A DNA stretch of 64,000 bases, taken from Prevotella sp. E13-27. GTDB lineage: Bacteria > Bacteroidota > Bacteroidia > Bacteroidales > Bacteroidaceae. Location: NCBI RefSeq assembly GCF_023217965.1, contig NZ_JALPSC010000002.1:620001-684000 (forward strand). The letters run 5' to 3'. Shown here piece after piece: positions 1-64,000 of the stretch. The stretch's first letter is position 1. The number at the start of each line of letters is the position of its first letter. The notes beneath the pieces are model-generated. The model was not told the DNA's origin. It was given only the letters and a program-made list of their open reading frames with translations, and searched no databases. The position numbers were made by a program, and so were the translations under genes.

Positions 1-87
1 ACGTTCTATGAAGAGGTAACCTGTCCTTCAACGCCCGTAAGCCTCAAGCGTCATCAGGTGCTCTTCACTATGGGATATAGGTTCTGA
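1..87 (+). CDS. C-terminal end of a probable outer-membrane beta-barrel protein (partial)
   Basis: An open frame enters from the left edge and stops at TGA 85-87, giving 28 residues that end HQVLFTMGYRF. A final strand of alternating hydrophobic residues ending in Phe is the usual C-terminal signature of Bacteroidetes outer-membrane barrels. A hairpin followed by a T-run lies just downstream, as expected after a real gene end. The family cannot be named from so little sequence; it could be any barrel-type protein. Confidence 0.5.
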   Translation, partial: TFYEEVTCPSTPVSLKRHQVLFTMGYRF

Positions 88-142
88 TAGAGGTGAGAGG
101 TGATAGGTAAGAGGTGAGAGGTAAGAAGTTACTTCTCACCTC
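88..142 (+). repeat. Heptanucleotide array (GAGAGGT-like)
   Basis: Directly after the stop codon at 87 there are degenerate 7-nt units of the form (t/a)gagaggt, followed by a short inverse-orientation stretch (ttctcacctc). It is the first of about a dozen such arrays in the window, and its two orientations together form the hairpin listed separately. Confidence 0.7.
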
Positions 143-148
143 TTTTAT
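118..148 (+). terminator. Rho-independent terminator built from heptamer repeats
   Basis: GAGGTAAGAAGT (118-129) pairs with ACTTCTCACCTC (131-142) with one mismatch, and a TTTT run follows at 143-146. Its position after the partial outer-membrane gene and before the ilvD promoter suits a terminator. Confidence 0.55.
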
Positions 149-187
149 AGCATGAAAAAACGTCATTCTGTCATTTATTTTGGTAAA

Positions 188-221
188 TTGTTGGCAATTC
201 GTTAGAAAAGAAGTATTTTTG
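188..221 (+). promoter_or_regulatory. ilvD promoter, Bacteroidetes type
   Basis: TTG at 191-193, a 20-nt spacer, and TATTTTTG at 214-221 match the Bacteroidetes primary-sigma consensus (TTTG, N19-21, TAnnTTTG). The predicted start near 228 would give a leader of about 45 nt before the ATG at 273. No leader peptide rich in branched-chain residues is visible in it. Confidence 0.7.
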
Positions 222-272
222 CACTTTTAAACGCAAAAACATAATAAGAATATAACGAAAGTTGTCAGCGAC

Positions 273-2084
273 ATGAAACATCAGTTGAGAAGCAGTGTCT
301 GCACAGAAGGCAGACGAATGGCGGGAGCCCGTGCCCTATGGGTAGCCACCGGTATGAAGCATGAGCAGTTTGGCAAACCAATTATTGCCATCGTTAACTC
401 ATTCACACAGTTTGTGCCTGGTCATACCCATCTTCATGAGATAGGTCAGTTAGTGCGTAAGAAGATTGAAGAGCTTGGCTGCTATGCTGCCGAGTTCAAT
501 ACCATTGCCATTGACGACGGCATAGCTATGGGGCACGACGGCATGCTTTACTCGCTGCCTTCGCGCGACATCATTGCCGACTCTGTGGAGTATATGGTCA
601 ATGCTCACAAGGCTGACGCCATGATATGTATCTCCAACTGCGACAAGGTTACTCCAGGCATGCTTATGGCTGCCATGCGTCTTAACATTCCTGCTGTATT
701 CGTAAGCGGTGGTCCTATGGAAGCTGGACGTTGGCGTGGCGAAAATGCTGACCTTATCACTGCAATGGTGAAAGGTGCAGACCCGTCGGTGAGCGACGAA
801 GAGATGAAGGAGATAGAGCAGTGTGCCTGTCCGGGCTGTGGCTCTTGCTCAGGCATGTTTACTGCCAACTCAATGAACTCGCTTACTGAGGCCATTGGTC
901 TCTCGTTGCCAGGCAACGGCACTCTGCTTGCAACTCATAAGGAGCGCAAAGACTTGTTCATGAAGGCAGCGTGTCAGATAGTCAAGAACACTCTTGCTTA
1001 CTATGAAGACGGCGACGAGTCGGTCCTTCCTCGCAGTATTGCCACCCGCCAGGCATTCCTCAATGCTATGACACTTGACATCGCTATGGGCGGCTCAACC
1101 AACACCGTGCTCCACCTGCTTGCTGTGGCACAGGAGGCTGGCGTTGACTTCACAATGAAAGATATCGACGAACTGAGCCGCAAGACACCCTGTCTCTGCA
1201 AGCTGGCTCCAAATACCCAGAAATACAGCGTTCAGGAGTGTAACCGCGCAGGTGGCATTCTAGGCATTCTCCGTGAGCTCGACAAGGGCGCTCTTGTTGA
1301 TGGATCGGCAATGCGCGTTGACGGCATGACCTTGAGCGAGGCGATGGAGAAGTTTGATATAACTAGCTCAACTAGTCTGACTAGTTTAACTAGTCCAACT
1401 AGCATTTACACAGCTGCTCCTGCCCACCGCTTTAGCACTGAGATGGGCAGTCAGGACGAGCGCTATGACACTCTCGATACCGATCGCGCTGATGGCTGCA
1501 TTCGCGATATAGAGCATGCTTACACCAAGGATGGTGGACTGGCAGTGCTCTTTGGCAACATTGCTCAGGATGGCTGCGTGGTAAAGACGGCTGGCGTAGA
1601 CGAAGCCCTGTGGCACTTTGAAGGCCCTGCTGTAGTGTTCGACTCTCAGGAAGATGCCTGTGATGGAATCCTCGGCGGACGCGTCAAGAGCGGCGACTGC
1701 GTTGTCATAACCCATGAAGGACCTAAGGGCGGACCGGGCATGCAGGAGATGCTTTATCCAACATCTTATATAAAGAGCATGCATTTGGGCAAGGAGTGTG
1801 CCTTGATTACCGACGGACGCTTCTCAGGTGGTACCAGCGGACTCTCCATCGGTCACATATCGCCCGAGGCAGCTTCAGGCGGCAACATTGGTAAGATAAA
1901 GGATGGCGACATCATCGTCATCGATATTCCTTCTCGCTCCATCAATGTTAAGCTAAGCGACGAGGAACTTGCAGCGCGCCCACAGCAGCCGCTTAAGCGC
2001 AACCGCGTGGTGAGCAAGGCTTTGCGTGCCTATGCCCAGAGTGTGAGCAGTGCCGATAAAGGTGGCGTGAGAATTATTGATTAG
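273..2084 (+). CDS. ilvD: Dihydroxy-acid dehydratase
   Basis: Dehydrates 2,3-dihydroxy-isovalerate or -methylvalerate to the 2-oxo acids of valine and isoleucine synthesis; Fe-S enzyme in the cytoplasm. The 603-residue product has the iron-sulfur cysteines in NCDKVTPGM (Cys123) and [13 protein letters not shown] (Cys192), and the C-terminal [20 protein letters not shown] block. Length is normal for the family. Oddity: residues 364-378 are a Thr-Ser-X repeat encoded by a 9-nt tandem repeat, just before the TAAPAHR segment. First gene of ilvD-ilvB-ilvN. ATG 273 was chosen because the family N-terminus ([19 protein letters not shown]) follows directly. Confidence 0.97.
1362..1403 (+). repeat. 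9-nt tandem repeat (ACTAGTNNN) inside ilvD
   Basis: Units actagctca, actagtctg, actagttta, actagtcca and a partial actagc run in frame and encode Thr-Ser-X five times. ACTAGT also occurs twice in the 59-nt ilvD-ilvB gap (around 2098-2113). Confidence 0.9.
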
Positions 2085-2143
2085 AAGAATAAAAACACTA
2101 GTAAGAACTAGTCTTCCTGGCTTCAACTAGAAATATAAAGCAT

Positions 2144-3850
2144 ATGAGAGACAGAATAACTGGCGCGAAGGCGCTGATGCGAGCCCTGCAGGCTGAAGGT
2201 GTGAAGACCATCTTCGGCTATCCCGGTGGAAGCATTATGCCCGTCTATGATGCGCTGTTCGACTATACACGTGGCGAGAAAAAATGCTTCGACCACATAC
2301 TTGTGCGCCACGAGCAAGGCGCTACCCACGCTGCTGAGGGCTATGCCCGCGTCAGTGGCGATGTAGGTGTGGCGCTCGTCACCAGCGGCCCTGGCGTTAC
2401 AAACACGTTGACAGGCATTGCCGACGCCATGCTTGACTCAACGCCTATCGTCGTCATTGCCGGCCAGGTGGCAATATCCGCCCTTGGTACTGATGCCTTC
2501 CAGGAGGTGGATCTTGTGGGTGTGGCACAGCCTATATCTAAGTGGTCCTATCAGATACGTCATGCTGAAGACGTGGCGTGGGCTGTGAGCCGTGCGTTCT
2601 ATATAGCTCGCACAGGCCGTCCGGGTCCAGTGGTGCTTGACTTCCCCCGCAACGCGCAGGTTGAAGAGATTGACTGGGAGCCCCGTAAGGTTGACTTCGT
2701 ACGCTCCTATGTGCCTTATCCAAAGCTCGATGCTGCTGCCGTTAGTCAGGCTGCTGAGCTCATTAATAAAGCTAAGCGTCCGCTGGCGCTGGTGGGGCAG
2801 GGCGTAGAACTTGGCAACGCACAGGAAGAGCTGAAAGCATTCCTTGAGAAAGCCGACATTCCTGCCGGTCGCACCATGTTAGGACTGTCAGCGCTTCCTT
2901 CTAACCATCCGCTCAACGTGGGCATGCTTGGCATGCATGGCAACTATGCCGTGAATCTCAAGGAGCAGGAATGCGATGTGCTCATAGCCATAGGCATGCG
3001 CTTCAGCGACCGAGTTACGGGCAACCTTAAGACCTATGCCAAGCAGGCAAAGATTATTCATCTCGACATTGACCGCTCTGAGATTGACAAGAATGTGAAG
3101 ACCGATGTGGCTATCGTGGCCGACTGCAAAGAGTCGCTCCCTGCACTCACAGCTCTCATCAATCCTAATAAGCATAAGGAGTGGCGCGAGTCATTCAAGG
3201 AACTTGACGAGAAGGAGCGCGTGAAAGTAATCGAGCCCGCCATACATCCCAAGGACGGTCCGCTGCTCATGGGTGAGATAGTCAATGCTGTGGCAGAGCA
3301 GTCGCCCGACGATGCCGTCCTTGTTACCGATGTTGGCCAGAACCAGTTGTTCGCTACACGCTATTTCAAATATCATCACAAGCGTAGTATCTGTACCAGT
3401 GGTGGTCTTGGCACTATGGGCTATGGTCTTCCAGCTGCCATTGGAGCAACCTTTGGCGCTCCTCAGCGCACCGTCTGCTGCTTCATGGGCGATGGTGGCT
3501 TCCAGATGTGCATCCAGGAGTTGGGCACCATTATGGAGCAGAAGTCGCCAGTGAAGATGATTCTGATGAATAACCACTATCTTGGCAATGTGCGCCAATG
3601 GCAGGACATGTTCTGGATGCGTCGCAAGTCGTTTACTAAGATGATGAACCCCTGCTATGAGCTCGTGGCTCAGGCCTACGGCATACCCTACGAGGCTGTC
3701 ACCGACCGTAAGGACCTTGCTGCCGCTGTAGCAAAGATGCTCTCCACCGACGGACCCTACCTTCTCGAGTGCGCCATCCGCGAAGACGACAATGTGCTTC
3801 CCATGACTCCTCCGGGTATGAATGTTAACGAGATGATGCTGGAAATATAA
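2144..3850 (+). CDS. ilvB: Acetolactate synthase, large catalytic subunit
   Basis: ThDP enzyme that condenses pyruvate with pyruvate or 2-oxobutyrate, the first common step of branched-chain amino-acid synthesis. The 568 residues show FGYPGGSIMPVYD near the N-terminus, the catalytic Glu in RHEQGATHAAEGYAR (about residue 57), the central FAD-type domain, and a ThDP/Mg motif GDGG near residue 449 with the downstream NN pair (LMNNHYLGNVRQWQ). The full domain set and the adjacent regulatory subunit point to the biosynthetic rather than the catabolic enzyme. It lies 59 nt after ilvD and 2 nt before ilvN, consistent with one transcript. Confidence 0.96.
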   Translation: MRDRITGAKALMRALQAEGVKTIFGYPGGSIMPVYDALFDYTRGEKKCFDHILVRHEQGATHAAEGYARVSGDVGVALVTSGPGVTNTLTGIADAMLDSTPIVVIAGQVAISALGTDAFQEVDLVGVAQPISKWSYQIRHAEDVAWAVSRAFYIARTGRPGPVVLDFPRNAQVEEIDWEPRKVDFVRSYVPYPKLDAAAVSQAAELINKAKRPLALVGQGVELGNAQEELKAFLEKADIPAGRTMLGLSALPSNHPLNVGMLGMHGNYAVNLKEQECDVLIAIGMRFSDRVTGNLKTYAKQAKIIHLDIDRSEIDKNVKTDVAIVADCKESLPALTALINPNKHKEWRESFKELDEKERVKVIEPAIHPKDGPLLMGEIVNAVAEQSPDDAVLVTDVGQNQLFATRYFKYHHKRSICTSGGLGTMGYGLPAAIGATFGAPQRTVCCFMGDGGFQMCIQELGTIMEQKSPVKMILMNNHYLGNVRQWQDMFWMRRKSFTKMMNPCYELVAQAYGIPYEAVTDRKDLAAAVAKMLSTDGPYLLECAIREDDNVLPMTPPGMNVNEMMLEI

Positions 3851-3852
3851 TT

Positions 3853-4398
3853 ATGGAAGAGAAAAATAAACTGTACACCCTGCTGGTCTATTCAGAGAAC
3901 GTGGCGGGTATTTTGAATCAGATAACGGCAGTTTTCACTCGCCGTCAGGTTAACATCGAGAGTCTTAATGTGTCGGCTTCAAGCATACCTGGTGTCCACA
4001 AGTACACCATCACCGCGTGGAGCGACGAAGACCAGATAGTGAAGATAACCAAACAGATTGAGAAGAAAATCGATGTGGTGAAGGCAAACTACTTTACCGA
4101 CGACCAGCTGTTCATCCGTGAGACTGGACTCTACAAGCTCTCTACCGACATAGTGATTCAGAATCCTGACATTTCGCGCACCATTCGTCGTCACGACGCA
4201 AGCATCACGGAGGTCAATCCCACTTATGTCATAGTGATGAAGAACGGCAAGACCGACGATATAATCTCTCTCTACCGTGCTCTCGACGAGTATGGGTGTG
4301 TGCTGCAATACACTCGCTCGGGTCGAATAGCTGTGACTCGGGGCACTCAAGAGCAGGTCAGCGAGTTTCTTGAACAACGAGAGAGAAGTGCTCAATAG
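3853..4398 (+). CDS. ilvN: Acetolactate synthase, small regulatory subunit
   Basis: Regulatory partner of IlvB that stimulates activity and confers valine feedback inhibition in this family. The 181-residue product opens with an ACT domain (YTLLVYSENVAGILNQITAVFTRRQVNIESL, about residues 8-80) and has a second ACT-like half. Length matches the two-domain IlvH/IlvN type. The ATG lies 2 nt after the ilvB stop, so translation is probably coupled. The stop codon TAG lies at the loop of the terminator hairpin. Many Bacteroidales continue this operon with ilvC; here it ends. Confidence 0.95.
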   Translation: MEEKNKLYTLLVYSENVAGILNQITAVFTRRQVNIESLNVSASSIPGVHKYTITAWSDEDQIVKITKQIEKKIDVVKANYFTDDQLFIRETGLYKLSTDIVIQNPDISRTIRRHDASITEVNPTYVIVMKNGKTDDIISLYRALDEYGCVLQYTRSGRIAVTRGTQEQVSEFLEQRERSAQ

Positions 4399-4412
4399 CA
4401 CTTCTCTTTCAT
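4382..4412 (+). terminator. ilv operon terminator overlapping the ilvN stop codon
   Basis: Perfect 11-bp stem AGAGAAGTGCT / AGCACTTCTCT with loop CAAT (4393-4396), followed by a T-rich run. The last ilvN codons form the left arm. Confidence 0.85.
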
Positions 4413-4422
4413 TTTGTCTTTA

Positions 4423-4975
4423 ATAATAACGCCCGTAGCGTTTAGTAAGATTGCTCCTAGCGTTTAGTAAGATTGCTCCTAGCGTTTAGGCCAAACGCAT
4501 TCTGATTTATAATTATACTCACAATTGGCACTTGTTGTTGCCAAAATCTGCAACGAAACGTGCCATTTTCCGCACATTTCCATCAAAATAAGTCAATAAG
4601 CTGAATTTCTGCGTCACAGGTATAATGCGCTAAGTGAGTGGAAATCATCAAAAAACGAAGGGAAAAAAGTCTTTTGAGGCCTATTAGAGCAGTAATTTAA
4701 CATTCTGTGCCCTTGTCAAGGTTAGGCATTTGGGGTGATGTTGACTTCATGATATCGTATATCATATTGATAATCAATTGCTTACATTAATATTGTTATG
4801 ACTGGGCGTTTCGTGTTTCAGCGTTTCAGTAGGGGTAATGAGGGGTGTATAAACTCTTATTATATATATAACTACTTTATTATTAGATAGTTATGAATTT
4901 TTGAAGAGAGAATGTAATGCCCTTTCTCAGGTGAAACGGCTGAAACGCTGAAACGCTGAAACGCTTCAGCCTGTT
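4423..4975 (+). repeat. Non-coding repeat element A (~550 nt) with terminal palindrome
   Basis: Fills most of the gap between ilvN and the convergent mutase gene, and has no credible ORF. From left: two full and one partial copy of a 22-nt unit (AGCGTTTAGTAAGATTGCTC); about 200 nt that align base by base with element B at 62950-63487; a divergent middle; then an inverted pair, 4806-4829 and 4940-4964, made of 8-nt TGAAACGC-type units around an AT-rich core (TATATATATA near 4860). It ends with CAGCCTGTT, matched by CAGACTGTT in B. The right flank also has a 7-bp GGCTGAA/TTCAGCC hairpin. Confidence 0.8.
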
Positions 4976-5025
4976 GAAATAACTCTTCCTCTATAATGCC
5001 ATCAAGTGCCCACGTGACACAAACG

Positions 5026-5056
5026 AAAAAGGGGCACGCTATTTATGGCGTGTCCC
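5026..5056 (-). terminator. Terminator of the phosphohexomutase gene
   Basis: On the minus strand GGGACACGC pairs with GCGTGCCCC (one G-U pair) around an ~8-nt loop, and TTTTT follows. It sits 27 nt after the mutase stop. Confidence 0.8.
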
Positions 5057-5082
5057 TCTTATGGAATTATGATGCTGAAGGA

Positions 5083-6828
5083 TTAGAGGTTGAGACTCTT
5101 CTTAATGGCCTCAATCTTTGCTTCGGCAGCCTTTGTGCAGCGCTCGTAGTCGGCAGCACCAGAGAAAGAAGGATCCTTCACCTCAGTGTAGAACTTGATC
5201 TTTGGCTCGGTGCCTGAAGGACGCACGCTGACCTTGGTGCCGTCTTCGCAGAACCACTGGAGCACGTTAGAGGTGTCAGGCATCTCGAGCTTGGTAACGT
5301 TACCCTGAGCGTCGCGTGCCTCGAGGGTCTTGTAGTCTTTCCACAGGCAAACCTTAGAACCACCGAGCTCCTTTGGAGGATTAGCACGGAAGTCGGTCAT
5401 CATCTGCTTGATCTCATCGGCACCGCTCTTGCCTGGACGAACCACGTTGATGGTAACCTCCTTAGAGAAGCCATACTCTTTATAGATGTTCATCAGCAGG
5501 TCGTAGAGGGTCATGCCGTTGTCGCGTGCCCAAGAGGCAATCTCACAGATGAGACAGATAGATGCTGGTGAATCCTTGTCGCGCACCTTGTCGAATGGCA
5601 GGAAGCCGAACGACTCCTCGCCGCCGCCTATGTATTTCTTAACGCCCTCGTTGATGCGAATCTCATTGGCAATCCACTTGAACCCTGTGTAGCAGTCCTT
5701 GAGCTCTACATTGTTCTTCTTGGCAATCTCAGCGATGACTTCTGTGGTAACGATGGTCTTCACGAGGAATTCGTTGCCCTTGAGCTGGCCGAGCTTCTTC
5801 TTGTTGGCTATGATGTACCAGCAGAACATCATGCAGGTCTGGTTGCCGTTGAGAATCTCCCATTCGCCCTTAGCGTTGCGGCAGACGATGGCGAGACGGT
5901 CAGCATCAGGGTCGGAAGCTATCACGAGATCGGCGTTGAGCTTTGTGCCGAGCTTCATGCCAAGGGTCATAGCTTCAGCGTTCTCTGGATTAGGAGATAC
6001 AACTGTTGGGAAGTTGCCGTCGATGACCATCTGCTCTGGAACGACGTGGATGTTCTGGAAACCCCATGAGCGGAGAGCCATAGGAATGATGACGCGACCT
6101 GTGCCGTGCATTGGAGAATAAACGATGTTGAGGTCTTTCTGACGAAGGATGACATCCTGATCAACCATTGCCTCCTTGACAGCCTGGATATAGTCCCAGT
6201 CCATCTCACCACCGATGGGGATGATAAGGTCTTTGTTGCCCTCGAACTTCACATCCTCAATCTTTACCTTATTCACCTCGTCGATGATGCCCTTGTCGTG
6301 GGGAGCAAGCACCTGAGCACCGTCGTCCCAGTAAGCCTTGTAGCCGTTGTACTCGCGTGGATTGTGAGAAGCGGTGACGTTGACACCTGCCTGACACTTC
6401 AGCTGACGGATGGCGAATGAAATCTCTGGGGTGGGGCGGAGGCTCTCGAAGAGATAGACCTTAATGCCGTTAGCAGAGAAGATGTCGGCTACGGTCTCAG
6501 CGAACATGCGTCCGTTATTGCGGCAATCGTGGCCTACAACAACGCTGGGCTGCATGTTGGGGAATGCCTTGTTGATGTAGTTGGCGAAGCCCTGTGTGGC
6601 CATGCCTACGATGTATTTGTTCATGCGGTTGGTGCCTGCACCCATGATGCCGCGCAGACCACCTGTACCGAACTCAAGATTCTGGTAGAAAGCGTCGATG
6701 AGGGCTGTCTTGTCCTCGTTGTCGAGCATTGCCTGTACTTCTTTGCGTGTCTCCTCGTCGAAGGCTGGAGTGAGCCATTGCTTAGCCAGTGCCTCGCACT
6801 GCTGAATAAGCTGAGCGCTGTTTCCCAT
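5083..6828 (-). CDS. Phosphoglucomutase / phosphomannomutase family enzyme
   Basis: Interconverts hexose 1- and 6-phosphates, feeding sugar-nucleotide synthesis and glycogen use. The 581-residue protein has the four-part alpha-D-phosphohexomutase layout: phosphoserine loop TASHNPREYNGYK (Ser154), metal loop DPDADR (Asp306/308/310), sugar loop GGGEESFG (about 401-408), and phosphate loop RPSGTEPKIKFY near the C-terminus. Length fits the long PGM/PMM type common in Bacteroidetes; glucose versus mannose preference cannot be read from sequence. Monocistronic, with a -7 box (TATCTTTG, 6884-6891) upstream and a terminator downstream. Confidence 0.92.
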   Translation of the reverse strand: MGNSAQLIQQCEALAKQWLTPAFDEETRKEVQAMLDNEDKTALIDAFYQNLEFGTGGLRGIMGAGTNRMNKYIVGMATQGFANYINKAFPNMQPSVVVGHDCRNNGRMFAETVADIFSANGIKVYLFESLRPTPEISFAIRQLKCQAGVNVTASHNPREYNGYKAYWDDGAQVLAPHDKGIIDEVNKVKIEDVKFEGNKDLIIPIGGEMDWDYIQAVKEAMVDQDVILRQKDLNIVYSPMHGTGRVIIPMALRSWGFQNIHVVPEQMVIDGNFPTVVSPNPENAEAMTLGMKLGTKLNADLVIASDPDADRLAIVCRNAKGEWEILNGNQTCMMFCWYIIANKKKLGQLKGNEFLVKTIVTTEVIAEIAKKNNVELKDCYTGFKWIANEIRINEGVKKYIGGGEESFGFLPFDKVRDKDSPASICLICEIASWARDNGMTLYDLLMNIYKEYGFSKEVTINVVRPGKSGADEIKQMMTDFRANPPKELGGSKVCLWKDYKTLEARDAQGNVTKLEMPDTSNVLQWFCEDGTKVSVRPSGTEPKIKFYTEVKDPSFSGAADYERCTKAAEAKIEAIKKSLNL

Positions 6829-6883
6829 AATTTTTTATTGATTTAAAAAGTTGATAGAATTTGTATTCATAGTTATTGAATAG

Positions 6884-6891
6884 CAAAGATA
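6884..6891 (-). promoter_or_regulatory. -7 box upstream of the mutase gene
   Basis: The minus strand reads TATCTTTG, an exact TAnnTTTG match about 56 nt before the ATG. No TTG lies at the usual 19-21 nt distance, so only half of the consensus is present. Confidence 0.4.
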
Positions 6892-6943
6892 CAAATAATT
6901 ATTTAACAACACTAAGCCAAGCTTAGATTTTTTGATTTTTTAG

Positions 6944-6973
6944 CAAAGAAAAAGGTGAGAGAACCTCTCACCT
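6944..6973 (-). terminator. Terminator formed by heptamer repeats at a gene end
   Basis: On the minus strand AGGTGAGAG pairs perfectly with CTCTCACCT around GTT, followed by TTTTC. The left arm contains the TGA stop of the TPR gene (LLR-stop = ttgaggtga), so stop codon and terminator share the repeat. Confidence 0.85.
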
Positions 6974-8173
6974 CAATAGTTTGTCTATTTCGTCGAACTG
7001 GCGCCCCATGTTCAGATTAAGGTAGATGCGGTAGAGCGCTGGTCCCCATTTCTGCTTCTCAGCAGGAGCCAGTTGGCGATAACGTTCCATATAGGGACGC
7101 GCCTTTTGATAGAGCTGGCGCAGCTGTTTCTTGTCGTTACGCTCGTCGAGCTTCAGTGCAATATTCATGTAGGCTGAACCTGCGTTGAAGTGGGCTTCTG
7201 CAAGATTAGGATTCATGGCTATGACTTGGTCGCTAAGCTTGATGCACTCTTCATAGCGGCCCAATCGGGTAAGTAGCGTTGACTTTGCGAAGAGGTAGAG
7301 TTGGCAGGTGTCGCAGGCAGCAATAGCTGCATCTACGGCAGCGAGAGCCTTGTCATATTCCTCCTTCTGACTATACTCGTCGATGAGTCGTGGGAAGAAA
7401 TAGCTGAAGGTGGGGTAGCGGCGGAAGCCCTCTTCGAGGGTCTGAAGATAGAGCTCTGTGTCGTTGAGCCAGTGGCGTGCCTCGGCAATGTACTGGAGGG
7501 TGAAGCTGGCCTTCGGCTCGTCTTTCAAAGCCAAGTCGCGATAGCGCAGAGTACGCACGGCATCCTTAAGACGATAGCTGCTGTAGGTAGCCCAGTAAGC
7601 AGCCTCTGGCATCTTCACGTCAGTAGAGTCGTAGCGATAAGCTGAGAATAGCGGCTGGCGTTGACAGTCAATGTAGAACTCGAAATAGTCAAAGGCATGT
7701 TCGTAGTCGCCCTTGCGCAGGAAGAACGTGCCTGCGTTGAAAAGGTTTGGACGATAATTATTGAGTATCTCGGAGTGTTTCTCGCGATACTCTATGTCAA
7801 CCTTACCCTTTGCGTTGGGAGTCATATCTACTGAGTCAAGCGATTCGAGTATGGTGAACATCTTGCGGTTAAGGTTGAAGAATGCCGCTGTGTCCTGCTT
7901 CTGTTTCAGGTACATGCGCTCGTTGGCCTGGTTGTAGAGTCCGCGAACAGCATCGAACCAAGCGATGTATATTTTCTTGTTGTTTTTGTTATCCTTGTTC
8001 TTAAGAAGGTCTTCCATCATCTGCGCGGCCTTTTCGAGGTCTTTCTCTTTGTTGCCCTTGATGAGGGTGCGTGCCTGGTTTAGCTCTTTCTTCTGAGCAT
8101 AGGATGACATCGCATAGCAAGAGAGAATTGCCGTAAACAGAAGTCCAGTAAGTAGTCGTTGCGTCATAAGCAT
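6968..8173 (-). CDS. Secreted TPR-repeat protein (paralogue 2)
   Basis: 401 residues with a signal peptide (hydrophobic stretch about residues 7-22, then SSYAQ) and tandem helical repeats of TPR type in the C-terminal half (for example FAKSTLLTRLGRYEECIKLSDQVIAMNPNLAEAHFNAGSAYMN). It is a diverged copy of the neighbour at 8259-9527: both carry a GKV-(D/K)I-x-(Y/F)REK motif and similar block order. Probably a periplasmic scaffold of unknown partner. Start could be Met1 or Met3. Last gene of a gyrA-TPR-TPR unit, separated from the first TPR gene by a strong hairpin that may lower its expression. Confidence 0.8.
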   Translation of the reverse strand: MLMTQRLLTGLLFTAILSCYAMSSYAQKKELNQARTLIKGNKEKDLEKAAQMMEDLLKNKDNKNNKKIYIAWFDAVRGLYNQANERMYLKQKQDTAAFFNLNRKMFTILESLDSVDMTPNAKGKVDIEYREKHSEILNNYRPNLFNAGTFFLRKGDYEHAFDYFEFYIDCQRQPLFSAYRYDSTDVKMPEAAYWATYSSYRLKDAVRTLRYRDLALKDEPKASFTLQYIAEARHWLNDTELYLQTLEEGFRRYPTFSYFFPRLIDEYSQKEEYDKALAAVDAAIAACDTCQLYLFAKSTLLTRLGRYEECIKLSDQVIAMNPNLAEAHFNAGSAYMNIALKLDERNDKKQLRQLYQKARPYMERYRQLAPAEKQKWGPALYRIYLNLNMGRQFDEIDKLLR

Positions 8174-8190
8174 GTTGTTTTAAAGAAAAG

Positions 8191-8225
8191 GCAAGCTGCT
8201 ATTGTGTGTTTGGATAGCAGCTTGC
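8191..8225 (-). terminator. 12-bp hairpin between the two TPR genes
   Basis: GCAAGCTGCTAT and ATAGCAGCTTGC are perfect complements around an 11-nt loop in the 85-nt gap. On the minus strand the stem is followed by CTTTTC, a weak U-tract, so it may be a partial terminator or an mRNA-stabilising stem. Confidence 0.65.
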
Positions 8226-8258
8226 TCTTGTTTTCGATTTTGTGTTTCAGACAGAGTC

Positions 8259-9527
8259 TTATTCAGACTTGAGTGATGGATCGATAGCTTCAAGCTCTGC
8301 CATCTTGGCCGTGTCTTTCAGTGCGTAATAGACCTGATACAGACGATATGGCCACTGGTGAATCTTCTCGTGCTCAGGGTCATGCTTGCGCACGTTCTCA
8401 AGAGGCTCCACGGCATTTCTAATCATGTCCTGAACCTTCTTTGCATTCTGAACAGAGATGTTGCCGGTCTTCTTGTCGGTAAGCTCTTCGTTCAGCTTGC
8501 TTGCCTTCTGCCAGTAGCAGATGCCGATGTTGAACTGAGCCATGAGGTAGTTCTTGTTGTTCTCAGGAATCTTTGAGAAAGCCTCGATTGATTCGTCATA
8601 CTTGTCCTGACCCATGAGGATTGAACCCTTGTAAGCATAAGGCAGAACTGAGTCGGGATAAGCAGCGATGCGCTCTTCGGTGAGCTTCAATGCCTTGTCA
8701 TAGTTCTCCTTATTGATGTAGAGCTCAGTGAGTGAAGCGTAAACAGGCTCTTTCTCAGGCATCTCCTTCAGCAGGGCGATGAGGTTGTTCTCGTAGCGTG
8801 CTGTGTCAGCAGGTGTTGCCAGAGTACCCTTCAGCGATTCCATCAGATAGCGGAATGCGAAGTCGGCAATCTGAGCATTTTCGCTGTTCATGGCGATGCG
8901 TGCGAACTTGCCTGTGAGCTCCATGTCCTTCTGGTTGTAAGCACTCACGAAAGCATAGTAGGCAGCAATGTCCATGTTCTGCTGAATATTGTAGGCGCCT
9001 GGCTTGAAGGTCTTGAACAGCTCTTCGTCGATACAAGTAATGAAGAATCCTGCATACTTCAGGGCCTTCTCATAGTTGTTAGCGTTGAACTCACGCTGTG
9101 AAGCAATCAGAATCTCCTGACGAACCTCGGGAATGTAAGACTGGTTCTTCTCGCGGAACTGAATCTTCACCTTGCCTTTTTCGTTAGGCTGTGGATCATA
9201 TTTCTCACACTCGATAGAGTTCTTCAGTGCGGTGTATGCTGCCTCGGCCTTCAGAGCCTCGTCAACTTCTTCCTTAGTGCCATTGGTGGCATTCAGCTGA
9301 GGAATGTCAACCTGGTGCTTGAATGTCTCATAGGCAAGCTTCGTTACGTGGTTGTAAGCCTTGGCTTTCTCCTGTGCATTTGCCAACTGGTCAACTGTTG
9401 AGTTCACCAACTGCTCGGCCTCTGCAAAAGTTTTTGTCTTCATGATAGCTTTCAAAGCATCGCTATCACCTGCAAATGTAGTAGCACTAGCTACCAACAT
9501 CATGGCCATCAAAACTAATTTTTTCAT
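8259..9527 (-). CDS. Secreted TPR-repeat protein (paralogue 1)
   Basis: 422 residues with a clear signal peptide (MKKLVLMAMMLVASATTFAG) and TPR-type repeats (YASLTELYINKENYDKALKLTEERIAAYPDSVLPYAYKGSILMGQ, about residues 265-310). Paralogous to the next gene downstream. The start lies 25 nt after the gyrA stop, so it is probably co-transcribed with gyrA; TPR genes next to gyrA recur in related genomes as far as I know. No catalytic motif is visible; a role as periplasmic protein-interaction scaffold is inference. Confidence 0.82.
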   Translation of the reverse strand: MKKLVLMAMMLVASATTFAGDSDALKAIMKTKTFAEAEQLVNSTVDQLANAQEKAKAYNHVTKLAYETFKHQVDIPQLNATNGTKEEVDEALKAEAAYTALKNSIECEKYDPQPNEKGKVKIQFREKNQSYIPEVRQEILIASQREFNANNYEKALKYAGFFITCIDEELFKTFKPGAYNIQQNMDIAAYYAFVSAYNQKDMELTGKFARIAMNSENAQIADFAFRYLMESLKGTLATPADTARYENNLIALLKEMPEKEPVYASLTELYINKENYDKALKLTEERIAAYPDSVLPYAYKGSILMGQDKYDESIEAFSKIPENNKNYLMAQFNIGICYWQKASKLNEELTDKKTGNISVQNAKKVQDMIRNAVEPLENVRKHDPEHEKIHQWPYRLYQVYYALKDTAKMAELEAIDPSLKSE

Positions 9528-9552
9528 GTTCGTATAAGTTTTGGTTTAACAA

Positions 9553-12129
9553 TTATTGTTCGTTATCGGTTGTCTCTGTTTCATTTACAGCACCCTCGGC
9601 AAGTGGAGCTTCCTGATCCACTACCTCTGCCTGCTCAATGTCTTCTTCCTCCTCGGTAGAGTGAAGCACCTTGCATACAGATGCGATGGTGTCGTTCTTC
9701 TTAGCGAGGTTGATGAGACGCACGCCCTGAGTAGCACGACCCATGACGCGAACATCGGCCACACTCATGCGGATAAGGATGCCGCTCTTGTTAATAATCA
9801 TAAGGTCGTTCTCGTCGGTCACAACCTTGATGGCTACCAATCGGCCTGTCTTCTCAGTAATGGCGAGAGTCTTAACACCCTTGGTGCCACGTGCTGTCTT
9901 GCGGTAGTCCTCAATGTCGGTGCGCTTGCCGTAGCCGTTCTCAGAAACCACCATGATTGTCTCAGTCTGAGGATCGTTGACGCATACCATACCTACAACC
10001 TCGTCGTCGCCACCATCTACACGCATACCAATGACACCTGTAGAAACACGTCCCATGGTACGAATCTGGTCTTCGTTGAAGCGAACGGCACGTCCGTTGC
10101 GGTTGGCAAGCAGCAGCTCGTTGCTACCATTGGTGAGGCGAACGCCTACTACCTCGTCGCCCTCATTGATGTTGATGGCGATGACGCCTGCCGCACGTAC
10201 ATTCTTATACTGGTTCAGACAAGTCTTCTTCACGATACCCTGCTTGGTAGCGAATACCACGTAGTGGGAGTTGAGGAACTCTTCGTCGTTGAAGTTCTTA
10301 ATGCGCAGAACGGCGTTGATGGCGTCGTCGGGCTCAATGTTCAGCATGTTCTGGATAGCACGACCCTTAGAGTTCTTGTCACCTTCAGGAATCTCGTAGC
10401 ACTTCTGCCAGTAGCAGCGACCCTTCTGAGTGAAGAAAAGCAGCGTGTTGTGCATAGTAGCAGGATAGATGTATTCGGTGAAGTCGTTGTCACGATGACG
10501 GGCAGCCTTTGCACCAACACCGCCACGTGCCTGCTCGTGGAACTCGCTGAGCGGAGTACGCTTGATGTAACCCATGTGGCTTATGGTGATAACAACGGGA
10601 TCATCAGGATAGAAGTCCTCAGCATTGAACTCGTGGTCGAACGGTATGATCTCGGTCTTGCGCTCGTCGCCATACTTCTCCTTAACCTCATTGAGATCAT
10701 CCTTCATTACCTGCTTGCAGCGCTCTGGGTTGTTGAGAATCTCTTCCAGGTCAGCAATGAGCTTCATCAGGTCGTCGTACTCCTGATGCAGCTGGTCAAC
10801 ACGCAGACCTGTCAGCTGACTGAGACGCATATCTACGATAGCCTTTGACTGTGGCTCATCGAGATTGAAGCGTGCCTCAAGGTTACGCTGAGCGTCGGTA
10901 GGAGTCTTACTGTTGCGGATGATGTGAACCACCTCGTCGATGTTGTTCACTGCGATGATCAATCCTTCCAGAATGTGAGCACGCTCCTGAGCTTTCTTTA
11001 GGTCGTACTTAGTGCGGCGGATGGTCACCTCATGACGATGCTCAATGAAGTAGCGTATGCAGTCGCGAAGCGAGAGAAGCTTCGGACGCATCTTTCCGTG
11101 TGTTCCTGGAATAGGAACAAGGGCAATGTTATTAACTGAGAATGAGCTCTGTAGAGCTGTCATCTTAAAGAGCTTATTCAAGATGATATTGGCATTGGCA
11201 TCGCGCTTAACATCAACCACGATACGCATGCCCTGACGGCCAGACTCATCGTTTACATTTGATATGCCCTCAATCTTGTGCTGGGTAGCAAGGTCAGCAA
11301 TGTAAGCCACAAGGTCTGCCTTGTTTACGCCATAGGGTATCTCGGTCACAACAATCTTATCGTGCTGTTCGCCAGCCTCAATCTCTGCCTTGGCACGCAT
11401 GACAATGCGACCGCGACCTGTCTCATAGGCATCCTTAACACCCTGAAGACCATAAATGTAGGCACCTGTTGGGAAGTCAGGACCTGGGATATATTGCATC
11501 AGCCCCTCGGTGTCGATGTCTGGGTTGTCAATAAAGGCACAGCAGCCGTCGATGACCTCCGAGAGGTTGTGAGTAGGCATGTTGGTAGCCATACCCACAG
11601 CGATACCATTGCCACCATTGACCAGCAGGTTAGGTACCTTGGTAGGCATAACGCTTGGCTCGACAAGGGTATTGTCGAAGTTTGGGTCCATATCTACAGT
11701 ATCCTTGTCAAGGTCGTCCATGATGTGCTCGCCCATCTTTGATAGACGGCACTCCGTGTAACGCATGGCAGCAGGCGAGTCGCCGTCTACGGAGCCGAAG
11801 TTACCCTGTCCGTCGACAAGTGTGTAGCGCATGTTCCACTCTTGACCCATGCGAACAAGGGCGCCATATACTGAAGAGTCGCCGTGGGGGTGGTACTTAC
11901 CGAGCACCTCACCTACGACACGTGCACACTTCTTGTGGGGCTTGTCGCTGGTATTTCCAATGCCCATCATACCGTAGAGAATACGGCGATGAACAGGCTT
12001 AAATCCATCACGAACATCGGGAAGGGCACGAGCCACAATGACTGACATTGAATAGTCAATGTAGGAAGACTTCATCTCCTCCTCGATGTTAATCTTTAAA
12101 ATTCTGTCGTTGTCAAACGTCTGATCCAT
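9553..12129 (-). CDS. gyrA: DNA gyrase subunit A
   Basis: Type II topoisomerase subunit that cleaves and rejoins DNA during negative supercoiling. 858 residues: winged-helix/tower domain with RALPDVRDGFKPVHRRILYGM and catalytic Tyr124 in AAMRYTE, coiled-coil gate, then the C-terminal beta-pinwheel containing the GyrA-box-like QARGGVGAKAARH, and an acidic tail. The quinolone-resistance region reads YHPHGDSSVYGALVRM: Ser85 is at the E. coli Ser83 position and Gly89 at the Asp87 position. TAATTTTG at 12285-12292 (minus) is a possible -7 box without a good -33 partner. Followed at 25 nt by the TPR genes. Confidence 0.98.
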   Translation of the reverse strand: MDQTFDNDRILKINIEEEMKSSYIDYSMSVIVARALPDVRDGFKPVHRRILYGMMGIGNTSDKPHKKCARVVGEVLGKYHPHGDSSVYGALVRMGQEWNMRYTLVDGQGNFGSVDGDSPAAMRYTECRLSKMGEHIMDDLDKDTVDMDPNFDNTLVEPSVMPTKVPNLLVNGGNGIAVGMATNMPTHNLSEVIDGCCAFIDNPDIDTEGLMQYIPGPDFPTGAYIYGLQGVKDAYETGRGRIVMRAKAEIEAGEQHDKIVVTEIPYGVNKADLVAYIADLATQHKIEGISNVNDESGRQGMRIVVDVKRDANANIILNKLFKMTALQSSFSVNNIALVPIPGTHGKMRPKLLSLRDCIRYFIEHRHEVTIRRTKYDLKKAQERAHILEGLIIAVNNIDEVVHIIRNSKTPTDAQRNLEARFNLDEPQSKAIVDMRLSQLTGLRVDQLHQEYDDLMKLIADLEEILNNPERCKQVMKDDLNEVKEKYGDERKTEIIPFDHEFNAEDFYPDDPVVITISHMGYIKRTPLSEFHEQARGGVGAKAARHRDNDFTEYIYPATMHNTLLFFTQKGRCYWQKCYEIPEGDKNSKGRAIQNMLNIEPDDAINAVLRIKNFNDEEFLNSHYVVFATKQGIVKKTCLNQYKNVRAAGVIAININEGDEVVGVRLTNGSNELLLANRNGRAVRFNEDQIRTMGRVSTGVIGMRVDGGDDEVVGMVCVNDPQTETIMVVSENGYGKRTDIEDYRKTARGTKGVKTLAITEKTGRLVAIKVVTDENDLMIINKSGILIRMSVADVRVMGRATQGVRLINLAKKNDTIASVCKVLHSTEEEEDIEQAEVVDQEAPLAEGAVNETETTDNEQ

Positions 12130-12386
12130 TACTTTATTTTACAATTTTACTAATTTTTCAATTTTACGTTTTAACGATTAAACAATTATTCGGTTAAACG
12201 ATTTCACTACTTGATTTTTGCAAATTTTGCGTTTAAGGCCATTTTTAAGCCCGCTGACGCGTTTTTGCGTTTATTTTCAGCGCACAAAATTACGAAAAAA
12301 ATATGAAACGCGAAAGGATTATACCTTTTATTTCACGTTAATTGCCCTTTCTTGTTAGACTTAAAAGCACAAATAGGGTTTAATCG

Positions 12387-13667
12387 TTACATTACTCCCT
12401 GGTCACCCAGATAGGAGTCCTTGAAACCGAGGAAGTAGAGCACACCGTCGAGACCAATGGTGTTGATGCTCTGCTTGGCGTTGGCAACGACACGTGGCTT
12501 TGCGTGGAAGGCTATTCCAAGGCCAGCCTCACTAATCATTGGCAGGTCGTTGGCACCATCACCTACGGCAATGGTCTGTGCGAGGTTCACCTTCTCTACC
12601 TGAGCGATGAGCTTCAGCAGCTCTGCCTTGCGGTGACCATCTACAATCTCGCCGACATAGCGTCCTGTAAGCTTACCGTTTTCATCAACCTCAAGCTCAT
12701 TGGCATAGACATAGTCGATGCCGTATTTGCGCTGAAGATACTCGCCGAAATAGGTGAATCCACCTGAGAGGATGGCAATCTTGTAGCCACAGCGCTTCAG
12801 AATGGTCATCAAACGGTCAACGCCTTCTGTGATGGGAAGATGTTCGGCAATGTCCTGCATGACGCTTACGTCGAGGCCTTTGAGCAGCGACACGCGACGT
12901 GTAAAGCTCTCCTTGAAGTCTATCTCGCCACGCATGGCGCTCTCAGTTATGGCTTTCACTTCTGCACCAACGCCAGCACGCTCAGCCAGCTCGTCAATAC
13001 ACTCTGTCTGGATGAGCGTAGAGTCCATATCGAAGCAGATGAGACGGCGCATGCGGCGGAACATATCATCACGCTGGAACGAGAAGTCAATCTCCATCTC
13101 TGAAGAAAGTTTCAGGAACTGGCGCTGCATCTCCTGACGATTGCTTGGCTCACCACGAAGTGAAAACTCTATGCACGCACGTACATGCTTGCCTGGGTTC
13201 TTTATACTCTTGCGACCAGTAAGACGTATGATGGAGTCGATGTTCAGGCCTTGGTCGGCAATGACTCGTGTGGCAGCCTCAATCTGCTTTGCCTCAAGCT
13301 GACGGCCCATAACCATAAGGATATAGCGGTTCTTACCCTGATGGCCTACCCAGTCTTCATACTCATCGTCGCTGATTGGCGAGAATCCAATGTTCACGTT
13401 TAGCTCCGTGGCTTTGAACAGCAGCTCTTTCATCACCTGTCCTGAGTTCATGGCATCCATGCGGATAAGTATGCCAAGCGACAGAGTGGAGTGTATGTCT
13501 GCCTGACCGATGTCAAGAATCTTGGCATCATATTTTGCAAGGATAGCCATTACCGAGGCTGTCAGTCCAGGACGGTCTTGGCCTGTAATCCTGACTAGTA
13601 TCTGTTCTTCATTCTGTGTGCCAGCTATCTCTGCTGCTTCATTCAGATTCTGTTCCATGTTTTTCAA
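12387..13667 (-). CDS. serB: Phosphoserine phosphatase with N-terminal ACT domains
   Basis: Last step of serine synthesis: hydrolyses O-phospho-L-serine. The C-terminal half is a HAD-fold SerB: nucleophile motif CFDMDSTLIQTECIDELA (Asp213, Asp215), Ser/Thr motif ILSGGFTYF, Lys region, and acidic motif AVGDGANDLPMI (about 375-386). The first ~180 residues contain two ACT-like regions (ILVRITGQDRPGLTASVMAIL and YILMVMGRQLEAKQIEAA), suggesting amino-acid control. 426 residues fits the ACT-SerB type. Met4 is an alternative start. Probably last gene of the operon coming from 17172. Confidence 0.93.
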   Translation of the reverse strand: MKNMEQNLNEAAEIAGTQNEEQILVRITGQDRPGLTASVMAILAKYDAKILDIGQADIHSTLSLGILIRMDAMNSGQVMKELLFKATELNVNIGFSPISDDEYEDWVGHQGKNRYILMVMGRQLEAKQIEAATRVIADQGLNIDSIIRLTGRKSIKNPGKHVRACIEFSLRGEPSNRQEMQRQFLKLSSEMEIDFSFQRDDMFRRMRRLICFDMDSTLIQTECIDELAERAGVGAEVKAITESAMRGEIDFKESFTRRVSLLKGLDVSVMQDIAEHLPITEGVDRLMTILKRCGYKIAILSGGFTYFGEYLQRKYGIDYVYANELEVDENGKLTGRYVGEIVDGHRKAELLKLIAQVEKVNLAQTIAVGDGANDLPMISEAGLGIAFHAKPRVVANAKQSINTIGLDGVLYFLGFKDSYLGDQGVM

Positions 13668-13710
13668 TAATAAAGTAGGTTGTTCAATCTACGAATTAAT
13701 TCTCGCGAAA

Positions 13711-14094
13711 TTAATCAAAGAGTCTGTCTATCTCTGAAATCTCATCGTCATCGAACCATTCGTTCAGCTTAGCCTTTGCCTTTTTCTGAATCTCAGGATC
13801 TATGTCAGACCAAACTGCTTTCAATACATAAATGAGCACGGCAAGGTCGTCGCTGAGACCAACGATTGGAATGGCATCAGGCATCACATCGATTGGGCTG
13901 ATGAGATAGCCTAATGCGCCTACAATCATAGCTTTGTCCTTGAGGCTAGTCTTGTCGCTCTGAAGAGTATAGTACAGTATGAGTGCTGCATAGACAAGCT
14001 TAGAACCTGCACGCTTTGCTACTCTTGAGATTTTTTCAACGAAGTCACTCTGAGAGAACTTGTTGCCATAATTCATAAAATCGGGTAATTCCAT
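13711..14094 (-). CDS. YkvA family protein (DUF1232)
   Basis: 127 residues with the DUF1232 core KDKAMIVGALGYLISPIDVMPDAIPIVGLSDDLAVLIYVL (about residues 56-95), a short conserved membrane-associated segment with the family's SPID-x(2)PD motif. Function of the family is not established. The C-terminus is charged (KLNEWFDDDEISEIDRLFD). It lies 8 nt after the DUF1460 gene and 43 nt before serB, so it is part of the same minus-strand operon. Confidence 0.85.
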   Translation of the reverse strand: MELPDFMNYGNKFSQSDFVEKISRVAKRAGSKLVYAALILYYTLQSDKTSLKDKAMIVGALGYLISPIDVMPDAIPIVGLSDDLAVLIYVLKAVWSDIDPEIQKKAKAKLNEWFDDDEISEIDRLFD

Positions 14095-14101
14095 ATCAAC
14101 T

Positions 14102-14995
14102 TTAGTTTTTGTTTATTCTTATTATTCTTATTCCTGTATGTGAGGGATGTTTTGAGAGATACTGTCCAAGAGTCATTGGTTCAAGAACAACCTTCTTGTG
14201 CAGTTGTGACGCGTTGAGCAGGTGAAGACCATCACTCTTCCAGACGGCAAATCCAAGATGGGCAATGTCAAGACCAGGCTTCGAACAGGTGATGGCAATG
14301 ATGTCGCCATCCTTTACTGCGTCGCGCATCACCTTCGTGTTGCTAACCTGCGATTTGGGAATATATCGTGCTGTGATGCCTGACAGTGCTTTCTCCTGAC
14401 TTGCGATGACTTTCACCAGCTCAGGATTGGCTTTCAGAGCCTTATAGCTGTCGGGATGATTGCTCATGTAGCTCACTTTCACCGTCTGTAGAGCTGTAAA
14501 CGGAGGATTAGGCATCTGTATCTCTGTCGTTATGCCCATTACCTGCTTGTCTCTTATCCAGTCGCTGAAATAGTGAAGACGACTTGTATATCCATCGCGC
14601 TTTCCATTGCGATACCTCAGTCTGGTCAGAGCTCTTTTGTAGTTGTTGAAGGTCGTGTCGCCTTTCATTTGGCAAAGGGTGAGTGCAGTAACGGTCTCCA
14701 CAAGCGTGGTGCAGTCGAGCTGTCGTGTGTTGACAACTAAGCGCTCCTCGTCGTTGACCTCTAACGTGTGGGCAACATAAGGTATGCCGATAAACTTATT
14801 TGCGAAATGGAGCGTGATGTTTGTTTTCTTGTCGAGTGAACGCGCTTCTTTCAAAAGCCTCACAATCAGGGTGCTGTCAGCCTTTGTATAGGTTGCTGAT
14901 TCAGCACGGCAAGCACATGCGCAGGCTTTCGTCTGTGCATCAGCCCCAAACATAACGAGCTGCATCAGCAATACTATTATAAGCGTTCTATTCAT
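14102..14995 (-). CDS. DUF1460 family secreted amidase-like protein
   Basis: 297 residues with a signal peptide (LIIVLLMQLVMFGADAQT). DUF1460 proteins have an NlpC/P60-like fold and are predicted cell-wall amidases/peptidases. The probable catalytic Cys is Cys95 in TRQLDCTTLVETVTAL, with the His in LDIAHLGFAVW near residue 245. A Cys-rich stretch (KACACACRAES) follows the signal peptide. Its first 8 nt overlap the end of the DUF4421 gene, so the two are probably translationally coupled. Target in peptidoglycan turnover is family-level inference. Confidence 0.85.
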   Translation of the reverse strand: MNRTLIIVLLMQLVMFGADAQTKACACACRAESATYTKADSTLIVRLLKEARSLDKKTNITLHFANKFIGIPYVAHTLEVNDEERLVVNTRQLDCTTLVETVTALTLCQMKGDTTFNNYKRALTRLRYRNGKRDGYTSRLHYFSDWIRDKQVMGITTEIQMPNPPFTALQTVKVSYMSNHPDSYKALKANPELVKVIASQEKALSGITARYIPKSQVSNTKVMRDAVKDGDIIAITCSKPGLDIAHLGFAVWKSDGLHLLNASQLHKKVVLEPMTLGQYLSKHPSHTGIRIIRINKN

Positions 14996-16157
14996 TTTGT
15001 TTCTTATATCTCTTCTTCAGTCCGAAGTTATAGCCCACGTAGATATTCGTGTTACCAAACGTATTATTGGTTGTGAATCGTGAGTCGAAGTAGTAGTTCG
15101 ACTTGACTATAGCACTCGCTCCTGCATACCAGACGGTATTGTTATAGACAATGCCGACGCGTGCTATGACATTGGGATTGAGCTTCGAAAACGAGAAGTG
15201 GTTATCGTCAGTAAGACCTGCCGTTCGTCCTACGCTCCTCTTGTAGGCTAATGCCATCTGTCCGCTGACGCAGAACAGGAAGTTCTTGGCAAAGACCCTG
15301 TTGTAGGCATAGCCGGCAGAGATGTTGATGTCGTAGTATTGTGCTGACTTGAACTTCAGTCCTGAGTCGAGCTTTACAACATTCTCGCCAAGACGCTGGT
15401 CAATGAGCGTCTGAAGCTTGTCGTAGTCCAGGTCTAGTGAGTTACGGGTGTAGCCAATACCTGCGAGCCACGTGCCACAGCTTATTTTCTGACATGTGCT
15501 CTGCGAGAAGGCAGCAGGGTAGGAGAAACGGCGGTGGTTGAAAATGTAATAGAGATTAAAGCCCGAAATGCCTGCACTAATGCCGTCGAATGGCACTCTG
15601 TCAAGTGCTTGGGTGTTAATGTTCTTTCCGAGATTAGCATCGCGCAGTTTGTAGTCACTTCCAGTTCTGCGATAGAAAAGGTCTATGCCCAAACGCGAAG
15701 TATAGAAACTGAAGTCAAACTCTGTCTTGGTCTTGTCGTAGCTCGAATGACCTATCGTAAACGTATATCCGCCAAAGATGAACTTCCATCCAACGTAAGG
15801 ACCGACCTTGAACATTCCGTCGGGTGCAAAGTTCATGGACTGGCCATTAGTATCGTTGCTCTTGATGGTGAAAAAGTCGTAGGTATGGGTGCCCTGCAGC
15901 ATCACGGTGAAGAGATAGTGGTTGGGCTCGATATATCTCTCGTCAATATCGTCGAAGCTGTTCACGAGTCGTGCTGCCCAGTCAAGAACGCTACATTTCT
16001 TATGTGTAGTGGTGTCGGCACTTTCGTTGCTCAGCTCCTGAGTCGCTATGTCGGCAGAAACAGCATTCTCGCCTTGCAATTCATCCGCCATCGCCTTTGT
16101 CGAGAATAGCAGCATGAATGCAAATATGAACGATATGTTGATTGAGAGTTTCTTCAT
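14988..16157 (-). CDS. DUF4421 family outer-membrane-type protein
   Basis: 389 residues with a signal peptide (LSINISFIFAFMLLFSTKAMADE) and many short alternating-hydrophobic strands ending in glycine/aromatic residues (GPYVGWKFIFGGYTFTIGHSS; FLFCVSGQMALAYKRS), typical of a beta-barrel. The block DLFYRRTGSDYKLRD ... FDGISAGISGFNLYYIFNHRRFSYPAAFSQS matches DUF4421 as I know it. Biological role unknown. It follows the oxidoreductase gene by 31 nt and overlaps the DUF1460 gene, suggesting an envelope-related operon. Confidence 0.75.
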   Translation of the reverse strand: MKKLSINISFIFAFMLLFSTKAMADELQGENAVSADIATQELSNESADTTTHKKCSVLDWAARLVNSFDDIDERYIEPNHYLFTVMLQGTHTYDFFTIKSNDTNGQSMNFAPDGMFKVGPYVGWKFIFGGYTFTIGHSSYDKTKTEFDFSFYTSRLGIDLFYRRTGSDYKLRDANLGKNINTQALDRVPFDGISAGISGFNLYYIFNHRRFSYPAAFSQSTCQKISCGTWLAGIGYTRNSLDLDYDKLQTLIDQRLGENVVKLDSGLKFKSAQYYDINISAGYAYNRVFAKNFLFCVSGQMALAYKRSVGRTAGLTDDNHFSFSKLNPNVIARVGIVYNNTVWYAGASAIVKSNYYFDSRFTTNNTFGNTNIYVGYNFGLKKRYKKQNE

Positions 16158-16188
16158 TGTGTGCTGTGGCTGTCCTGTTTATGATTGA

Positions 16189-17172
16189 TTAGAACTTACC
16201 TAAGATTCTGTCCATTGCCCAGTTTACAGGTGTTGCTGACACGCTGGTGCAGTCGCACACTCCGCGTCCCTGCAGATGTTCAACGACCTTCTTGATTAGT
16301 GGGAACTGAACATGCGGAGGATTTGGCACTTCGATATGTTCTGTGCCTTCGCTGGTGTGAAGTACTATTGGGGCATAGTCAAAGACAGAGAAACGAACCG
16401 ACCCTTTGTCGCCAATGAGCTGAACACTGTCTTCCCTTGCTGAGTCGTGGGCAACGAAGCACCACGAGCCTGAGCCTGGCAGCCCGTTCTCGAATCTGAA
16501 TATAGCGCTGACGGAGTCCTCGGCAGAATAGATATGTCCTCGGTTGGCATAGATGCCGTGAGCATCGAGTATGACACCAAACATCTCCTGAAGAAGGTCA
16601 AGCTGATGGGGAGCAAGGTCATAGAAATAACCTCCGCCTGCAATATCTGGCTGCAGGCGCCAGGGGAGATTCTCTGAGTTTGAATAGTCAAGTTCGCGTG
16701 GTGGAACAGCAAAACGTATCTGTACGTTTATCACCTGTCCTATCGTTCCCTGATTAACAATCTGCTTGACGCGCTGGAAATAGGGCAGATAGCGTCTGTA
16801 GTATGCCACGAAGCAGGGTACTCCCGTCTGTTCGCTTATGCGGTTCACTCGTGAGCAGTCATCATAGCTGGCGGCGAGCGGTTTCTCCACATATACTGGC
16901 TTGCCAGCCTTCATTGACATTATTGCAAATGTGGCATGACTCGAAGGAGGGGTTGCTACATAAACGGCATTTACTTCAGGATCGTCAATGAGCATCTGGG
17001 CATCAGTGTACCAGCGAGATATGCCGTGACGTTCAGCATAGGAGCGTGCCTTCTCTTCCGAACGGCTCATTACAGCAACAACGGTAGAACCTTCTACTTC
17101 GCTGAATGCAGGACCGCTCTTCTTCTCTGTGACTTCACCACAGCCAATGAATCCCCATTTTATTATCTTCAT
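16189..17172 (-). CDS. Gfo/Idh/MocA family NAD(P)-dependent oxidoreductase
   Basis: 327 residues. N-terminal Rossmann domain begins IIKWGFIGCGEVTEKKSGPAF (GxGxxT-type dinucleotide site), followed by the EKPLA motif (YVEKPLAASYDD, Lys-Pro pair typical of the family) and a C-terminal alpha/beta domain with GGGYFYDLAPHQLDLL carrying the usual catalytic-region His. Substrate not predictable; members act on sugars, inositols and tetrapyrroles. The frame is open for 15 more codons upstream, but the ATG at 17172 was chosen because the glycine-rich strand starts at once. Starts the operon running to serB; TACCTTTG at 17215-17222 may be its -7 box. Confidence 0.88.
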   Translation of the reverse strand: MKIIKWGFIGCGEVTEKKSGPAFSEVEGSTVVAVMSRSEEKARSYAERHGISRWYTDAQMLIDDPEVNAVYVATPPSSHATFAIMSMKAGKPVYVEKPLAASYDDCSRVNRISEQTGVPCFVAYYRRYLPYFQRVKQIVNQGTIGQVINVQIRFAVPPRELDYSNSENLPWRLQPDIAGGGYFYDLAPHQLDLLQEMFGVILDAHGIYANRGHIYSAEDSVSAIFRFENGLPGSGSWCFVAHDSAREDSVQLIGDKGSVRFSVFDYAPIVLHTSEGTEHIEVPNPPHVQFPLIKKVVEHLQGRGVCDCTSVSATPVNWAMDRILGKF

Positions 17173-17227
17173 ACAAACAAATACCTTTGCAATTGTTCCA
17201 ATTTGAAATAATTGCAAAGGTACAAAA

Positions 17228-17269
17228 GAGTTAGGAGTTATGGGGTAGGAGTTAAGAGTTAGGAATCTT
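17228..17269 (+). repeat. Heptanucleotide array (GAGTTAG)
   Basis: Six consecutive 7-nt units: gagttag, gagttat, ggggtag, gagttaa, gagttag, gaatctt. They lie in the gap between two minus-strand genes, and the unit differs from GAGAGGT arrays elsewhere. Confidence 0.8.
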
Positions 17270-17296
17270 TATTATACTTTGTTAACGTTAATTCTT

Positions 17297-17351
17297 CACT
17301 CTTCTTGCGTTCCTACGGTAGCAAGCGTCTCCTATCGTCGCCGAGCGCACT
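17297..17351 (+). repeat. Degenerate copy of the GCAAGC...GCCGAGCGC repeat
   Basis: Contains ttctt, gcaagcgtctc, and tcgtcgccgagcgca in the same order as the better copies at 34030, 50738 and (inverted) 24411, with an interrupted central part. It lies just after the acyl-CoA ligase stop. Confidence 0.45.
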
Positions 17352-17353
17352 TT

Positions 17354-19015
17354 TCACTTATAAAGATATCTCTTGATACTCTTCTTCGGTGTCTTGGCAA
17401 ACTCCTCCTTGTAGATTTCAACCTCTGAAATCTTCTCATAGGCAGGAAGCTGCTGGTTTAGCTCGTTGCGGTTCTGCTCCATTATGTTTTCGAGGTCCTT
17501 ATCTGAGAAGTTCAGGTTGTGAGCCTCGTCGAAGTCGGGATGTACAAGAGCCACGAGCTTGTTCTCACGCTGCACGATGATGCTTTCCACAATCATTGGC
17601 ATAGAGTTGAGCTTGTCCTCTATCTCCTCTGGATAGATGTTCTGGCCATTGGCTCCCAGAAGCATGTTCTTCGAACGTCCGTTGATGAACACATTTCCGT
17701 AGGCATCCATTGTTCCGAGGTCGCCAGTGTGGTACCATCCGTCCTTGTCTATGGTCTGAGCTGTTGCCTCTTCGTTCTTGTAATAGCCAAGCATAACGTT
17801 GAGACCACGTGCAAGAATCTCGCCTGGAATATTCTCCGGATCTGTGGAGTCAATCTTAACCTCCATGTGCTTAACGGCGCGTCCGCATGAGCCAGGCATG
17901 AAGTCGTGATAGTCAGAATAGCAGATGATAGGTGCACATTCCGTTGCGCCATAGCCTACGGTGTATGGGAAGTTTATCTTCTTCAGGAACTGCTCAACTT
18001 CCTGATTGAAGGCTGCACCTCCTATGATTACCTCGTACATCTCGCCACCGAAAGCTTTTACCACCTCCTGACAAATCATCTCACGCACTTTCTTTGAGAT
18101 AACTGGCATACCGAGGAGAAGGCGCATGCGGTTGTTCTGCACTTTGGGGAATACCTTCTTGCGTATAATCTTCTCTATCACCAATGGAACGGCGATGATG
18201 ATTCGTGGCTTAATATCGGCGAATGCCTGAGCTATGATGGCAGGCGACGGTGTGCGGTTGAGGTAGAATGTATGGCATCCGTGAAGGAACTCATACATAA
18301 ACTCGAAAGCCATTCCGTACATGTGAGCCATCGGGAGAATGGAAATGACATTATCGCCTTTATTGATAATCTTTCCAAGAACAGAACATGCGAAATCGTA
18401 GTTTGACCACAACGCGCGATAGGGTAGCATTACACCCTTAGAGAAGCCCGTGGTGCCGCTGGTATAGTTGATGAGAGCCAGCTCGTCGGGACTCTGCTCA
18501 TGATAGTAGCTTACATGCTCCTTGCGGAAATATTTTGGGAATTTCTTTCCGTAGAGCTCATTCAGATGCTCTCTTGCGTATGTGAGCTTCTCAGAACGTG
18601 AAACCATGAGAGAGTAGTCTGTGTTGTTGACAATACCCTCCAGCTTTGGCATCTGCAGTGGGTCAATAATCGTTGCTACATGGTCGCCTACGAATAGCAG
18701 TTTCGCATCGGAATGGTTTACTATGTTGTGTATCTGCTCTGGCATAAACTCATGAAGTATGGGCACAGCTATTGCTCCGAATGTGAGCGTTGCCAGGAAT
18801 GCAGCTGCCCACTGGCTGGAGTTGCGTCCGCAGAGCGCTATCTTGTCACCCTTCTCAATGCCAGAGTTCTCAAAGAGAATATGAAGCTTTTCTATCTTTC
18901 TTGCCACATCATGGAACTGAAGCGTCTGTCCCTTATAGTCGGTAAGCGCGTCAGCGTCCCAGTTGTCAATTATCGATTTCTCAATAAGCTCATTAAAACT
19001 TGGTATTTGTTCCAT
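17354..19015 (-). CDS. AMP-binding long-chain acyl-CoA ligase (paralogue 2)
   Basis: 553 residues of the ANL adenylating superfamily: AMP loop YTSGTTGFSKGVMLP (about 185-200), VGYGATECAP adenine motif, GWYHTGDLGTMDAYGNVFINGRSKNML hinge, and C-terminal catalytic Lys in KTPKKSIKRYLYK. The last motif is typical of fatty-acyl-CoA/acyl-ACP synthetases of gut Bacteroidetes. Probably activates exogenous or recycled fatty acids. It is a close paralogue of the gene 8 nt upstream; the two differ mainly in the substrate-side region about 200-270, so they may prefer different acids. Confidence 0.9.
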   Translation of the reverse strand: MEQIPSFNELIEKSIIDNWDADALTDYKGQTLQFHDVARKIEKLHILFENSGIEKGDKIALCGRNSSQWAAAFLATLTFGAIAVPILHEFMPEQIHNIVNHSDAKLLFVGDHVATIIDPLQMPKLEGIVNNTDYSLMVSRSEKLTYAREHLNELYGKKFPKYFRKEHVSYYHEQSPDELALINYTSGTTGFSKGVMLPYRALWSNYDFACSVLGKIINKGDNVISILPMAHMYGMAFEFMYEFLHGCHTFYLNRTPSPAIIAQAFADIKPRIIIAVPLVIEKIIRKKVFPKVQNNRMRLLLGMPVISKKVREMICQEVVKAFGGEMYEVIIGGAAFNQEVEQFLKKINFPYTVGYGATECAPIICYSDYHDFMPGSCGRAVKHMEVKIDSTDPENIPGEILARGLNVMLGYYKNEEATAQTIDKDGWYHTGDLGTMDAYGNVFINGRSKNMLLGANGQNIYPEEIEDKLNSMPMIVESIIVQRENKLVALVHPDFDEAHNLNFSDKDLENIMEQNRNELNQQLPAYEKISEVEIYKEEFAKTPKKSIKRYLYK

Positions 19016-19023
19016 AGTATATC

Positions 19024-20679
19024 TTATGCTTGATAAAGGTATCTTTTTATGCTTTTCTTAGGAGTCTTGGCAAATTCCTCGTTATGCAGACGAATAGCCG
19101 ACAGTCTGCTGTACTGTGGCAACTGTTCGTTCAGATCTTTCCTGTTCTGCTCCATGATGTTTTCCATCTCTTCCTCAGAGAAGTTCATCAGCTCGTCCTG
19201 ATCAGGATAAACGAGTGCCACCAGCTTCTCACCTTCTTGTATTACGAGGCTCTCTGAAGCCATTGGCATTGAGTTGAGCTTGTCTTCAATCTCCTCTGGA
19301 TAGATGTTCTGTCCACTGGCACCAAGAAGCATGTTCTTTATTCGTCCTCTGATGAAGATGTTACCATCGGCATCCATTGTTCCCAGGTCGCCAGTGTGAT
19401 ACCATCCGTCAGCATCGAGCGTCTCGCGTGTTGCCTCTTCGTTCTTGTAGTAGCCAAGCATCACGTTTGTTCCTCGTGCAAGAATCTCGCCTGGTATGTT
19501 GCGTGGATCATTGCTTGCTATGCATACTTCCATGTTGTCAATAGCCTTGCCACATGAGCCAGCCACAAACTCCTTGTAGTCGCGATAGCTTATGAGCGGA
19601 GAGCACTCTGTGGCACCATATCCAACGGTGATGGGGAAGCCAATAGACATAAGGAACTGCTCCACCTCCTTAGACAGTGCAGCGCCGCCTACTATTACCT
19701 CGTAAGCCCTTCCGCCAAATGCCTCATAAACCTGCTCGCATATCTTCTCCTTCACCTTCTTTGAAACTACAGGCATAGCCAACAGCAGTTTCATGCGGTT
19801 GCTCTGAATCATGGGGAACACTTTCTTACGAATAATCTTCTCGATAATCAGAGGTACTGATATTACTATTGCCGGCTTTATGTCGGTAAAGGCTTTAGCG
19901 ATGAGGGTAGGAGAGGGCAGACGGTTTAGGAAGAACAGGTGACTGCCGTTGCAGAATCCGAACAGGAACTCAATGCTCAGACCATACATGTGTGCCATTG
20001 GAAGAATGTCGAGCACAGGAGAGCCTGGCTTAACGTGCTTTCCAAGACGTCGTATGCAGAAATCAACATTGCCCCACAGTCCGCGATAGGGCAGCATTAC
20101 TCCCTTTGAGAATCCTGTGGTACCGCTTGTATAATTGATGAGTGCCATCTCGTTCGGCTGGTCTTCATGATAGTTCACATGCTCCTTGCGGAAAGCCTTG
20201 GGGAATTTCGAACCGAACATCAGGTTCAGGTGCTCACGGGCATAGGTGAGCTTCTCTGAGCGAGATACCATCAACGAAAAATCGGGAAGGTTAATAATTC
20301 CCTCAAGATTCGGCATTTCATCAGGTGTAATCTCTTTTGCTACGAAGTCACCAACAAACAGCAGGCGTGATTCCGAGTGGTTCACGATATTATGTATCTG
20401 CTCTGCGTTGAACTCATGAAGTATCGGCACTGCTACTGCTCCATAAGTCAGCGTAGCTAAGAAAGTAACAGCCCAGTGTGCTGAGTTGCGTCCACAAATA
20501 GCAATCTTGTCACCTTTCTTGATACCGCAATTGTCAAACATGATGTGCAGCTTCTCTATTTTGCGAGCCACATCGTGATACTGAAGTGTCTGACCCTGAT
20601 AGTCAGTCAATGCGTCGGCATCCCAGTATTGAAGGATAGCCCTTTGGATATATTGGTTGAAACTTGAACCGGTTTCCAT
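19024..20679 (-). CDS. AMP-binding long-chain acyl-CoA ligase (paralogue 1)
   Basis: 551 residues with the same motif set as its neighbour: YTSGTTGFSKGVMLPYRGLW, VGYGATECSPL, GWYHTGDLGTMDADGNIFIRGRIKNMLLG, and KTPKKSIKRYLYQA at the end. First gene of a two-gene operon, with a consensus promoter whose predicted start lies about 17 nt before the ATG. Sequence similarity over the whole length and the 8-nt gap indicate tandem duplication. The role is activation of fatty acids to acyl-CoA; a link to the distant lipid/polyene cluster is possible but unsupported. Confidence 0.9.
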   Translation of the reverse strand: METGSSFNQYIQRAILQYWDADALTDYQGQTLQYHDVARKIEKLHIMFDNCGIKKGDKIAICGRNSAHWAVTFLATLTYGAVAVPILHEFNAEQIHNIVNHSESRLLFVGDFVAKEITPDEMPNLEGIINLPDFSLMVSRSEKLTYAREHLNLMFGSKFPKAFRKEHVNYHEDQPNEMALINYTSGTTGFSKGVMLPYRGLWGNVDFCIRRLGKHVKPGSPVLDILPMAHMYGLSIEFLFGFCNGSHLFFLNRLPSPTLIAKAFTDIKPAIVISVPLIIEKIIRKKVFPMIQSNRMKLLLAMPVVSKKVKEKICEQVYEAFGGRAYEVIVGGAALSKEVEQFLMSIGFPITVGYGATECSPLISYRDYKEFVAGSCGKAIDNMEVCIASNDPRNIPGEILARGTNVMLGYYKNEEATRETLDADGWYHTGDLGTMDADGNIFIRGRIKNMLLGASGQNIYPEEIEDKLNSMPMASESLVIQEGEKLVALVYPDQDELMNFSEEEMENIMEQNRKDLNEQLPQYSRLSAIRLHNEEFAKTPKKSIKRYLYQA

Positions 20680-20702
20680 TGCACATTAATCAAAAATTTG
20701 TG

Positions 20703-20734
20703 CAAAGGTAATTATTTTGCTGCACATTGACAAA
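20703..20734 (-). promoter_or_regulatory. Promoter of the acyl-CoA ligase pair
   Basis: Minus strand: TTTG (20734-20731), exactly 20 nt, then TACCTTTG (20710-20703), a full match to the Bacteroidetes consensus. Confidence 0.85.
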
Positions 20735-20833
20735 TTTTTTGTGCAATATTTTGTTGTTTTCTGTTATATTTATTCTGATAATAATTATTTGTGGAATATC
20801 AGAACATATTATCCGAATAATGTAATTGCCCAG

Positions 20834-22030
20834 TCAAACTTTCATCAATTCGCTCATTATCATGTTGCTCACAAACAATCCTTTTCTGGTAAGCACAAGG
20901 CGGTTGTCAAGGTTGATCAAAATTCCGTCATTGATGAATCGTTCAGCCTGTTTGATGCAGTAATTTCTTTGTTCATCGGTTAGCTTGTTCAGCGCCAGTC
21001 CTTCGCACGTACGAAGTGAAGTCATTACAAGTTCGTTGTAGAGAGTGTCATCGTCAAGGTGTTCTTCCTCGAACTGCGGACAGCCTTTCTCTATACCTTC
21101 TATATATTGTTTTACGCTGTCCACGTTCCATCGTCTCGCCCTGTCTCCGTCGTAGCTGTGAGCAGCGGCACCCAGTCCTATATATGGGGTCTTGTTCCAG
21201 TAGCTGCTGTTATGTTTTGAGCGAAACGATTGTCCGTTGCTGTCAGCCTTCTTTGCAAAATTGCTAATCTCGTAGTGTTCGTAGCCAGCTGCTGAGAGAC
21301 GGTCTATGAGGTCGTTATACATCTGCAGACTCGTCTCTTCGCTAATCTCTTCCACCAATCCTCGCTGCAGTTGGTTGTAGAGCGATGTTCCTTCTTCGTA
21401 CATTAGAGAATAGGCAGAGATGTGTTCCACATCGAGAGCTATCGCTGCGTCAACATCATTGTGCCAGTCGCTGAGCGTCTCTTTTGGAAAGCCATACATC
21501 AAGTCTATGCTTATGTTGCCAATGCCCGCTTTCCTAAGCCTTTCTACGGCAATGGCTATCTGTTCATCCGAGTGACGGCGATGCAGAAACTTCAGTCTTT
21601 CGTTGCTGAATGTCTGAACACCCATTGACACACGGTTCACAGGCAGTTGTGACAACAGCTCTGCAAAGTCATCAGTCACGTCATCAGGATTACATTCCAT
21701 GGTGATTTCGTGAGAGGTTCTTTGCAAGCAAAGCGTCGCTTCGCGCCGAGCGAGAGGCGAGAGGTGAGAGGTGAGAGGATTTGTTGGAAACCACACCTTA
21801 TTTATATATAAAAAGAGCTGGCGCAGCTGTTCTCCTGTGAGCTGACTGGGAGTGCCGCCTCCCAGATAGACGGTATCCAACCTCATATTCTCGTTGGTGC
21901 ACCTTGTTTCCATCTCCTTACACAAGGCGTCAACATACCTCTGTCGCAGCTCCAGCGACGTTGTGGAGTAGAAGCCGCAATAGATGCATCGGCTCTTACA
22001 AAATGGTATGTGAATGTATAATCCTGCCAT
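20834..22030 (-). CDS. hemW: HemW-like radical SAM protein with a repeat-derived insert
   Basis: Radical SAM protein of the coproporphyrinogen-oxidase-like group; HemW homologues act as heme chaperones rather than oxidases. 398 residues: cluster motif CKSRCIYCGF (Cys11, 15, 18), GGGTPSQL, MECNPDDV, MGVQTF, and the C-terminal HemN-like domain (NKTPYIGLGAAAHSYDG). Oddity: residues about 81-107 (FPTNPLTSHLSPLARREATL and on) replace what is normally a very short link between YINK and EITMECNPDD. This stretch is encoded by a copy of an intergenic repeat inserted in frame. Downstream motifs remain intact, so the protein is probably functional. Confidence 0.88.
   Translation of the reverse strand: MAGLYIHIPFCKSRCIYCGFYSTTSLELRQRYVDALCKEMETRCTNENMRLDTVYLGGGTPSQLTGEQLRQLFLYINKVWFPTNPLTSHLSPLARREATLCLQRTSHEITMECNPDDVTDDFAELLSQLPVNRVSMGVQTFSNERLKFLHRRHSDEQIAIAVERLRKAGIGNISIDLMYGFPKETLSDWHNDVDAAIALDVEHISAYSLMYEEGTSLYNQLQRGLVEEISEETSLQMYNDLIDRLSAAGYEHYEISNFAKKADSNGQSFRSKHNSSYWNKTPYIGLGAAAHSYDGDRARRWNVDSVKQYIEGIEKGCPQFEEEHLDDDTLYNELVMTSLRTCEGLALNKLTDEQRNYCIKQAERFINDGILINLDNRLVLTRKGLFVSNMIMSELMKV
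21710..21790 (-). repeat. Palindromic repeat plus heptamers inserted inside hemW
   Basis: The plus strand reads ttctttgcaagcaaagcgtcg, then a GCGCCGAGCGAGAG block, then four GAGAGGT-type heptamers. About 43 of 45 positions match the intergenic copy at 50734-50780. It adds 27 codons without a stop. Confidence 0.88.
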
Positions 22031-22039
22031 AGATGGCTA

Positions 22040-22070
22040 CAAAAGTACTAATTTTGTTTAATATTTCCAA
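22040..22070 (-). promoter_or_regulatory. hemW promoter
   Basis: Minus strand: TTG (22070-22068), 20-nt spacer, TACTTTTG (22047-22040). Only 9 nt separate the -7 box from the ATG, so the mRNA should be nearly leaderless. Confidence 0.75.
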
Positions 22071-22074
22071 GTTA

Positions 22075-22108
22075 TTTTTGGCGATTACACGGAAAATGTC
22101 TAATTTTA
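22075..22108 (+). promoter_or_regulatory. fusA2 promoter
   Basis: TTTTTG (22075-22080), 20-nt spacer, TAATTTTA (22101-22108), one base off TAnnTTTG. This gives a leader of roughly 50 nt. In Bacteroides the EF-G2 gene is controlled by the Cur regulator under carbon limitation; no Cur site can be recognised here by eye. Confidence 0.6.
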
Positions 22109-22162
22109 GTGCCGTTTACGAAACCAAGTAAATAATACCTATAACTTAAAACCATAAAGATT

Positions 22163-24322
22163 ATGAAAGTTTATCAGACAAACGAGATCAAAAACATTGC
22201 ATTGCTTGGCAGTGCGGGTAGCGGCAAGACTACACTTGCCGAGGCAATGGTTTACGAGGCTGGCATCATCAAGCGCCGTGGCACCGTAGAAGCCAAAAAT
22301 ACCATGAGTGACTACTTCCCTGTAGAACAGGAATACGGTTACAGCGTTTTCTCAACCGTTTTCCATGTGGAGTGGAACAACAAGAAATTGAACATCATAG
22401 ACTGTCCGGGTTCTGACGACTTCGTGGGTGGTGCCATCACCGCTCTCAACGTTACCGACCAGGCAGTCATCTTGATTAATGGCCAGTATGGTCCAGAGGT
22501 AGGCACACAGAACGCCTTCCGTTATACCGACAAGCTGCAGAAGCCTGTCATCTTCCTTGTCAACCAGCTCGACCGCGACAACTGCGACTTCGATGCCCTT
22601 CTGAACAATATGAAGGAAATCTATGGTGACAAGTGCGTTCCTGTTCAGTATCCTATCGCTACTGGTGCTGGCTTCAATGCAGTCATCGACGTGCTGCTGA
22701 TGAAGAAGTACTCTTGGAAACCTGAGGGTGGCGCTCCAATCATCGAGGAGATTCCTGCAGAGGAGATGGACAAGGCTAAGGAGTTGCATGCTGCCCTCGT
22801 GGAAGCTGCTGCTGCCAACGACGATACCCTGATGGAGAAGTTCTTCGAGAGCGAGAGCCTCACTGAGGACGAGATGCGTGAAGGCATCCGCAAGGGCTTG
22901 GTTACACGTAGCATCTTCCCTGTATTCTGCGTCTGCGCAGGCAAGGACATGGGCGTTCGTCGTCTTATGGAGTTCCTTGGCAACGTGGTTCCTTTCGTTA
23001 GCGAGATGCCAAAGATTCGCAATACTCGTGGCGAAGAGATTACTCCCGATGCTGCAGGTCCCACATCGCTCTATTTCTTCAAGACAGGCGTTGAGCCACA
23101 CATTGGTGAGGTTCAGTACTTCAAGGTTATGAGCGGCTCTGTTAAGCCTGGCGATGACCTCACAAATGCTGACCGCGGCTCTAAGGAGCGTCTGGGCACT
23201 ATCTATGCTTGCGCAGGTGCCAACCGTATTCCTGTTGACGAGCTGAAGGCAGGCGACATTGGCTGTACCGTTAAGCTGAAGGATGTGAAGACAGGCAATG
23301 CCCTCAATGGCAAGGACTGCGAGTGGCGCTATGACTTCATCAAGTATCCTAACTCTAAGTATTCTCGTGCCATCAAGGCTCAGAACGAGGCTGAGACTGA
23401 GAAGATGATGGTTGCTCTGACCAAGATGCGTCAGGAAGACCCCACATGGGTTGTTGAGCAGTCTAAGGAGCTCCGTCAGATCATCGTTCACGGTCAGGGA
23501 GAGTTCCACCTCCGCACCCTGAAGTGGCGCATGGAGAACAACGAGAAGATCAAGATTGACTATCTCGAGCCAAAGATTCCTTATCGTGAGACCATCACAA
23601 AGATGGCACGTGCCGACTATCGTCACAAGAAGCAGTCGGGTGGTGCAGGTCAGTTTGGCGAGGTACATCTCATTGTTGAGCCTTATGCCGACGGAATGCC
23701 CGATCCCACATCGTTCACCATCAATGGTCAGGAGTTCAAGATGAACATCAAGTCTAAGGAAGAGAAAGACCTTGAGTGGGGCGGCAAGCTCGTGTTCATC
23801 AACTCTGTTGTAGGCGGTGCTATCGATATGCGCTTCATGCCAGCTATCCTGAAGGGTATCATGGAACGCATGGAGCAGGGCCCACTCACCGGCTCTTATG
23901 CTCGCGACGTTCGCGTCATCGTCTATGACGGTAAGATGCACCCAGTTGACTCTAACGAGCTCTCGTTCATGCTCGCAGCACGTAATGCCTTCTCAGCAGC
24001 CTTTCGCGAGGCAGGTCCAAAGGTTCTCGAGCCTATCTACGACCTCGAGGTATATGTTCCTGCCGACTACATGGGCGACGTGATGTCTGACCTTCAGGGC
24101 CGTCGTGCCATCATCATGGGCATGGACAGCGAGGCTGGCTATCAGAAGCTCTCTGCAAAGATTCCTTTGAAGGAACTCTCTAACTACTCTATAGCCCTCA
24201 GCTCTATCACTGGCGGTCGTGCATCGTTCACCACGAAGTTCGCTTCTTACGAGCTCGTTCCTAACGACATCCAGCAGCAGCTCATCAAGGAGCACGAGGC
24301 TGAGCTCAAGGATGAAGACTAA
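22163..24322 (+). CDS. fusA2: Elongation factor G paralogue (EF-G2 type)
   Basis: 719 residues with the EF-G domain order: G domain (GSAGSGKTT at 16-24), domain II, III, IV (GGAGQFGEVHLIVEPY) and V (DLQGRRAIIMGMDSEAGYQKLSAKIPLKELSNYSIALSSITGGRASF). The G domain departs from canonical EF-G: the DTPGH motif reads DCPGSDDF, so the GTPase-activating His is Ser84, and NKxD reads NQLD (134-137). The Bacteroides paralogue EF-G2 is reported to support translocation without GTP hydrolysis and to matter for gut colonisation; this protein has the length and substitutions expected of that group. Divergent from hemW, with its own promoter and terminator. Confidence 0.92.
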   Translation: MKVYQTNEIKNIALLGSAGSGKTTLAEAMVYEAGIIKRRGTVEAKNTMSDYFPVEQEYGYSVFSTVFHVEWNNKKLNIIDCPGSDDFVGGAITALNVTDQAVILINGQYGPEVGTQNAFRYTDKLQKPVIFLVNQLDRDNCDFDALLNNMKEIYGDKCVPVQYPIATGAGFNAVIDVLLMKKYSWKPEGGAPIIEEIPAEEMDKAKELHAALVEAAAANDDTLMEKFFESESLTEDEMREGIRKGLVTRSIFPVFCVCAGKDMGVRRLMEFLGNVVPFVSEMPKIRNTRGEEITPDAAGPTSLYFFKTGVEPHIGEVQYFKVMSGSVKPGDDLTNADRGSKERLGTIYACAGANRIPVDELKAGDIGCTVKLKDVKTGNALNGKDCEWRYDFIKYPNSKYSRAIKAQNEAETEKMMVALTKMRQEDPTWVVEQSKELRQIIVHGQGEFHLRTLKWRMENNEKIKIDYLEPKIPYRETITKMARADYRHKKQSGGAGQFGEVHLIVEPYADGMPDPTSFTINGQEFKMNIKSKEEKDLEWGGKLVFINSVVGGAIDMRFMPAILKGIMERMEQGPLTGSYARDVRVIVYDGKMHPVDSNELSFMLAARNAFSAAFREAGPKVLEPIYDLEVYVPADYMGDVMSDLQGRRAIIMGMDSEAGYQKLSAKIPLKELSNYSIALSSITGGRASFTTKFASYELVPNDIQQQLIKEHEAELKDED

Positions 24323-24345
24323 TCTTCCATCTTCAATCTATAATC

Positions 24346-24384
24346 AAAGCGGCGCGTCCATCATGGATGCGCCGCTTTCTTTGA
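24346..24384 (+). terminator. fusA2 terminator
   Basis: AAAGCGGCGCGTCCA pairs with TGGATGCGCCGCTTT (one G-T) around TCA, and the strand continues CTTTG. Very stable stem 24 nt after the stop. Confidence 0.85.
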
Positions 24385-24410
24385 CTATAGGCTTTAGTTT
24401 TCTTTCTAAC

Positions 24411-24480
24411 TCATCCCCCTCCCTTCGGGCGCTCGGCGCTTGCGACGCTTGGCTCGTCCAAGAATGGAAGGGTGGGGCTA
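24411..24480 (-). repeat. Inverted copy of the CAAGCGTCGC...GCCGAGCGC repeat
   Basis: The minus strand reads accctt, ccattctt, a divergent 9 nt, then aagcgtcgcaagcgccgag, cgcccgaagggaggg. This matches the copy at 34030-34097 outside the central part. Outer C-rich and G-rich ends are complementary. Confidence 0.75.
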
Positions 24481-24581
24481 CATGCAACTCTGCACTCCGA
24501 GGCTTGTTGCTATCGCGGTAAGTATTGCCGCAAGTGTCTGCAAAATAAATTTCCACGTTTCTTTCTTCATAGCTTTTCTTC

Positions 24582-24663
24582 TTTAACAACGGATTTCACG
24601 GATTTTTTTCTCGCGTTCTTCTTTTTTAACAACGGATTTCACGGATTTTTTTCTCGCGTTCTT
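24582..24663 (+). repeat. Two tandem 39-nt copies at 43-nt period
   Basis: The same 39 nt starting tttaacaacggatttcacgg and ending ctcgcgttctt occurs at 24582-24620 and 24625-24663. Lies between fusA2 and the HU-related gene; no ORF. Confidence 0.9.
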
Positions 24664-24666
24664 TTC

Positions 24667-24705
24667 TAACTCATCCCCCTCCCCTCGGGAGGGAAGGGGT
24701 GGGTT
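24667..24705 (-). terminator. GC-rich hairpin after the HU-related gene
   Basis: A short relative of the 24411 repeat, keeping only its complementary ends (CCCCTCCC ... GGGAAGGGG). On the minus strand it follows the HU stop by 8 nt and could end that transcript, although the U-tract is poor. Confidence 0.55.
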
Positions 24706-24712
24706 TTAGGTT

Positions 24713-25210
24713 TTAAGGCTCTTCTTCCACTGCCCCTGGGTTCGGCGTCTCATTGCTGTTGCCGCTTCCGCTTCCGTCGACCAGATATCCGCCCTCGAGA
24801 CCAATCTTCGTGGTGAGCGTGTTGCTCTGTCGCATCACCCTTGCGGTGTAGATGCTGTTCTTGCTCTGGTCGGCGAGGAACTTCACGCCTATGCGGGTGA
24901 TGTTCTTCGAGATGTCGAAGTCTTCGGAGCTGTCCGCACCTGTGGAGCTGGCGCCGAGGTAGAGCGTGCCTATTCCGTCGAGCTTCACCTTGTAGCCCTC
25001 TGCCAGCTGCTCTGCTATGCAGTGCATCAGCTTGCGTGTCACGCCCAGCACCACGTCGTCGGTATACACAGAGCCGTGCTTCATGATGTGGTTGGCCAGC
25101 TCATCGGTGCCCATCGTGCCGCGGTGGAGCACCTTGCCATACCACTTGCCGTAACACTTTGTCAGCTTCTCGTTTGTGTTCTGATACTTCTTAATTGTAA
25201 TTGTTCCCAT
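24713..25210 (-). CDS. HU-related DNA-binding protein, Bacteroidales type
   Basis: 165 residues. Residues about 1-125 match the HU-like family that begins with a basic strand (ITIKKYQNTNEKLTKCYGKWYGKVLHRGTMGTDELANHI), followed by a helix and the arm region KVKLDGIGTLYLGASSTG. The tail is low-complexity and acidic (GSGSGNSNETPNPGAVEEEP). Such genes accompany VirE_N/DUF3987, P5/amidase-like and UpxY genes near surface-polysaccharide loci in Bacteroidales; here the same partners lie at 31.5-35.4 kb. Role in DNA bending is family-level inference. Leader of ~145 nt from a consensus promoter. Confidence 0.85.
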   Translation of the reverse strand: MGTITIKKYQNTNEKLTKCYGKWYGKVLHRGTMGTDELANHIMKHGSVYTDDVVLGVTRKLMHCIAEQLAEGYKVKLDGIGTLYLGASSTGADSSEDFDISKNITRIGVKFLADQSKNSIYTARVMRQSNTLTTKIGLEGGYLVDGSGSGNSNETPNPGAVEEEP

Positions 25211-25362
25211 AGTTTTTAATAGTTTAAAGGTTTAAGTTGTTTAAGTAGTTTGAGTTCTCTCGTGAGCGTTCTTCCTGATTGCTGGCGGTGTTTTTTCTAA
25301 ACGCCGCGTGCGTTCTTTCTAAACACTCTTGTGTGTCTTTGTGATGCATCCTAAACACAGTA

Positions 25363-25393
25363 CAAAGGTACTAAATTCTTGGGCGCCAAACAA
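25363..25393 (-). promoter_or_regulatory. Promoter of the HU-related gene
   Basis: Minus strand: TTG (25393-25391), 20 nt, TACCTTTG (25370-25363), full consensus. Confidence 0.85.
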
Positions 25394-25533
25394 GGATTCT
25401 TTTCATTTATCTCAAATTTATTTCAAATGTTAAAATGGGGATGTTGCCTGCTGTATTAGAGTAAAAAGTAAACCTATTCAGGAAAGTAGTCAAACTTTTC
25501 CAGACGAGCGAGTCAACTTTTTCAGTATGGGTG

Positions 25534-25712
25534 TGACGCAGTGACGCAGTTGCATTTGGGTTCGGAGAAGTGTCAAAATAAACGGTAATAATTTTTTATA
25601 TTATATATTATATAATTTATTATTATATAATATATAATATAATTTTTTTTCTTCTCTTTTAGTCGCTATCTAAATATACCAAATGCAACTGCGTCACTGC
25701 GTCACTGCGTCA
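25534..25712. repeat. Palindromic octamer locus C
   Basis: 25534-25559 (TGACGCAGTGACGCAGTTGC...) and 25679-25704 are perfect 26-nt inverted repeats, and the right arm has one more octamer (CTGCGTCA). Inside, 25596-25615 and 25623-25642 are perfect 20-nt AT-only inverted repeats around a 7-nt loop. Arm size and the 119-nt spacing match elements A and B, but the arm sequence differs. Part of the 1.2-kb gap 25211-26406, which otherwise holds the HU leader and promoter, a tiny ORF locus and a remnant. Confidence 0.85.
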
Positions 25713-25739
25713 CAGCGTGTAGATTTTGCATTAGAAATA

Positions 25740-25771
25740 TTTGGTAGAGCTGGATTTTATGTTTATCTTTG
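25740..25771 (+). promoter_or_regulatory. Orphan consensus promoter
   Basis: TTTG (25740-25743), 20 nt, TATCTTTG (25764-25771). It reads into the 27-codon ORF at 25798 and the hairpins behind it. Confidence 0.75.
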
Positions 25772-25797
25772 CATCACATAAACACTAAAGACCAAAT

Positions 25798-25881
25798 ATG
25801 AGGAATCTGAATATGACAGGTACCAGTCCCTTGTCAACCCTTGTCAACCCCCTTGTCAACCCGGAAATAAAAAACCGCTGA
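25798..25881 (+). CDS. Possible 27-residue leader or micro-protein
   Basis: ATG 25798 to TGA 25879-25881 encodes a peptide starting MRNLNMTGTSPL and containing LVNPLVNP, the latter from a short CTTGTCAACC tandem repeat. Evidence for expression is the exact consensus promoter with a ~20-nt leader. The stop lies within the first hairpin arm, so a leader-peptide/attenuator arrangement or a truncated gene are both possible. No family recognised. Confidence 0.35.
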   Translation: MRNLNMTGTSPLSTLVNPLVNPEIKNR

Positions 25882-25943
25882 ACTGATTTGCTAACCCGAT
25901 TACGGTGCTACTCTATCATTTCAGCGGGAGGAAATCGTTTCCT
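25875..25943 (+). terminator. Two consecutive hairpins after the 27-codon ORF
   Basis: CCGCTGAA (25875-25882) pairs with TTCAGCGG (25920-25927) around a 37-nt loop, then AGGAAA-TCG-TTTCCT (25929-25943) followed by TTC. The second resembles a weak terminator. Confidence 0.5.
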
Positions 25944-26165
25944 TTCACGCTTCAAAGATAGACATTATTTCTGATAGTAGCAAGTATTTTAGCGATTATT
26001 TTAAGTTTATCATTATTCCATTTTTTTCATAAACTCGAAGAACGCCAATTGTCTCGCTGGTGAAACTATCTGTGTGCTTGGCTATTTGTAAAGGTTGGGG
26101 AACAGCTATTAATTAAATAATATGTAATTTCAGATTTTAATCACTTTTTTCTCAGTAATTGTTTG

Positions 26166-26253
26166 TATCTTTGCAGGTCGAAGTATACAATGAAAAATGG
26201 CAACAACAGAAGTTAAAATATCAGAACTACCTGAAGAGGTAACAGATGTATGA
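26166..26253 (+). pseudogene. Remnant: -7 box plus 18-codon N-terminal fragment
   Basis: TATCTTTG (26166-26173) precedes ATG 26197, which opens MATTEVKISELPEEVTDV and stops at TGA 26251. The phrase ATTEVKISELPE resembles the opening of Bacteroidetes phage structural proteins as I know them, so this is probably the stub of a deleted gene. Two 6-bp hairpins (GGCGAA/TTCGCC and ACCCCG/CGGGGT) follow before the Abi gene. Confidence 0.35.
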
Positions 26254-26406
26254 ATGGCGAATAATGAGTTCAGGTTCGCCCTATAAAAAAACACTAACCC
26301 CGAAGTATGCGAAAGCAGGGACAACGGGGTCTTACGCTGCAAATATAGGTAGAAAAAATGAAACTTGCAAGAAAAACGACAAAAAATTAAGATAAATTAT
26401 TGAGAA

Positions 26407-27069
26407 ATGGACTCTAAAACGAGTCAAAAGCTTTATTCGGTGCCCAGAATGTGCAAATATCAGAATGCTTGCGCTGGCGACAAGCGGAAGACCATGCAGC
26501 TGTATCGCTACAATCTCAGACTTTGTCAGCGGTTCTATGGTGTTTTGAATTTGTTCGAGGTTATGCTGAGGAACGCTATCAATGAACACTATGCAACCTA
26601 TTATTCCGACCCGGATTGGATTGTCAATCAAGCCGATGCAGGAAAATTGTTGGCTGACGATAAGGATATGATACGAGAAAATGAGGTCGGCTTCAGAAAA
26701 CATAGCATCTATAGTAATGATAAAATGGTGGCATCGTTTACGATGGGGTTCTGGACATTCCTTTTTACAAAGAAGAATTACAAGCGAGGCGGTAAAACGC
26801 TCCTACAAATATTCCCAAACAAGCGTAAAGGCAAGAACCAGGCTGATGTTTACAAAGACCTCACTCATATCCGCGAGTTTCGTAACCGCATTGCTCATCA
26901 TGAACCAATATGCTTCGATGGTTATGGCAACATCAGTACGGACTTTGCTCGTAGGCACTATCAATTAATCTGTGAGTACATTGACTCGATGGGCCAGCAT
27001 CCTGACGATGTGATTCAGTGGGTAGAGAAACCTGATGAAATTTTGGACAAAATAGATAGCATCAGGTGA
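26407..27069 (+). CDS. Abi_2 (AbiD/AbiF-like) abortive-infection family protein
   Basis: 220 residues. Contains LYRYNLRLCQRFYGVLNLFEVMLRNAINEHY near the N-terminus and the diagnostic REFRNRIAHHEPI (Arg159-x4-His164), an RX4H motif as in HEPN-type RNases. Abi_2 proteins are linked to phage exclusion, possibly by RNA cleavage. It is followed 53 nt later by an HNH nuclease gene and then a broken gene and vsr, giving a small defence-type cluster. No good promoter directly upstream; the box at 26166 may serve. Confidence 0.85.
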   Translation: MDSKTSQKLYSVPRMCKYQNACAGDKRKTMQLYRYNLRLCQRFYGVLNLFEVMLRNAINEHYATYYSDPDWIVNQADAGKLLADDKDMIRENEVGFRKHSIYSNDKMVASFTMGFWTFLFTKKNYKRGGKTLLQIFPNKRKGKNQADVYKDLTHIREFRNRIAHHEPICFDGYGNISTDFARRHYQLICEYIDSMGQHPDDVIQWVEKPDEILDKIDSIR

Positions 27070-27122
27070 ATAAGAAAACACAAATCTTTTTCGCTTAAAC
27101 GTAATAAAACCCTACAAATACA

Positions 27123-27893
27123 ATGGCAAGAAGTGATCTGTGGACACGCGAGCAGCTGATTATGGCTTTGAATGTGTATTTCAAGATACCATTCAAGGAC
27201 GTGAAGGAGAAACATCCCCTAATCCAGAAATATGCTCCACTGATAGGCAGGACACCTACTGCGTTGAAAATGAAAATAGGCAACTTCGGACGCCTTGATC
27301 CTTCTTTGAAGGCAAATTACATTACAGGTTTGGAGCATGGTAGTTCTGCAGAGAAACCAATATGGCAAGAGTTTTGGGGCAACCTTGATAAATTGGCATT
27401 TGAAAGTGAACGACTATTTGCAGAAAGGGCAGGAAAGAAAGTTGAAGATACACTGGATGTTGACATACAAAAACTTCCTCAAGGACGTGAGAGAGAAGTT
27501 ATAGTTAGACAGAGGGTAAACCAGCAATTCTTCCGCGATGCAGTGCTGACGGCATATCTTAACCAGTGTTGCATCACAGGAATCACAAACACACCGTTGT
27601 TGGAGGCTTGCCATATATCAGGTTGGGCCGACGATGAGAATAATCGCACTAACCCTAAGAACGGGCTTTGCATGACTCCCACTTTTCATCGAGCCTACGA
27701 TAAGTTTCTGATAGCTATTACACCTGACTACGAGATTATACTGTCAGATGAGATGCTAAGCGGTACCAAGGACGAAACGACGTTAGAGTATCTTCGTGAC
27801 TTGCAAGGACGGCATATTATTATGCCCGAAAAGTTTGCGCCAGAACAAGATTTTCTGGCCCAACACTTCGAGGCATACAGGCAAAGAAAATAA
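27123..27893 (+). CDS. HNH endonuclease family protein
   Basis: 256 residues. The C-terminal half is an HNH_2-type nuclease: RQRVNQQFFRDAVLTAYLNQCCITG, then EACHISGWADDENNRTNPKNGLCMTPTFHRAYDKFLI with His164, Asn and His189. The N-terminal ~80 residues (WTREQLIMALNVYFKIPFKDV ... IGRTPTALKMKIGNFGRLDP) look like a helical DNA-binding segment. Proteins of this build are found as stand-alone or modification-dependent restriction nucleases; target unknown. Probably co-transcribed with the Abi_2 gene; its stop abuts the convergent broken gene. Confidence 0.85.
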   Translation: MARSDLWTREQLIMALNVYFKIPFKDVKEKHPLIQKYAPLIGRTPTALKMKIGNFGRLDPSLKANYITGLEHGSSAEKPIWQEFWGNLDKLAFESERLFAERAGKKVEDTLDVDIQKLPQGREREVIVRQRVNQQFFRDAVLTAYLNQCCITGITNTPLLEACHISGWADDENNRTNPKNGLCMTPTFHRAYDKFLIAITPDYEIILSDEMLSGTKDETTLEYLRDLQGRHIIMPEKFAPEQDFLAQHFEAYRQRK

Positions 27894-28373
27894 TCACTTC
27901 CAGCTATCAGGTTCATGGCTCTCAAGCCAGTTCAGAAGAGCCTCGTGAGCCAATTCCATATCGAGACGTTCTAATGCTTCTTGCACCTTGGTTTTATCGG
28001 AACCAAATTCTTGATATATCCATTGCAAATCGCTCTCGTCAACGTCCTCGTTGTTTAAGTATCTGCATAAAATATCCGAACGCAACACATCATCTCGATG
28101 ATAATAATCTGGTAAATATTCTCCAATGAATTGCCATAGATTGTTTTCGCTACTTGAATCTTTTTTCAAAGGGCCAATGTTAATGTTTGCATCGCCATCC
28201 TTTGTAAAACGAATGCTGATACGACGACTTAATTCTGCAAGGTGGGGTTAGATTACGGATACTTCGACTCGTTCTCTTTGTTCAGCGGCTTTCTCAATAC
28301 ATTTGTTTGTAACCACAGAGACAAAACTCTGGCACATTTCTACGGATTGTTCTTTTTTGATATTGTACTCCAT
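27894..28373 (-). pseudogene. Hypothetical gene split by one in-frame stop
   Basis: ATG at 28373 opens MEYNIKKEQSVEMCQSF and reads 41 codons to a TAA at 28250-28248. The same frame then stays open from 28247 to the stop at 27894 (112 codons, including LAELSRRISIRFTKDGDANI and ending ESHEPDSWK). No frameshift is needed: a single nonsense codon separates the halves, so the original was probably one ~154-residue acidic protein. The downstream half could only start at a TTG (28169). Family not recognised. Convergent with the HNH gene, with no gap. Confidence 0.6.
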
Positions 28374-28472
28374 TTTTTTTCCGCAAAGATACTCCGGCGT
28401 GGTGAATTATCAAAAAAATCCGGCATTCTTTAAGATTTTACCGGCTTTGTTAAGAAATCCAGATTAAATTCA

Positions 28473-28480
28473 TAACTTTG
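28473..28480 (+). promoter_or_regulatory. -7 box upstream of vsr
   Basis: TAACTTTG, 17 nt before the vsr ATG. The nearest TTTG (28446-28449) is 23 nt away, longer than usual. Confidence 0.45.
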
Positions 28481-28496
28481 CATAAAACTTTAGATT

Positions 28497-29018
28497 ATGG
28501 ACCACCTCACTCCACAACAGCGACACAAGAACATGGCGGCGATTCACAATAAGGATACGAAGCCGGAAATGATTGTGCGACGTGGATTGTGGAAACGTGG
28601 TTTTAGATATCGCTTAAATCATAAACGGCTGCCTGGACATCCAGACTTGGTACTAAGGAAGTACAGGACTTGCATCTTCATCAATGGTTGTTTCTGGCAT
28701 GGGCACAATGTGGATTCAAAGAAAATGGAGAGTTCTGTTTGCTGCAAGATTCCAAGTACTAACCATGAATTCTGGGTGGCGAAGATTCGAAGAAATAAGG
28801 AGCGTGATAAGGAGGAGCAACGTAAACTGGCTGAAATGGGCTGGCATTGTATCACCATTTGGGAATGCGAATTGAAGCCTAAACAGAGAGAGCAGATGTT
28901 GGACTCCATCGCCTTTACGTTGAACCATATATGGTTGCAGGATCATGGTGCCAAGAGGGTTCCATATCTCCAACATGAGGAAGAGAATATGCAGATGCCG
29001 ATGGCGGCAGAAGAGTGA
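28497..29018 (+). CDS. vsr: Very-short-patch repair (Vsr) mismatch endonuclease
   Basis: Nicks DNA 5' of T:G mismatches produced by deamination of 5-methylcytosine. 173 residues with the family core: RHKNMAAIHNKDTKPEMIVRRGLWKRGFRYRLN, catalytic Asp50 in PGHPDLVLRKYRTCIFINGCFWHGH (His68), and GWHCITIWECEL. The C-terminus (about 140-173) is longer than in E. coli Vsr. Such genes normally neighbour a C5 cytosine methyltransferase, which is absent from this window, so this may be an orphan left by loss of a restriction-modification unit or may serve a methylase elsewhere. Confidence 0.93.
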   Translation: MDHLTPQQRHKNMAAIHNKDTKPEMIVRRGLWKRGFRYRLNHKRLPGHPDLVLRKYRTCIFINGCFWHGHNVDSKKMESSVCCKIPSTNHEFWVAKIRRNKERDKEEQRKLAEMGWHCITIWECELKPKQREQMLDSIAFTLNHIWLQDHGAKRVPYLQHEEENMQMPMAAEE

Positions 29019-29186
29019 AGCACAGCAGGGACAATCGTTTCAGGGTGTCCCCTGACATAACGAATGAAAGTTTCGTGTTCACAAATATCGTGGTATTAAA
29101 ATACTCAATATTCAAACGTATAAAACTATTTATAGGAAAAATCAATCAGCGAATAAAAAATAAAGTAACAAAAGGAATAAGAAAAG

Positions 29187-29217
29187 TTGGTAACAAGCAA
29201 AGAAGTTACTACCTTTG
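29187..29217 (+). promoter_or_regulatory. Promoter of the rod-like RNA
   Basis: TTG (29187-29189), 20 nt, TACCTTTG (29210-29217). Predicted transcription start near 29224, just before the closing stem of the structured RNA. Confidence 0.85.
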
Positions 29218-29223
29218 CAATCC

Positions 29224-29416
29224 ATAAAAAAAGAGCTTAGACAGCTTTCTCGAAGATTCTAGAACCGCCTAAATTCTAAAAGTCAAATCACGAGTAGATT
29301 GTCTGCCTGCTCACGTCTTGGAGACGTGGGCATTCGGCAGTTACGGCATTCGTGTAATGACTTTAGGCGGTTAATGAATCGATGTTGTTTCTAAAGGTGC
29401 CTGCTCTCCTTTTTTA
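29224..29416 (+). ncRNA. Rod-like structured RNA, candidate 6S RNA
   Basis: About 190 nt between a consensus promoter and a T-run (29410-29415). It folds as one long rod: closing stem AGAGC (29232-29236) / GCTCT (29403-29407); GATTC/GAATC; an 11-bp stem AACCGCCTAAA (29263-29273) / TTTAGGCGGTT (29362-29372); GTCA/TGAC and CACGA/TCGTG; a symmetric ~9x9 internal bubble; CTGCC/GGCAG; and an apical hairpin CACGTCT-TGG-AGACGTG (29312-29328). Size, single rod shape, internal bubble and own promoter suit 6S RNA, but I cannot confirm family conservation. It could instead be a leader RNA for the gene at 29448. Confidence 0.5.
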
Positions 29417-29447
29417 GTGAACCTTCTTAACCACAATAATTAAAAAC

Positions 29448-29915
29448 TTGGAATTAGCAGACTTGCCCATAGGGCAGCATTTAGGTGGTATCTACTACAA
29501 CTTACAGGGTGCCACCATCCACAACATCGTAATAAATGGTAATATGTCGAAAAGTGGCGAGGAACACTACGACAAGAATAAAGAGAATGACTTGCAGAGC
29601 AAGCAGAACTACACAGAGATAATAAGAAACACGCAACAGTATTTTTGGGGACAGGCTTCCTACGCGGTGTTGTACTGCGTGATGAGGGACTACTTCCAGT
29701 ATTCAGGCAGTATGTCGCAGTTTGAAAGGGAAGTTGAAAACAGTACATACGACTTTGAGCGTAACTATCATTGTCCTGCAGGAACATTGAAGATGGCTTT
29801 CAAGAATAACAAGTACTACAATCTGCCTATAAACCGATGGAAAGAAAATGGAGCATTGGACAGAACGATGACTTTAGTAGATAAACTTAAAGAGAGCATA
29901 GAAGAGTTGTCATAG
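29448..29915 (+). CDS. Hypothetical protein, start uncertain
   Basis: The open frame begins at a TTG (29448) giving 155 residues; an ATG at 29544 gives 123 residues starting MSKSGEEHYDK. The TTG version includes GGIYYNLQGATIHNIVINGN, a beta-rich phrase seen at the start of other Bacteroidales accessory proteins, which favours the longer form. The rest is polar with conserved-looking aromatic residues (RNTQQYFWGQASYAVLYCVMRDYFQYSG). No domain recognised. It follows the rod-like RNA by 32 nt and ends before a strong terminator, so it may be expressed by read-through from the RNA promoter. Confidence 0.7.
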   Translation: MELADLPIGQHLGGIYYNLQGATIHNIVINGNMSKSGEEHYDKNKENDLQSKQNYTEIIRNTQQYFWGQASYAVLYCVMRDYFQYSGSMSQFEREVENSTYDFERNYHCPAGTLKMAFKNNKYYNLPINRWKENGALDRTMTLVDKLKESIEELS

Positions 29916-29976
29916 ATAGGCAAATCTTTACCAAGACCTTTACAAAAACCTTTACTTCTTTACAAATACATTTACC

Positions 29977-30009
29977 GATGGCTGGAACTGTTTCAGCCAT
30001 CTTTTTTTT
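29977..30009 (+). terminator. Strong rho-independent terminator
   Basis: GATGGCTG (29977-29984) / CAGCCATC (29994-30001) with a 9-nt loop, then eight T. Before it, 29931-29975 has irregular CTTTACNAA repeats with no ORF. Confidence 0.9.
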
Positions 30010-30243
30010 GCCCATACCTTTGCATCGTCAACAAGGACAAGCGCCTTGATTGACGGTGCTTTTTTCGTTCTTTGAGGTTACACCTCGAAAACATTAGGCG
30101 CTCGGAAGAGCTCAAACAAGTTTGGTTCTTCACTCGCTGTTGCGGTCTTTGACTTATTGATACAGGTATAAATGTTATGCGAGTAAAAACTTTAACTAAT
30201 TAAAGGTCGCATTACAGGGTGCGACGTAAAACAAAAACATGTA

Positions 30244-30594
30244 ATGAATAATAATGTTAGAACATTTGCGCAAGGTGTATGCGATGTGAGCAACACCATG
30301 CGACTGGGCACAAGAAAAGGTGCTCAAACGGTGAAAGAGGCTGAAATTATGGCAAGCGCCATTATGGACCTGATCTACGAACAGGAGCCTGGCATCAACG
30401 CCTTAGTGGTGGCACAGGTGGCGCTGGCTATGGTGAGACGCTATGTGAGGTGTGGCACGCTATGGGCTGTAGGGTCAGAATGTCGTGAGTACATGAACAA
30501 GCTGGAAGAGCTGTTCGAGGGCGATGCCTGGATGCAGCCACGTCATGACCTGAGACTGATAAACATGATGCGCTACGCAAGGAATATTGGTTAG
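30244..30594 (+). CDS. Hypothetical protein of the VirE_N-associated island
   Basis: 116 residues, predicted all-helical, with a hydrophobic segment GINALVVAQVALAMVRRYV (about 51-69). No signal peptide and no known motif. First of four same-strand genes (30244, 30630, 31119, 31473) leading to the VirE_N/DUF3987 protein, so a role in the same replication- or mobility-like module is plausible but not shown. The 334-nt gap before it holds the terminator and no further ORF. Confidence 0.6.
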   Translation: MNNNVRTFAQGVCDVSNTMRLGTRKGAQTVKEAEIMASAIMDLIYEQEPGINALVVAQVALAMVRRYVRCGTLWAVGSECREYMNKLEELFEGDAWMQPRHDLRLINMMRYARNIG

Positions 30595-30629
30595 GAAAGA
30601 AAAACAAAACTTTTAAATTAAAACGTAAA

Positions 30630-30857
30630 ATGAAAATGGTGTTTAATGCTTATTATATCAAGGTGAAGAAGATTTGTGCTTCGTGCCAGCACAGGTGTGT
30701 CAAGAAAGATGGTACGAGGGTCTGCGCCTTGATGATGCTAAAGGTTCAGCAGATGTTCAAGTGCAGGCAGTGGCAGATGAGCGACGGGCTGAGAAACGCT
30801 GGAAAAGGAGATGGGGTGGTGCGCCTCAGAGAAACTAAAGAGATAGTGATTTACTAA
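30630..30857 (+). CDS. Small Cys-rich protein, possible zinc ribbon
   Basis: 75 residues with cysteines at 16, 19, 23, 32 and 45 (ICASCQHRCVKKDGTRVCAL), suggesting one small metal-binding site. Basic (many Lys/Arg) and without signal peptide, so possibly nucleic-acid binding. It lies 35 nt after the previous gene in the same orientation. No family recognised. Confidence 0.5.
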   Translation: MKMVFNAYYIKVKKICASCQHRCVKKDGTRVCALMMLKVQQMFKCRQWQMSDGLRNAGKGDGVVRLRETKEIVIY

Positions 30858-31118
30858 AAACGAATAAGTGATTTTTAAGAAACGAATTTATATAATTAAA
30901 ACGAATTTTATCCACGAATTTATTTTAATAAAAATTCCAAGTAAAATACTAATTAGAATAATTTGTGGACCAAATTAAAATCAATTAGGATAATTTGTTT
31001 CTATGTAAAAAAGTAAATAACCGAGTCGGAGGATGAGCGAGTGGGAAAGTATCCGGATAGAAATTGAGCTCAACTGAAAAACACATCGCTTTCCAAAGCT
31101 CACAAATTCGAATCGATT
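30858..31118. other. AT-rich stretch with iteron-like repeats and DnaA-box-like sites
   Basis: Gene-free. Four direct ACGAAT-type repeats start at 30860, 30882, 30901 and 30914, mostly extended as ACGAATTTAT. TTATCCACG (30908-30916) is one base off the DnaA box TTATCCACA, and TGTGGACCA (30964-30972) is two bases off its complement. AT content is far above the neighbouring genes. The arrangement resembles a small replication origin, next to a primase/helicase-like gene. Confidence 0.35.
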
Positions 31119-31451
31119 ATGAAAAAGTATATTTTTGTTTTAAACGCCATTGAGTTGTTGAACCAACTGGTGAATGGCAAGCGAGTGGAAGGTGTTCTGT
31201 ATGTAGATGAGAACACAGGTAAACTAACCTTTAAGGCATACAATCGAAAGCCATATGTTCGTAAAAAAGACCTACTGGTGAAGAAGTTGCCTTGGGGCTG
31301 GGTGAAGGAGTCAATGGAGCGCATAAAGGTGTTCGGCAGTTTCCCCAAGGAATATAGTACGCCTAAAGTAATGGGGTTGCTGGAGGAGCATACGAAAGAT
31401 GCTAAGAGTGCTCTGATAGACAGAGAACTGGACTTAATAGAGTTTTGTTAA
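31119..31451 (+). CDS. Hypothetical protein upstream of VirE_N/DUF3987 gene
   Basis: 110 residues, basic in the centre (AYNRKPYVRKKDLLVKKLPWGWVKESMERIKVFGSFPKEY) and acidic at the end. No domain recognised. It ends 21 nt before the ATPase gene, so the two are likely co-expressed. A small basic partner, perhaps DNA-binding, is inference from composition and position only. Confidence 0.6.
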   Translation: MKKYIFVLNAIELLNQLVNGKRVEGVLYVDENTGKLTFKAYNRKPYVRKKDLLVKKLPWGWVKESMERIKVFGSFPKEYSTPKVMGLLEEHTKDAKSALIDRELDLIEFC

Positions 31452-31472
31452 CCGAGTTAATGCTGATTCATT

Positions 31473-33956
31473 ATGATATACAAAATCTATTACGAGGGCA
31501 AGCGCAAGTTTGCCCTCCCAGTAAAGAACCGCGAGGAGCTGATGGCGCTGCGTAACTCGAAGGCGAACGTTGACACGCTGGCAAAGGTGCGACAGGGTGA
31601 CGCATCGGCCAAGCCTGGCTTGTTGCAGCTGGCATACAATATAGGACATGTAGAGGGTGCCCTGGCTGGCTGTAAGAGCATAGGCAGCTACTTCTTCCAC
31701 GATGTGGACTGCTATGGAAGTGAACATTCGCAACAGACCAAAGAGTTGATCCTGAGCAAAAAGGATGAGATAGGTCTGAAGATGCTGGAACGAAGCGCCA
31801 GTGGCGGTTGGCACTTGGTGTGCGAGCGACACAGGGGCACAACGATACTGGAGAATCAGGTGCGCGTGGCAACGATTCTGCAACTGGAGATGGACACCTC
31901 GGCGAAGGACTTGCAGAGGGTGGTGTTCTCGACCAGCGGCAGCGAGGAAGACCTGCCTTATCTGGATGATTGTCTCTTTGAAGAGCCCATGACGGCTGAA
32001 GAGTGCGAGAAAGAGTTTAACATGCTGAAGGTGCGCGTGATGCGAGGACAGGAGCAGGTGCCTGCTGGAGCGAAGAAAGCAAATAAGCACTATAAGCCGT
32101 GGGAGGAAGATGAGATGTCTGATGTGAGAAGTAAGAAGGCGCTTGCTACTAGAGGGACACAAGAAGATGTGAAGTTTGAACCTTCTGGAAATACCTATCC
32201 GGACAACTATCACGGCATTCCGTTTACTGCTATATTAAAGAAGTACTGGGAGGTGAACAACAGCGGTTATGAGCCTACGCAAGGTGATAGGGACACGTTG
32301 ACCTATCAGTTGGCGTGCGACTTGAGGCATATCTGCGGCAGAAATTTCGAGTGGCTCGACCAGGTGATTCCATGCTACGACGGTTTTCCATTGGAAGAGA
32401 AGCGGGCGAAGATAAAGAGCGCACTGAGTTCGGAGTTCAACGGATTTCCAGCGCGTCTGCGCAACACCCTCAATGCGCTGGATATTAAGTGCACAGTAGG
32501 GTCGGTTCTTGGCAAGCCAAGCGAGCAAGCTCGAGCGCCGCTGTGCAATTCTGAGGGGGACATGAATCAGCGCTTGTGGGAATGGGGCGCTGAGATTGAG
32601 GAACTGAGCAAGGACTTTCCGCTATTGAAGGACATTTGCAAGGGGCTGAAGAAAAACCAATATCCTGCGGCGCTGTTCGTGGCTGGCGGACTGATGATGA
32701 CGCTGATGACACGCTGTACCTACAGGTTCTATCATCGCCCTGAGGAGCTGCGCAGGCTGAATAACTCGACGCTGATTATTGGCGACCCTGCAAGTGGTAA
32801 GAGCTTTGCAACTCGCTTGTTCAAGCTGTTGGCTTCACCTATCGTGGCTGCTGATAAAGTGGGTAAGGATGCCATAAATGCTTATCGTGAACAGATGCGC
32901 ACAAAGGGCGCTAACAAGGAGAAGCCTAAGAAGCCAAAGGTGGTGGTAAGGATTCACCCAGCGCGAACCTCTAATGCCCAGTTCATTCAGGACATGGTGA
33001 ACGCTGTAGAAGAGGTGAACGGTGAGCCGATGCAGCTGCACATGCTGACATTTGACACAGAGCTGGACAACACGCTGTCGCTTCAGAAGGGTGGTGCCTA
33101 CATAGACAAGCAGGCGCTACAGTTGAAGGCTTTCCATAACGAGGAAGATGGTCAGGCTTACTCGAATGTGGATAGCGTGTTCCAGGAGTTCTATGTGATA
33201 TGGAACTTCATCTATACAGGCACACCTATCGCTCTGAAGAAGATGGTGAACGAGCAGAACTTTGGTTCTGGTTTGGCTACTCGCCTGACGTGCATCCCTC
33301 TGCCAGCTACAAACTTCCAGATGATGAGTCGCGAGAGTACCGTTGACTATGACAGCGACAATCGCCTGAAGGAATGGGCAGAGAAGCTGGACAGGATGAA
33401 GGGTGAGCTCTCAGTTCAGAAGATTGTAGATGAACTCTACGATTGGACGGCACGAAGGATGGCTGATGCAGCAGAGAATGACTCAAAGGCTGACGAGATG
33501 CTGCTAAAGCGCTGTGCATATCATGGCCTGAATTTCGCTGCTCCATTCATCGTGATGCGCCATTGGGACAAGATGAAGCAGGACGGCCAGTACTGGTGTG
33601 GCGAGTTCGAGACAGACGAGGTGGACTGGAAGTTGGCTGAGCTGATAGTGAACATCCAGTATGCCTGTCAGCGCCACTACTTTGGAGCTATGGCAGAGGC
33701 CTATTTTGACAACAAGCTGAAGGATGCAAGCGTGAACGTGCAGCGAAGGCAGAAGACCTACGAGGCCTTCAGCCGATTGCCAGAAGAGTTTACCATCGAT
33801 GATGTGATGCGCTGCTTTGGACTGGCGCAGAACAACTCGGCTCGCGCCAGGGTGTTCCGTCTGATAAAAGATGGATTAATAGAAAAGGTGGATGAGTTTG
33901 TGGAGAACGGCACCACCAAAGCTAAGTACAAAAAGACTGGAACTGTGATGATTTGA
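31473..33956 (+). CDS. VirE_N / BT4734-like and DUF3987 ATPase
   Basis: 827 residues. N-terminal ~200 residues match the BT4734-like/VirE_N domain (IGSYFFHDVDCYG ... LERSASGGWHLVCERH), related in my judgement to primase-type folds. The middle is DUF3987 with Walker A GDPASGKS (437-444), an arginine-rich segment (KVVVRIHPARTSNAQFIQDM) and LTFDTELDN as probable Walker B region. The C-terminal ~70 residues resemble a winged helix (EFTIDDVMRCFGLAQNNSARARVFRLIKDGLIEKV). These proteins are widespread in Bacteroidales next to HU-related and UpxY genes; helicase/primase activity is inferred from domains, not known. Confidence 0.85.
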   Translation: MIYKIYYEGKRKFALPVKNREELMALRNSKANVDTLAKVRQGDASAKPGLLQLAYNIGHVEGALAGCKSIGSYFFHDVDCYGSEHSQQTKELILSKKDEIGLKMLERSASGGWHLVCERHRGTTILENQVRVATILQLEMDTSAKDLQRVVFSTSGSEEDLPYLDDCLFEEPMTAEECEKEFNMLKVRVMRGQEQVPAGAKKANKHYKPWEEDEMSDVRSKKALATRGTQEDVKFEPSGNTYPDNYHGIPFTAILKKYWEVNNSGYEPTQGDRDTLTYQLACDLRHICGRNFEWLDQVIPCYDGFPLEEKRAKIKSALSSEFNGFPARLRNTLNALDIKCTVGSVLGKPSEQARAPLCNSEGDMNQRLWEWGAEIEELSKDFPLLKDICKGLKKNQYPAALFVAGGLMMTLMTRCTYRFYHRPEELRRLNNSTLIIGDPASGKSFATRLFKLLASPIVAADKVGKDAINAYREQMRTKGANKEKPKKPKVVVRIHPARTSNAQFIQDMVNAVEEVNGEPMQLHMLTFDTELDNTLSLQKGGAYIDKQALQLKAFHNEEDGQAYSNVDSVFQEFYVIWNFIYTGTPIALKKMVNEQNFGSGLATRLTCIPLPATNFQMMSRESTVDYDSDNRLKEWAEKLDRMKGELSVQKIVDELYDWTARRMADAAENDSKADEMLLKRCAYHGLNFAAPFIVMRHWDKMKQDGQYWCGEFETDEVDWKLAELIVNIQYACQRHYFGAMAEAYFDNKLKDASVNVQRRQKTYEAFSRLPEEFTIDDVMRCFGLAQNNSARARVFRLIKDGLIEKVDEFVENGTTKAKYKKTGTVMI

Positions 33957-33960
33957 TGTG

Positions 33961-34012
33961 ACTGCGGGCAGGGCATCGTCCCTGCCAACGCAGTTACGCA
34001 GTTACGCAGTTG
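33961..34012 (+). repeat. Hairpin plus octamer array (half locus D)
   Basis: ACTGCGGGCAGGG (33961-33973) pairs with CCCTGCC (33980-33986) and, after a 2-nt bulge, CGCAGT (33989-33994). Then CGCAGTTA, CGCAGTTA, CGCAGTTG (33989-34012) run into CATTTG. The last 14 nt equal the inner end of the locus C arms, but no inverted partner array follows. Confidence 0.75.
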
Positions 34013-34029
34013 CATTTGTAAAAATCAAT

Positions 34030-34097
34030 AACCCACCCCTTCCCATTCTTTGCAAGCAAAGCGTCGCAAGCGCCGAGCGCCCGAGGGGAGGGGAGAT
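34030..34097 (+). repeat. Dispersed palindromic repeat, well-preserved copy
   Basis: Order: acccaccccttccc, attctttgcaagcaaagcgt, cgcaagcgccgagcgcccga, ggggaggggag. Outer C-rich and G-rich ends are complementary, as are TTTGC/GCAAA. It lies just before the P5-like gene, where it also extends that reading frame upstream of the chosen start. Confidence 0.8.
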
Positions 34098-34121
34098 TTT
34101 AAAAATTCGATAGATGATAAA

Positions 34122-34544
34122 ATGATTGTAAGAGGAATAAGAAATAATAATCCGCTGAACATTCGCAGAAGTAAGGATCAGTGGAAGGGCCTCAGAGCCC
34201 AACAGACAGACGCAAGCTTTGCGCAGTTTGAAACAATGGAATATGGGTGGCGAGCAGCCTTCTACCTGCTCACACGAACCTATTACCACAAGTACAGGCT
34301 CTACACCATAAGGAGCATAGTGACGAAATGGGCGCCAGCAGTGGAGAACAACACAAAGGCGTATATAGAGAACGTCAGTAGGCTCACAGGCATGCTGCCA
34401 GACGAGCCACTGGGCATACCCTCGGAACAGCCCTCACGCTGGATGATGCTCGGCGCAGCAATGGCCCTGCAGGAGTGCGGCTGGGAAGGCTTCGACCTCT
34501 TCGCCATGCTCAGAGGATGGGAGATGTGCAGAGGTGAGAGGTAA
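34122..34544 (+). CDS. P5-like (phage structural protein P5 family) protein
   Basis: 140 residues from ATG 34122. Family phrase RGIRNNNPLNIRRSKDQWKGL, then FAQFETMEYGWRAAFYLLTRTYY and WMMLGAAMALQECGWEGFDLF. These proteins are annotated in Bacteroidales after the phage protein P5 and look like small lysozyme/muramidase-type folds. The frame is open 24 codons further upstream, but that part is encoded by the dispersed repeat, so the later ATG was chosen. The last codons and stop (CRGER-stop) come from the heptamer array. Confidence 0.75.
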   Translation: MIVRGIRNNNPLNIRRSKDQWKGLRAQQTDASFAQFETMEYGWRAAFYLLTRTYYHKYRLYTIRSIVTKWAPAVENNTKAYIENVSRLTGMLPDEPLGIPSEQPSRWMMLGAAMALQECGWEGFDLFAMLRGWEMCRGER

Positions 34545-34605
34545 GAAGTGAGAGGTGAGAGGTAAGAGGTGAGAAGTGAGAAGTAAGAGGTAAGAGGTAA
34601 GAGGT
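34526..34605 (+). repeat. Long heptanucleotide array before the cluster promoter
   Basis: About eleven 7-nt units (gaggtga, gaggtaa, gaagtga, gaagtaa variants) start inside the last codons of the P5-like gene and end 50 nt before the upxY promoter. The longest array in the window. Confidence 0.85.
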
Positions 34606-34655
34606 GCCCATTGTTGTATATGTGAAGACGAATGTCTTTTTTTTGTGTGTTTTTA

Positions 34656-34687
34656 TTTTGTCAGTCGGCGGAAAAGTAGTACCTTTG
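34656..34687 (+). promoter_or_regulatory. Promoter of the upxY-headed biosynthetic operon
   Basis: TTTTG (34656-34660), 19-nt spacer, TACCTTTG (34680-34687). Predicted start near 34694. No inverted repeats flank it, so promoter inversion as in Bacteroides capsule loci is not indicated. It is the only clear promoter I see for the following 27 kb. Confidence 0.8.
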
Positions 34688-34698
34688 CACACCATTTT

Positions 34699-35379
34699 AT
34701 GAGCACATTGTCTAATGTGACATCTCGACGAGGCGAGAAAATGATAAATCCTCCAAGCGTTGGAACGTCTTCCGATGCCATCCCCGAAGCAGATAGCTTA
34801 CAAATAGGGGTGTCGGTAGAATATGCTCATGACCCAAGTAAGAAATGGTTCGTCTTTCGTGCTTCCTACGGACGTGAAGACCGTGCACGAGAGTATATGG
34901 AAAATGATGGCTCGTTTGTATATATTGCTAAGCGCAATGCCGTGAAGTTCGTTAAGGGAAAGAGGAAGAGGGTGCTGGAAAACCTTATTCCTAACATTCT
35001 TTTTGCATATATCACGGAGGAGAAAGCCCACGAATATGTGAAGATGACGCCAGAGCTGAGCTTTATCACCTATTATTACAATCACTTCGAGCTGGATGAC
35101 AGACAGAAGAACCCGCCGCTGACGGTGACCACGAGTGAGATGGACAACTTCATACGTGCCACATGCAGCATGAACGAGCATCTGCTGTTCGTACAGCCGT
35201 CGCAGTGCCACTACAAGAGCGGCGAGATGGTGAGGGTGATAGATGGCGTGTTCAAAGGCGTGGAAGGCAAGGTGGCGCGCGTGTCGGGTCAGCAGCGAGT
35301 AATAGTCACGCTGTCGCAGGTGGGACTCGTCTCCACGGCCTACATACCCACAGCTTTCATAGAGAAACTCGAACCATAA
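34699..35379 (+). CDS. UpxY-type NusG paralogue, operon-specific antiterminator
   Basis: NGN domain begins KKWFVFRASYGREDRAREYMEND and a KOW motif lies near the C-terminus (SGEMVRVIDGVFKGVEGKVARVSGQQRVIVTL). UpxY proteins are NusG paralogues that bind RNA polymerase at the start of their own operon and let it pass terminators; known members drive capsular-polysaccharide operons. Here it precedes 27 pathway genes on one strand. Start: ATG 34699 gives 226 residues but an almost leaderless mRNA; ATG 34741 gives 212 residues and a ~47-nt leader. The longer open frame starts upstream of the promoter and is excluded. The first ~35 residues are not conserved-looking. Confidence 0.88.
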   Translation: MSTLSNVTSRRGEKMINPPSVGTSSDAIPEADSLQIGVSVEYAHDPSKKWFVFRASYGREDRAREYMENDGSFVYIAKRNAVKFVKGKRKRVLENLIPNILFAYITEEKAHEYVKMTPELSFITYYYNHFELDDRQKNPPLTVTTSEMDNFIRATCSMNEHLLFVQPSQCHYKSGEMVRVIDGVFKGVEGKVARVSGQQRVIVTLSQVGLVSTAYIPTAFIEKLEP

Positions 35380-35421
35380 AGAAAACTTAATCAAAACCTA
35401 AACTAAAATAAACTATTGAAT

Positions 35422-36153
35422 ATGAAGTACGCTCTTGTAACAGGCGGTTCGCGAGGACTTGGCAGAGCTATCTGTCTGGAGATAGCACAGATGGGAATAC
35501 CCGTGATTGTTAACTACCAGTCGAACGAGAATGCTGCCCTCGAGGTGAAAGCCGAGATAGAGGCTCGTGGCGGACAGGCTGAGCTGATGCGTTTCGATGT
35601 GAGTAAGGTGGACGAGGTGGAGGCTGCCCTTGGCAATTGGGAAGACCAGCACCCCGACGACTATATTGCCTATCTGGTGAACAATGCGGGCATACGTCGC
35701 GACAACGTGATGTTCATGATGCCTGAGGAGGACTGGCACGCGGTGATAAACACCTCGCTCGACGGCTTCTTCTACGTGACGCGCAAGCTGCTGCCGAAGA
35801 TGATGCAGCGCAAGCATGGCGGACGAATAGTGAACATGTCGTCGCTCTCAGGACTGAAGGGCATGCAGGGGCAGGCGAACTATAGTGCTGCAAAGGCGGC
35901 ACTCATAGGAGCAACGAAGGCGCTGGCGCTGGAGACGGCTCCGCGCGGAGTGACGGTGAACGCCGTGGCACCTGGATTCATAGAGACTGACATGACGAAG
36001 GAACTGCCACAGGACGAACTGAAGCAGCTCGTGCCAATGAAGCGCTTCGGACGTCCGGAAGAGGTGGCCGCGCTGGTGAAGTTTCTCATATCTGACAGCG
36101 CCGCATATATCACGGGAGAGGTCATCTCGATAAACGGAGGACTGTATACGTGA
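35422..36153 (+). CDS. 3-oxoacyl-ACP reductase, FabG type
   Basis: SDR ketoreductase that reduces the beta-keto group during chain extension. 243 residues: NADPH loop TGGSRGLGRAI, NNAGIRRDN, catalytic Ser140/141, Tyr154 and Lys158 (YSAAK), and the C-terminal GFIETDMTKELP and INGGLYT. ATG 35422 was preferred over a TTG two codons earlier because the Rossmann strand (MKYALVTGG) begins there. First structural gene of the cluster. Its TGA lies inside a single GAGAGGT heptamer. Confidence 0.93.
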   Translation: MKYALVTGGSRGLGRAICLEIAQMGIPVIVNYQSNENAALEVKAEIEARGGQAELMRFDVSKVDEVEAALGNWEDQHPDDYIAYLVNNAGIRRDNVMFMMPEEDWHAVINTSLDGFFYVTRKLLPKMMQRKHGGRIVNMSSLSGLKGMQGQANYSAAKAALIGATKALALETAPRGVTVNAVAPGFIETDMTKELPQDELKQLVPMKRFGRPEEVAALVKFLISDSAAYITGEVISINGGLYT

Positions 36154-36187
36154 GAGGTAGGAAAAATAAAATAATAGACAGATAAAC

Positions 36188-37408
36188 ATGAGTAAGAGAG
36201 TTGTTATTACTGGCGCAGGCATCTGGTCATGCCTCGGCACAAACATGGAAGCGGTGAAAGAGTCGCTTTATAATGGAAAGTCGGGCATTGGCCTCGACCA
36301 AGACCGTCTGGACTATGGCTACCGTTCAGGACTGACAGGCATCGTGGAGCGCCCACAGCTGAAGGGACTCCTTGACCGCAGAACACGCACAGGTCTCTCA
36401 GAGGAGGCCGAGTATGCGTTCATGGCAAGCCGCGAAGCATTCCAGATGGCAGGAATTGATGACCAGTATCTGTTGGACAACGAGGTGGGTGTCATCTTCG
36501 GCAACGACTCGTCGGCAAGCGCCGTGGTAGAGTCGGCACGCATCATGGCAGAGAAGCACGACTCGGCGATGATAGGCTCAGGTCTTATCTTCCAGGGCAT
36601 GAATTCGACGGTGAACATGAACATGAACACCATCTTCCACCTGCGTGGAGTGAACTTCTCAGTAAGCTCGGCATGTGCCAGCGGCTCTCACTCAATAGGT
36701 CTGGCCTATATGTTCATAAAGCAGGGCCTGCAGGACATGATACTCTGCGGCGGTGCACAGGAAGTGAACAAATACGCCATGTCGTCGTTTGACGCGCTCA
36801 ACGCCTTCTCAGTACGCATGGATGACCCAACGAAGGCCTCGCGCCCATTCGACAAGTCACGCGACGGACTGGTGCCCAGCGGTGGTGCTGCTGCCCTTGT
36901 GCTCGAAGAGTATGAGCATGCCGTGAAGCGTGGAGCAACAATCCTGGCAGAGGTGTGCGGATATGGCTTCTCAAGCAATGGAGGTGGCATCAGTCAGCCA
37001 AGCGACGTGGGCAGCTTCGTGGCAATGACACGCGCCATGGGGGATGCAGGAGTGACGCCCGACGATATAGACTATATCAACGCCCACGCCACTTCCACAC
37101 AGCAGGGCGACATGTATGAGGCAATGGCGCTGGATCGCCTGTTCACAGGCAAGCACGCCCTCATATCGAGCACCAAGTCTATGACTGGACACGAGTGCTG
37201 GATGGCAGGCGCAAGCGAGATTGTCTATTCGCTGATAATGATGCAGAACAACTTCGTGGCACCAAACATCAACTTCGTGGAGCCCGACGAGTATTCGGCA
37301 AACCTTAACCTCGCCACAAAGACTGTGGACACAGAGATAAAGACTGTGTTGAGCAACTCCTTCGGATTCGGAGGCACAAACTCGGCCCTCGTGATAAAGA
37401 GACTATAG
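36188..37408 (+). CDS. Beta-ketoacyl-ACP synthase, KAS I/II type (KS1)
   Basis: Decarboxylative condensing enzyme for polyene chain extension. 406 residues with complete catalytic triad: Cys163 in SSACASGSHSIG, His300 in NAHATSTQQGD, His335 in SMTGHECWMAG, and the GFGGTN C-terminal motif. One of three KS proteins in the operon with intact triads. The trailing gap (37409-37472) consists of heptamer repeats. Confidence 0.93.
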   Translation: MSKRVVITGAGIWSCLGTNMEAVKESLYNGKSGIGLDQDRLDYGYRSGLTGIVERPQLKGLLDRRTRTGLSEEAEYAFMASREAFQMAGIDDQYLLDNEVGVIFGNDSSASAVVESARIMAEKHDSAMIGSGLIFQGMNSTVNMNMNTIFHLRGVNFSVSSACASGSHSIGLAYMFIKQGLQDMILCGGAQEVNKYAMSSFDALNAFSVRMDDPTKASRPFDKSRDGLVPSGGAAALVLEEYEHAVKRGATILAEVCGYGFSSNGGGISQPSDVGSFVAMTRAMGDAGVTPDDIDYINAHATSTQQGDMYEAMALDRLFTGKHALISSTKSMTGHECWMAGASEIVYSLIMMQNNFVAPNINFVEPDEYSANLNLATKTVDTEIKTVLSNSFGFGGTNSALVIKRL

Positions 37409-37412
37409 AGCT

Positions 37413-37472
37413 TGACTTTAGACTACAGACTTTAGACTTCTAATCCTACCTCTCAGTTCTCACCTCTCAGTA
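37413..37472 (+). repeat. Heptanucleotide arrays (GACTTTA and ACCTCTC)
   Basis: gactttagactacagactttagacttc gives four 7-nt units, followed by acctctc, agttctc, acctctc. The array touches the next start codon. Confidence 0.8.
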
Positions 37473-38345
37473 ATGTCTCACGCCGGAATGACATATGGCA
37501 ACGCCAGACTGTACAGGATGCTCATCTTCATGTTGAGAATCCTGAACATAAAGGTGTTCTATGTGTTCATGGCTGTGTGCGTGATTCCTGTTACAATGGT
37601 GTTCAGCAGCGGGGCACGGCTCACGTTCAGCTATTTCCGCAAGCGGAGAGGCTACGGATGGTGGAAAGCCCTGCGCGCCACTTATGGCAACCACTATGTA
37701 TTCGGACAGACCGTCATAGACAAGTTTGCCATGTATGCAGGACATAAGTTCACCATTAACTATAAGGGGCTGGAGCAATATGAGGCGCTGGTAGAAGGCA
37801 AGGACTCGTTCCTGCAGCTGAGCGCCCACATAGGCTGTAGCGAGATACTCGGCTATTCGCTTCATGTAAATAAGACGTGCAACGTGCTCGTCTATGGCGG
37901 AGAGAAACAGTCGCTCATGGGCTATCGCCAGGCATCGTTTGGCGACATGAATATAAAGATGATTCCTGTGGGAACGGAAGATTCGCATAGCGACGACATA
38001 GTGCGCGCTCTTGACAACGGAGAGATAGTGAGCGCCTTTGCCGACAGGTTCATCAACGAGCACAAGATGCTCACGGCAACGCTCCACGGCAGTCAGGTGA
38101 AGCTGGCAAAGGGACCGTTCTCGCTGGCTACGACATGCGGCATAAGCGTCATCATGGCAAGCGCAATGAAAGAGCGCGACGGGTCATACACAGCCTATTT
38201 TACTCCGCTGCACTATGACTCCTCGCTGCCAAAAGCACAGCAGCGACAGCAAATTGCCGATGCTTATATGGCTGAGATAGAAAGACTTTTGGAAATATAT
38301 CCTTTACAATGGTTCAACTATTCTGACCTTTTTATAAAAAAATAA
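37473..38345 (+). CDS. LpxL/HtrB-like acyltransferase 1
   Basis: 290 residues of the bacterial lipid-A-type acyltransferase family: an N-terminal hydrophobic helix (FYVFMAVCVIPVTMVF), HX4E catalytic motif in LSAHIGCSEILG (His119, Glu124), and a conserved ADRF segment near residue 190. Expected to move an acyl group, possibly the polyene chain, from ACP to an acceptor on the inner face of the membrane. About 40% similar by eye to the gene at 39468, with a methyltransferase between them. Met1 or Met6 may be the start. Confidence 0.85.
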   Translation: MSHAGMTYGNARLYRMLIFMLRILNIKVFYVFMAVCVIPVTMVFSSGARLTFSYFRKRRGYGWWKALRATYGNHYVFGQTVIDKFAMYAGHKFTINYKGLEQYEALVEGKDSFLQLSAHIGCSEILGYSLHVNKTCNVLVYGGEKQSLMGYRQASFGDMNIKMIPVGTEDSHSDDIVRALDNGEIVSAFADRFINEHKMLTATLHGSQVKLAKGPFSLATTCGISVIMASAMKERDGSYTAYFTPLHYDSSLPKAQQRQQIADAYMAEIERLLEIYPLQWFNYSDLFIKK

Positions 38346-39449
38346 ATGAACTTATCTTCTGATCTGAAAAAGCGATACACCAAGGAGCCGTTCAACGCGC
38401 GAGAGGCACAGCGAATGGCGGAGTTTATCGCATGGGGACCAATAGCGTTTCAGGCTTCGCGCCTGATGGTGAAGTATGGAATCCTCGACATGATTCGCGA
38501 CTCAAACAACGGACTCACACAGGAGGAAATCGTGGAAGCAACAGGACTGTCGGAATATGCAGTGAAATGCCTGTTGGAGGCATCGCTCTGCATAGGCACC
38601 ATCCTTGTGGACGTGGATACTGACAGGTTCACGATTTCAAAGACAGGATGGTTCCTGCTGAACGACCCTGCCACACGCGTGAACATTGACTTCAATCACG
38701 ATGTGAACTACGAGGGAATGTTCCGTCTTGAGGAGTCGCTGCTCAACGGAAAGCCTGAGGGACTGCGCCATTTCGGCGACTGGCCCACTGTCTATGAGGG
38801 CTTGTCGCAGCTGCCGCCTCATGTGCAGAAAAGCTGGTTCGGCTTCGACCATTTCTATAGCGACTCATCGTTCCCAGAGGCTCTGAAGGTAATCTTCGAT
38901 GAGCATAAGGTGAGAACACTCTACGACGTGGGCGGCAATACCGGCAAGTGGGCTAAGCAATGCGTGGCCTACAGCAAGGACGTGAAAGTGACAATACTCG
39001 ACCTCCCTCAGCAGATAAAGATGATGGAGGAGAACATAAAGGGGCATGAGGGTGCCGACCGCATCAGCGGATATGGAATAAACCTGCTGGACAAGGAGGC
39101 CTATTTCCCGAAGTACGACGGACAGCTAGACGCGATATGGATGAGCCAGTTCCTCGACTGCTTCAGCATGGAGGAGATTGTAAGCATACTGACACGCGCC
39201 AAGGCGGCAATGACTGACAATACGCGTATATATATTATGGAGACGCTGTGGGATCGCCAGCGCTTTGAGCCAGCAGCATTCTGTCTGACGATGACAAGCC
39301 TGTATTTCACAGCCATAGCCAATGGTAACAGTAAGATGTATAATACCAAGGACCTGGAACAATGTATAAATGACGCTGGGCTCAAGGTGGAGAAGATACA
39401 CGACAACTTAGGACAGGGACACTCCATCGTGGTTGTGAAGAAAGCGTAG
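38346..39449 (+). CDS. SAM-dependent methyltransferase, O-methyltransferase type
   Basis: 367 residues. N-terminal winged-helix/dimerisation part (QASRLMVKYGILDMI ... GLTQEEIVEATGLSEYAVKCLLEASLCIG), then a class I fold with SAM loop VRTLYDVGGNTGKWAKQC (about 194-210), acidic residue in VTILDLPQQI, and DAIWMSQFLDCF. This is the Methyltransf_2 architecture typical of O-methylation of aromatic natural products. In aryl-polyene clusters a methyltransferase decorates the aromatic head group; the exact site here is not known. ATG follows the previous stop directly. Confidence 0.88.
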   Translation: MNLSSDLKKRYTKEPFNAREAQRMAEFIAWGPIAFQASRLMVKYGILDMIRDSNNGLTQEEIVEATGLSEYAVKCLLEASLCIGTILVDVDTDRFTISKTGWFLLNDPATRVNIDFNHDVNYEGMFRLEESLLNGKPEGLRHFGDWPTVYEGLSQLPPHVQKSWFGFDHFYSDSSFPEALKVIFDEHKVRTLYDVGGNTGKWAKQCVAYSKDVKVTILDLPQQIKMMEENIKGHEGADRISGYGINLLDKEAYFPKYDGQLDAIWMSQFLDCFSMEEIVSILTRAKAAMTDNTRIYIMETLWDRQRFEPAAFCLTMTSLYFTAIANGNSKMYNTKDLEQCINDAGLKVEKIHDNLGQGHSIVVVKKA

Positions 39450-39467
39450 GAGAGGGGACAGCAAGCT

Positions 39468-40346
39468 ATGGCAGAGAAGGAATGGAAGGGAACGACCTAC
39501 GGCAACGGACTAATGCACCGTTGGCTCATAGGACTGCTTCGTGTCATTGACATGAGGATCATCTATGCCATCACCTTCCTGTTCATTGTTCCGCCTACGA
39601 TGTTCAAGCCTGGCTTCGGACATGCCTACCGTTTCTTCCGTCAGCGTTTTGGCTATTCTAAGGTGCGCTCTTTTTACATGGCATACAAGAACCACTGCCT
39701 CTTCTCGCAGGCGGTGATAGACAAGTTCGCAATGTTTGCAGGACATAATTTCGACATTGAACTTGAAGGATATGACAACTTCCTTAGCCTAGCTGCAAAG
39801 CCTGAAGGTTTCGTGCAGCTGAGTTCTCACATAGGCAACTACGAGATAGCAGGCTACTCGTTGGTAGCAGAAAGTAAGCCTTTTAATGCTCTGGTGTATT
39901 TTGGTGAGAAACAGGAGGTTATGGATAACAGAAATAAGATGTTTTCGCACGCGAACATTAAGATGATTCCCATAATGAGCGACATGAGTCACCTGTTTGC
40001 CATCAACAGCGCATTGGAGAATGGAGAGACGGTGAGCATACCTGCCGACCGCATCTGGGGTTCACAGAAGTTCGTTTCGAAAAACGTGTTGGGCAAGGAA
40101 GCACATCTGCCTATGGGACCGTTTCAGGTGGCAGCGCTGAGAGGCGTTGACGTGCTGGCTGTGAACGTGATGAAAGAGTCGTTCACACGCTACAAGATAT
40201 ATGTAACCCCTCTTAACTACGACAAGGAGGCTTCGAGGAAAGCGCAGATAGACCAGCTGGCCGATGCCTATGTGGCAGAACTCGAGCGTATGGTGAAGCG
40301 CTATCCGGCTCAGTGGTACAACTATTTTGACTTCTGGGCACAATAG
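39468..40346 (+). CDS. LpxL/HtrB-like acyltransferase 2
   Basis: 292 residues, paralogous to the acyltransferase at 37473. N-terminal membrane helix (IIYAITFLFIVPPTMF), HX4E motif in LSSHIGNYEIAG (His121, Glu126), ADRIWGSQKF region, and a final LERMVKRYPAQWYNYFDFW similar to its paralogue's LERLLEIYPLQWFNYSDLF. Two lipid-A-type acyltransferases in one polyene operon suggest attachment of acyl groups to a lipid acceptor. It lies 18 nt after the methyltransferase and 35 nt before an ACP. Confidence 0.85.
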   Translation: MAEKEWKGTTYGNGLMHRWLIGLLRVIDMRIIYAITFLFIVPPTMFKPGFGHAYRFFRQRFGYSKVRSFYMAYKNHCLFSQAVIDKFAMFAGHNFDIELEGYDNFLSLAAKPEGFVQLSSHIGNYEIAGYSLVAESKPFNALVYFGEKQEVMDNRNKMFSHANIKMIPIMSDMSHLFAINSALENGETVSIPADRIWGSQKFVSKNVLGKEAHLPMGPFQVAALRGVDVLAVNVMKESFTRYKIYVTPLNYDKEASRKAQIDQLADAYVAELERMVKRYPAQWYNYFDFWAQ

Positions 40347-40381
40347 GAAACATAATTATAAACTAAATAAATTTTTAAGTC

Positions 40382-40624
40382 ATGACAAGAACAGAAATTG
40401 AAGAGAAAGTAAAGGCATTCCTTATTGATGATCTCGAGATTGAGGAAGAAAACATCTTCCCTGAGGCACTGCTTAAGGAGGACATGGGTATTGACAGCCT
40501 CGACTATGTAGATATCGTGGTAATCGTGGAGAAAAACTTCGGCTTCAAGATTAAGGCACAGGACATGGCAAAGGTTAAGACCCTGGCACAGTTCTACGAC
40601 TATATCGAGACACAGATAGCATAA
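40382..40624 (+). CDS. Acyl carrier protein 1
   Basis: 80 residues, acidic four-helix carrier protein. The phosphopantetheine site is Ser39 in MGIDSLDYVDIVV. Carries the growing chain for the cluster's synthases. First of three ACPs; 7 nt before the hotdog gene. Confidence 0.93.
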   Translation: MTRTEIEEKVKAFLIDDLEIEEENIFPEALLKEDMGIDSLDYVDIVVIVEKNFGFKIKAQDMAKVKTLAQFYDYIETQIA

Positions 40625-40631
40625 CAGCAGG

Positions 40632-41066
40632 ATGGACTGGAAAGATACACCTATAACCAATCTTATACCCCAGCGCCCGCCATTCGTAATGGTGGACAGG
40701 GTGTTGAGTTGCGATGAGGTGGATGCCGTAGCGGAGTTTACCATACGTGAGGACAACATCTTCCTTGACGACATGAAGCTGGCGCCTGCTGGAATAATAG
40801 AGAACATGGCACAGTCGTGTGCTGCACGAATGGGCTGTATCAACCAGATGCGCAAGGAGTCAGTGAAGATTGGATTCATTGGTGACATACGCGACTGTAA
40901 CATCTTGCGCCAGCCACGCTGCGGAGAGGTTATGCTCACTACGGTACACATCGTTGAGGAAGTGTTTCATCTTACTCTTGCCGATGTGTCGTCGAAAGTT
41001 GGTGACGAGACTGTTGCCACCGCCAGAATAAAGATTGCTCTGACAGACATAGAGTCGAAAGAATAA
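40632..41066 (+). CDS. FabZ/hotdog-fold protein lacking the usual catalytic His
   Basis: 144 residues with the hotdog layout IPQRPPFVMVDRV ... APAGIIENMAQSCAARMG. In FabZ dehydratases the first motif is HRYPF with an essential His; here it is Gln14. The acidic position on the central helix (Glu57) is present. It may therefore be a non-catalytic partner of the second hotdog protein (47311), or use another residue. Position after ACP1 and before a thioesterase supports a role in polyene dehydration. Confidence 0.82.
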   Translation: MDWKDTPITNLIPQRPPFVMVDRVLSCDEVDAVAEFTIREDNIFLDDMKLAPAGIIENMAQSCAARMGCINQMRKESVKIGFIGDIRDCNILRQPRCGEVMLTTVHIVEEVFHLTLADVSSKVGDETVATARIKIALTDIESKE

Positions 41067-41085
41067 GACCGTATTGTTAATTACC

Positions 41086-41526
41086 ATGCGCAGAAAGGAA
41101 GCTCAGCAGGAAAGCACACTTAAGGCGTCGCTGGATTTCAAAATAAGGTTCAGTGAGATTGATGCCATGAGAGTGGTGTGGCATGGGGCTTACGCAAAGT
41201 ATTTCGAGGATGCGCGTGAATTCTTCGGCAAGAAGTTTGACTTGGGCTACGAGCTCATAGAGACAAACGGCTTCTTCGCACCTATAGTGGAACTGAACTT
41301 TCAGTACAAGCAGCCTCTGCGCTATGGCATGACACCAACGATAGACATCATTTACAGGCCTACAGAGGCCGCGAAGATAGTGTTCGACTATGAGATTCGC
41401 GACTCGGCCAACGGAGAGCTTATGGTGACAGGTCACAGCGTTCAGGTGTTCATGGACAAAGACTACCAGCTCGTTTGGGAGTCGCCAGAGTTCTATCAAA
41501 ATTGGAAAAAACGCTGGAATATCTAA
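41086..41526 (+). CDS. Acyl-ACP/CoA thioesterase, 4HBT hotdog type
   Basis: 146 residues: RFSEIDAMRVVWHGAYAKYFEDAREFFGKKF matches the 4-hydroxybenzoyl-CoA thioesterase/YbgC pattern (D-x-x-x-VVWH-x(3)-YxxYFExAR, Asp in EIDAM). Probably releases or edits chains on ACP. The frame also has a TTG four codons upstream; the ATG at 41086 is preferred. The TAA stop starts the following heptamer array. Confidence 0.88.
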   Translation: MRRKEAQQESTLKASLDFKIRFSEIDAMRVVWHGAYAKYFEDAREFFGKKFDLGYELIETNGFFAPIVELNFQYKQPLRYGMTPTIDIIYRPTEAAKIVFDYEIRDSANGELMVTGHSVQVFMDKDYQLVWESPEFYQNWKKRWNI

Positions 41527-41573
41527 CCTCTCACCTCTCACCTCTCAGTTCTCACCTCTAACCTCTAACCTCT
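41526..41573 (+). repeat. Heptanucleotide array (ACCTCTC/ACCTCTA)
   Basis: Seven units: acctctc, acctctc, acctctc, agttctc, acctcta, acctcta, acctctg, running from the stop codon of the thioesterase to 3 nt before the next ATG. Confidence 0.88.
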
Positions 41574-41576
41574 GAA

Positions 41577-43292
41577 ATGATTCTCTGTCTTTCAAATAAT
41601 GTGATTACCCCCTTGGGCGGTACTACTGAGGAGAACTACCGTGCCGTGAATGCAGGCAGGTCTGCCCTGTGCCGTTATGAGAAGAAGTGGGGCATACCAG
41701 AACCGTTCACGGCTTCGCTCTTTACTGACGAACAGCTGAAAGAGTATGCTGTGGAGGGGCTCACACGTTTTGAGTCGCTGGTCTATACCTCAGCAACGAG
41801 AGCTTTGGAGAGCGTGGATATCAATATTTCCGACGAGAGGACGCTGTTCGTGCTCAGCACCACTAAGGCGAACGTGGAACTGCTCAAGGGCAACGCTGAT
41901 GAAGACCTGTTGTGCGGACCTGCTACTGCAGCAAAGCGAATAGCTGAACGATTAGGAGTAAAGACAGAGCCTATAGTGGTGTGCAACGCCTGTATCTCTG
42001 GTGTTGCAGCCATGGTGACAGCCATGCGAATGATAGATGCTGGCTACTACGACAAGGCAATAATCTGCGGAGCCGATGTGCAGAACAAGTTCACGGTCTC
42101 GGGCTTCCAGTCGTTGAAAGCCGTGTCTGAAGACGAGTGTCGTCCGTTTGACATAGAGCGTCTCGGACTGAACCTTGGAGAGGCAGCAGCAACGATGATT
42201 GTGAAGCGTGCCGACAGCACCACACCGTCAGAGGCATGGGTCATAGAGAGTGGGGCAGTGAGGAATGATGCGTTCCACATAAGCTCACCATCGAAGAATG
42301 GCGAGGGCGCACGACTCACACTTGAGGCAACAGTTGGCCAAAGGAACATTGACGACGTGGCGTTCATCAACGCCCATGGTACTGCCACCATGTTCAACGA
42401 CCAGATGGAGTCGGTAGCCATAGAGCGTGCCGGACTGAACTCCATACCAGTGAATGGGCTGAAGGGAGTGTTCGGACACACACTCGGAGCAGCGGGCCTG
42501 TTGGAGACAATCGTCTCTATGGCTGCTGTCGATGACCATACTATCGTGGGCACAAGAGGATTTGAAGAGCGAGGCGTGTCAGGAAAGGTTCTCCTTTCTG
42601 CTGAGAACAAGCCTACTGACAAGCATAGCTTCATAAAAATGATTTCCGGCTTCGGAGGATGTAACGGAGCTGTGTTCGTAAGTCGTGGAGCAACAGAGCC
42701 CTCAACAACAGCAAGGAATATCTCGACTGGCTTGGTGAAGACACATTCCGTGCATCTTACACCAACACATCTGACTGTTGACGGAGTGACAGAACAGCTT
42801 CCCTGTGATGAACCAAGAAAGCTCACCGCTTTATATAAGAAATATGTGGGCGACTATCCTAAGTTCTACAAGATGGACGGGCTATGTAAGCTTGGCTTCA
42901 TGGCAACGGAACTGTTGCTGAACAAGGAAGGCGCCAGAACGCAAGAGCCACGCGACGACAGAGCCGTGGTACTAATAAACAACTCATCGTCGATAGATGC
43001 TGACGACAAATATCTGGAGTCAATAGTCAATGATGATGACTATTTCCCCAGCCCTTCAGTCTTCGTATATACACTGCCCAATATAGTTACGGGCGAGATA
43101 GCCATGCGTAACCAGTATCGTGGCGAGACATCGTTCTATATCACTGACAGACGTGATGACGAGCAGACAGAGAAGGTTATGAAAGCAACATTTGGCGACG
43201 GAAAGACAAAGAGTATTGTTGGCGGCTGGATTGACTATCAGGACGACAGCCATTTCGAAGCCGACATCTTTATATTGGAAAACAAGAATTGA
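41577..43292 (+). CDS. Beta-ketoacyl synthase fused to a second KS-like fragment (KS2)
   Basis: 571 residues. Residues 1-~375 form a KS with a complete triad: Cys139 in VCNACISGVAAM, His267 in NAHGTATMFND, His301 in GVFGHTLGAAG. Residues ~390-571 form an extra segment with LCKLGFMATELLL, INNSSSIDADDKYLESI and SPSVFVYTLPNIVTGEIAMRNQYRGETSFY, which looks like the N-terminal half of a second KS-like domain without catalytic residues. Normal KS length is ~410. The tail may act as a built-in partner domain. Between heptamer array and ACP2. Confidence 0.88.
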   Translation: MILCLSNNVITPLGGTTEENYRAVNAGRSALCRYEKKWGIPEPFTASLFTDEQLKEYAVEGLTRFESLVYTSATRALESVDINISDERTLFVLSTTKANVELLKGNADEDLLCGPATAAKRIAERLGVKTEPIVVCNACISGVAAMVTAMRMIDAGYYDKAIICGADVQNKFTVSGFQSLKAVSEDECRPFDIERLGLNLGEAAATMIVKRADSTTPSEAWVIESGAVRNDAFHISSPSKNGEGARLTLEATVGQRNIDDVAFINAHGTATMFNDQMESVAIERAGLNSIPVNGLKGVFGHTLGAAGLLETIVSMAAVDDHTIVGTRGFEERGVSGKVLLSAENKPTDKHSFIKMISGFGGCNGAVFVSRGATEPSTTARNISTGLVKTHSVHLTPTHLTVDGVTEQLPCDEPRKLTALYKKYVGDYPKFYKMDGLCKLGFMATELLLNKEGARTQEPRDDRAVVLINNSSSIDADDKYLESIVNDDDYFPSPSVFVYTLPNIVTGEIAMRNQYRGETSFYITDRRDDEQTEKVMKATFGDGKTKSIVGGWIDYQDDSHFEADIFILENKN

Positions 43293-43325
43293 TTCATCTT
43301 TTTGAATAATAAAAACTAAGATAAT

Positions 43326-43583
43326 ATGGAAGAATTAGTATTAGAGTTAAAGAAAGAGATTATTGAGGCACTCAACCTTGAGGATGTTACCCCAGAAGAT
43401 ATCGATGCTGACGAGCCACTGTTCGGAAGCGGTCTTGGCCTCGATTCCATTGATGCCCTTGAGCTGATTGTGCTCATCGAGAAGAAATACGGCATCAAGC
43501 TGAAGGATCCCAGCAAGGGCAAGGAAGTGTTTAAGTCTGTCAATGTGATGGCTAAGTTCATTTCAGAGAACCGTACGAAATAA
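43326..43583 (+). CDS. Acyl carrier protein 2
   Basis: 85 residues; phosphopantetheine Ser41 in GLGLDSIDALELIVLIEKKYGI. Longer and closer to fatty-acid ACPs than ACP1. It sits between KS2 and KS3, 15 nt before the latter. Confidence 0.93.
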   Translation: MEELVLELKKEIIEALNLEDVTPEDIDADEPLFGSGLGLDSIDALELIVLIEKKYGIKLKDPSKGKEVFKSVNVMAKFISENRTK

Positions 43584-43598
43584 CTGCAAACACCACCG

Positions 43599-44798
43599 AT
43601 GATGATTGAGCCGATATATATCACTGGTGCAGGCGTCGTTTCAGCCATTGGCATCGGAAAAGATGAGACAATGGCTTCGCTCAAGGCTGGTGTCACAGGC
43701 GTGAGGAAGATGACTTACCTGTCGTCGAAACACGACGATATACCAGTAGGAGAGGTGCAGCGCAGTAATGCTGAGATGATGGAGATGCTTGGCGTTGACA
43801 ATGACGTGCGCCTTACACGAACGGCCCTCATCGGACGACTTGCCCTGCGCGAGGCTCTTGAGCAGGCAGAACTTAACAGAGCCGACCTGCCAAACGTGCA
43901 TTTTATCTCTGCTACTACTGTAGGAGGTATGGATCGTCGCGAGGAGTTCCGTAATCAGGAGCCGGAGTGCGATGCCCTGCATGCAGAGATAGCTGTTCAC
44001 AGTTGTGCTTCTTGTACGGAGATGATTGCAGAGCAGTTTGGCGACTTCGCTTCGCTGTCAACACTATCTACAGCCTGCTCATCGGCTACTAATGCCATTG
44101 AGACTGGCGCAAACATGCTGCGTTGTGGACTGGCTGACATCGTGGTAGTGGGAGGTTCAGAGTGTCTGTCGAAGTTCCATCTTAATGGCTTCAATACGCT
44201 GATGATTCTTGATCGCGAACAGTGTAAGCCTTTCGACCGCGACCGTGCTGGACTGAACCTCGGCGAGGGTGCTGCCTATCTCGTGATGGAGTCGGAACGT
44301 TCTATACGCCAGCGTGGCGTGAAGGCTCTGTGCAGGCTTAGCGGCTATGGTAATGCGTGCGACGCATTCCACCAGACAGCCTCGTCGGCTGACGGCGAAG
44401 GAGCATTCCTTGCTATGACAGAAGCTCTTGAGATGGCTGGACTGAAGCCTGCTGACATACAGTATATCAATGCTCACGGCACAGGAACTCCGAACAACGA
44501 CGAGAGTGAGAGCCAAGCTATCATGCGCGTCTTCGGCAACGATGTACCTCCAGTATCATCAACAAAGTCTTTTACTGGTCATACCACGAGCGCATCGGGC
44601 AGCATTGAGGCAGTTATCTGCATGCTCGCTATGGAACATCAGTTCCTGCCTAAGAACATCAACTGGCGTACTCCAATGGAGAACGGCATCGTTCCTGTGA
44701 CTGAGGATGTAAACATGGAACTGAAGCATGTGCTCAGCAATGCTTTCGGCTTTGGAGGAAATGATTCCTCGCTGATATTATCTAAATGCGATGCTTAA
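43599..44798 (+). CDS. Beta-ketoacyl-ACP synthase (KS3)
   Basis: 399 residues with triad Cys160 (LSTACSSATNAIE), His293 (NAHGTGTPNND) and His328 (SFTGHTTSASG), and GFGGND near the end. It starts with tandem ATG codons. Its last 8 nt overlap the following chain-length-factor-like gene, the classic KS-CLF coupling of type II polyketide synthases, so the two probably form a heterodimer. Confidence 0.93.
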   Translation: MMIEPIYITGAGVVSAIGIGKDETMASLKAGVTGVRKMTYLSSKHDDIPVGEVQRSNAEMMEMLGVDNDVRLTRTALIGRLALREALEQAELNRADLPNVHFISATTVGGMDRREEFRNQEPECDALHAEIAVHSCASCTEMIAEQFGDFASLSTLSTACSSATNAIETGANMLRCGLADIVVVGGSECLSKFHLNGFNTLMILDREQCKPFDRDRAGLNLGEGAAYLVMESERSIRQRGVKALCRLSGYGNACDAFHQTASSADGEGAFLAMTEALEMAGLKPADIQYINAHGTGTPNNDESESQAIMRVFGNDVPPVSSTKSFTGHTTSASGSIEAVICMLAMEHQFLPKNINWRTPMENGIVPVTEDVNMELKHVLSNAFGFGGNDSSLILSKCDA

Positions 44799-45840
44799 CA
44801 TGAAACAGAAGAATATTTACATACAGGCAGCGCAGCAGATTTCAATGCAGCAGCCAATGTCTGAGCAATGGATGGAAGAGCCCATGGCTTATGACGAGGT
44901 GTTTGTGAAAGCCGTCAATCCGTCGTTCCGCGACTATATGGCAGCCAATGAGGCCCGACGCATGGGAAACCTCATGAAGCGTGCCCTCGTGACAACGCTG
45001 AAGGTCCTCAAGGATACAGGCATAGAGCATCCAGATGCTATTATTACTGGCACAAGCCTCGGCAGTCTTGACTATACGGAGCGCTTCCTCACAGACATGG
45101 TGGAGAACGACGAGGAGACTCTCAGTCCTACACATTTCATGCAGTCAACACATAATACTGTTGGTTCGGCACTCGGCATCTACACTAAGTCGCACGGATA
45201 TAATACAACCTATTCGCATGGAAGCATGAGCTTCGACCTGGCATTGCTTGACGCATGGATGCAGATGCAGCTGGGAAAGATAACCACGTCTCTTGTGGGA
45301 GGCCATGAGGAAATGGTCGAATCCTACGTTGAGTTGCTTAAGAAGACTGGCTACGTTTCGGCAGAACGCATGGTGCCTTGTAGTGAGGTGGCTGTGGCGA
45401 TGATGCTGAACACAGAGAAACATGACGAGAGCCTGTGTGAGTTCGCTGGCGTAAGGGTTTGCAATGTTACGTCAGTAGAGACGCTTAAGACTCAGATAGA
45501 CCGCCTGCTCGCTGATAATGGTCTTACGATGGATGATGTTAGTGCTGTGATGACGGGTATCAATGGTAATCCGAAGAACGATGATTGTTATGCGGATGTT
45601 CTTGAAGATGTGTTTGCGAAGAAGTCACAACTACAGTTCAAGAATGTCTTTGGCGAGAACTTCACAGCATCAGCCTTCGGCGTCTATGCTGCTGCAAACT
45701 GCCTGAAGAAGAACGTCGTGCCAGCGTTTATGTATTCAGAGAAGAGTCCGTGTAAGTGTGATGACTTGGAGACGGTTCTCATACTCAACCAGATGAATGG
45801 ACGTGAGTATTCGGTTGTATTATTGAAGAGAATTAAATAG
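44791..45840 (+). CDS. KS-like chain-length-factor homologue without active-site Cys
   Basis: 349 residues with KS fold pieces (AIITGTSLGSLDYTERFL; STHNTVGSALGIYTKSHGYNTTYSHGSMSFDLALLDAWM) but Tyr-Ser-His-Gly-Ser where the Cys-x-Ser-Gly of a KS would be (about 141-145), and no NAHGT motif. This is the pattern of chain length factors that pair with a catalytic KS; aryl-polyene systems need such a pair. Overlaps KS3 by 8 nt. Met4 (ATG 44800) would remove the overlap. Confidence 0.85.
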   Translation: MLNMKQKNIYIQAAQQISMQQPMSEQWMEEPMAYDEVFVKAVNPSFRDYMAANEARRMGNLMKRALVTTLKVLKDTGIEHPDAIITGTSLGSLDYTERFLTDMVENDEETLSPTHFMQSTHNTVGSALGIYTKSHGYNTTYSHGSMSFDLALLDAWMQMQLGKITTSLVGGHEEMVESYVELLKKTGYVSAERMVPCSEVAVAMMLNTEKHDESLCEFAGVRVCNVTSVETLKTQIDRLLADNGLTMDDVSAVMTGINGNPKNDDCYADVLEDVFAKKSQLQFKNVFGENFTASAFGVYAAANCLKKNVVPAFMYSEKSPCKCDDLETVLILNQMNGREYSVVLLKRIK

Positions 45841-45855
45841 ACATATATATATATC

Positions 45856-46212
45856 GTGATACTGAAACTGTTACCCATATCAATTCTCCAGTGCATGCTC
45901 CTCTCTGGCGGACAGGTGTTGATGAAGTATGGACTGATGAAGGCTGGCGATTTCTCCATGTCATGGGGATATTTCGGACGCCTGCTTTTCAACTGGCAGT
46001 TCTTCAGTTGCGGACTATGCTACGGAGCCGGATCGGTGCTGTGGATGTATATCGTTAAGAACTTTCCTCTCAGCATGGCTTATCCTATGATTAGCCTGAG
46101 TTATGTCTTTGGTATGTTTGCCGCAATCATATTCTTCCACGAGCAGATACCAATGACACGATGGATAGGAGTGTTCCTCGTCATGAGCGGATGTGTGCTG
46201 ATAGCTAAATAA
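45856..46212 (+). CDS. Small four-helix membrane protein, EamA/SMR type
   Basis: 118 residues with four predicted membrane helices and the phrase SMAYPMISLSYVFGMFAAIIFFHEQIPMTRWIGVFLVMSGCVLI, typical of the drug/metabolite transporter superfamily (SMR, ArnE/F-like). It begins with GTG (45856); the only in-frame ATG nearby would remove half of the first helix. Possibly translocates a lipid-linked intermediate; partner unknown. Confidence 0.82.
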   Translation: MILKLLPISILQCMLLSGGQVLMKYGLMKAGDFSMSWGYFGRLLFNWQFFSCGLCYGAGSVLWMYIVKNFPLSMAYPMISLSYVFGMFAAIIFFHEQIPMTRWIGVFLVMSGCVLIAK

Positions 46213-46260
46213 CGATGCTCCTGTCTTGTCTATAATCAAGAAAACTAAATTACGACTAAA

Positions 46261-46893
46261 ATGAAAAGAATGGTGATAGCCTCTCTGGCATTTCTCTTCT
46301 CTCTGGGCATTATTGCTCAGACGAAGCTGAATGCAGAACAGCAGAAACAGCTCATTGAGAAGATGGACAAGTCTGCTTCAAGCGTCAAGGCAATGCAGTG
46401 TGAGTTCTCACAGACAAAGAGCATGAAGATGCTGAAGCGCGAGATGAAGTCGCAGGGCGTTATGTATTTCAAGCAGCCAGACAAGCTGCGCTGGCAATAT
46501 ACTGCTCCTTATGATTACACGTTCCTCATGAATGGTGACAAGGTGAGCATGAAGTCAACAAAGACGACACAGAAGATTGATGTGCAGAAGAACAAGATGT
46601 TCCGTCAGATAACGAGCATTATCCTGAATAGCATAACAGGCGGCGGTCTGAAAAGTGCTGCCGACTTTACGGTTGAGGTTTACAAGGACAATCAGACATA
46701 CTTCGCAAGGCTCTATCCAAAGAAGAAGGAACTGAAACAGGTCTATGAGGTCATAGAAATATATTTCAATGAGTCGCTGACAATGGTTAGCGGTGTGAAG
46801 ATGAAGGAGAAGACGGGCGATGTTACTACCGTCAAGCTCAATAACGTGAAGATTAATCCTGCAATCAATGACAGCACGTTTAGCATTGATTAG
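46261..46893 (+). CDS. LolA-like outer-membrane lipoprotein carrier
   Basis: 210 residues with signal peptide (MVIASLAFLFSLGIIAQT) and the LolA pattern: MQCEFSQTKSMKMLKREMKSQGVMYFKQPDKLRWQYTAPYDYTFLMNGDKV. LolA ferries lipidated cargo through the periplasm; LolA-like proteins are standard members of aryl-polyene clusters, where they are thought to help move the lipid pigment to the outer membrane. Its 3' end overlaps the next gene by 26 nt. Confidence 0.88.
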   Translation: MKRMVIASLAFLFSLGIIAQTKLNAEQQKQLIEKMDKSASSVKAMQCEFSQTKSMKMLKREMKSQGVMYFKQPDKLRWQYTAPYDYTFLMNGDKVSMKSTKTTQKIDVQKNKMFRQITSIILNSITGGGLKSAADFTVEVYKDNQTYFARLYPKKKELKQVYEVIEIYFNESLTMVSGVKMKEKTGDVTTVKLNNVKINPAINDSTFSID

Positions 46894-47311
46894 CCTGCTG
46901 GCGCTCATCTCATTCCTTCCATGCATGGCAGCTGACGACAGCACGGAGAGTGCTGAGTATAACATGCTGATGCTGGTAAGAGGAATGGAGATTACCAGTA
47001 TCTGTGTGATGGAGACTGCTGCTGACGGCAGCATTGTCGGCACTGTGGTCAATGAGTTCGGAATAAAGGCATTTGATTTCACTTTTGCCAACGGAAAGGC
47101 CAAGGTGTTCAATGTCATAGGCCCACTGAACAAATGGTATATACGCAAGGTGTTGAAAGGCGACTTCACTTTCCTGCTTTCGAACATGAAGAAGAGTGGG
47201 GACGTGAAGAAAAAGAAAAGACGTCTCACGGTGACACCTGATGGCGACATAGTGATGAGAAACGACAGGTTTAAGATAAGCTATACGCTTACCCCAATGG
47301 ATAGCAAATAA
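46868..47311 (+). CDS. Exported protein of unknown function in the polyene cluster
   Basis: 147 residues with a signal peptide (LALISLLALISFLPCMAAD; the Cys could also suggest a lipoprotein). The remainder is beta-rich with a basic stretch (KKSGDVKKKKRRLTV). The position between LolA and a dehydratase corresponds to a small DUF3261-type envelope protein in other aryl-polyene clusters, but identity is not clear from sequence. It overlaps the LolA gene by 26 nt and the next gene by 1 nt (TAATG), so strict translational coupling is likely. Confidence 0.75.
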   Translation: MTARLALISLLALISFLPCMAADDSTESAEYNMLMLVRGMEITSICVMETAADGSIVGTVVNEFGIKAFDFTFANGKAKVFNVIGPLNKWYIRKVLKGDFTFLLSNMKKSGDVKKKKRRLTVTPDGDIVMRNDRFKISYTLTPMDSK

Positions 47312-47682
47312 TGAAACTGATAAACGACTTTTTCAATATTGTTGATGCCAAGACAGAGGAAGGCGTCTATAGATGTAAGGTTAAGCTCAATGCTGACCAT
47401 GCGCTTTACAAGGTACACTTCCCAGGCAACCCCATAACCCCAGGCGTGTGTCTGGTGCAGATGGCATCAGAGATTCTTTCACAGCAGTATGGCAAAGATC
47501 TGCTGTTGTGCAAGGCAGGAAGCATAAAGTTCAAGAAGCCCGTTGTTCCTAACGACGAGCCTACATTCGTGTTCTCAAAGATGATAAATGACGAGGGACG
47601 ACTGAAGGCTCAGATTTTCGTGGAAGACGAGGAGAACCAGTTTGCAAAGATGTCGTTGACGTTTTGTGAGGTTGTGAGGTAA
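47311..47682 (+). CDS. 3-hydroxyacyl-ACP dehydratase, hotdog fold
   Basis: 123 residues with ADHALYKVHFPGNPITPGVCLVQMASEIL: the HFPGNPxxPG motif with His36, as in FabZ/ApeI-like dehydratases. Probably the catalytic dehydratase that creates the conjugated double bonds. Translationally coupled to the preceding gene (TAATG). The end of the coding region (EVVR-stop) runs into a heptamer array. Confidence 0.88.
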   Translation: MKLINDFFNIVDAKTEEGVYRCKVKLNADHALYKVHFPGNPITPGVCLVQMASEILSQQYGKDLLLCKAGSIKFKKPVVPNDEPTFVFSKMINDEGRLKAQIFVEDEENQFAKMSLTFCEVVR

Positions 47683-47716
47683 GATGTGAGAAGTTAGAGG
47701 TGAGAGGTTAGAGATA
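47676..47716 (+). repeat. Heptanucleotide array (GAGAGGT variants)
   Basis: gaggtaa, gatgtga, gaagtta, gaggtga, gaggtta, gagata in succession, beginning inside the last codons of the dehydratase gene. Confidence 0.8.
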
Positions 47717-47732
47717 ATTAGATTATCCACCA

Positions 47733-49193
47733 ATGAGCATACAAAAGAAAGAAATACGACTCTGTGTTATCATTCCGACATATAACAATGCCGGAACGAT
47801 AGGTAAAGTCGTGGAAGATGTATGCTCACATTGTCAGCATGTTATTGTGGTCAATGATGGCTGTACTGACAATACCTCAGCAGTTCTTGAGGGCTTTAAG
47901 TCAAGGATTGACGTCGTCTCTTACGGTAAGAATAAAGGCAAGGGCGGAGCTCTCGTAGCAGGCTTCAGAAGGGCAATGGAGAAAGGCTATACTCATGCCG
48001 TGACCATTGATGCCGACGGACAGCACTTTGCCGATGACATACCTGTGCTAATAAAGGAGCTGGAGAATAATCCTGAAGGGATAATCGTCGGGGCACGCAA
48101 TCTTAATGAGGAGAATATGCCAAAAGGTAATACCTTTGCAAACCGCTTCTCAAACTTCTGGTTCAGACTGCAGACAGGTATAAACCTTTCTGACACTCAG
48201 AGCGGATATAGGCTGTATGCCTTAAACGCGCTGCATGGGTTAAGCCTCATAACATCGCGCTATGAGTCGGAACTTGAGCTGATGGTCTATGCAGCATGGG
48301 CTGGAGTAAAGATAACGTCTGTTCCAGTAAGAGTATATTATCCTCCTGTAGAGGAACGTGTGAGCCATTTCCGTCCAGGATACGACTTCGCAAGGATAAG
48401 TGTGCTCAATACTGTGCTGTGCATCCTAGCATTGGTTTACGGCTATCCACGCATCATCTTCCGATGGCTGAAGAGAGTGGCTTATACCATTTTCTCTTTC
48501 TGCTATTTTCTGTTCATGGCATTAGAGCTGACCATCGTAGGATTCTTCCTTATTACTGTTGGCGGCGCTACTGACGAGCATAAGAGAAAGTATCACAAGA
48601 TATTGCAGAAAAGAGCTCGGTTCGTTATCAACCGTGTGCCTGGAACAACATTTGAATATATCAACGAAACAGGGGAAACGTTCGAGAAGCCTGCTGTCAT
48701 AGTGAGCAATCATCAGTCACACCTTGACCTCATGGCAATAATGATGCTTGCGCCAAACCTTATTATTCTTACTAAGAACTGGGTGTGGCACAATCCGTTT
48801 TACGGACTTATCATCAGATATGCCGATTTCTTCCCTGTAAGCGAGGCGGAAGAGATGACTGAAAACATTGCCGGAATGGTGAAGAAAGGTTATTCAGTAA
48901 TGATATTCCCTGAGGGAACACGCTCTGCCGACTGCCGCATATTGCGCTTCCATCGCGGAGCATTCTATCTTGCAGAACAATTGGGCTTGGACATCATACC
49001 TGTTTTCATAAAAGGCTTTGGCGACGTGCTCCCAAAGAAAGGCTTCAGCCTGCATCCTGGCAACATGTCTGTGGAAGTGATGCCACGCATAAGCCGTGAT
49101 GATTGTGGCGGATATCGCGAGATGACGAAGAAGCTGCATGCTATGTATGTCGATAAGTATAATGAAGCCAAGAGCGTCAATGTAATAATGTAA
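47733..49193 (+). CDS. Family 2 glycosyltransferase fused to PlsC-type acyltransferase
   Basis: 486 residues. N-terminal GT2 domain: LCVIIPTYNNAGTIGKVV, VVNDGCTDNT, DADGQH (Asp93, Asp95), DTQSGYRLY. Then one or two membrane segments (YTIFSFCYFLFMALELTIVGFFLI, about 248-272), then a PlsC acyltransferase with NHQSHLD (His327-x4-Asp332) and FPEGTRS. GT2-acyltransferase fusions are a hallmark of aryl-polyene clusters. It probably glycosylates and acylates a lipid acceptor for the pigment; donor and acceptor unknown. Confidence 0.9.
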   Translation: MSIQKKEIRLCVIIPTYNNAGTIGKVVEDVCSHCQHVIVVNDGCTDNTSAVLEGFKSRIDVVSYGKNKGKGGALVAGFRRAMEKGYTHAVTIDADGQHFADDIPVLIKELENNPEGIIVGARNLNEENMPKGNTFANRFSNFWFRLQTGINLSDTQSGYRLYALNALHGLSLITSRYESELELMVYAAWAGVKITSVPVRVYYPPVEERVSHFRPGYDFARISVLNTVLCILALVYGYPRIIFRWLKRVAYTIFSFCYFLFMALELTIVGFFLITVGGATDEHKRKYHKILQKRARFVINRVPGTTFEYINETGETFEKPAVIVSNHQSHLDLMAIMMLAPNLIILTKNWVWHNPFYGLIIRYADFFPVSEAEEMTENIAGMVKKGYSVMIFPEGTRSADCRILRFHRGAFYLAEQLGLDIIPVFIKGFGDVLPKKGFSLHPGNMSVEVMPRISRDDCGGYREMTKKLHAMYVDKYNEAKSVNVIM

Positions 49194-49225
49194 TGAAGTT
49201 AAAAGGTTCAATGTGATAAAGTAGA

Positions 49226-50716
49226 ATGAAGAAGTGTGTTATCATAGGTAGCGGATTAGGCGGCTTGTCATGTGGCGCTATACTTGCAAAGAACGGTTTC
49301 GAAGTGACTGTTCTTGAGCAGGGCAGCCAGATTGGCGGTTGCCTGCAATGTTTCCGTCGTGGCGATGCTGTGTTTGACACAGGAATGCACTATATCGGAA
49401 GCGGCGACAAAGGTCAGACGCTACACACCATTCTGCATTACTTGGACGTTGACAAAGACATAAAGCTCTCGCGTCTGGATCCCCAAGGTTATGACATCAT
49501 CTCGTTTAAGGGAGAGCACTATCGCATGGCTAACGGACGTGAGGAGTTTGTCAAGGCTCTTACTGAGCACTTCCCAAAGAGTGCCGACGAGCTGAACAGA
49601 TATTATGACCTTGTGAAACTCGTTTCTGCATCGTCGCCCATGCACTCGTTGAATAAAGACGCAGACCTCAACGTCTATTCGGAGTATCTCTCGAAGAGTG
49701 TTAACGAGATTATTGACAGCATTATCAGCGACCCTCTGCTAAGGGAGGTGCTTGTCGGAGTTTCGCCGCTTTATGCTGGCGAGAAGAACTGTACTCCGTT
49801 CAGCAATCATGCGCTGATTGTTGACTTCTACGACCAAAGCGCATTCCGTATCGTGGGTGGAAGCAGCGTCGTTGCCGATTCACTTGCAGACAATATACGA
49901 AAACATGGAGGCAAGGTGCTCCTTAGAACCCGCGTGGAGAAAATAGAGTGCGATGCTACTGAGGCTAAGGCCGTAATCACCTCTGAGGGCGAACGCATTC
50001 CTGCTGATGTTGTTGTCAGCGCTATTCATCCTGCCAGCACGCTGGCACTTGTTGATAGCCATCTCATTCGACCTGCTTCGCGACACAGAATCGAGAGCTA
50101 TCGTAACACCACGTCGGCATTTACCGTTTATCTGAAATTCCGTGAGAATAGTGTTAAGTATATGGACAGTAACCTGTATTACTATCGTGAAGGTTCTACC
50201 TGGGGCTGTCAGGACTATGACAGTAAGTCGTGGCCTAAGAGCATGCTTTACATGCACTTCTGTCATAAGCAGAATCCTGTGTTTGCAAGGGCAGGCGAGA
50301 TTCTGACATACATGAACTTCGATGACACCCGCCAGTGGCTTGGTACTCATGTAGGCAACAGGGGTGCAGACTATGAAGCGTTCAAGCGTGAGAAGGCCGA
50401 GCAGCTCATTGATGCCTTGAACGAAGAGGTGCCTGGAATAAAAGACAATATCGAGAAATATTACACGTCAACACCACTTACATATCTTGACTATACAGGA
50501 ATACCTGGAGGCGCCATGTATGGAGTAGTGAAAGATGTGAACATCATTGGCTCGGGAAACGTTTCTTGTCGTACACGCATTCCTAATTTGCTGCTTACTG
50601 GTCAGTGCATAACTCTTCACGGTATGCTTGGCGTTCTTGCAGGCAGTTTGCTGACATGTTCTGAGCTTCTTACGCGTGATGAAATCTTCAGGCAGTTGGA
50701 CGAGGCAAAGAAATGA
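49226..50716 (+). CDS. Phytoene-desaturase-like FAD-dependent oxidoreductase
   Basis: 496 residues. N-terminal dinucleotide motif GSGLGGLSCGAILAKNGFEVTVLEQGSQIGGCLQ, GMHYIG, and C-terminal FAD motif NLLLTGQCITLHGMLGVLAGSL place it in the CrtI/CrtN/retinol-saturase group. In this cluster it could oxidise or aromatise the resorcinol head or the polyene. No separate DarC aromatase was recognised, so this enzyme is a candidate for that step (inference). The TGA stop overlaps the next heptamer array. Confidence 0.88.
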   Translation: MKKCVIIGSGLGGLSCGAILAKNGFEVTVLEQGSQIGGCLQCFRRGDAVFDTGMHYIGSGDKGQTLHTILHYLDVDKDIKLSRLDPQGYDIISFKGEHYRMANGREEFVKALTEHFPKSADELNRYYDLVKLVSASSPMHSLNKDADLNVYSEYLSKSVNEIIDSIISDPLLREVLVGVSPLYAGEKNCTPFSNHALIVDFYDQSAFRIVGGSSVVADSLADNIRKHGGKVLLRTRVEKIECDATEAKAVITSEGERIPADVVVSAIHPASTLALVDSHLIRPASRHRIESYRNTTSAFTVYLKFRENSVKYMDSNLYYYREGSTWGCQDYDSKSWPKSMLYMHFCHKQNPVFARAGEILTYMNFDDTRQWLGTHVGNRGADYEAFKREKAEQLIDALNEEVPGIKDNIEKYYTSTPLTYLDYTGIPGGAMYGVVKDVNIIGSGNVSCRTRIPNLLLTGQCITLHGMLGVLAGSLLTCSELLTRDEIFRQLDEAKK

Positions 50717-50783
50717 GAGGTAAGAGGTAAGAAGTGAGAGGTTCTTTGCAAGCAAAACGTCGCTACGCGCCGAGCGAGAGGTA
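50714..50783 (+). repeat. Heptamer array plus dispersed palindromic repeat
   Basis: tgagagg, taagagg, taagaag, tgagagg lead into ttctttgcaagcaaaacgtc, then gctacgcgccgagcgagagg. Nearly identical to the stretch inside hemW. The following gtaagATG places a Shine-Dalgarno-like GAGGTAAG right before the darA start. Confidence 0.88.
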
Positions 50784-50785
50784 AG

Positions 50786-51700
50786 ATGAAGATAGCAGTT
50801 TTCTATTATTCACAGACGGGACAGGCACTTGAAGTGGCTCGCTCTATCTGTGCCCCAATAATAGAGAGTGCTGACGGGACGGGAAACAATAGCGTGGTGT
50901 TTAAGCCTATCGTATCCGTGCGCAAATATCCGTATCCATGGAGTAGGTCAGAGTTCTTCTCTGTGTTCCCAGAGACGCGCCTCGGAATAGTGATTTCTGA
51001 CATAGCGGAAATGGATTTCTCTGACGTTCTAGATGCCGACTTGGTGATGATAGTCGGACAGTCTTGGTTCCTTTCCCCATCAATGCCCCTGCAGTCGTTT
51101 TTGGCTGATAAAAATGTCAAAAGCTACCTTAGCGGACGCAAAGTTGTCTTTGTCAATGCCTGCAGAAACATGTGGCTGATGACAAGTCGCAAGATTAAAG
51201 CCTTACTTGAAGATATTGGAGCTATTTTTGTGGGACACATCGTTTTGCAAGATAAGGTTCAGAACTTGATTAGTGCTCTTACAATTACGAGATGGCTTTT
51301 GAACGGTAAGAAAGAAGCAACACGTTTCTTCCCACAAGCAGGCATCACTCAGAACGACATAAATGAAGCATCACGTTTCGGCGATGTGATATTGAACGAG
51401 TGGAAAAATGATTCAACGCTTTCGCATCTTCAGGATAAGCTGTTGGCTAGTGGCGCAATAGACTATAAGCCGTCAGTATTGTTCCTTGAGAAAGCCGGAC
51501 ACAGGATGTTTGGACTATGGGCGAAGTTTATAATAAAAAAGGGTGATATTGATGATAATCGCAGACGCCTGCGTGAGACTCTTTTCTTCTATTATCTTAT
51601 CTTTGTCCTTTTGTGGTGTCTCCCTTCGGACAGCTTCTGTTCTACGCGACTTATCCGTTGCATAGAGTTAAATACAACAAGCGTAGAGATTGTAGCATAG
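50786..51700 (+). CDS. darA: Dialkylresorcinol condensing enzyme, DarA-like
   Basis: 304 residues. Opening MKIAVFYYSQTGQALEVA and RKYPYPWSRSEFFSVFPE match DarA, the enzyme that condenses two beta-keto-acyl units into the cyclohexanedione precursor of dialkylresorcinols; the fold is flavodoxin-like at the N-terminus. The adjacent DarB-like KAS III gene supports the assignment. The last ~35 residues include a hydrophobic stretch (LFFYYLIFVLLWCLPS). Whether the catalytic details are intact cannot be judged by eye. Confidence 0.82.
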   Translation: MKIAVFYYSQTGQALEVARSICAPIIESADGTGNNSVVFKPIVSVRKYPYPWSRSEFFSVFPETRLGIVISDIAEMDFSDVLDADLVMIVGQSWFLSPSMPLQSFLADKNVKSYLSGRKVVFVNACRNMWLMTSRKIKALLEDIGAIFVGHIVLQDKVQNLISALTITRWLLNGKKEATRFFPQAGITQNDINEASRFGDVILNEWKNDSTLSHLQDKLLASGAIDYKPSVLFLEKAGHRMFGLWAKFIIKKGDIDDNRRRLRETLFFYYLIFVLLWCLPSDSFCSTRLIRCIELNTTSVEIVA

Positions 51701-51735
51701 AAATAACTGATTAGAACATAATCAATATAAGATAA

Positions 51736-52872
51736 ATGAACGTATATATAACAAAGGTAGCCAAGTTCTTTCCAAATGAGCCGGTAGAGAATGACGATAT
51801 GGAAAGCTATCTTGGCATGGTTGACGGAAAACCATCTAAAGCCCGACGAATTGTCCTCAGGCGCAATGGTATCAAGCAGCGATACTATGCATTCGACAAG
51901 CAGGGAAATGTTACCCATACAAATGTCCAGATGGCGGCAAATGCTGTTCGCGGACTCTTTGATGAGCATTTCTCTCTTGACGATGTTGACCTGTTGTCAT
52001 GTGGCACTGCATCGCCTGAACAGATTGTTCCTTCACATGGTGTGATGGTTCATGGCGAGCTTGGTGGCAGCAAGAATATCGAGGTGGTGTCGTTTGCAGG
52101 CTCATGCTGTACTGGCGTTGACGCATTGAAGTATGCTTGTATGGCAGTAGAGCTCGGCATGTCGAAGAATGCCGTGGTGTCAGCTTCTGAGCGCGCGTCG
52201 GCTTGGATGCATGCATCTTATTTCCAGAAAGAGTCGGAGCAGCTGGCTCAGTTGGAGCAGCAGCCCATGCTCGCTTTCCAGAAGGAGTTCCTTCGCTGGA
52301 TGCTTTCCGATGGTGCTCTCGCCCTTCATCTGGAGGGTAAGCCCAACGAGACAGGTCTGTCGCTGAAGGTTGACTGGATTGAGATAACATCATTTGCCGG
52401 CAAGATGGAGACCTGTATGTATGCTGGAGCGGAGAAAGAGCCAGACGGCAAACTGAAGGGATGGACGCTGTTCCCTGAGCAGGAGTGGCTTGACAAGTCG
52501 GTCTTCGCCGTTAAGCAGGACACGCGTCTGCTTTCAGAGTATATCGTGCCACTTGGCATTGACTTTCTTATCCAGCTGGGCGAGAAGCACAACCTGAAGC
52601 CAGAGGATGTTGACTGGTTCCTGCCTCATCTGTCGTCGATGATGTTCAAGGATGTCATCCTGCAACAGTCTAAGGAGCGCGGATACTACATTCCTGAGGA
52701 GAAATGGTTCGTTAACCTGCCTCATGTGGGCAACATCGCATCAGCATCGGCTTTTGCCATGATTGAAGAGCTGTTGTACTCTGGCAAACTGGAGAAGGGA
52801 CAGAAGATTCTTCTCATGGTACCCGAGAGTGCCCGCTTCTCTTATTGCTACTGCCTGTTGACAGTATGCTAA
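51736..52872 (+). CDS. darB: KAS III-like ketosynthase, DarB-like
   Basis: 378 residues of the FabH/KAS III family with triad Cys125 (FAGSCCTGVDALK), His298 (WFLPHLSS) and Asn333 (LPHVGNIASASAF). Next to DarA, which fits the DarB role of supplying and extending the acyl chain used to form the dialkylresorcinol. Chromosomal pairing of darA and darB is the defining feature of this pathway. Confidence 0.88.
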   Translation: MNVYITKVAKFFPNEPVENDDMESYLGMVDGKPSKARRIVLRRNGIKQRYYAFDKQGNVTHTNVQMAANAVRGLFDEHFSLDDVDLLSCGTASPEQIVPSHGVMVHGELGGSKNIEVVSFAGSCCTGVDALKYACMAVELGMSKNAVVSASERASAWMHASYFQKESEQLAQLEQQPMLAFQKEFLRWMLSDGALALHLEGKPNETGLSLKVDWIEITSFAGKMETCMYAGAEKEPDGKLKGWTLFPEQEWLDKSVFAVKQDTRLLSEYIVPLGIDFLIQLGEKHNLKPEDVDWFLPHLSSMMFKDVILQQSKERGYYIPEEKWFVNLPHVGNIASASAFAMIEELLYSGKLEKGQKILLMVPESARFSYCYCLLTVC

Positions 52873-52904
52873 TAGCCATATCGGCAAACCTATAGATAAA
52901 TACT

Positions 52905-53309
52905 ATGAAAGTAGAAGACGTTCCCCAAGACAGAAAATACCTGAAGGAAAGTGATGTGGTTCGCAATGTCGATTATGCCATTGACAGCGAAGGCCACTAT
53001 CGTGCTGTCAGCAGCGTAGGGTGGGAGGTTAAGAACGACGCTCTTGAACTGGCTCTTGACGAGGTTGATGAGCGATGTCAAGAGATACTCGAGAAGATAC
53101 GCCGTGGCGAGAGCAGTCCGCTGGAATATCATGCTGAGAAGAACCTCATGCCAATAGACCTGCTGTCAGACTATTCCGGTTACTCGAAGCGCACCATCCG
53201 TAAGCATTTCGACCCCAAAGTATTTGCAAAGCTCGATGAACAGACGCTCGGCGTTTATGCTGAGGTGTTGCGCATCTCTGTTGAGGAACTGAAAAGCATA
53301 CCCGATTAG
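52905..53309 (+). CDS. Hypothetical protein with helix-turn-helix-like C-terminus
   Basis: 134 residues, charged and mostly helical. Residues ~85-134 (LSDYSGYSKRTIRKHFDPKVFAKLDEQTLGVYAEVLRISVEEL) look like a helix-turn-helix that could bind DNA or mediate protein contact. No family recognised. Its stop is followed 1 nt later by the BtrH-like gene, so the two are probably made together; a regulator or assembly partner is conjecture. Confidence 0.65.
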   Translation: MKVEDVPQDRKYLKESDVVRNVDYAIDSEGHYRAVSSVGWEVKNDALELALDEVDERCQEILEKIRRGESSPLEYHAEKNLMPIDLLSDYSGYSKRTIRKHFDPKVFAKLDEQTLGVYAEVLRISVEELKSIPD

Positions 53310-53310
53310 A

Positions 53311-54345
53311 ATGGAACTGAACTTAACTCATCAGTCGGCGGCACATTGCGAGAATGGTGCCATCTCTACACTCTTGAGATACTATGGAATCCACTTGTCA
53401 GAGCCAATGATCTTTGGTTTGGCAAGTGGACTGTTTTTCACACACATGCCCTTCGTTAAGATGTCGGGCATGCCTGTGACAGCCTTCCGCACTTTCCCTG
53501 GCGTGTTGTTCAATCGCATAACGAAGATGCTAGGCATAAAGACTGCCACTCGCCGCTATTTTAGTAAGCTTCATGCCATGCGCGACCTTGACCGTCTTAT
53601 CCTTGAGAAAAATACTCCTGTCGGATGTGTCGTGGGCATGTACTATCTGCCCTACATGCCAATAGAATACCGTTTCCATTTCAATGGCCACAATATCTGT
53701 GTCATTGGCAGGGACGAGACCACTGGCGACTATACCGTGCTTGATTCTAACGCTACACAGAAGGTTACGATAGGCGCCCGGGACCTGTTGAGAGTGCGTT
53801 TCGCCAAAGGTGGCACCTATCCACTCATGGGACAGATGTACTGGATAAATTCAGTACCTGAGAAGTTGCCCGACATGAAGCCGCTTATCCTGAAGTCGAT
53901 AAAGAAGACATGCCGTAACATGACCTCGCAGCCAAAGTTCATCAAGTTTGCGGGTACTAATGGCATCATATATCTCTCCCAGAGAATACGCACATGGGAG
54001 AAGACCATGGGCAAGCGTCGTGCACAGCTTAACCTTGCACAGATAATAAGAATGCTCGAAGAGATAGGCACAGGTGGCGCAGGCTTCCGCTTCATCTATG
54101 GCGCTTTCCTTCAGGAGGCTTCTGAGATTACGGGGATACGCAGATTTAACGACTACTCTAAGCGCATAACAGAGATTGGCGACCTGTGGCGTGATTTCGC
54201 CTACAAGGCATCAAGAATATTCAAGAAGCGTGAGGGAGAGAAATATACCTATGATGACCTTGGCGACGTGCTTCAGAAGATAGGAGAAATGGAACGTGAG
54301 TTTTTCTTGGATCTTGAGAAATATGTTGACAGTTTTGAAAAGTGA
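53311..54345 (+). CDS. BtrH N-terminal-like acyltransferase
   Basis: 344 residues. The N-terminus QSAAHCENGAISTLLRYYG (Cys13) with HFNGHNICVIGRDETTGDYTVLDSN (His ~127, Asp) matches the BtrH_N fold, a papain-like cysteine acyltransferase; BtrH moves an acyl group from ACP to an aminoglycoside in butirosin synthesis. Here it may transfer the polyene or fatty acyl chain from ACP to the resorcinol. The C-terminal ~150 residues are helical. Overlaps the next gene by 4 nt (GTGA). Confidence 0.82.
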   Translation: MELNLTHQSAAHCENGAISTLLRYYGIHLSEPMIFGLASGLFFTHMPFVKMSGMPVTAFRTFPGVLFNRITKMLGIKTATRRYFSKLHAMRDLDRLILEKNTPVGCVVGMYYLPYMPIEYRFHFNGHNICVIGRDETTGDYTVLDSNATQKVTIGARDLLRVRFAKGGTYPLMGQMYWINSVPEKLPDMKPLILKSIKKTCRNMTSQPKFIKFAGTNGIIYLSQRIRTWEKTMGKRRAQLNLAQIIRMLEEIGTGGAGFRFIYGAFLQEASEITGIRRFNDYSKRITEIGDLWRDFAYKASRIFKKREGEKYTYDDLGDVLQKIGEMEREFFLDLEKYVDSFEK

Positions 54346-55142
54346 ATAGATTATTATTAACATTCTTGCTGGCGATTTGTTGGTTAAGCGGCTATTCGGC
54401 AAAGCTGACACCCTACATACCGAAGGAGAATCCATTGGGCATAGGAGTAATCGTTTGCCCGGGCGGAAGCTACTTCTGGCTCGACAAGGAGATTGAAGGC
54501 TTTTATGTTGCCGAATGGCTCTGCCAGAACGGCATAGCGGCTTTCGTCCTTGAGTACAGTCATGGTGGATGGGGAGCCTTTGCCTATCACCTGAGGACTA
54601 AAGGCCGTACTTTCCCCGCAGGATTCAACGATTTGTCAAACACCCTTGACAGCGTGAGGGCTCATGCTGCCGACTATGGCATTCGTCCTGAGAGGGTAGG
54701 GTGCATGGGTTTCTCGGCTGGCGGACATCTTGTAATGCATGCAGCAGAGCAGCTGGCAGGAACGTCGAAGAGTCCCTCGTTTGTTGCGCCCATGTATCCT
54801 GTGGTGTCCATGACCCATCCCTGCACCCATAAGCGTTCGCGCCGCGGACTCCTTGGCGAGTTTCCCAAGCGCAGCATGAAAGACTCGCTCTCGCTTGAAA
54901 ACCATGTGCCAGACAACTGTGCGCCTGTTTTCCTTATGAACTGCGATGACGACCCTGTGGTTAACTACTACAATTCAGTACTTCTCGACTCAGCACTTAC
55001 AGCTCATGGCGTTCCTCATCAGTATGAGCACTATCGCACAGGCGGTCATGGCTTCGGCTCTTCGGCAGAGATGACTACTCCTGAGGCTATACAGTGGAAG
55101 GAGCGGTTCCTTGATTGGATAAAGAGACTGTTTGAAAAATAA
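54342..55142 (+). CDS. Exported alpha/beta-hydrolase (esterase/lipase)
   Basis: 266 residues starting with GTG that overlaps the previous stop (GTGA). Signal peptide LLLTFLLAICWLSGYSAK. Nucleophile elbow GFSAGG (Ser125), oxyanion region CPGGSYFWLD, acid in NCDDDPVVN and catalytic His in GGHGFGSS. Similar to the acetylxylan-esterase/BD-FAE-type hydrolases. In the cluster it could trim or exchange an ester of the lipid product in the periplasm (inference). Confidence 0.83.
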   Translation: MNRLLLTFLLAICWLSGYSAKLTPYIPKENPLGIGVIVCPGGSYFWLDKEIEGFYVAEWLCQNGIAAFVLEYSHGGWGAFAYHLRTKGRTFPAGFNDLSNTLDSVRAHAADYGIRPERVGCMGFSAGGHLVMHAAEQLAGTSKSPSFVAPMYPVVSMTHPCTHKRSRRGLLGEFPKRSMKDSLSLENHVPDNCAPVFLMNCDDDPVVNYYNSVLLDSALTAHGVPHQYEHYRTGGHGFGSSAEMTTPEAIQWKERFLDWIKRLFEK

Positions 55143-55172
55143 GTAATAAATGATGATAATGGCATAACAGAG

Positions 55173-58100
55173 ATGCATAAATTCTTCCTTGGCATATTTG
55201 ACTATCTTCAGAAACGTCGTCGCCTCTGCATGGGACTCATGACCCTGTTCATAGGACTACTTGTAGTGATGATGTCCACTCTGAAGTATAATGAGAATAT
55301 CTATGACTTCCTGCCTGTCAGCGGCAATGAACAGAAAGCCATAACACTCTATCAGGACATCACAGGTGGTCAGCGCATCGTGGCCATGTTCTCTATGGCC
55401 GACAGCGCTTCTGCCGACGTGGACTTGATGACAGCCGCTGTCGATACCTTTGCCAATAAGATTGAGACTGGCTATGGCAAGCGCCACATCAGCGAGATAA
55501 CCACACAGGTGGATTTCGAGAAGATTGCCGGCATAACCGATTTTATCTATCAGAACATGCCGTTCATGCTCACCGATTCCGACTATGTGCGCATGGAACA
55601 GCAGCTTGTATCTCCAGAATTTGTTGACCAGCAGCTGTCTCACGATGTTGAGATGATTATGATGCCTGCCACGGGCTTCTTCTCGTCGAGCATCACCAAT
55701 GACCCTCTGGGACTTTTCTCTCCTGTCATGCAGCGTCTGCAGTCCAAGCAGTCGTCAATGCCGTTTGAGATAGAGAATGGTTATATCTTCACTCCTGGGC
55801 GCAAGTATGCCATAGTCATGCTTACCTCGCCTTATGGCTCAATGGAGTCGGCCAACAACAGCCAGCTCGTGGAATATGTTGACAGCTGTGCTGCGCTCAC
55901 CATGCAGGCTGTGCCAGGCGTTGCTGTAGCTACAACAGGCTCGCCAGTCATTGCCGTGGGCAATGCCGTTCAGATTAAGAGCGACAGCCAGTGGGCTATC
56001 TCCATTGCTGTCACCCTCATCCTTACTCTCCTTGTCTTCTCGTTCCGCAGGGTGAAGAACCTCCTGCTGATAGGCTTCGCCATCATTTTCGGTTGGCTCT
56101 TCGCCATGGGCTTCATTGCTGTTATGCGTAGCGATGTGTCGCTCATAGTTCTTGGCATAGGCTCAATCATCATAGGCATTGCCGTTAACTATCCGCTTCA
56201 CTTCATTGCCCACACCGATCATGGCGGCACCATTCGCGATGTGCTCAAGGAAATGATAGCTCCGCTGCTCATAGGAAACATTACCACCGTGGGCGCTTTC
56301 GCCAGCTTGATGCCGCTAAATGCGCCAGCCTTGCGCGACCTTGGTCTCTTCGCAGCCTTCATGCTCGTGGGCACCATTCTGTTCGTGCTCATCTTCTTGC
56401 CCCATCTGGTAAAGCAACGCTCTGAAGCAGTAGAGGAGCGTCTCACGTTTGGCAAGCTCTCTACAGCCTCGCCTGAGCGTCATCGTTGGCTGTTGTGGAT
56501 AATCTTTGCGTTGACCATCGTCTTGGGTTATTTCAGCCTCGGCATCTCCTTCGATACCAACATGCATCACATCAATTACATGACTGATGAGCAGAAGGCG
56601 TTGTTGTCTGATTTGCAGGCATCGGCAGGGCTCAACGATACTTCGAATGTGTATATCGTTACCGAGGGCGATACGTGGGATGAGGCTTTGAGTCGTCGCG
56701 CTCAGCTGTCGGCCGTTCTTGACAGTCTGAAGCAACAGCAGCAGCTGAACAAGTTTACCGATGTCACCACCTATGTCTGTTCCATGGACGAACAGCAGCA
56801 CAGGCTCCAGCTCTGGAACAATTTCTGGGCTAAACATCGCCAGCAGGTGCTGTCGTCAATAAGCAGCCGTGCTCCTGAGTATGGCTTCAGCGACGATGCT
56901 TTCACGGGCTTTGCCGAGATAGTATCTGCCGATTACAGTCCTCAGCCTTTTGAACATTTCGACATAGTGCGTTCTGTACTTCTCACCAGTTCGTTCAGCA
57001 ATAGCACGGGTGCTTGTTCTGTTGTCGATGTCATTGACGCGAGCAACAAAGACCGCGAGCATCTTGAGGCTGTGCTTAACAGCTCTGCTGAAGAGAAAGT
57101 CTATGCCTTCGACTTCATGGGAATGAACGGCGCTGTAGCCAAGTCGCTTTCCGACGACTTCAACTACATCGGCTTCGCCTGCGGATTCATAGTATTCCTG
57201 TTCCTCTGGCTGTCATTCGGCCGACTGGAGCTTAGCCTTCTGGCGTTCCTGCCAATGGCCATGGGCTGGCTGTGGATATTGGGACTGATGTATCTCTTTG
57301 GCATGCAGTTCAATATCGTTAATGTCATCCTTGCCACCTTTATCTTCGGTCAGGGCGATGACTATACAATATTCATTACCGACGGACTCCTCAACGAGTA
57401 TGCCTACAAGAAGAAACTCCTGCCGTCGTTCAAAAACAGCATCATTATCTCTGCCCTTATCATGTTCATAGGCATTGGCTCGCTCATAGTGGCTAAGCAT
57501 CCTGCTCTCCACTCGCTGGCCGAGGTAACCATCGTGGGCATGCTCACCGTTGTGCTGATGGCATGGATAGTGCCTCCGTTCATCTTCGGATGGCTTGTAA
57601 GGAACCAGGGCAAGACTCGTCCTGAACCTGTGACCATTGAACATATAGTCCGCACATTCTATAGCGCTGTGGTCTATCTGTTCGAGCTTAGTTATGGCTG
57701 TGTTCTCGGCCTTCTGTCAAGGCTTGTGCCTATGAATGCAGCCAAGCGTGAGGCATGGTTCCATCGTGTAATTGAGAAATCAATGCGTGCCGATGTCAAT
57801 AACATCTGGGGCGTCAAGTTCCATGTGCGCAACGATGTAGGCGAGGACTTCAGCCGTGGCAGCGTGATGATTTGCAACCACCAGTCCATGCTTGACCCTA
57901 TCTACGTGCTGTCGCTTAACCCTAAGATTATCGTTATGGTGGGTGGAAAGGTGTGGCGCAACCCTATAGTGAACACCATGTTCCGCCTGTCGCGCTTCAT
58001 TAATGCCGACGCTCCTATCGAGGTGCTGCAGGAGAAGGTAAGCCGTGCCGTTGCCGACGGATATAATGTGCTGATATTCCCTGAAGGCCGTCGTACCGAC

Positions 58101-58730
58101 GATCATGTGGCTCGTTTCCACCGTGGAGCCTTCCATCTGGCTCAGTTGGCAGATGCCGACCTTCTGCCGCTCTATCTCCACGGCGCAGGCCATGTGATGC
58201 CGAAGGGTAGTGGCATCGCCTCGCGTGGTGTGGTAACCATTGAGATAGGCAAGCGCATACCAGCCTCTGAATTGAGCCGTTATGGTGCAACGCCTATGGA
58301 TATGGCCCACAACTTCCATGAGATTTATGTGGAACGCTACGCGCAGATGAAGCGTGAGATAGAGACAACCCACTATTTCCATCATTACCTCATCTCGAAA
58401 TACACCTACAAGGGTATTGGCGTAGAGAAGGAGACACGCCGATTGCTCAAGCGTTTCGACGATTTCAGTAGGTGGATTGACGGTAGCTGTGATGCTGAAG
58501 AGGTGAGCATAGTCAATGCCGGTAGAGGCCAGTTCTCGCTAATGTTTGCCCTTGTCCATCCTGATGTGACAGTCCATTCCTATGCTACCGATGCCGACGA
58601 TGCCGCCATTCTCGATGCCTGTGAACCTAAGCCCTCGAACCTTCGCGTATATTGTGTGGATAGCGTTGAGACTGCGCTGAAGAGCGCTGGCAATAGCAAG
58701 GTGATAGATGTGGAAGAGGTGAGAGGTTAG
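55173..58730 (+). CDS. MMPL exporter fused to PlsC acyltransferase and methyltransferase-like tail
   Basis: 1185 residues in three parts. About 1-800: RND/MMPL-type transporter with two sets of transmembrane helices (AISIAVTLILTLLVFSFRRV; FGRLELSLLAFLPMAMGWLW) and large extracytoplasmic loops. About 880-1090: PlsC acyltransferase with CNHQSMLDP (His903-x4-Asp908) and FPEGRR. About 1100-1185: Rossmann-like VSIVNAGRGQFSLMFALVHP resembling a truncated class I methyltransferase. MMPL proteins are the presumed pigment exporters of aryl-polyene clusters. The last codons (EEVRG-stop) are made by a heptamer repeat. Confidence 0.9.
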   Translation: MHKFFLGIFDYLQKRRRLCMGLMTLFIGLLVVMMSTLKYNENIYDFLPVSGNEQKAITLYQDITGGQRIVAMFSMADSASADVDLMTAAVDTFANKIETGYGKRHISEITTQVDFEKIAGITDFIYQNMPFMLTDSDYVRMEQQLVSPEFVDQQLSHDVEMIMMPATGFFSSSITNDPLGLFSPVMQRLQSKQSSMPFEIENGYIFTPGRKYAIVMLTSPYGSMESANNSQLVEYVDSCAALTMQAVPGVAVATTGSPVIAVGNAVQIKSDSQWAISIAVTLILTLLVFSFRRVKNLLLIGFAIIFGWLFAMGFIAVMRSDVSLIVLGIGSIIIGIAVNYPLHFIAHTDHGGTIRDVLKEMIAPLLIGNITTVGAFASLMPLNAPALRDLGLFAAFMLVGTILFVLIFLPHLVKQRSEAVEERLTFGKLSTASPERHRWLLWIIFALTIVLGYFSLGISFDTNMHHINYMTDEQKALLSDLQASAGLNDTSNVYIVTEGDTWDEALSRRAQLSAVLDSLKQQQQLNKFTDVTTYVCSMDEQQHRLQLWNNFWAKHRQQVLSSISSRAPEYGFSDDAFTGFAEIVSADYSPQPFEHFDIVRSVLLTSSFSNSTGACSVVDVIDASNKDREHLEAVLNSSAEEKVYAFDFMGMNGAVAKSLSDDFNYIGFACGFIVFLFLWLSFGRLELSLLAFLPMAMGWLWILGLMYLFGMQFNIVNVILATFIFGQGDDYTIFITDGLLNEYAYKKKLLPSFKNSIIISALIMFIGIGSLIVAKHPALHSLAEVTIVGMLTVVLMAWIVPPFIFGWLVRNQGKTRPEPVTIEHIVRTFYSAVVYLFELSYGCVLGLLSRLVPMNAAKREAWFHRVIEKSMRADVNNIWGVKFHVRNDVGEDFSRGSVMICNHQSMLDPIYVLSLNPKIIVMVGGKVWRNPIVNTMFRLSRFINADAPIEVLQEKVSRAVADGYNVLIFPEGRRTDDHVARFHRGAFHLAQLADADLLPLYLHGAGHVMPKGSGIASRGVVTIEIGKRIPASELSRYGATPMDMAHNFHEIYVERYAQMKREIETTHYFHHYLISKYTYKGIGVEKETRRLLKRFDDFSRWIDGSCDAEEVSIVNAGRGQFSLMFALVHPDVTVHSYATDADDAAILDACEPKPSNLRVYCVDSVETALKSAGNSKVIDVEEVRG

Positions 58731-58757
58731 ATTGATAAACCAAAAACATAAATATAT

Positions 58758-59921
58758 ATGAACAACGATTTCGAAGACATTCGCCCATATACCGATGCGG
58801 AGATACCTGCAGCGATGGAGCGCATAGCTGAGAGCCAGGTATTGCCCCTGTTGGCATCCTATGTTTGTCCTGAGCTTCCGCTCGATGATGTGAAGAAGCT
58901 GCTTCTCAGCTTTAAGACGGTCAATGATTTCCAGTATGGACTGATGCATCGTGTCAACGAACAGATTATTCGTCAGAGCATCAGCGAGTTTACCTTCGGT
59001 GGTGGCGAGGACCTGAAGAAGGATGTGCCTTATCTCTTCGTGAGCAACCATCGTGACATCATGCTCGATGCCTCTCTGCTTCAGAACGTGCTTGCCGACA
59101 TGGGCTTGCGAACCTCTCAGATAACCTTTGGCGCCAACCTGATGATGAACCCGCTGGTCATCGATATTGGCAAGTCAAACAAGATGTTCCGAGTGGAGCG
59201 TCCCGGAGGCAGCATCAAGGACTTCTACAAGAGTTCCATGCACCTGTCTGAATATATCCGCCACGTCATCAGCGACCAGAACGAGTCTGTGTGGATAGCT
59301 CAGCGCAACGGCCGCACCAAGGATGGCAACGATCTCACCGACCAGGGCATCATCAAGATGTTCTGCATGAGTCTGGCTGAGGACAAGATAGCTGCACTCG
59401 ACAATCTCCACATTGCTCCTGTGTCTGTGTCCTATGAATGGGAGTCGTGCGACATCCTGAAAGCCATCGAGCTTTACGAGAGCCAGAACGTGAAGTACAT
59501 CAAGAAGCCTGGCGAGGACCTTAACAGCATTCTCACCGGCATACTGCAGCCCAAGGGGCGTGTTCACTTCCAGTTCTGTCCTGTACTGCGTCGTGAGGAG
59601 CTCCTCCAGTTCAACGACAGCACCAACAACGACTATCACAAGCAGGTGGCACAGCTCATTGACGAGCGCATTCAGAGTGCCTACCGTCTGTGGCCCAACA
59701 ACTTTATTGCTCACGACATGCTCTACGGTCAGCAGCGCTTCGTTGACCGTTATACAAAGGAAGAGAAGGCAGCCTTCGAACAGCATCTCACCAAGCTCGA
59801 CCATTACGACAGCGATCTTGGCGTGCTGAAAGACATTCTCCTCGGCATTTATGCCAACCCCGTTAAGAACAAGCTGAAGTATCTCACCCCTGACCTCTCA
59901 CCTCTCATCCCTCACCTCTAA
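58758..59921 (+). CDS. Glycerol-3-phosphate-acyltransferase-like protein
   Basis: 387 residues with VSNHRDIMLDASLLQNVL (HX4D motif) and IAQRNGRTKDG in the place of the PEGTR block. Resembles the PlsB-like acyltransferases of Bacteroidetes rather than small PlsC enzymes. It is the fifth acyltransferase domain of the operon. The C-terminus LTPDLSPLIPHL is encoded by heptamer repeats; the true conserved end is probably at NKLKYL. Confidence 0.85.
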   Translation: MNNDFEDIRPYTDAEIPAAMERIAESQVLPLLASYVCPELPLDDVKKLLLSFKTVNDFQYGLMHRVNEQIIRQSISEFTFGGGEDLKKDVPYLFVSNHRDIMLDASLLQNVLADMGLRTSQITFGANLMMNPLVIDIGKSNKMFRVERPGGSIKDFYKSSMHLSEYIRHVISDQNESVWIAQRNGRTKDGNDLTDQGIIKMFCMSLAEDKIAALDNLHIAPVSVSYEWESCDILKAIELYESQNVKYIKKPGEDLNSILTGILQPKGRVHFQFCPVLRREELLQFNDSTNNDYHKQVAQLIDERIQSAYRLWPNNFIAHDMLYGQQRFVDRYTKEEKAAFEQHLTKLDHYDSDLGVLKDILLGIYANPVKNKLKYLTPDLSPLIPHL

Positions 59922-59931
59922 CCTCTAACCA
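59893..59931 (+). repeat. Heptanucleotide array (ACCTCTC) covering a stop codon
   Basis: acctctc, acctctc, atccctc, acctcta, acctcta, acc. The first four units are translated as the tail of the acyltransferase, and the TAA at 59919-59921 lies inside the array. Confidence 0.85.
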
Positions 59932-59941
59932 CTAAAAGAAT

Positions 59942-60169
59942 ATGAAAGAAAAGATAAAGACCCTCCTTGAGGATGTTTTACCATTAGTAGATTTCGATTC
60001 CGATTTCCTCTTCTCCGAGTTAGACTCGCTTGGCGTGACAACCATCCTCATGACCCTTGCCGCCGAATACAACATTGAGCTCGAGGCCGTAGATGCTACG
60101 CCAAAGAACCTCAAGTCGCTCGACAGCATAGTAAAAATGGTAGAGACTAAGCTTGCAGAAAAGAAATAA
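59942..60169 (+). CDS. Acyl carrier protein 3
   Basis: 75 residues; phosphopantetheine Ser29 in FSELDSLGVTTILMTLAAEYNI. More diverged than the other two ACPs and adjacent to the adenylating ligase, so it is a good candidate for the dedicated starter-unit carrier. Confidence 0.88.
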   Translation: MKEKIKTLLEDVLPLVDFDSDFLFSELDSLGVTTILMTLAAEYNIELEAVDATPKNLKSLDSIVKMVETKLAEKK

Positions 60170-60214
60170 CTGTAGCTGTAGTACGCTCTTAACAAATGAT
60201 ACTATAGCGGTAGC

Positions 60215-60256
60215 AAACTCTAAACTCTAAACTCTACACTATACACTCTAAACTCT
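60215..60256 (+). repeat. Heptanucleotide array (AAACTCT)
   Basis: aaactct, aaactct, aaactct, acactat, acactct, aaactct, six units ending 7 nt before the ligase ATG. Confidence 0.88.
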
Positions 60257-60262
60257 CAAGAG

Positions 60263-61582
60263 ATGATTCTCGAAGATTATCTGCGTCGCGATGCCGAGCT
60301 CTATGCCGACAAGACGGCAGTCGTTTGCAATGGTGAGGAACTGTCCTATGCCGCCCTTTATCAGAGGGTGGGGCAGCACGTCGAGACGTTGCGTGCCAAT
60401 GGCGTTCAGGCTGGTCAGGCCGTAGTGTTCCGTGCCTCTCAGGACATAGACTTCCTCGTACATTATTTCGCCATACATATTCTCGGTGCAGTAGCCGTGC
60501 CTTTGGAGTGCGATGTGCCCGAGGAGCGTTTCCATGACATCTGCCGGCTCGTTGACGGCGCCACCATTCCTGAAGGTACTGCCGACATTCTCTTCACTAC
60601 GGGCACTACAGGCCGCTCCAAGGGTGTCATGATTAGCCATCGCACTATCGTTGCCGATGCTGAAAATCTCATTGACGGACAGCTGTTCTCCCACGACCTT
60701 GTGTTCATCATCTGTGGCCCCCTTAACCATATCGGCAGCCTGTCAAAGATATATCCCATCATCCTCCTTGGCGGCACGCTCTATCTGCTTGAGGGCATGA
60801 AGAACATGGAGGAGCTGTTTCGTGCCTTCGACTATCCCTGCCAGAAGATTGCTACGTTCATGGTGCCTGCCAGCGTGCGCATGCTCTTACAGTTTGGCGA
60901 GAAGCGCCTGCGTCAGTATGTCGATAAGATTGATTTTGTTGAGATGGGTGGAGCACCGCTGCCTCCGTCTGACCAGCGCCTGCTCTGCGACACCCTGCCC
61001 AAGAGCCGTCTCTATAACACCTACGCCTCTACTGAGACAGGCATCATCTGTACCTATAACTTCAACGATGGCGTGTGCACTCCTGGCTGCTTAGGCCGTC
61101 CCATGCGCCATTCGCGCGTGTTCATCAGCGATGACGGACGCGTGGCTTGTCAGGGCCCTACACTCATGACTGGCTATGTAGGCGATGAGGAGAAGACACG
61201 CGAAGTGCTCCACGACGACACCGTCTTTACTGCCGACAATGGCGAGATAAGTGCCGAGGGCATGCTCTTTCTTTCTGGTCGCAAGGATGATGTCATAAAT
61301 ATTGGTGGCTACAAGGTTGCTCCGACAGAGGTTGAAGATGTGGCTCTGTCGTTCCCTGGCATCAAAGACTGTATATGTATCTGTGTTAGCAACCCCATGT
61401 TTGGCAACGCTTTAAAGCTTCTTTATCAGGTAGCTCCTGATACTACGGTTGCCAAGCGCGAGCTTGCTCAGTATATCAACACTCATTTAGAGAGTTACAA
61501 GGTGCCACGGCTTTACGAGCAGGTCACCGAGGTCAAGCGCACCTATAACGGAAAGCTCGACCGCAAAGCCTATCACCTGTAA
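60263..61582 (+). CDS. Adenylating acyl-ACP/CoA ligase of the cluster
   Basis: 439 residues of the ANL superfamily, shorter than typical 500-600 because the N-terminal subdomain is reduced. AMP loop FTTGTTGRSKGVMIS (about 111-125), NTYASTETG, and C-terminal KVAPTEVEDVALSFPG ... YNGKLDRKAY with catalytic Lys. Compact ligases of this kind load the aromatic starter acid onto ACP in aryl-polyene systems. Last gene of the operon, 8 nt from the convergent kinase gene. Confidence 0.88.
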   Translation: MILEDYLRRDAELYADKTAVVCNGEELSYAALYQRVGQHVETLRANGVQAGQAVVFRASQDIDFLVHYFAIHILGAVAVPLECDVPEERFHDICRLVDGATIPEGTADILFTTGTTGRSKGVMISHRTIVADAENLIDGQLFSHDLVFIICGPLNHIGSLSKIYPIILLGGTLYLLEGMKNMEELFRAFDYPCQKIATFMVPASVRMLLQFGEKRLRQYVDKIDFVEMGGAPLPPSDQRLLCDTLPKSRLYNTYASTETGIICTYNFNDGVCTPGCLGRPMRHSRVFISDDGRVACQGPTLMTGYVGDEEKTREVLHDDTVFTADNGEISAEGMLFLSGRKDDVINIGGYKVAPTEVEDVALSFPGIKDCICICVSNPMFGNALKLLYQVAPDTTVAKRELAQYINTHLESYKVPRLYEQVTEVKRTYNGKLDRKAYHL

Positions 61583-61590
61583 ATCTTGAA

Positions 61591-62211
61591 TCACTCCATC
61601 GGGAAGAGACCGAAGAGTTTGGCGTCAATCATGTCGGTGACCTGCATGAAGTCCTCTGCATTGTCGCCAAACTTACAGTGGTCGCCGTCAATCACGATTA
61701 GCTGTCCCTTGTAGGTGCTAATCCAGTCCTCGTATCTTTGTTCCAAGCCTTTCAGGTAGTCCAGTCTCATGGTCTGCTCATACTCGCGTCCGCGCTTCTG
61801 AATCTGTGCCACCAGCGTGGGTATGCTCGAGCGTATATATATCATGAGGTCGGGCAGCTTCACCAGCGATATCATCAGGTCGAACAGGTCGCTGTAGTTC
61901 TGGAAGTCGCGGTCGCTCATCAGTCCCTGTCCGTGCAGGTTTGGCGCAAAGATACGCGCATCCTCGAAGATTGTCCTGTCCTGGATAATCGTCTCCTCTG
62001 AACGTGAAATCTCCACCACCTCCTTGAATCGCTTGTTCAGGAAGTATATCTGCAGGTTAAACGACCAGCGCTTCATGTCGGCATAGAAGTCACTCAGGTA
62101 GGGGTTGTTGTCAACGGGTTCGAAACGCGGCGTCCATCCATATCGGTGGGCCAGCATCTTTGTCAGCGTGGTCTTTCCGCTGCCAATGTTTCCTGCTACG
62201 GCTATATGCAT
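61591..62211 (-). CDS. Deoxynucleoside kinase (paralogue 2)
   Basis: 206 residues: P-loop GNIGSGKTTL (7-16), then EPVDNNPYLSDFYADMKRWSFNLQIYFLNKRF, the ERS/DR-type motif IQDRTIFED, and a lid region RSSIPTLVAQIQKRGREYEQTM. Phosphorylates deoxynucleosides for salvage; dGuo/dAdo versus dCyd preference is uncertain. Tandem paralogue of the next gene, 17 nt apart. Convergent with the polyene operon. Confidence 0.9.
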   Translation of the reverse strand: MHIAVAGNIGSGKTTLTKMLAHRYGWTPRFEPVDNNPYLSDFYADMKRWSFNLQIYFLNKRFKEVVEISRSEETIIQDRTIFEDARIFAPNLHGQGLMSDRDFQNYSDLFDLMISLVKLPDLMIYIRSSIPTLVAQIQKRGREYEQTMRLDYLKGLEQRYEDWISTYKGQLIVIDGDHCKFGDNAEDFMQVTDMIDAKLFGLFPME

Positions 62212-62228
62212 AATTCTTAGTTGTTTTG

Positions 62229-62852
62229 TCAGTTAGTAAATAGTCCGAAGAGCCTCTGGTCTATGCTGTCTATTATCTTTGCGAAGTCTTTCGGGTTGTG
62301 TTCGAAGTCCAGCTCGTCCTTGTCCACCACTACGACCGGTCCCTTGTACTTGTTGAATATAAAGTCGTCGTAGCGCTTGTTCAGGTTCTCCAGATAGTCC
62401 AGCTGCATCTGCTGTTCATAGTCGCGTCCGCGCTTCTGAATGTTTCCCACGAGGTGTGGCACCGATGCCCTTAGATAAATCATGAGGTCGGGCAGCGTCA
62501 CCACCTCCATCATCTGTTCAAACAGCTCCATGTATGTCTCGTAGTCGCGGTCGCTGAGGTTGCCCATCGCCTTGTTGTTCTCCATGAACACATAGACGCC
62601 CTCGTATATCGTGCGGTCCTGAACAATGGTGTGGTCGGCATTGTGAATGTCTATAAGGTCGCGGAACCGCTCTTTCAGGAAGAACACCTCGAGGTTGAAC
62701 GACCATCGGTGTATATCCTTATAGTAGTCGTCGAGATAGGGGTTCTGTTCCACAGCCTCGAAGCGTGCCTCCCATCCGTAGTGTTTGGCAAGCATCCGCG
62801 TGAGTGTCGATTTCCCGCTTCCTATATTTCCTGCTATCGCTATATGTTGCAT
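62229..62852 (-). CDS. Deoxynucleoside kinase (paralogue 1)
   Basis: 207 residues: P-loop GNIGSGKSTL, EAVEQNPYLDDYYKDIHRWSFNLEVFFLKERF, VQDRTIYEGVYVF, and RASVPHLVGNIQKRGRDYEQQM. About half identical to the downstream paralogue; paired dGK/dAK genes that form heterodimers are known in lactobacilli, and a similar pairing is possible here. The consensus promoter ends only 7 nt before the ATG, so the mRNA is probably leaderless or nearly so. Confidence 0.9.
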   Translation of the reverse strand: MQHIAIAGNIGSGKSTLTRMLAKHYGWEARFEAVEQNPYLDDYYKDIHRWSFNLEVFFLKERFRDLIDIHNADHTIVQDRTIYEGVYVFMENNKAMGNLSDRDYETYMELFEQMMEVVTLPDLMIYLRASVPHLVGNIQKRGRDYEQQMQLDYLENLNKRYDDFIFNKYKGPVVVVDKDELDFEHNPKDFAKIIDSIDQRLFGLFTN

Positions 62853-62859
62853 AGTGTTG

Positions 62860-62891
62860 CAAAATTACAAACATTCTTTCATTCTGGCAAA
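62860..62891 (-). promoter_or_regulatory. Promoter of the deoxynucleoside kinase pair
   Basis: Minus strand: TTTG (62891-62888), 20 nt, TAATTTTG (62867-62860), exact consensus. The ATG begins at 62852. Confidence 0.85.
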
Positions 62892-62949
62892 TTATTTCCG
62901 CTTAATGTTAGAGGGCGCATGAAAAAAGATAGAGAGACGGTAACCGTTT

Positions 62950-63487
62950 AATAAGAACGCTCGGAGCGTTTAGTAAGATTGCTTGGAGCGTTTAGACCAA
63001 ACGCTTTTGTATTTTTACTCATATTTAGCCCTTGTTGTTAGCCAAATTTGATACGAGATGTGTCATTTTGCCATATTTTTCCTTCCAAATGTGTCATGGT
63101 GTTGAAATTTTGTGTCGCAGTTGTGTGCGCAAAATGAGGGGAAAAGCATCGGAACGAGGGGTTCGTGCATGTCTTTTGACACCTGTGAGAGTCGTAATTT
63201 TACTATTTCTGTACCTTTTCCAGGCTTTGGCATCGCTGGAGAGTTGTGACTATAAATATCGTAATTCATTGATTATTAGCTTTTTAGATGAAGTGTTATG
63301 TGATTGCGGTTACAGTTACAGTAGTTACAGTTGTTTTTTGAGTGGGTGTCATTTCCTTTATATTATATATATAATATATATAACTATATATATATCAATA
63401 AGTTACAAGCGTTTGCAAATGTCTCAAAGGAGATGTACACCCCTTTTATTTTAACTGTAACTTCTGTAACTGTAACCGCAGACTGTT
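62950..63487 (+). repeat. Non-coding repeat element B (~540 nt) with terminal palindrome
   Basis: Homologue of element A in the same orientation: one full and one partial copy of the GCGTTTAGTAAGATTGCT unit, ACCAAACGC, a long similar stretch (CTTGTTGTT, GTGTCATTTT and others), then arms 63306-63330 and 63455-63479 that are 25-nt inverted repeats with one mismatch, built from GTTACA units around a TA-repeat core, and the final CAGACTGTT. The 140-codon ORF across it is low-complexity over the TA core and not credible. Fills the gap between the kinase promoter and the right-edge gene. Confidence 0.8.
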
Positions 63488-63588
63488 CTCATTCCTCTAC
63501 CAGGCCTTCTAATGCCCATAGCAGTTCGTTGACCATGCTGTTGGCATAGTTGCTGACGTGGTAGCTAGAACCTGTGTGGATGTAGGAA

Positions 63589-64000
63589 TTACTCTTCTAT
63601 CTGAGAGAGCGAACGGGCGAAGGATGAAAGGAAGTTTGTGATGCTCTCAGAGGGATAGTAGCGGAAATACTTGCCTGACTGACGTACATGCCACATCATG
63701 GCCGACGTGTTGTTGGCATGTACGAAGATGTCCTTGCCCTGCTTGAAATACCAGCTGTTCTTGTCGGCACCCTGGAAGTTGAACAGCTCGCTGAGTATCG
63801 GCTTTACATTAGTTGTGGTTGAGGTTACGAAGGGCAGCTCGTCGTAGCTGAAGTCGAACAGATTGACAAGAAGGGCGCCTGCAATGTTGGCTATGGACTT
63901 GAGCTGAAGAGTGTATAGCCAGCCTTGCAGCTTCACATAATCTACATCGTTGCCTGCCACGCGAAGGAAGATGCCGAGATCGCACAGATGCTTCAGCGAG
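63589..64000 (-). CDS. Partial gene, possible nucleotidyltransferase-like protein
   Basis: C-terminal ~136 residues of a minus-strand gene running off the right edge. The visible part begins SLKHLCDLGIFLRVAGNDVD and includes LQGWLYTLQLKSIANIAGALLVNLFDFSYDELPF. The HLCDLGIFLR pattern recalls the uncharacterised nucleotidyltransferase family found near Bacteroidetes polysaccharide genes, but the catalytic part is outside the window. A GTG at 63960 is internal, not the start, since the frame is open to the edge. Confidence 0.5.
   Translation of the reverse strand, partial: SLKHLCDLGIFLRVAGNDVDYVKLQGWLYTLQLKSIANIAGALLVNLFDFSYDELPFVTSTTTNVKPILSELFNFQGADKNSWYFKQGKDIFVHANNTSAMMWHVRQSGKYFRYYPSESITNFLSSFARSLSQIEE

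Follow-up and report, generated by a model that had tools for sequence, protein, structure and literature searches.

Introduction

Replication modules have been described for SaPI, with its Rep-primase-origin module, and for SCCmec, with its Cch/Cch2 operons, in the relevant part of a 2020 eLife article (PMC7581432, citing Ubeda 2007 and Mir-Sanchis 2016); in these the initiator recognises short iterons. According to sections of that article and of PMC5862659, such modules combine an initiator helicase and a primase with iterons at the origin. Sections of PMC5862659 also treat DUF3987 as a predicted replication helicase and list BT4734-like proteins as a primase family, in the context of mobile elements. 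As for intergenic repeats, PINSR, which measures 188 bp and was found in Prevotella intermedia, is described in part of PMC4755523 as lacking terminal inverted repeats and as confined to the intermedia/nigrescens group.

Here we analysed a stretch of 64,000 nucleotides from Prevotella sp. E13-27 (the window), in which a preliminary description had pointed out two related non-coding elements, A and B. Our main reading, to which we give a probability of about 65%, is that A and B derive, by internal deletion and continuing decay, from a chromosomal replication cassette with an iteron origin, an initiator helicase and a primase. The type of module is already known. In the literature searched, which comprised open-licence papers, no described family matching the cassette, its changing tags or its miniatures was found, and the sections consulted of PMC10434189 and PMC7145576 describe no such element.

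Results

A and B are related copies with a common architecture

When A was searched against its own genome, 28 matches were found, among them B with 68% identity over query positions 17–476 (E 1.6e-27). The best non-self match was L002 (82%, E 1.1e-78), and L003, L004 and others were matched as well. These E-values place the resemblance of A and B far beyond chance, bearing out the homology that had been claimed for them. Alignment of eight own-genome copies showed, in minus-strand order, a small-gene end, then a palindrome around an AT core, then the opening codons of a helicase-like gene and lastly the tandem 22-nt repeat that had been called the head.

In A, the head is a REP-like array at 4421–4499 on the plus strand (period 22, 36/40 matches; unit AGCGTTTAGTAAGATTGCT), with units at 4436–4455 and 4458–4477 and a third unit ending in the palindrome AGCGTTTAGGCCAAACGC. 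Next to it, on the minus strand at 4523–4765, lies a decayed scrap of the first 60–85 or so codons of the helicase-like gene, interrupted by stops and delimited by alignment and by a tblastn match to amino acids 1–63 of a 440-aa protein (E 9.1e-4; 7.8e-7 in a small database). The left iteron arm (4806–4829, plus strand) and the inverted right arm (4932–4966, minus strand), both with the tag GTTTCA, flank an AT-rich core at 4845–4910 (A+T 0.76 between the arms), and a scrap of the small-gene 3' end, reading TGGGCACTTGATGGCATTATAGAGGAA on the minus strand, occupies 4986–5012. In B, three head units at 62942–63005 (plus strand) are followed by the corresponding decayed helicase-like scrap of about 60–85 codons at 63015–63269 on the minus strand (alignment, and tblastn to amino acids 1–62, E 1.5e-14, or 1–59). 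The arms of B, at 63307–63332 (plus) and, inverted, at 63453–63479 (minus), carry the tag GTTACA with mirrored spacings of 6,9 and 9,6, and enclose a core at 63358–63405 (A+T 0.75 between the arms). The small-gene 3' end of B (..YANSMVNELLWALEGLVEE*, 63489–63560, minus strand) was read from the sequence and resembles the C-terminus of the intact copy at L023:8405–8779.

The tandem head and the inverted pair with its AT core are thus real in both copies, as had been proposed. The architecture is common to A and B, and what differs is the tag and the repeat spacing of the arms. The extents given earlier were homologous, although the homology continues to about 5012 in A and about 63560 in B, through the small-gene scrap. 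Likewise, the statement that there is no credible open reading frame was right as to function, but the middle of each element is a decayed minus-strand reading frame of the 440-aa protein. The preliminary description had missed this derivation from helicase and small-gene coding sequence, and also that the palindrome is an array of iterons with copy-specific tags. As read from the alignments, A (about 4421–5012) and B (about 62942–63560) are internally deleted copies of a cassette and not a stand-alone element. A short AT-rich junction, identical in A, L002 and L003 and present in a looser version in B, links the truncated gene to the head, so that one deletion event was probably shared by all four copies.

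The parent cassette and its helicase-like protein

An intact-looking cassette is present in the same genome on contig C2 at about 802.0–807.4 kb (L013, L023), in the order M15 peptidase, small gene, intergenic palindrome, 440-aa helicase-like gene, CHC2 primase, REP-like array and HU protein. Here the full 440-aa gene and a 344-aa primase precede the head, and the HU gene lies beyond it. Pfam matches to Peptidase_M15_3, Zn_ribbon_DnaG and HU-HIG were obtained both in this genome and in Prevotella communis E15-14 (L050), and the Zn_ribbon_DnaG primase adjoins the helicase in this genome, in L048 and in L050. In PHROGs, the peptidase was endolysin-like (2.9e-27) and the primase phage primase-like (3.6e-24). 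Among 19 proteins (10 + 9) from L023, L041, L044 and L047–L050, no integrase or ccr was found; the scan did return the gene of an IS110-type transposase (PF01548, 6.6e-21) at L023:3751–4821, just past the HU gene of the intact-looking cassette, so that movement by other means is conceivable. The titles of 17 named loci read Prevotella, Prevotellaceae, Bacteroidales or Bacteroidetes, and several are presumably rumen genomes, judging from their RUG names and a sheep label.

Matches to the 440-aa protein at E 1e-5 or better were obtained in 48 of the 151 genomes sampled from the family, distant relatives included, and the protein of an intact cassette is 433–440 aa long. No credible family match was obtained in Pfam, NCBIfam or PHROGs, and a family-profile scan of 25 members gave scattered weak matches only (best E 0.049). 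Phage records, IMG/VR and plasmids held no relative of it, and phage records likewise had no match to the 763-aa relative. A search of solved-structure sequences gave a single match at E 0.019, which was not believed. In the same genome, the protein was 30% identical over 426 columns to a BT4734-like_N protein (L021) and aligned with a DUF3987-like protein (L022) at an hhalign probability of 98.7, the Pfam match of the latter being itself below the cut-off. An 827-aa DUF3987-like protein (E 3.6e-4, under the Pfam cut-off), distantly related to the cassette helicase, is encoded in the window at 31473–33956.

The structure predicted from a 25-sequence alignment was nearest to MCM helicases by Foldseek (best E 3.5e-5), with TM-scores of about 0.4 or less (query-normalised) and a large rmsd, that is, a loose agreement; the SCCmec helicase Cch appeared in the same list at E 0.04. 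Among five AlphaFold models, the pLDDT was 82.0 for the best and 49.5 for the poorest. The family has an invariant K80 inside DSGNNKGQL, which resembles the Walker A of MCM proteins (GDPGTAKSQL) in a degenerate form, with K-G where K-S/T is expected. At the start of the gene, four-fold identity was 0.50–0.51 at codons 21–60 compared to 0.36–0.47 elsewhere, a weak signal at the DNA level.

The palindrome consists of inverted iterons with copy-specific tags

The region upstream of the helicase was examined in 66 copies, 29 full and 37 partial, with L096, a frame-shifted full copy, counted among the partial ones. Left out were L045 and L051 at contig edges, the duplicate L076, L022, L052 and L086 with no usable match, and the distant relatives L021 and L098–L105. 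At least four identical 6-mers in inverted arms were found in 61 of the 66 regions compared to 2 of 1320 dinucleotide shuffles, and at least five in 54 of 66 compared to 0 of 1320; the exact iteron palindrome was absent from five regions. The repeated word was mostly RTNHCA and came in 18 kinds among the 61 copies. Besides those of A and B, the tags were ATCACA in L002 (L028), TATACA in L003 (L027), ATTACA in L023 and L004 (L030), and ATTCCA in L024 and L025. A and L028 were 81% identical over the helicase scrap and the array, but their palindromes failed to align. Within one copy the iterons mostly agreed: in L058 and L059 one iteron per arm deviates and does so in both arms alike, and in L049 and L060 one iteron differs between the arms. 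A strict one-arm pattern occurred at 16 places in 11 of 151 genomes, with no control matches; at four of these (L061, L062, L069 and L070) a single arm stands amid unrelated repeats.

Long inverted arms that lie directly upstream of the helicase gene and agree within a copy would also be expected of a structured RNA or attenuator, whose arms form a hairpin in the leader. We regard this explanation, raised as structured RNA in the preliminary description, as very improbable. The tags repeat in direct order inside each arm as well, which pairing does not need, and of the 35 copies with exactly 3+3 iterons 20 had mirrored spacing (5 had the same order and 10 another), with 26 further copies not exactly 3+3. 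Moreover, the arms persist where the gene is dead, and the Rfam scan of the window gave 0 matches at the gathering score. What is conserved is the identity and orientation of the iterons, not hairpin pairing. A tRNA search found none.

The same iteron data, the presence of the palindrome in dead copies and the HU-type protein in the cassette are consistent with a protein-binding control or chromosome-organising site, at which a DNA-binding protein of the cassette would repress or mark its own operon and solo copies would serve as decoys or organising sites. An organising site had been among the possibilities named in the preliminary description. This explanation is unlikely in our view, since an AT-rich core with helicase and primase neighbours would fit an origin better. 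If the palindrome is an origin, its tag may be read by the helicase encoded beside it. A partial-correlation scan of tag against helicase in 25 proteins favoured residues 296–330 and 386–415, and a nearest-neighbour test with 32 proteins, in which the script tagged L148 as GATA where GTAT reads better from the sequence, did not separate the segments.

Several other inverted repeats were seen. The window holds a third palindrome of the same build as those of A and B (25309–25328 and 25531–25712), with TGACGCAG-type iterons, two on the left and three on the right, and an 85% AT core; a lone REP-like unit is some 200 nt away from it, and no helicase scrap was noticed. At L037:5394–5700, inverted repeats of the GAAAGTAG type, in three and four copies, flank an AT-rich stretch which a REP-like unit adjoins. 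L021 has a palindrome upstream of another gene at 11864–12040, and among the distant relatives L098–L105 one candidate was found, in L102. Inverted short repeats returned by the scan were ACGAAT in L021, CGAATT in L030 and CACGGA in L102. The single arms of L061, L062, L069 and L070, from two genomes of one genus, consist of CTACCCTTCGAAAAATAACTGTAACAACTGTAACTGTAAC and variants among AATTCATAATT repeats and may represent a second, one-armed element.

The head is a dispersed REP-like array

The head unit is a 19-nt imperfect palindrome with a 22-nt period, and its pattern had 109 matches in the whole genome at up to three mismatches, compared to 3 for the reversed-pattern control. By these counts the head forms a dispersed REP-like family of its own, which adds a correction to the preliminary description. 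A variant ending in GAACGCA recurs among the matches and may be a different repeat; an identical variant, GAGCGTTTAGAAAGAACGCA, is found at many places in contigs C1 and C2 of the genome (for example C2:293927 and C2:764308) and may belong to a separate repeat or insertion sequence.

It is possible, though we doubt it, that A and B are REPIN- or MITE-like elements moved by a RAYT/Y1 transposase which recognises this array, with the palindrome as a passenger. The dispersed array itself would fit, and RAYT-like genes adjoin arrays and palindromes, inside or beside miniatures, at L024:7262–8434 (below the NCBIfam cut-off) and L026:7173–8087 (above the Pfam Y1_Tnp cut-off). A tandem array of 21–23 nt (at least 27/40 matches) was found to the right of 13 of 36 miniatures, among which the own-genome copies and two G021 copies are not independent, and to the left of none (0/36), compared to 46/2000 and 49/2000 random windows with other periods included. 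These right-side arrays differ in sequence between genomes. Among nine full cassettes, an array directly follows the primase in four: L048 (a short-unit repeat), L049, L050 and L023 (by pattern only). In L043 an array is found some 440 nt beyond the helicase gene, in a place for which no intact primase ORF is listed, and in the other four none was found near the module. On the other hand, no array at this threshold was present in 23 of the 36 miniatures, and three of four Y1_Tnp genes over the cut-off had none within 1.5 kb. In own-genome stretches, a set of 26 arrays enriched by the way it was fetched, an iteron palindrome lay within 800 nt of 13, compared to 3 of 261 control windows; L035 and L039 were weak among these 13, and in L024 the palindrome was of a different, AGAGGT type. 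The remaining 13, including L023 (palindrome 2.5 kb off) and L029 (palindrome lost), had none at that distance, indicating that arrays also occur alone.

Partial copies mostly retain the end next to the putative origin

A search for further copies, which the preliminary description had suggested, found partial ones in related genomes. Among merged partial helicase matches of the same subfamily, 30 of 32 were origin-proximal and two C-terminal (crude binomial p 2e-12 against uniform fragments), and the palindrome was detected in 25 of the 30. Their right ends fell between codons 43 and 150, 12 of 30 of them at 83–97, and no single sharp site emerged when they were compared. The small-gene box GCCTTGTAGAGA, at up to two mismatches, was present in 24 of 37 partial copies, 218–263 nt before the helicase start, and the sequence preceding it was often unrelated. 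Terminal inverted repeats as in a MITE were not found: no sequence on the right side consistently matches the left box in inverted orientation. An 18-mer that recurs close to some of the miniatures was considered as a REP and rejected; it is often near contig ends and looks like the end of an insertion sequence.

Two miniatures on two contigs of one draft genome (79% complete), L125 and L126, were 99.2% identical over −237 to +240 (477 nt), and beyond this unit they shared only pieces at other relative positions. Barring an assembly fault, this points to recent copying of just the 477-nt unit. Plain random decay of old cassettes, leaving remnants without function or movement, would agree with the stops in the helicase scrap of A and with L029:6950–7211, where the palindrome is deleted and the small-gene tail is joined straight to the helicase scrap and array, both flanking scraps being kept. 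We consider it improbable that decay is the whole explanation: iteron arms still agree in dead copies, and both the origin-side retention and the recent appearance of a second 477-nt unit speak for miniatures that are maintained or copied and do not simply decay. Origin-bearing miniatures thus appear to be kept or spread, and the earlier suggestion of a non-autonomous mobile element was near the mark, A and B being derived from a larger cassette by deletion.

Relatives were searched for empty sites of A and B, and no clean one was found. In most relatives viewed, the gene preceding A has one and the same other gene next, indicating that A sits at a synteny break, and the upstream neighbour of B was beside the kinase gene in 0 of 8 relatives viewed.

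Discussion

In our preferred reading, in which A and B are deleted cassette copies, the 433–440-aa protein would act as an MCM-type AAA+ initiator helicase and bind the inverted iteron sets just upstream of its own gene, presumably reading the tag particular to its cassette. Once this protein had opened the AT-rich core, the CHC2 primase encoded beside it would prime, so that the cassette would be copied locally. We read the palindrome as a putative replication origin because an initiator helicase, a primase and iterons are the parts used by the SaPI and SCCmec modules. A and B would retain the cis-acting part only, the origin-like palindrome and the helicase gene start, bounded by the small-gene tail (mostly the GCCTTGTAGAGA box) on one side and the REP-like 22-nt array on the other, and such miniatures may spread in trans. 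Candidate means of movement are a RAYT using the array, as the genes in L024 and L026 would suggest, and homologous exchange between arrays.

More tentatively still, the cassettes might form a dispersed type of chromosomal replicon, in which a fast-changing, copy-specific iteron code stops co-resident cassettes from firing each other and origin-only miniatures spread like defective-interfering genomes, with REP-like arrays as their end. If the reading as replication cassettes is right, additional candidate origins are present in the chromosomes of this family, each with an address and beside the protein that should read it. Such chromosomes would supply naturally occurring initiator-iteron pairs with which the evolution of origin specificity could be studied, and would provide a test case for chromosomal parasites of bacteria that consist of an origin only.

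A and B are, like PINSR as given in part of PMC4755523, intergenic repeats of Prevotella. As with REP/REPIN sequences and their RAYTs (PMC2817692, PMC3116915), the head consists of short imperfect palindromes in many copies and in arrays, in a genome with RAYT-like genes; unlike them, it accounts for just one of the two ends of A and B. The cassette helicase has homologues in a BT4734-like_N protein and a DUF3987-like protein of its own genome, whereas for the 440-aa family itself NCBIfam gave no match and Pfam none that is credible. The closest likeness is to the SaPI/SCCmec module as described in part of PMC7581432: a predicted AAA+ initiator helicase, a primase encoded beside it and short iterons next to the helicase gene. 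In contrast to that module, the cassette is hosted by Prevotellaceae, with no integrase or ccr among the neighbours scanned. Its palindrome lies upstream of the helicase gene, whereas the SaPI/SCCmec origin is directly downstream, and it is built of inverted iteron sets around an AT core, with tags that change between copies.
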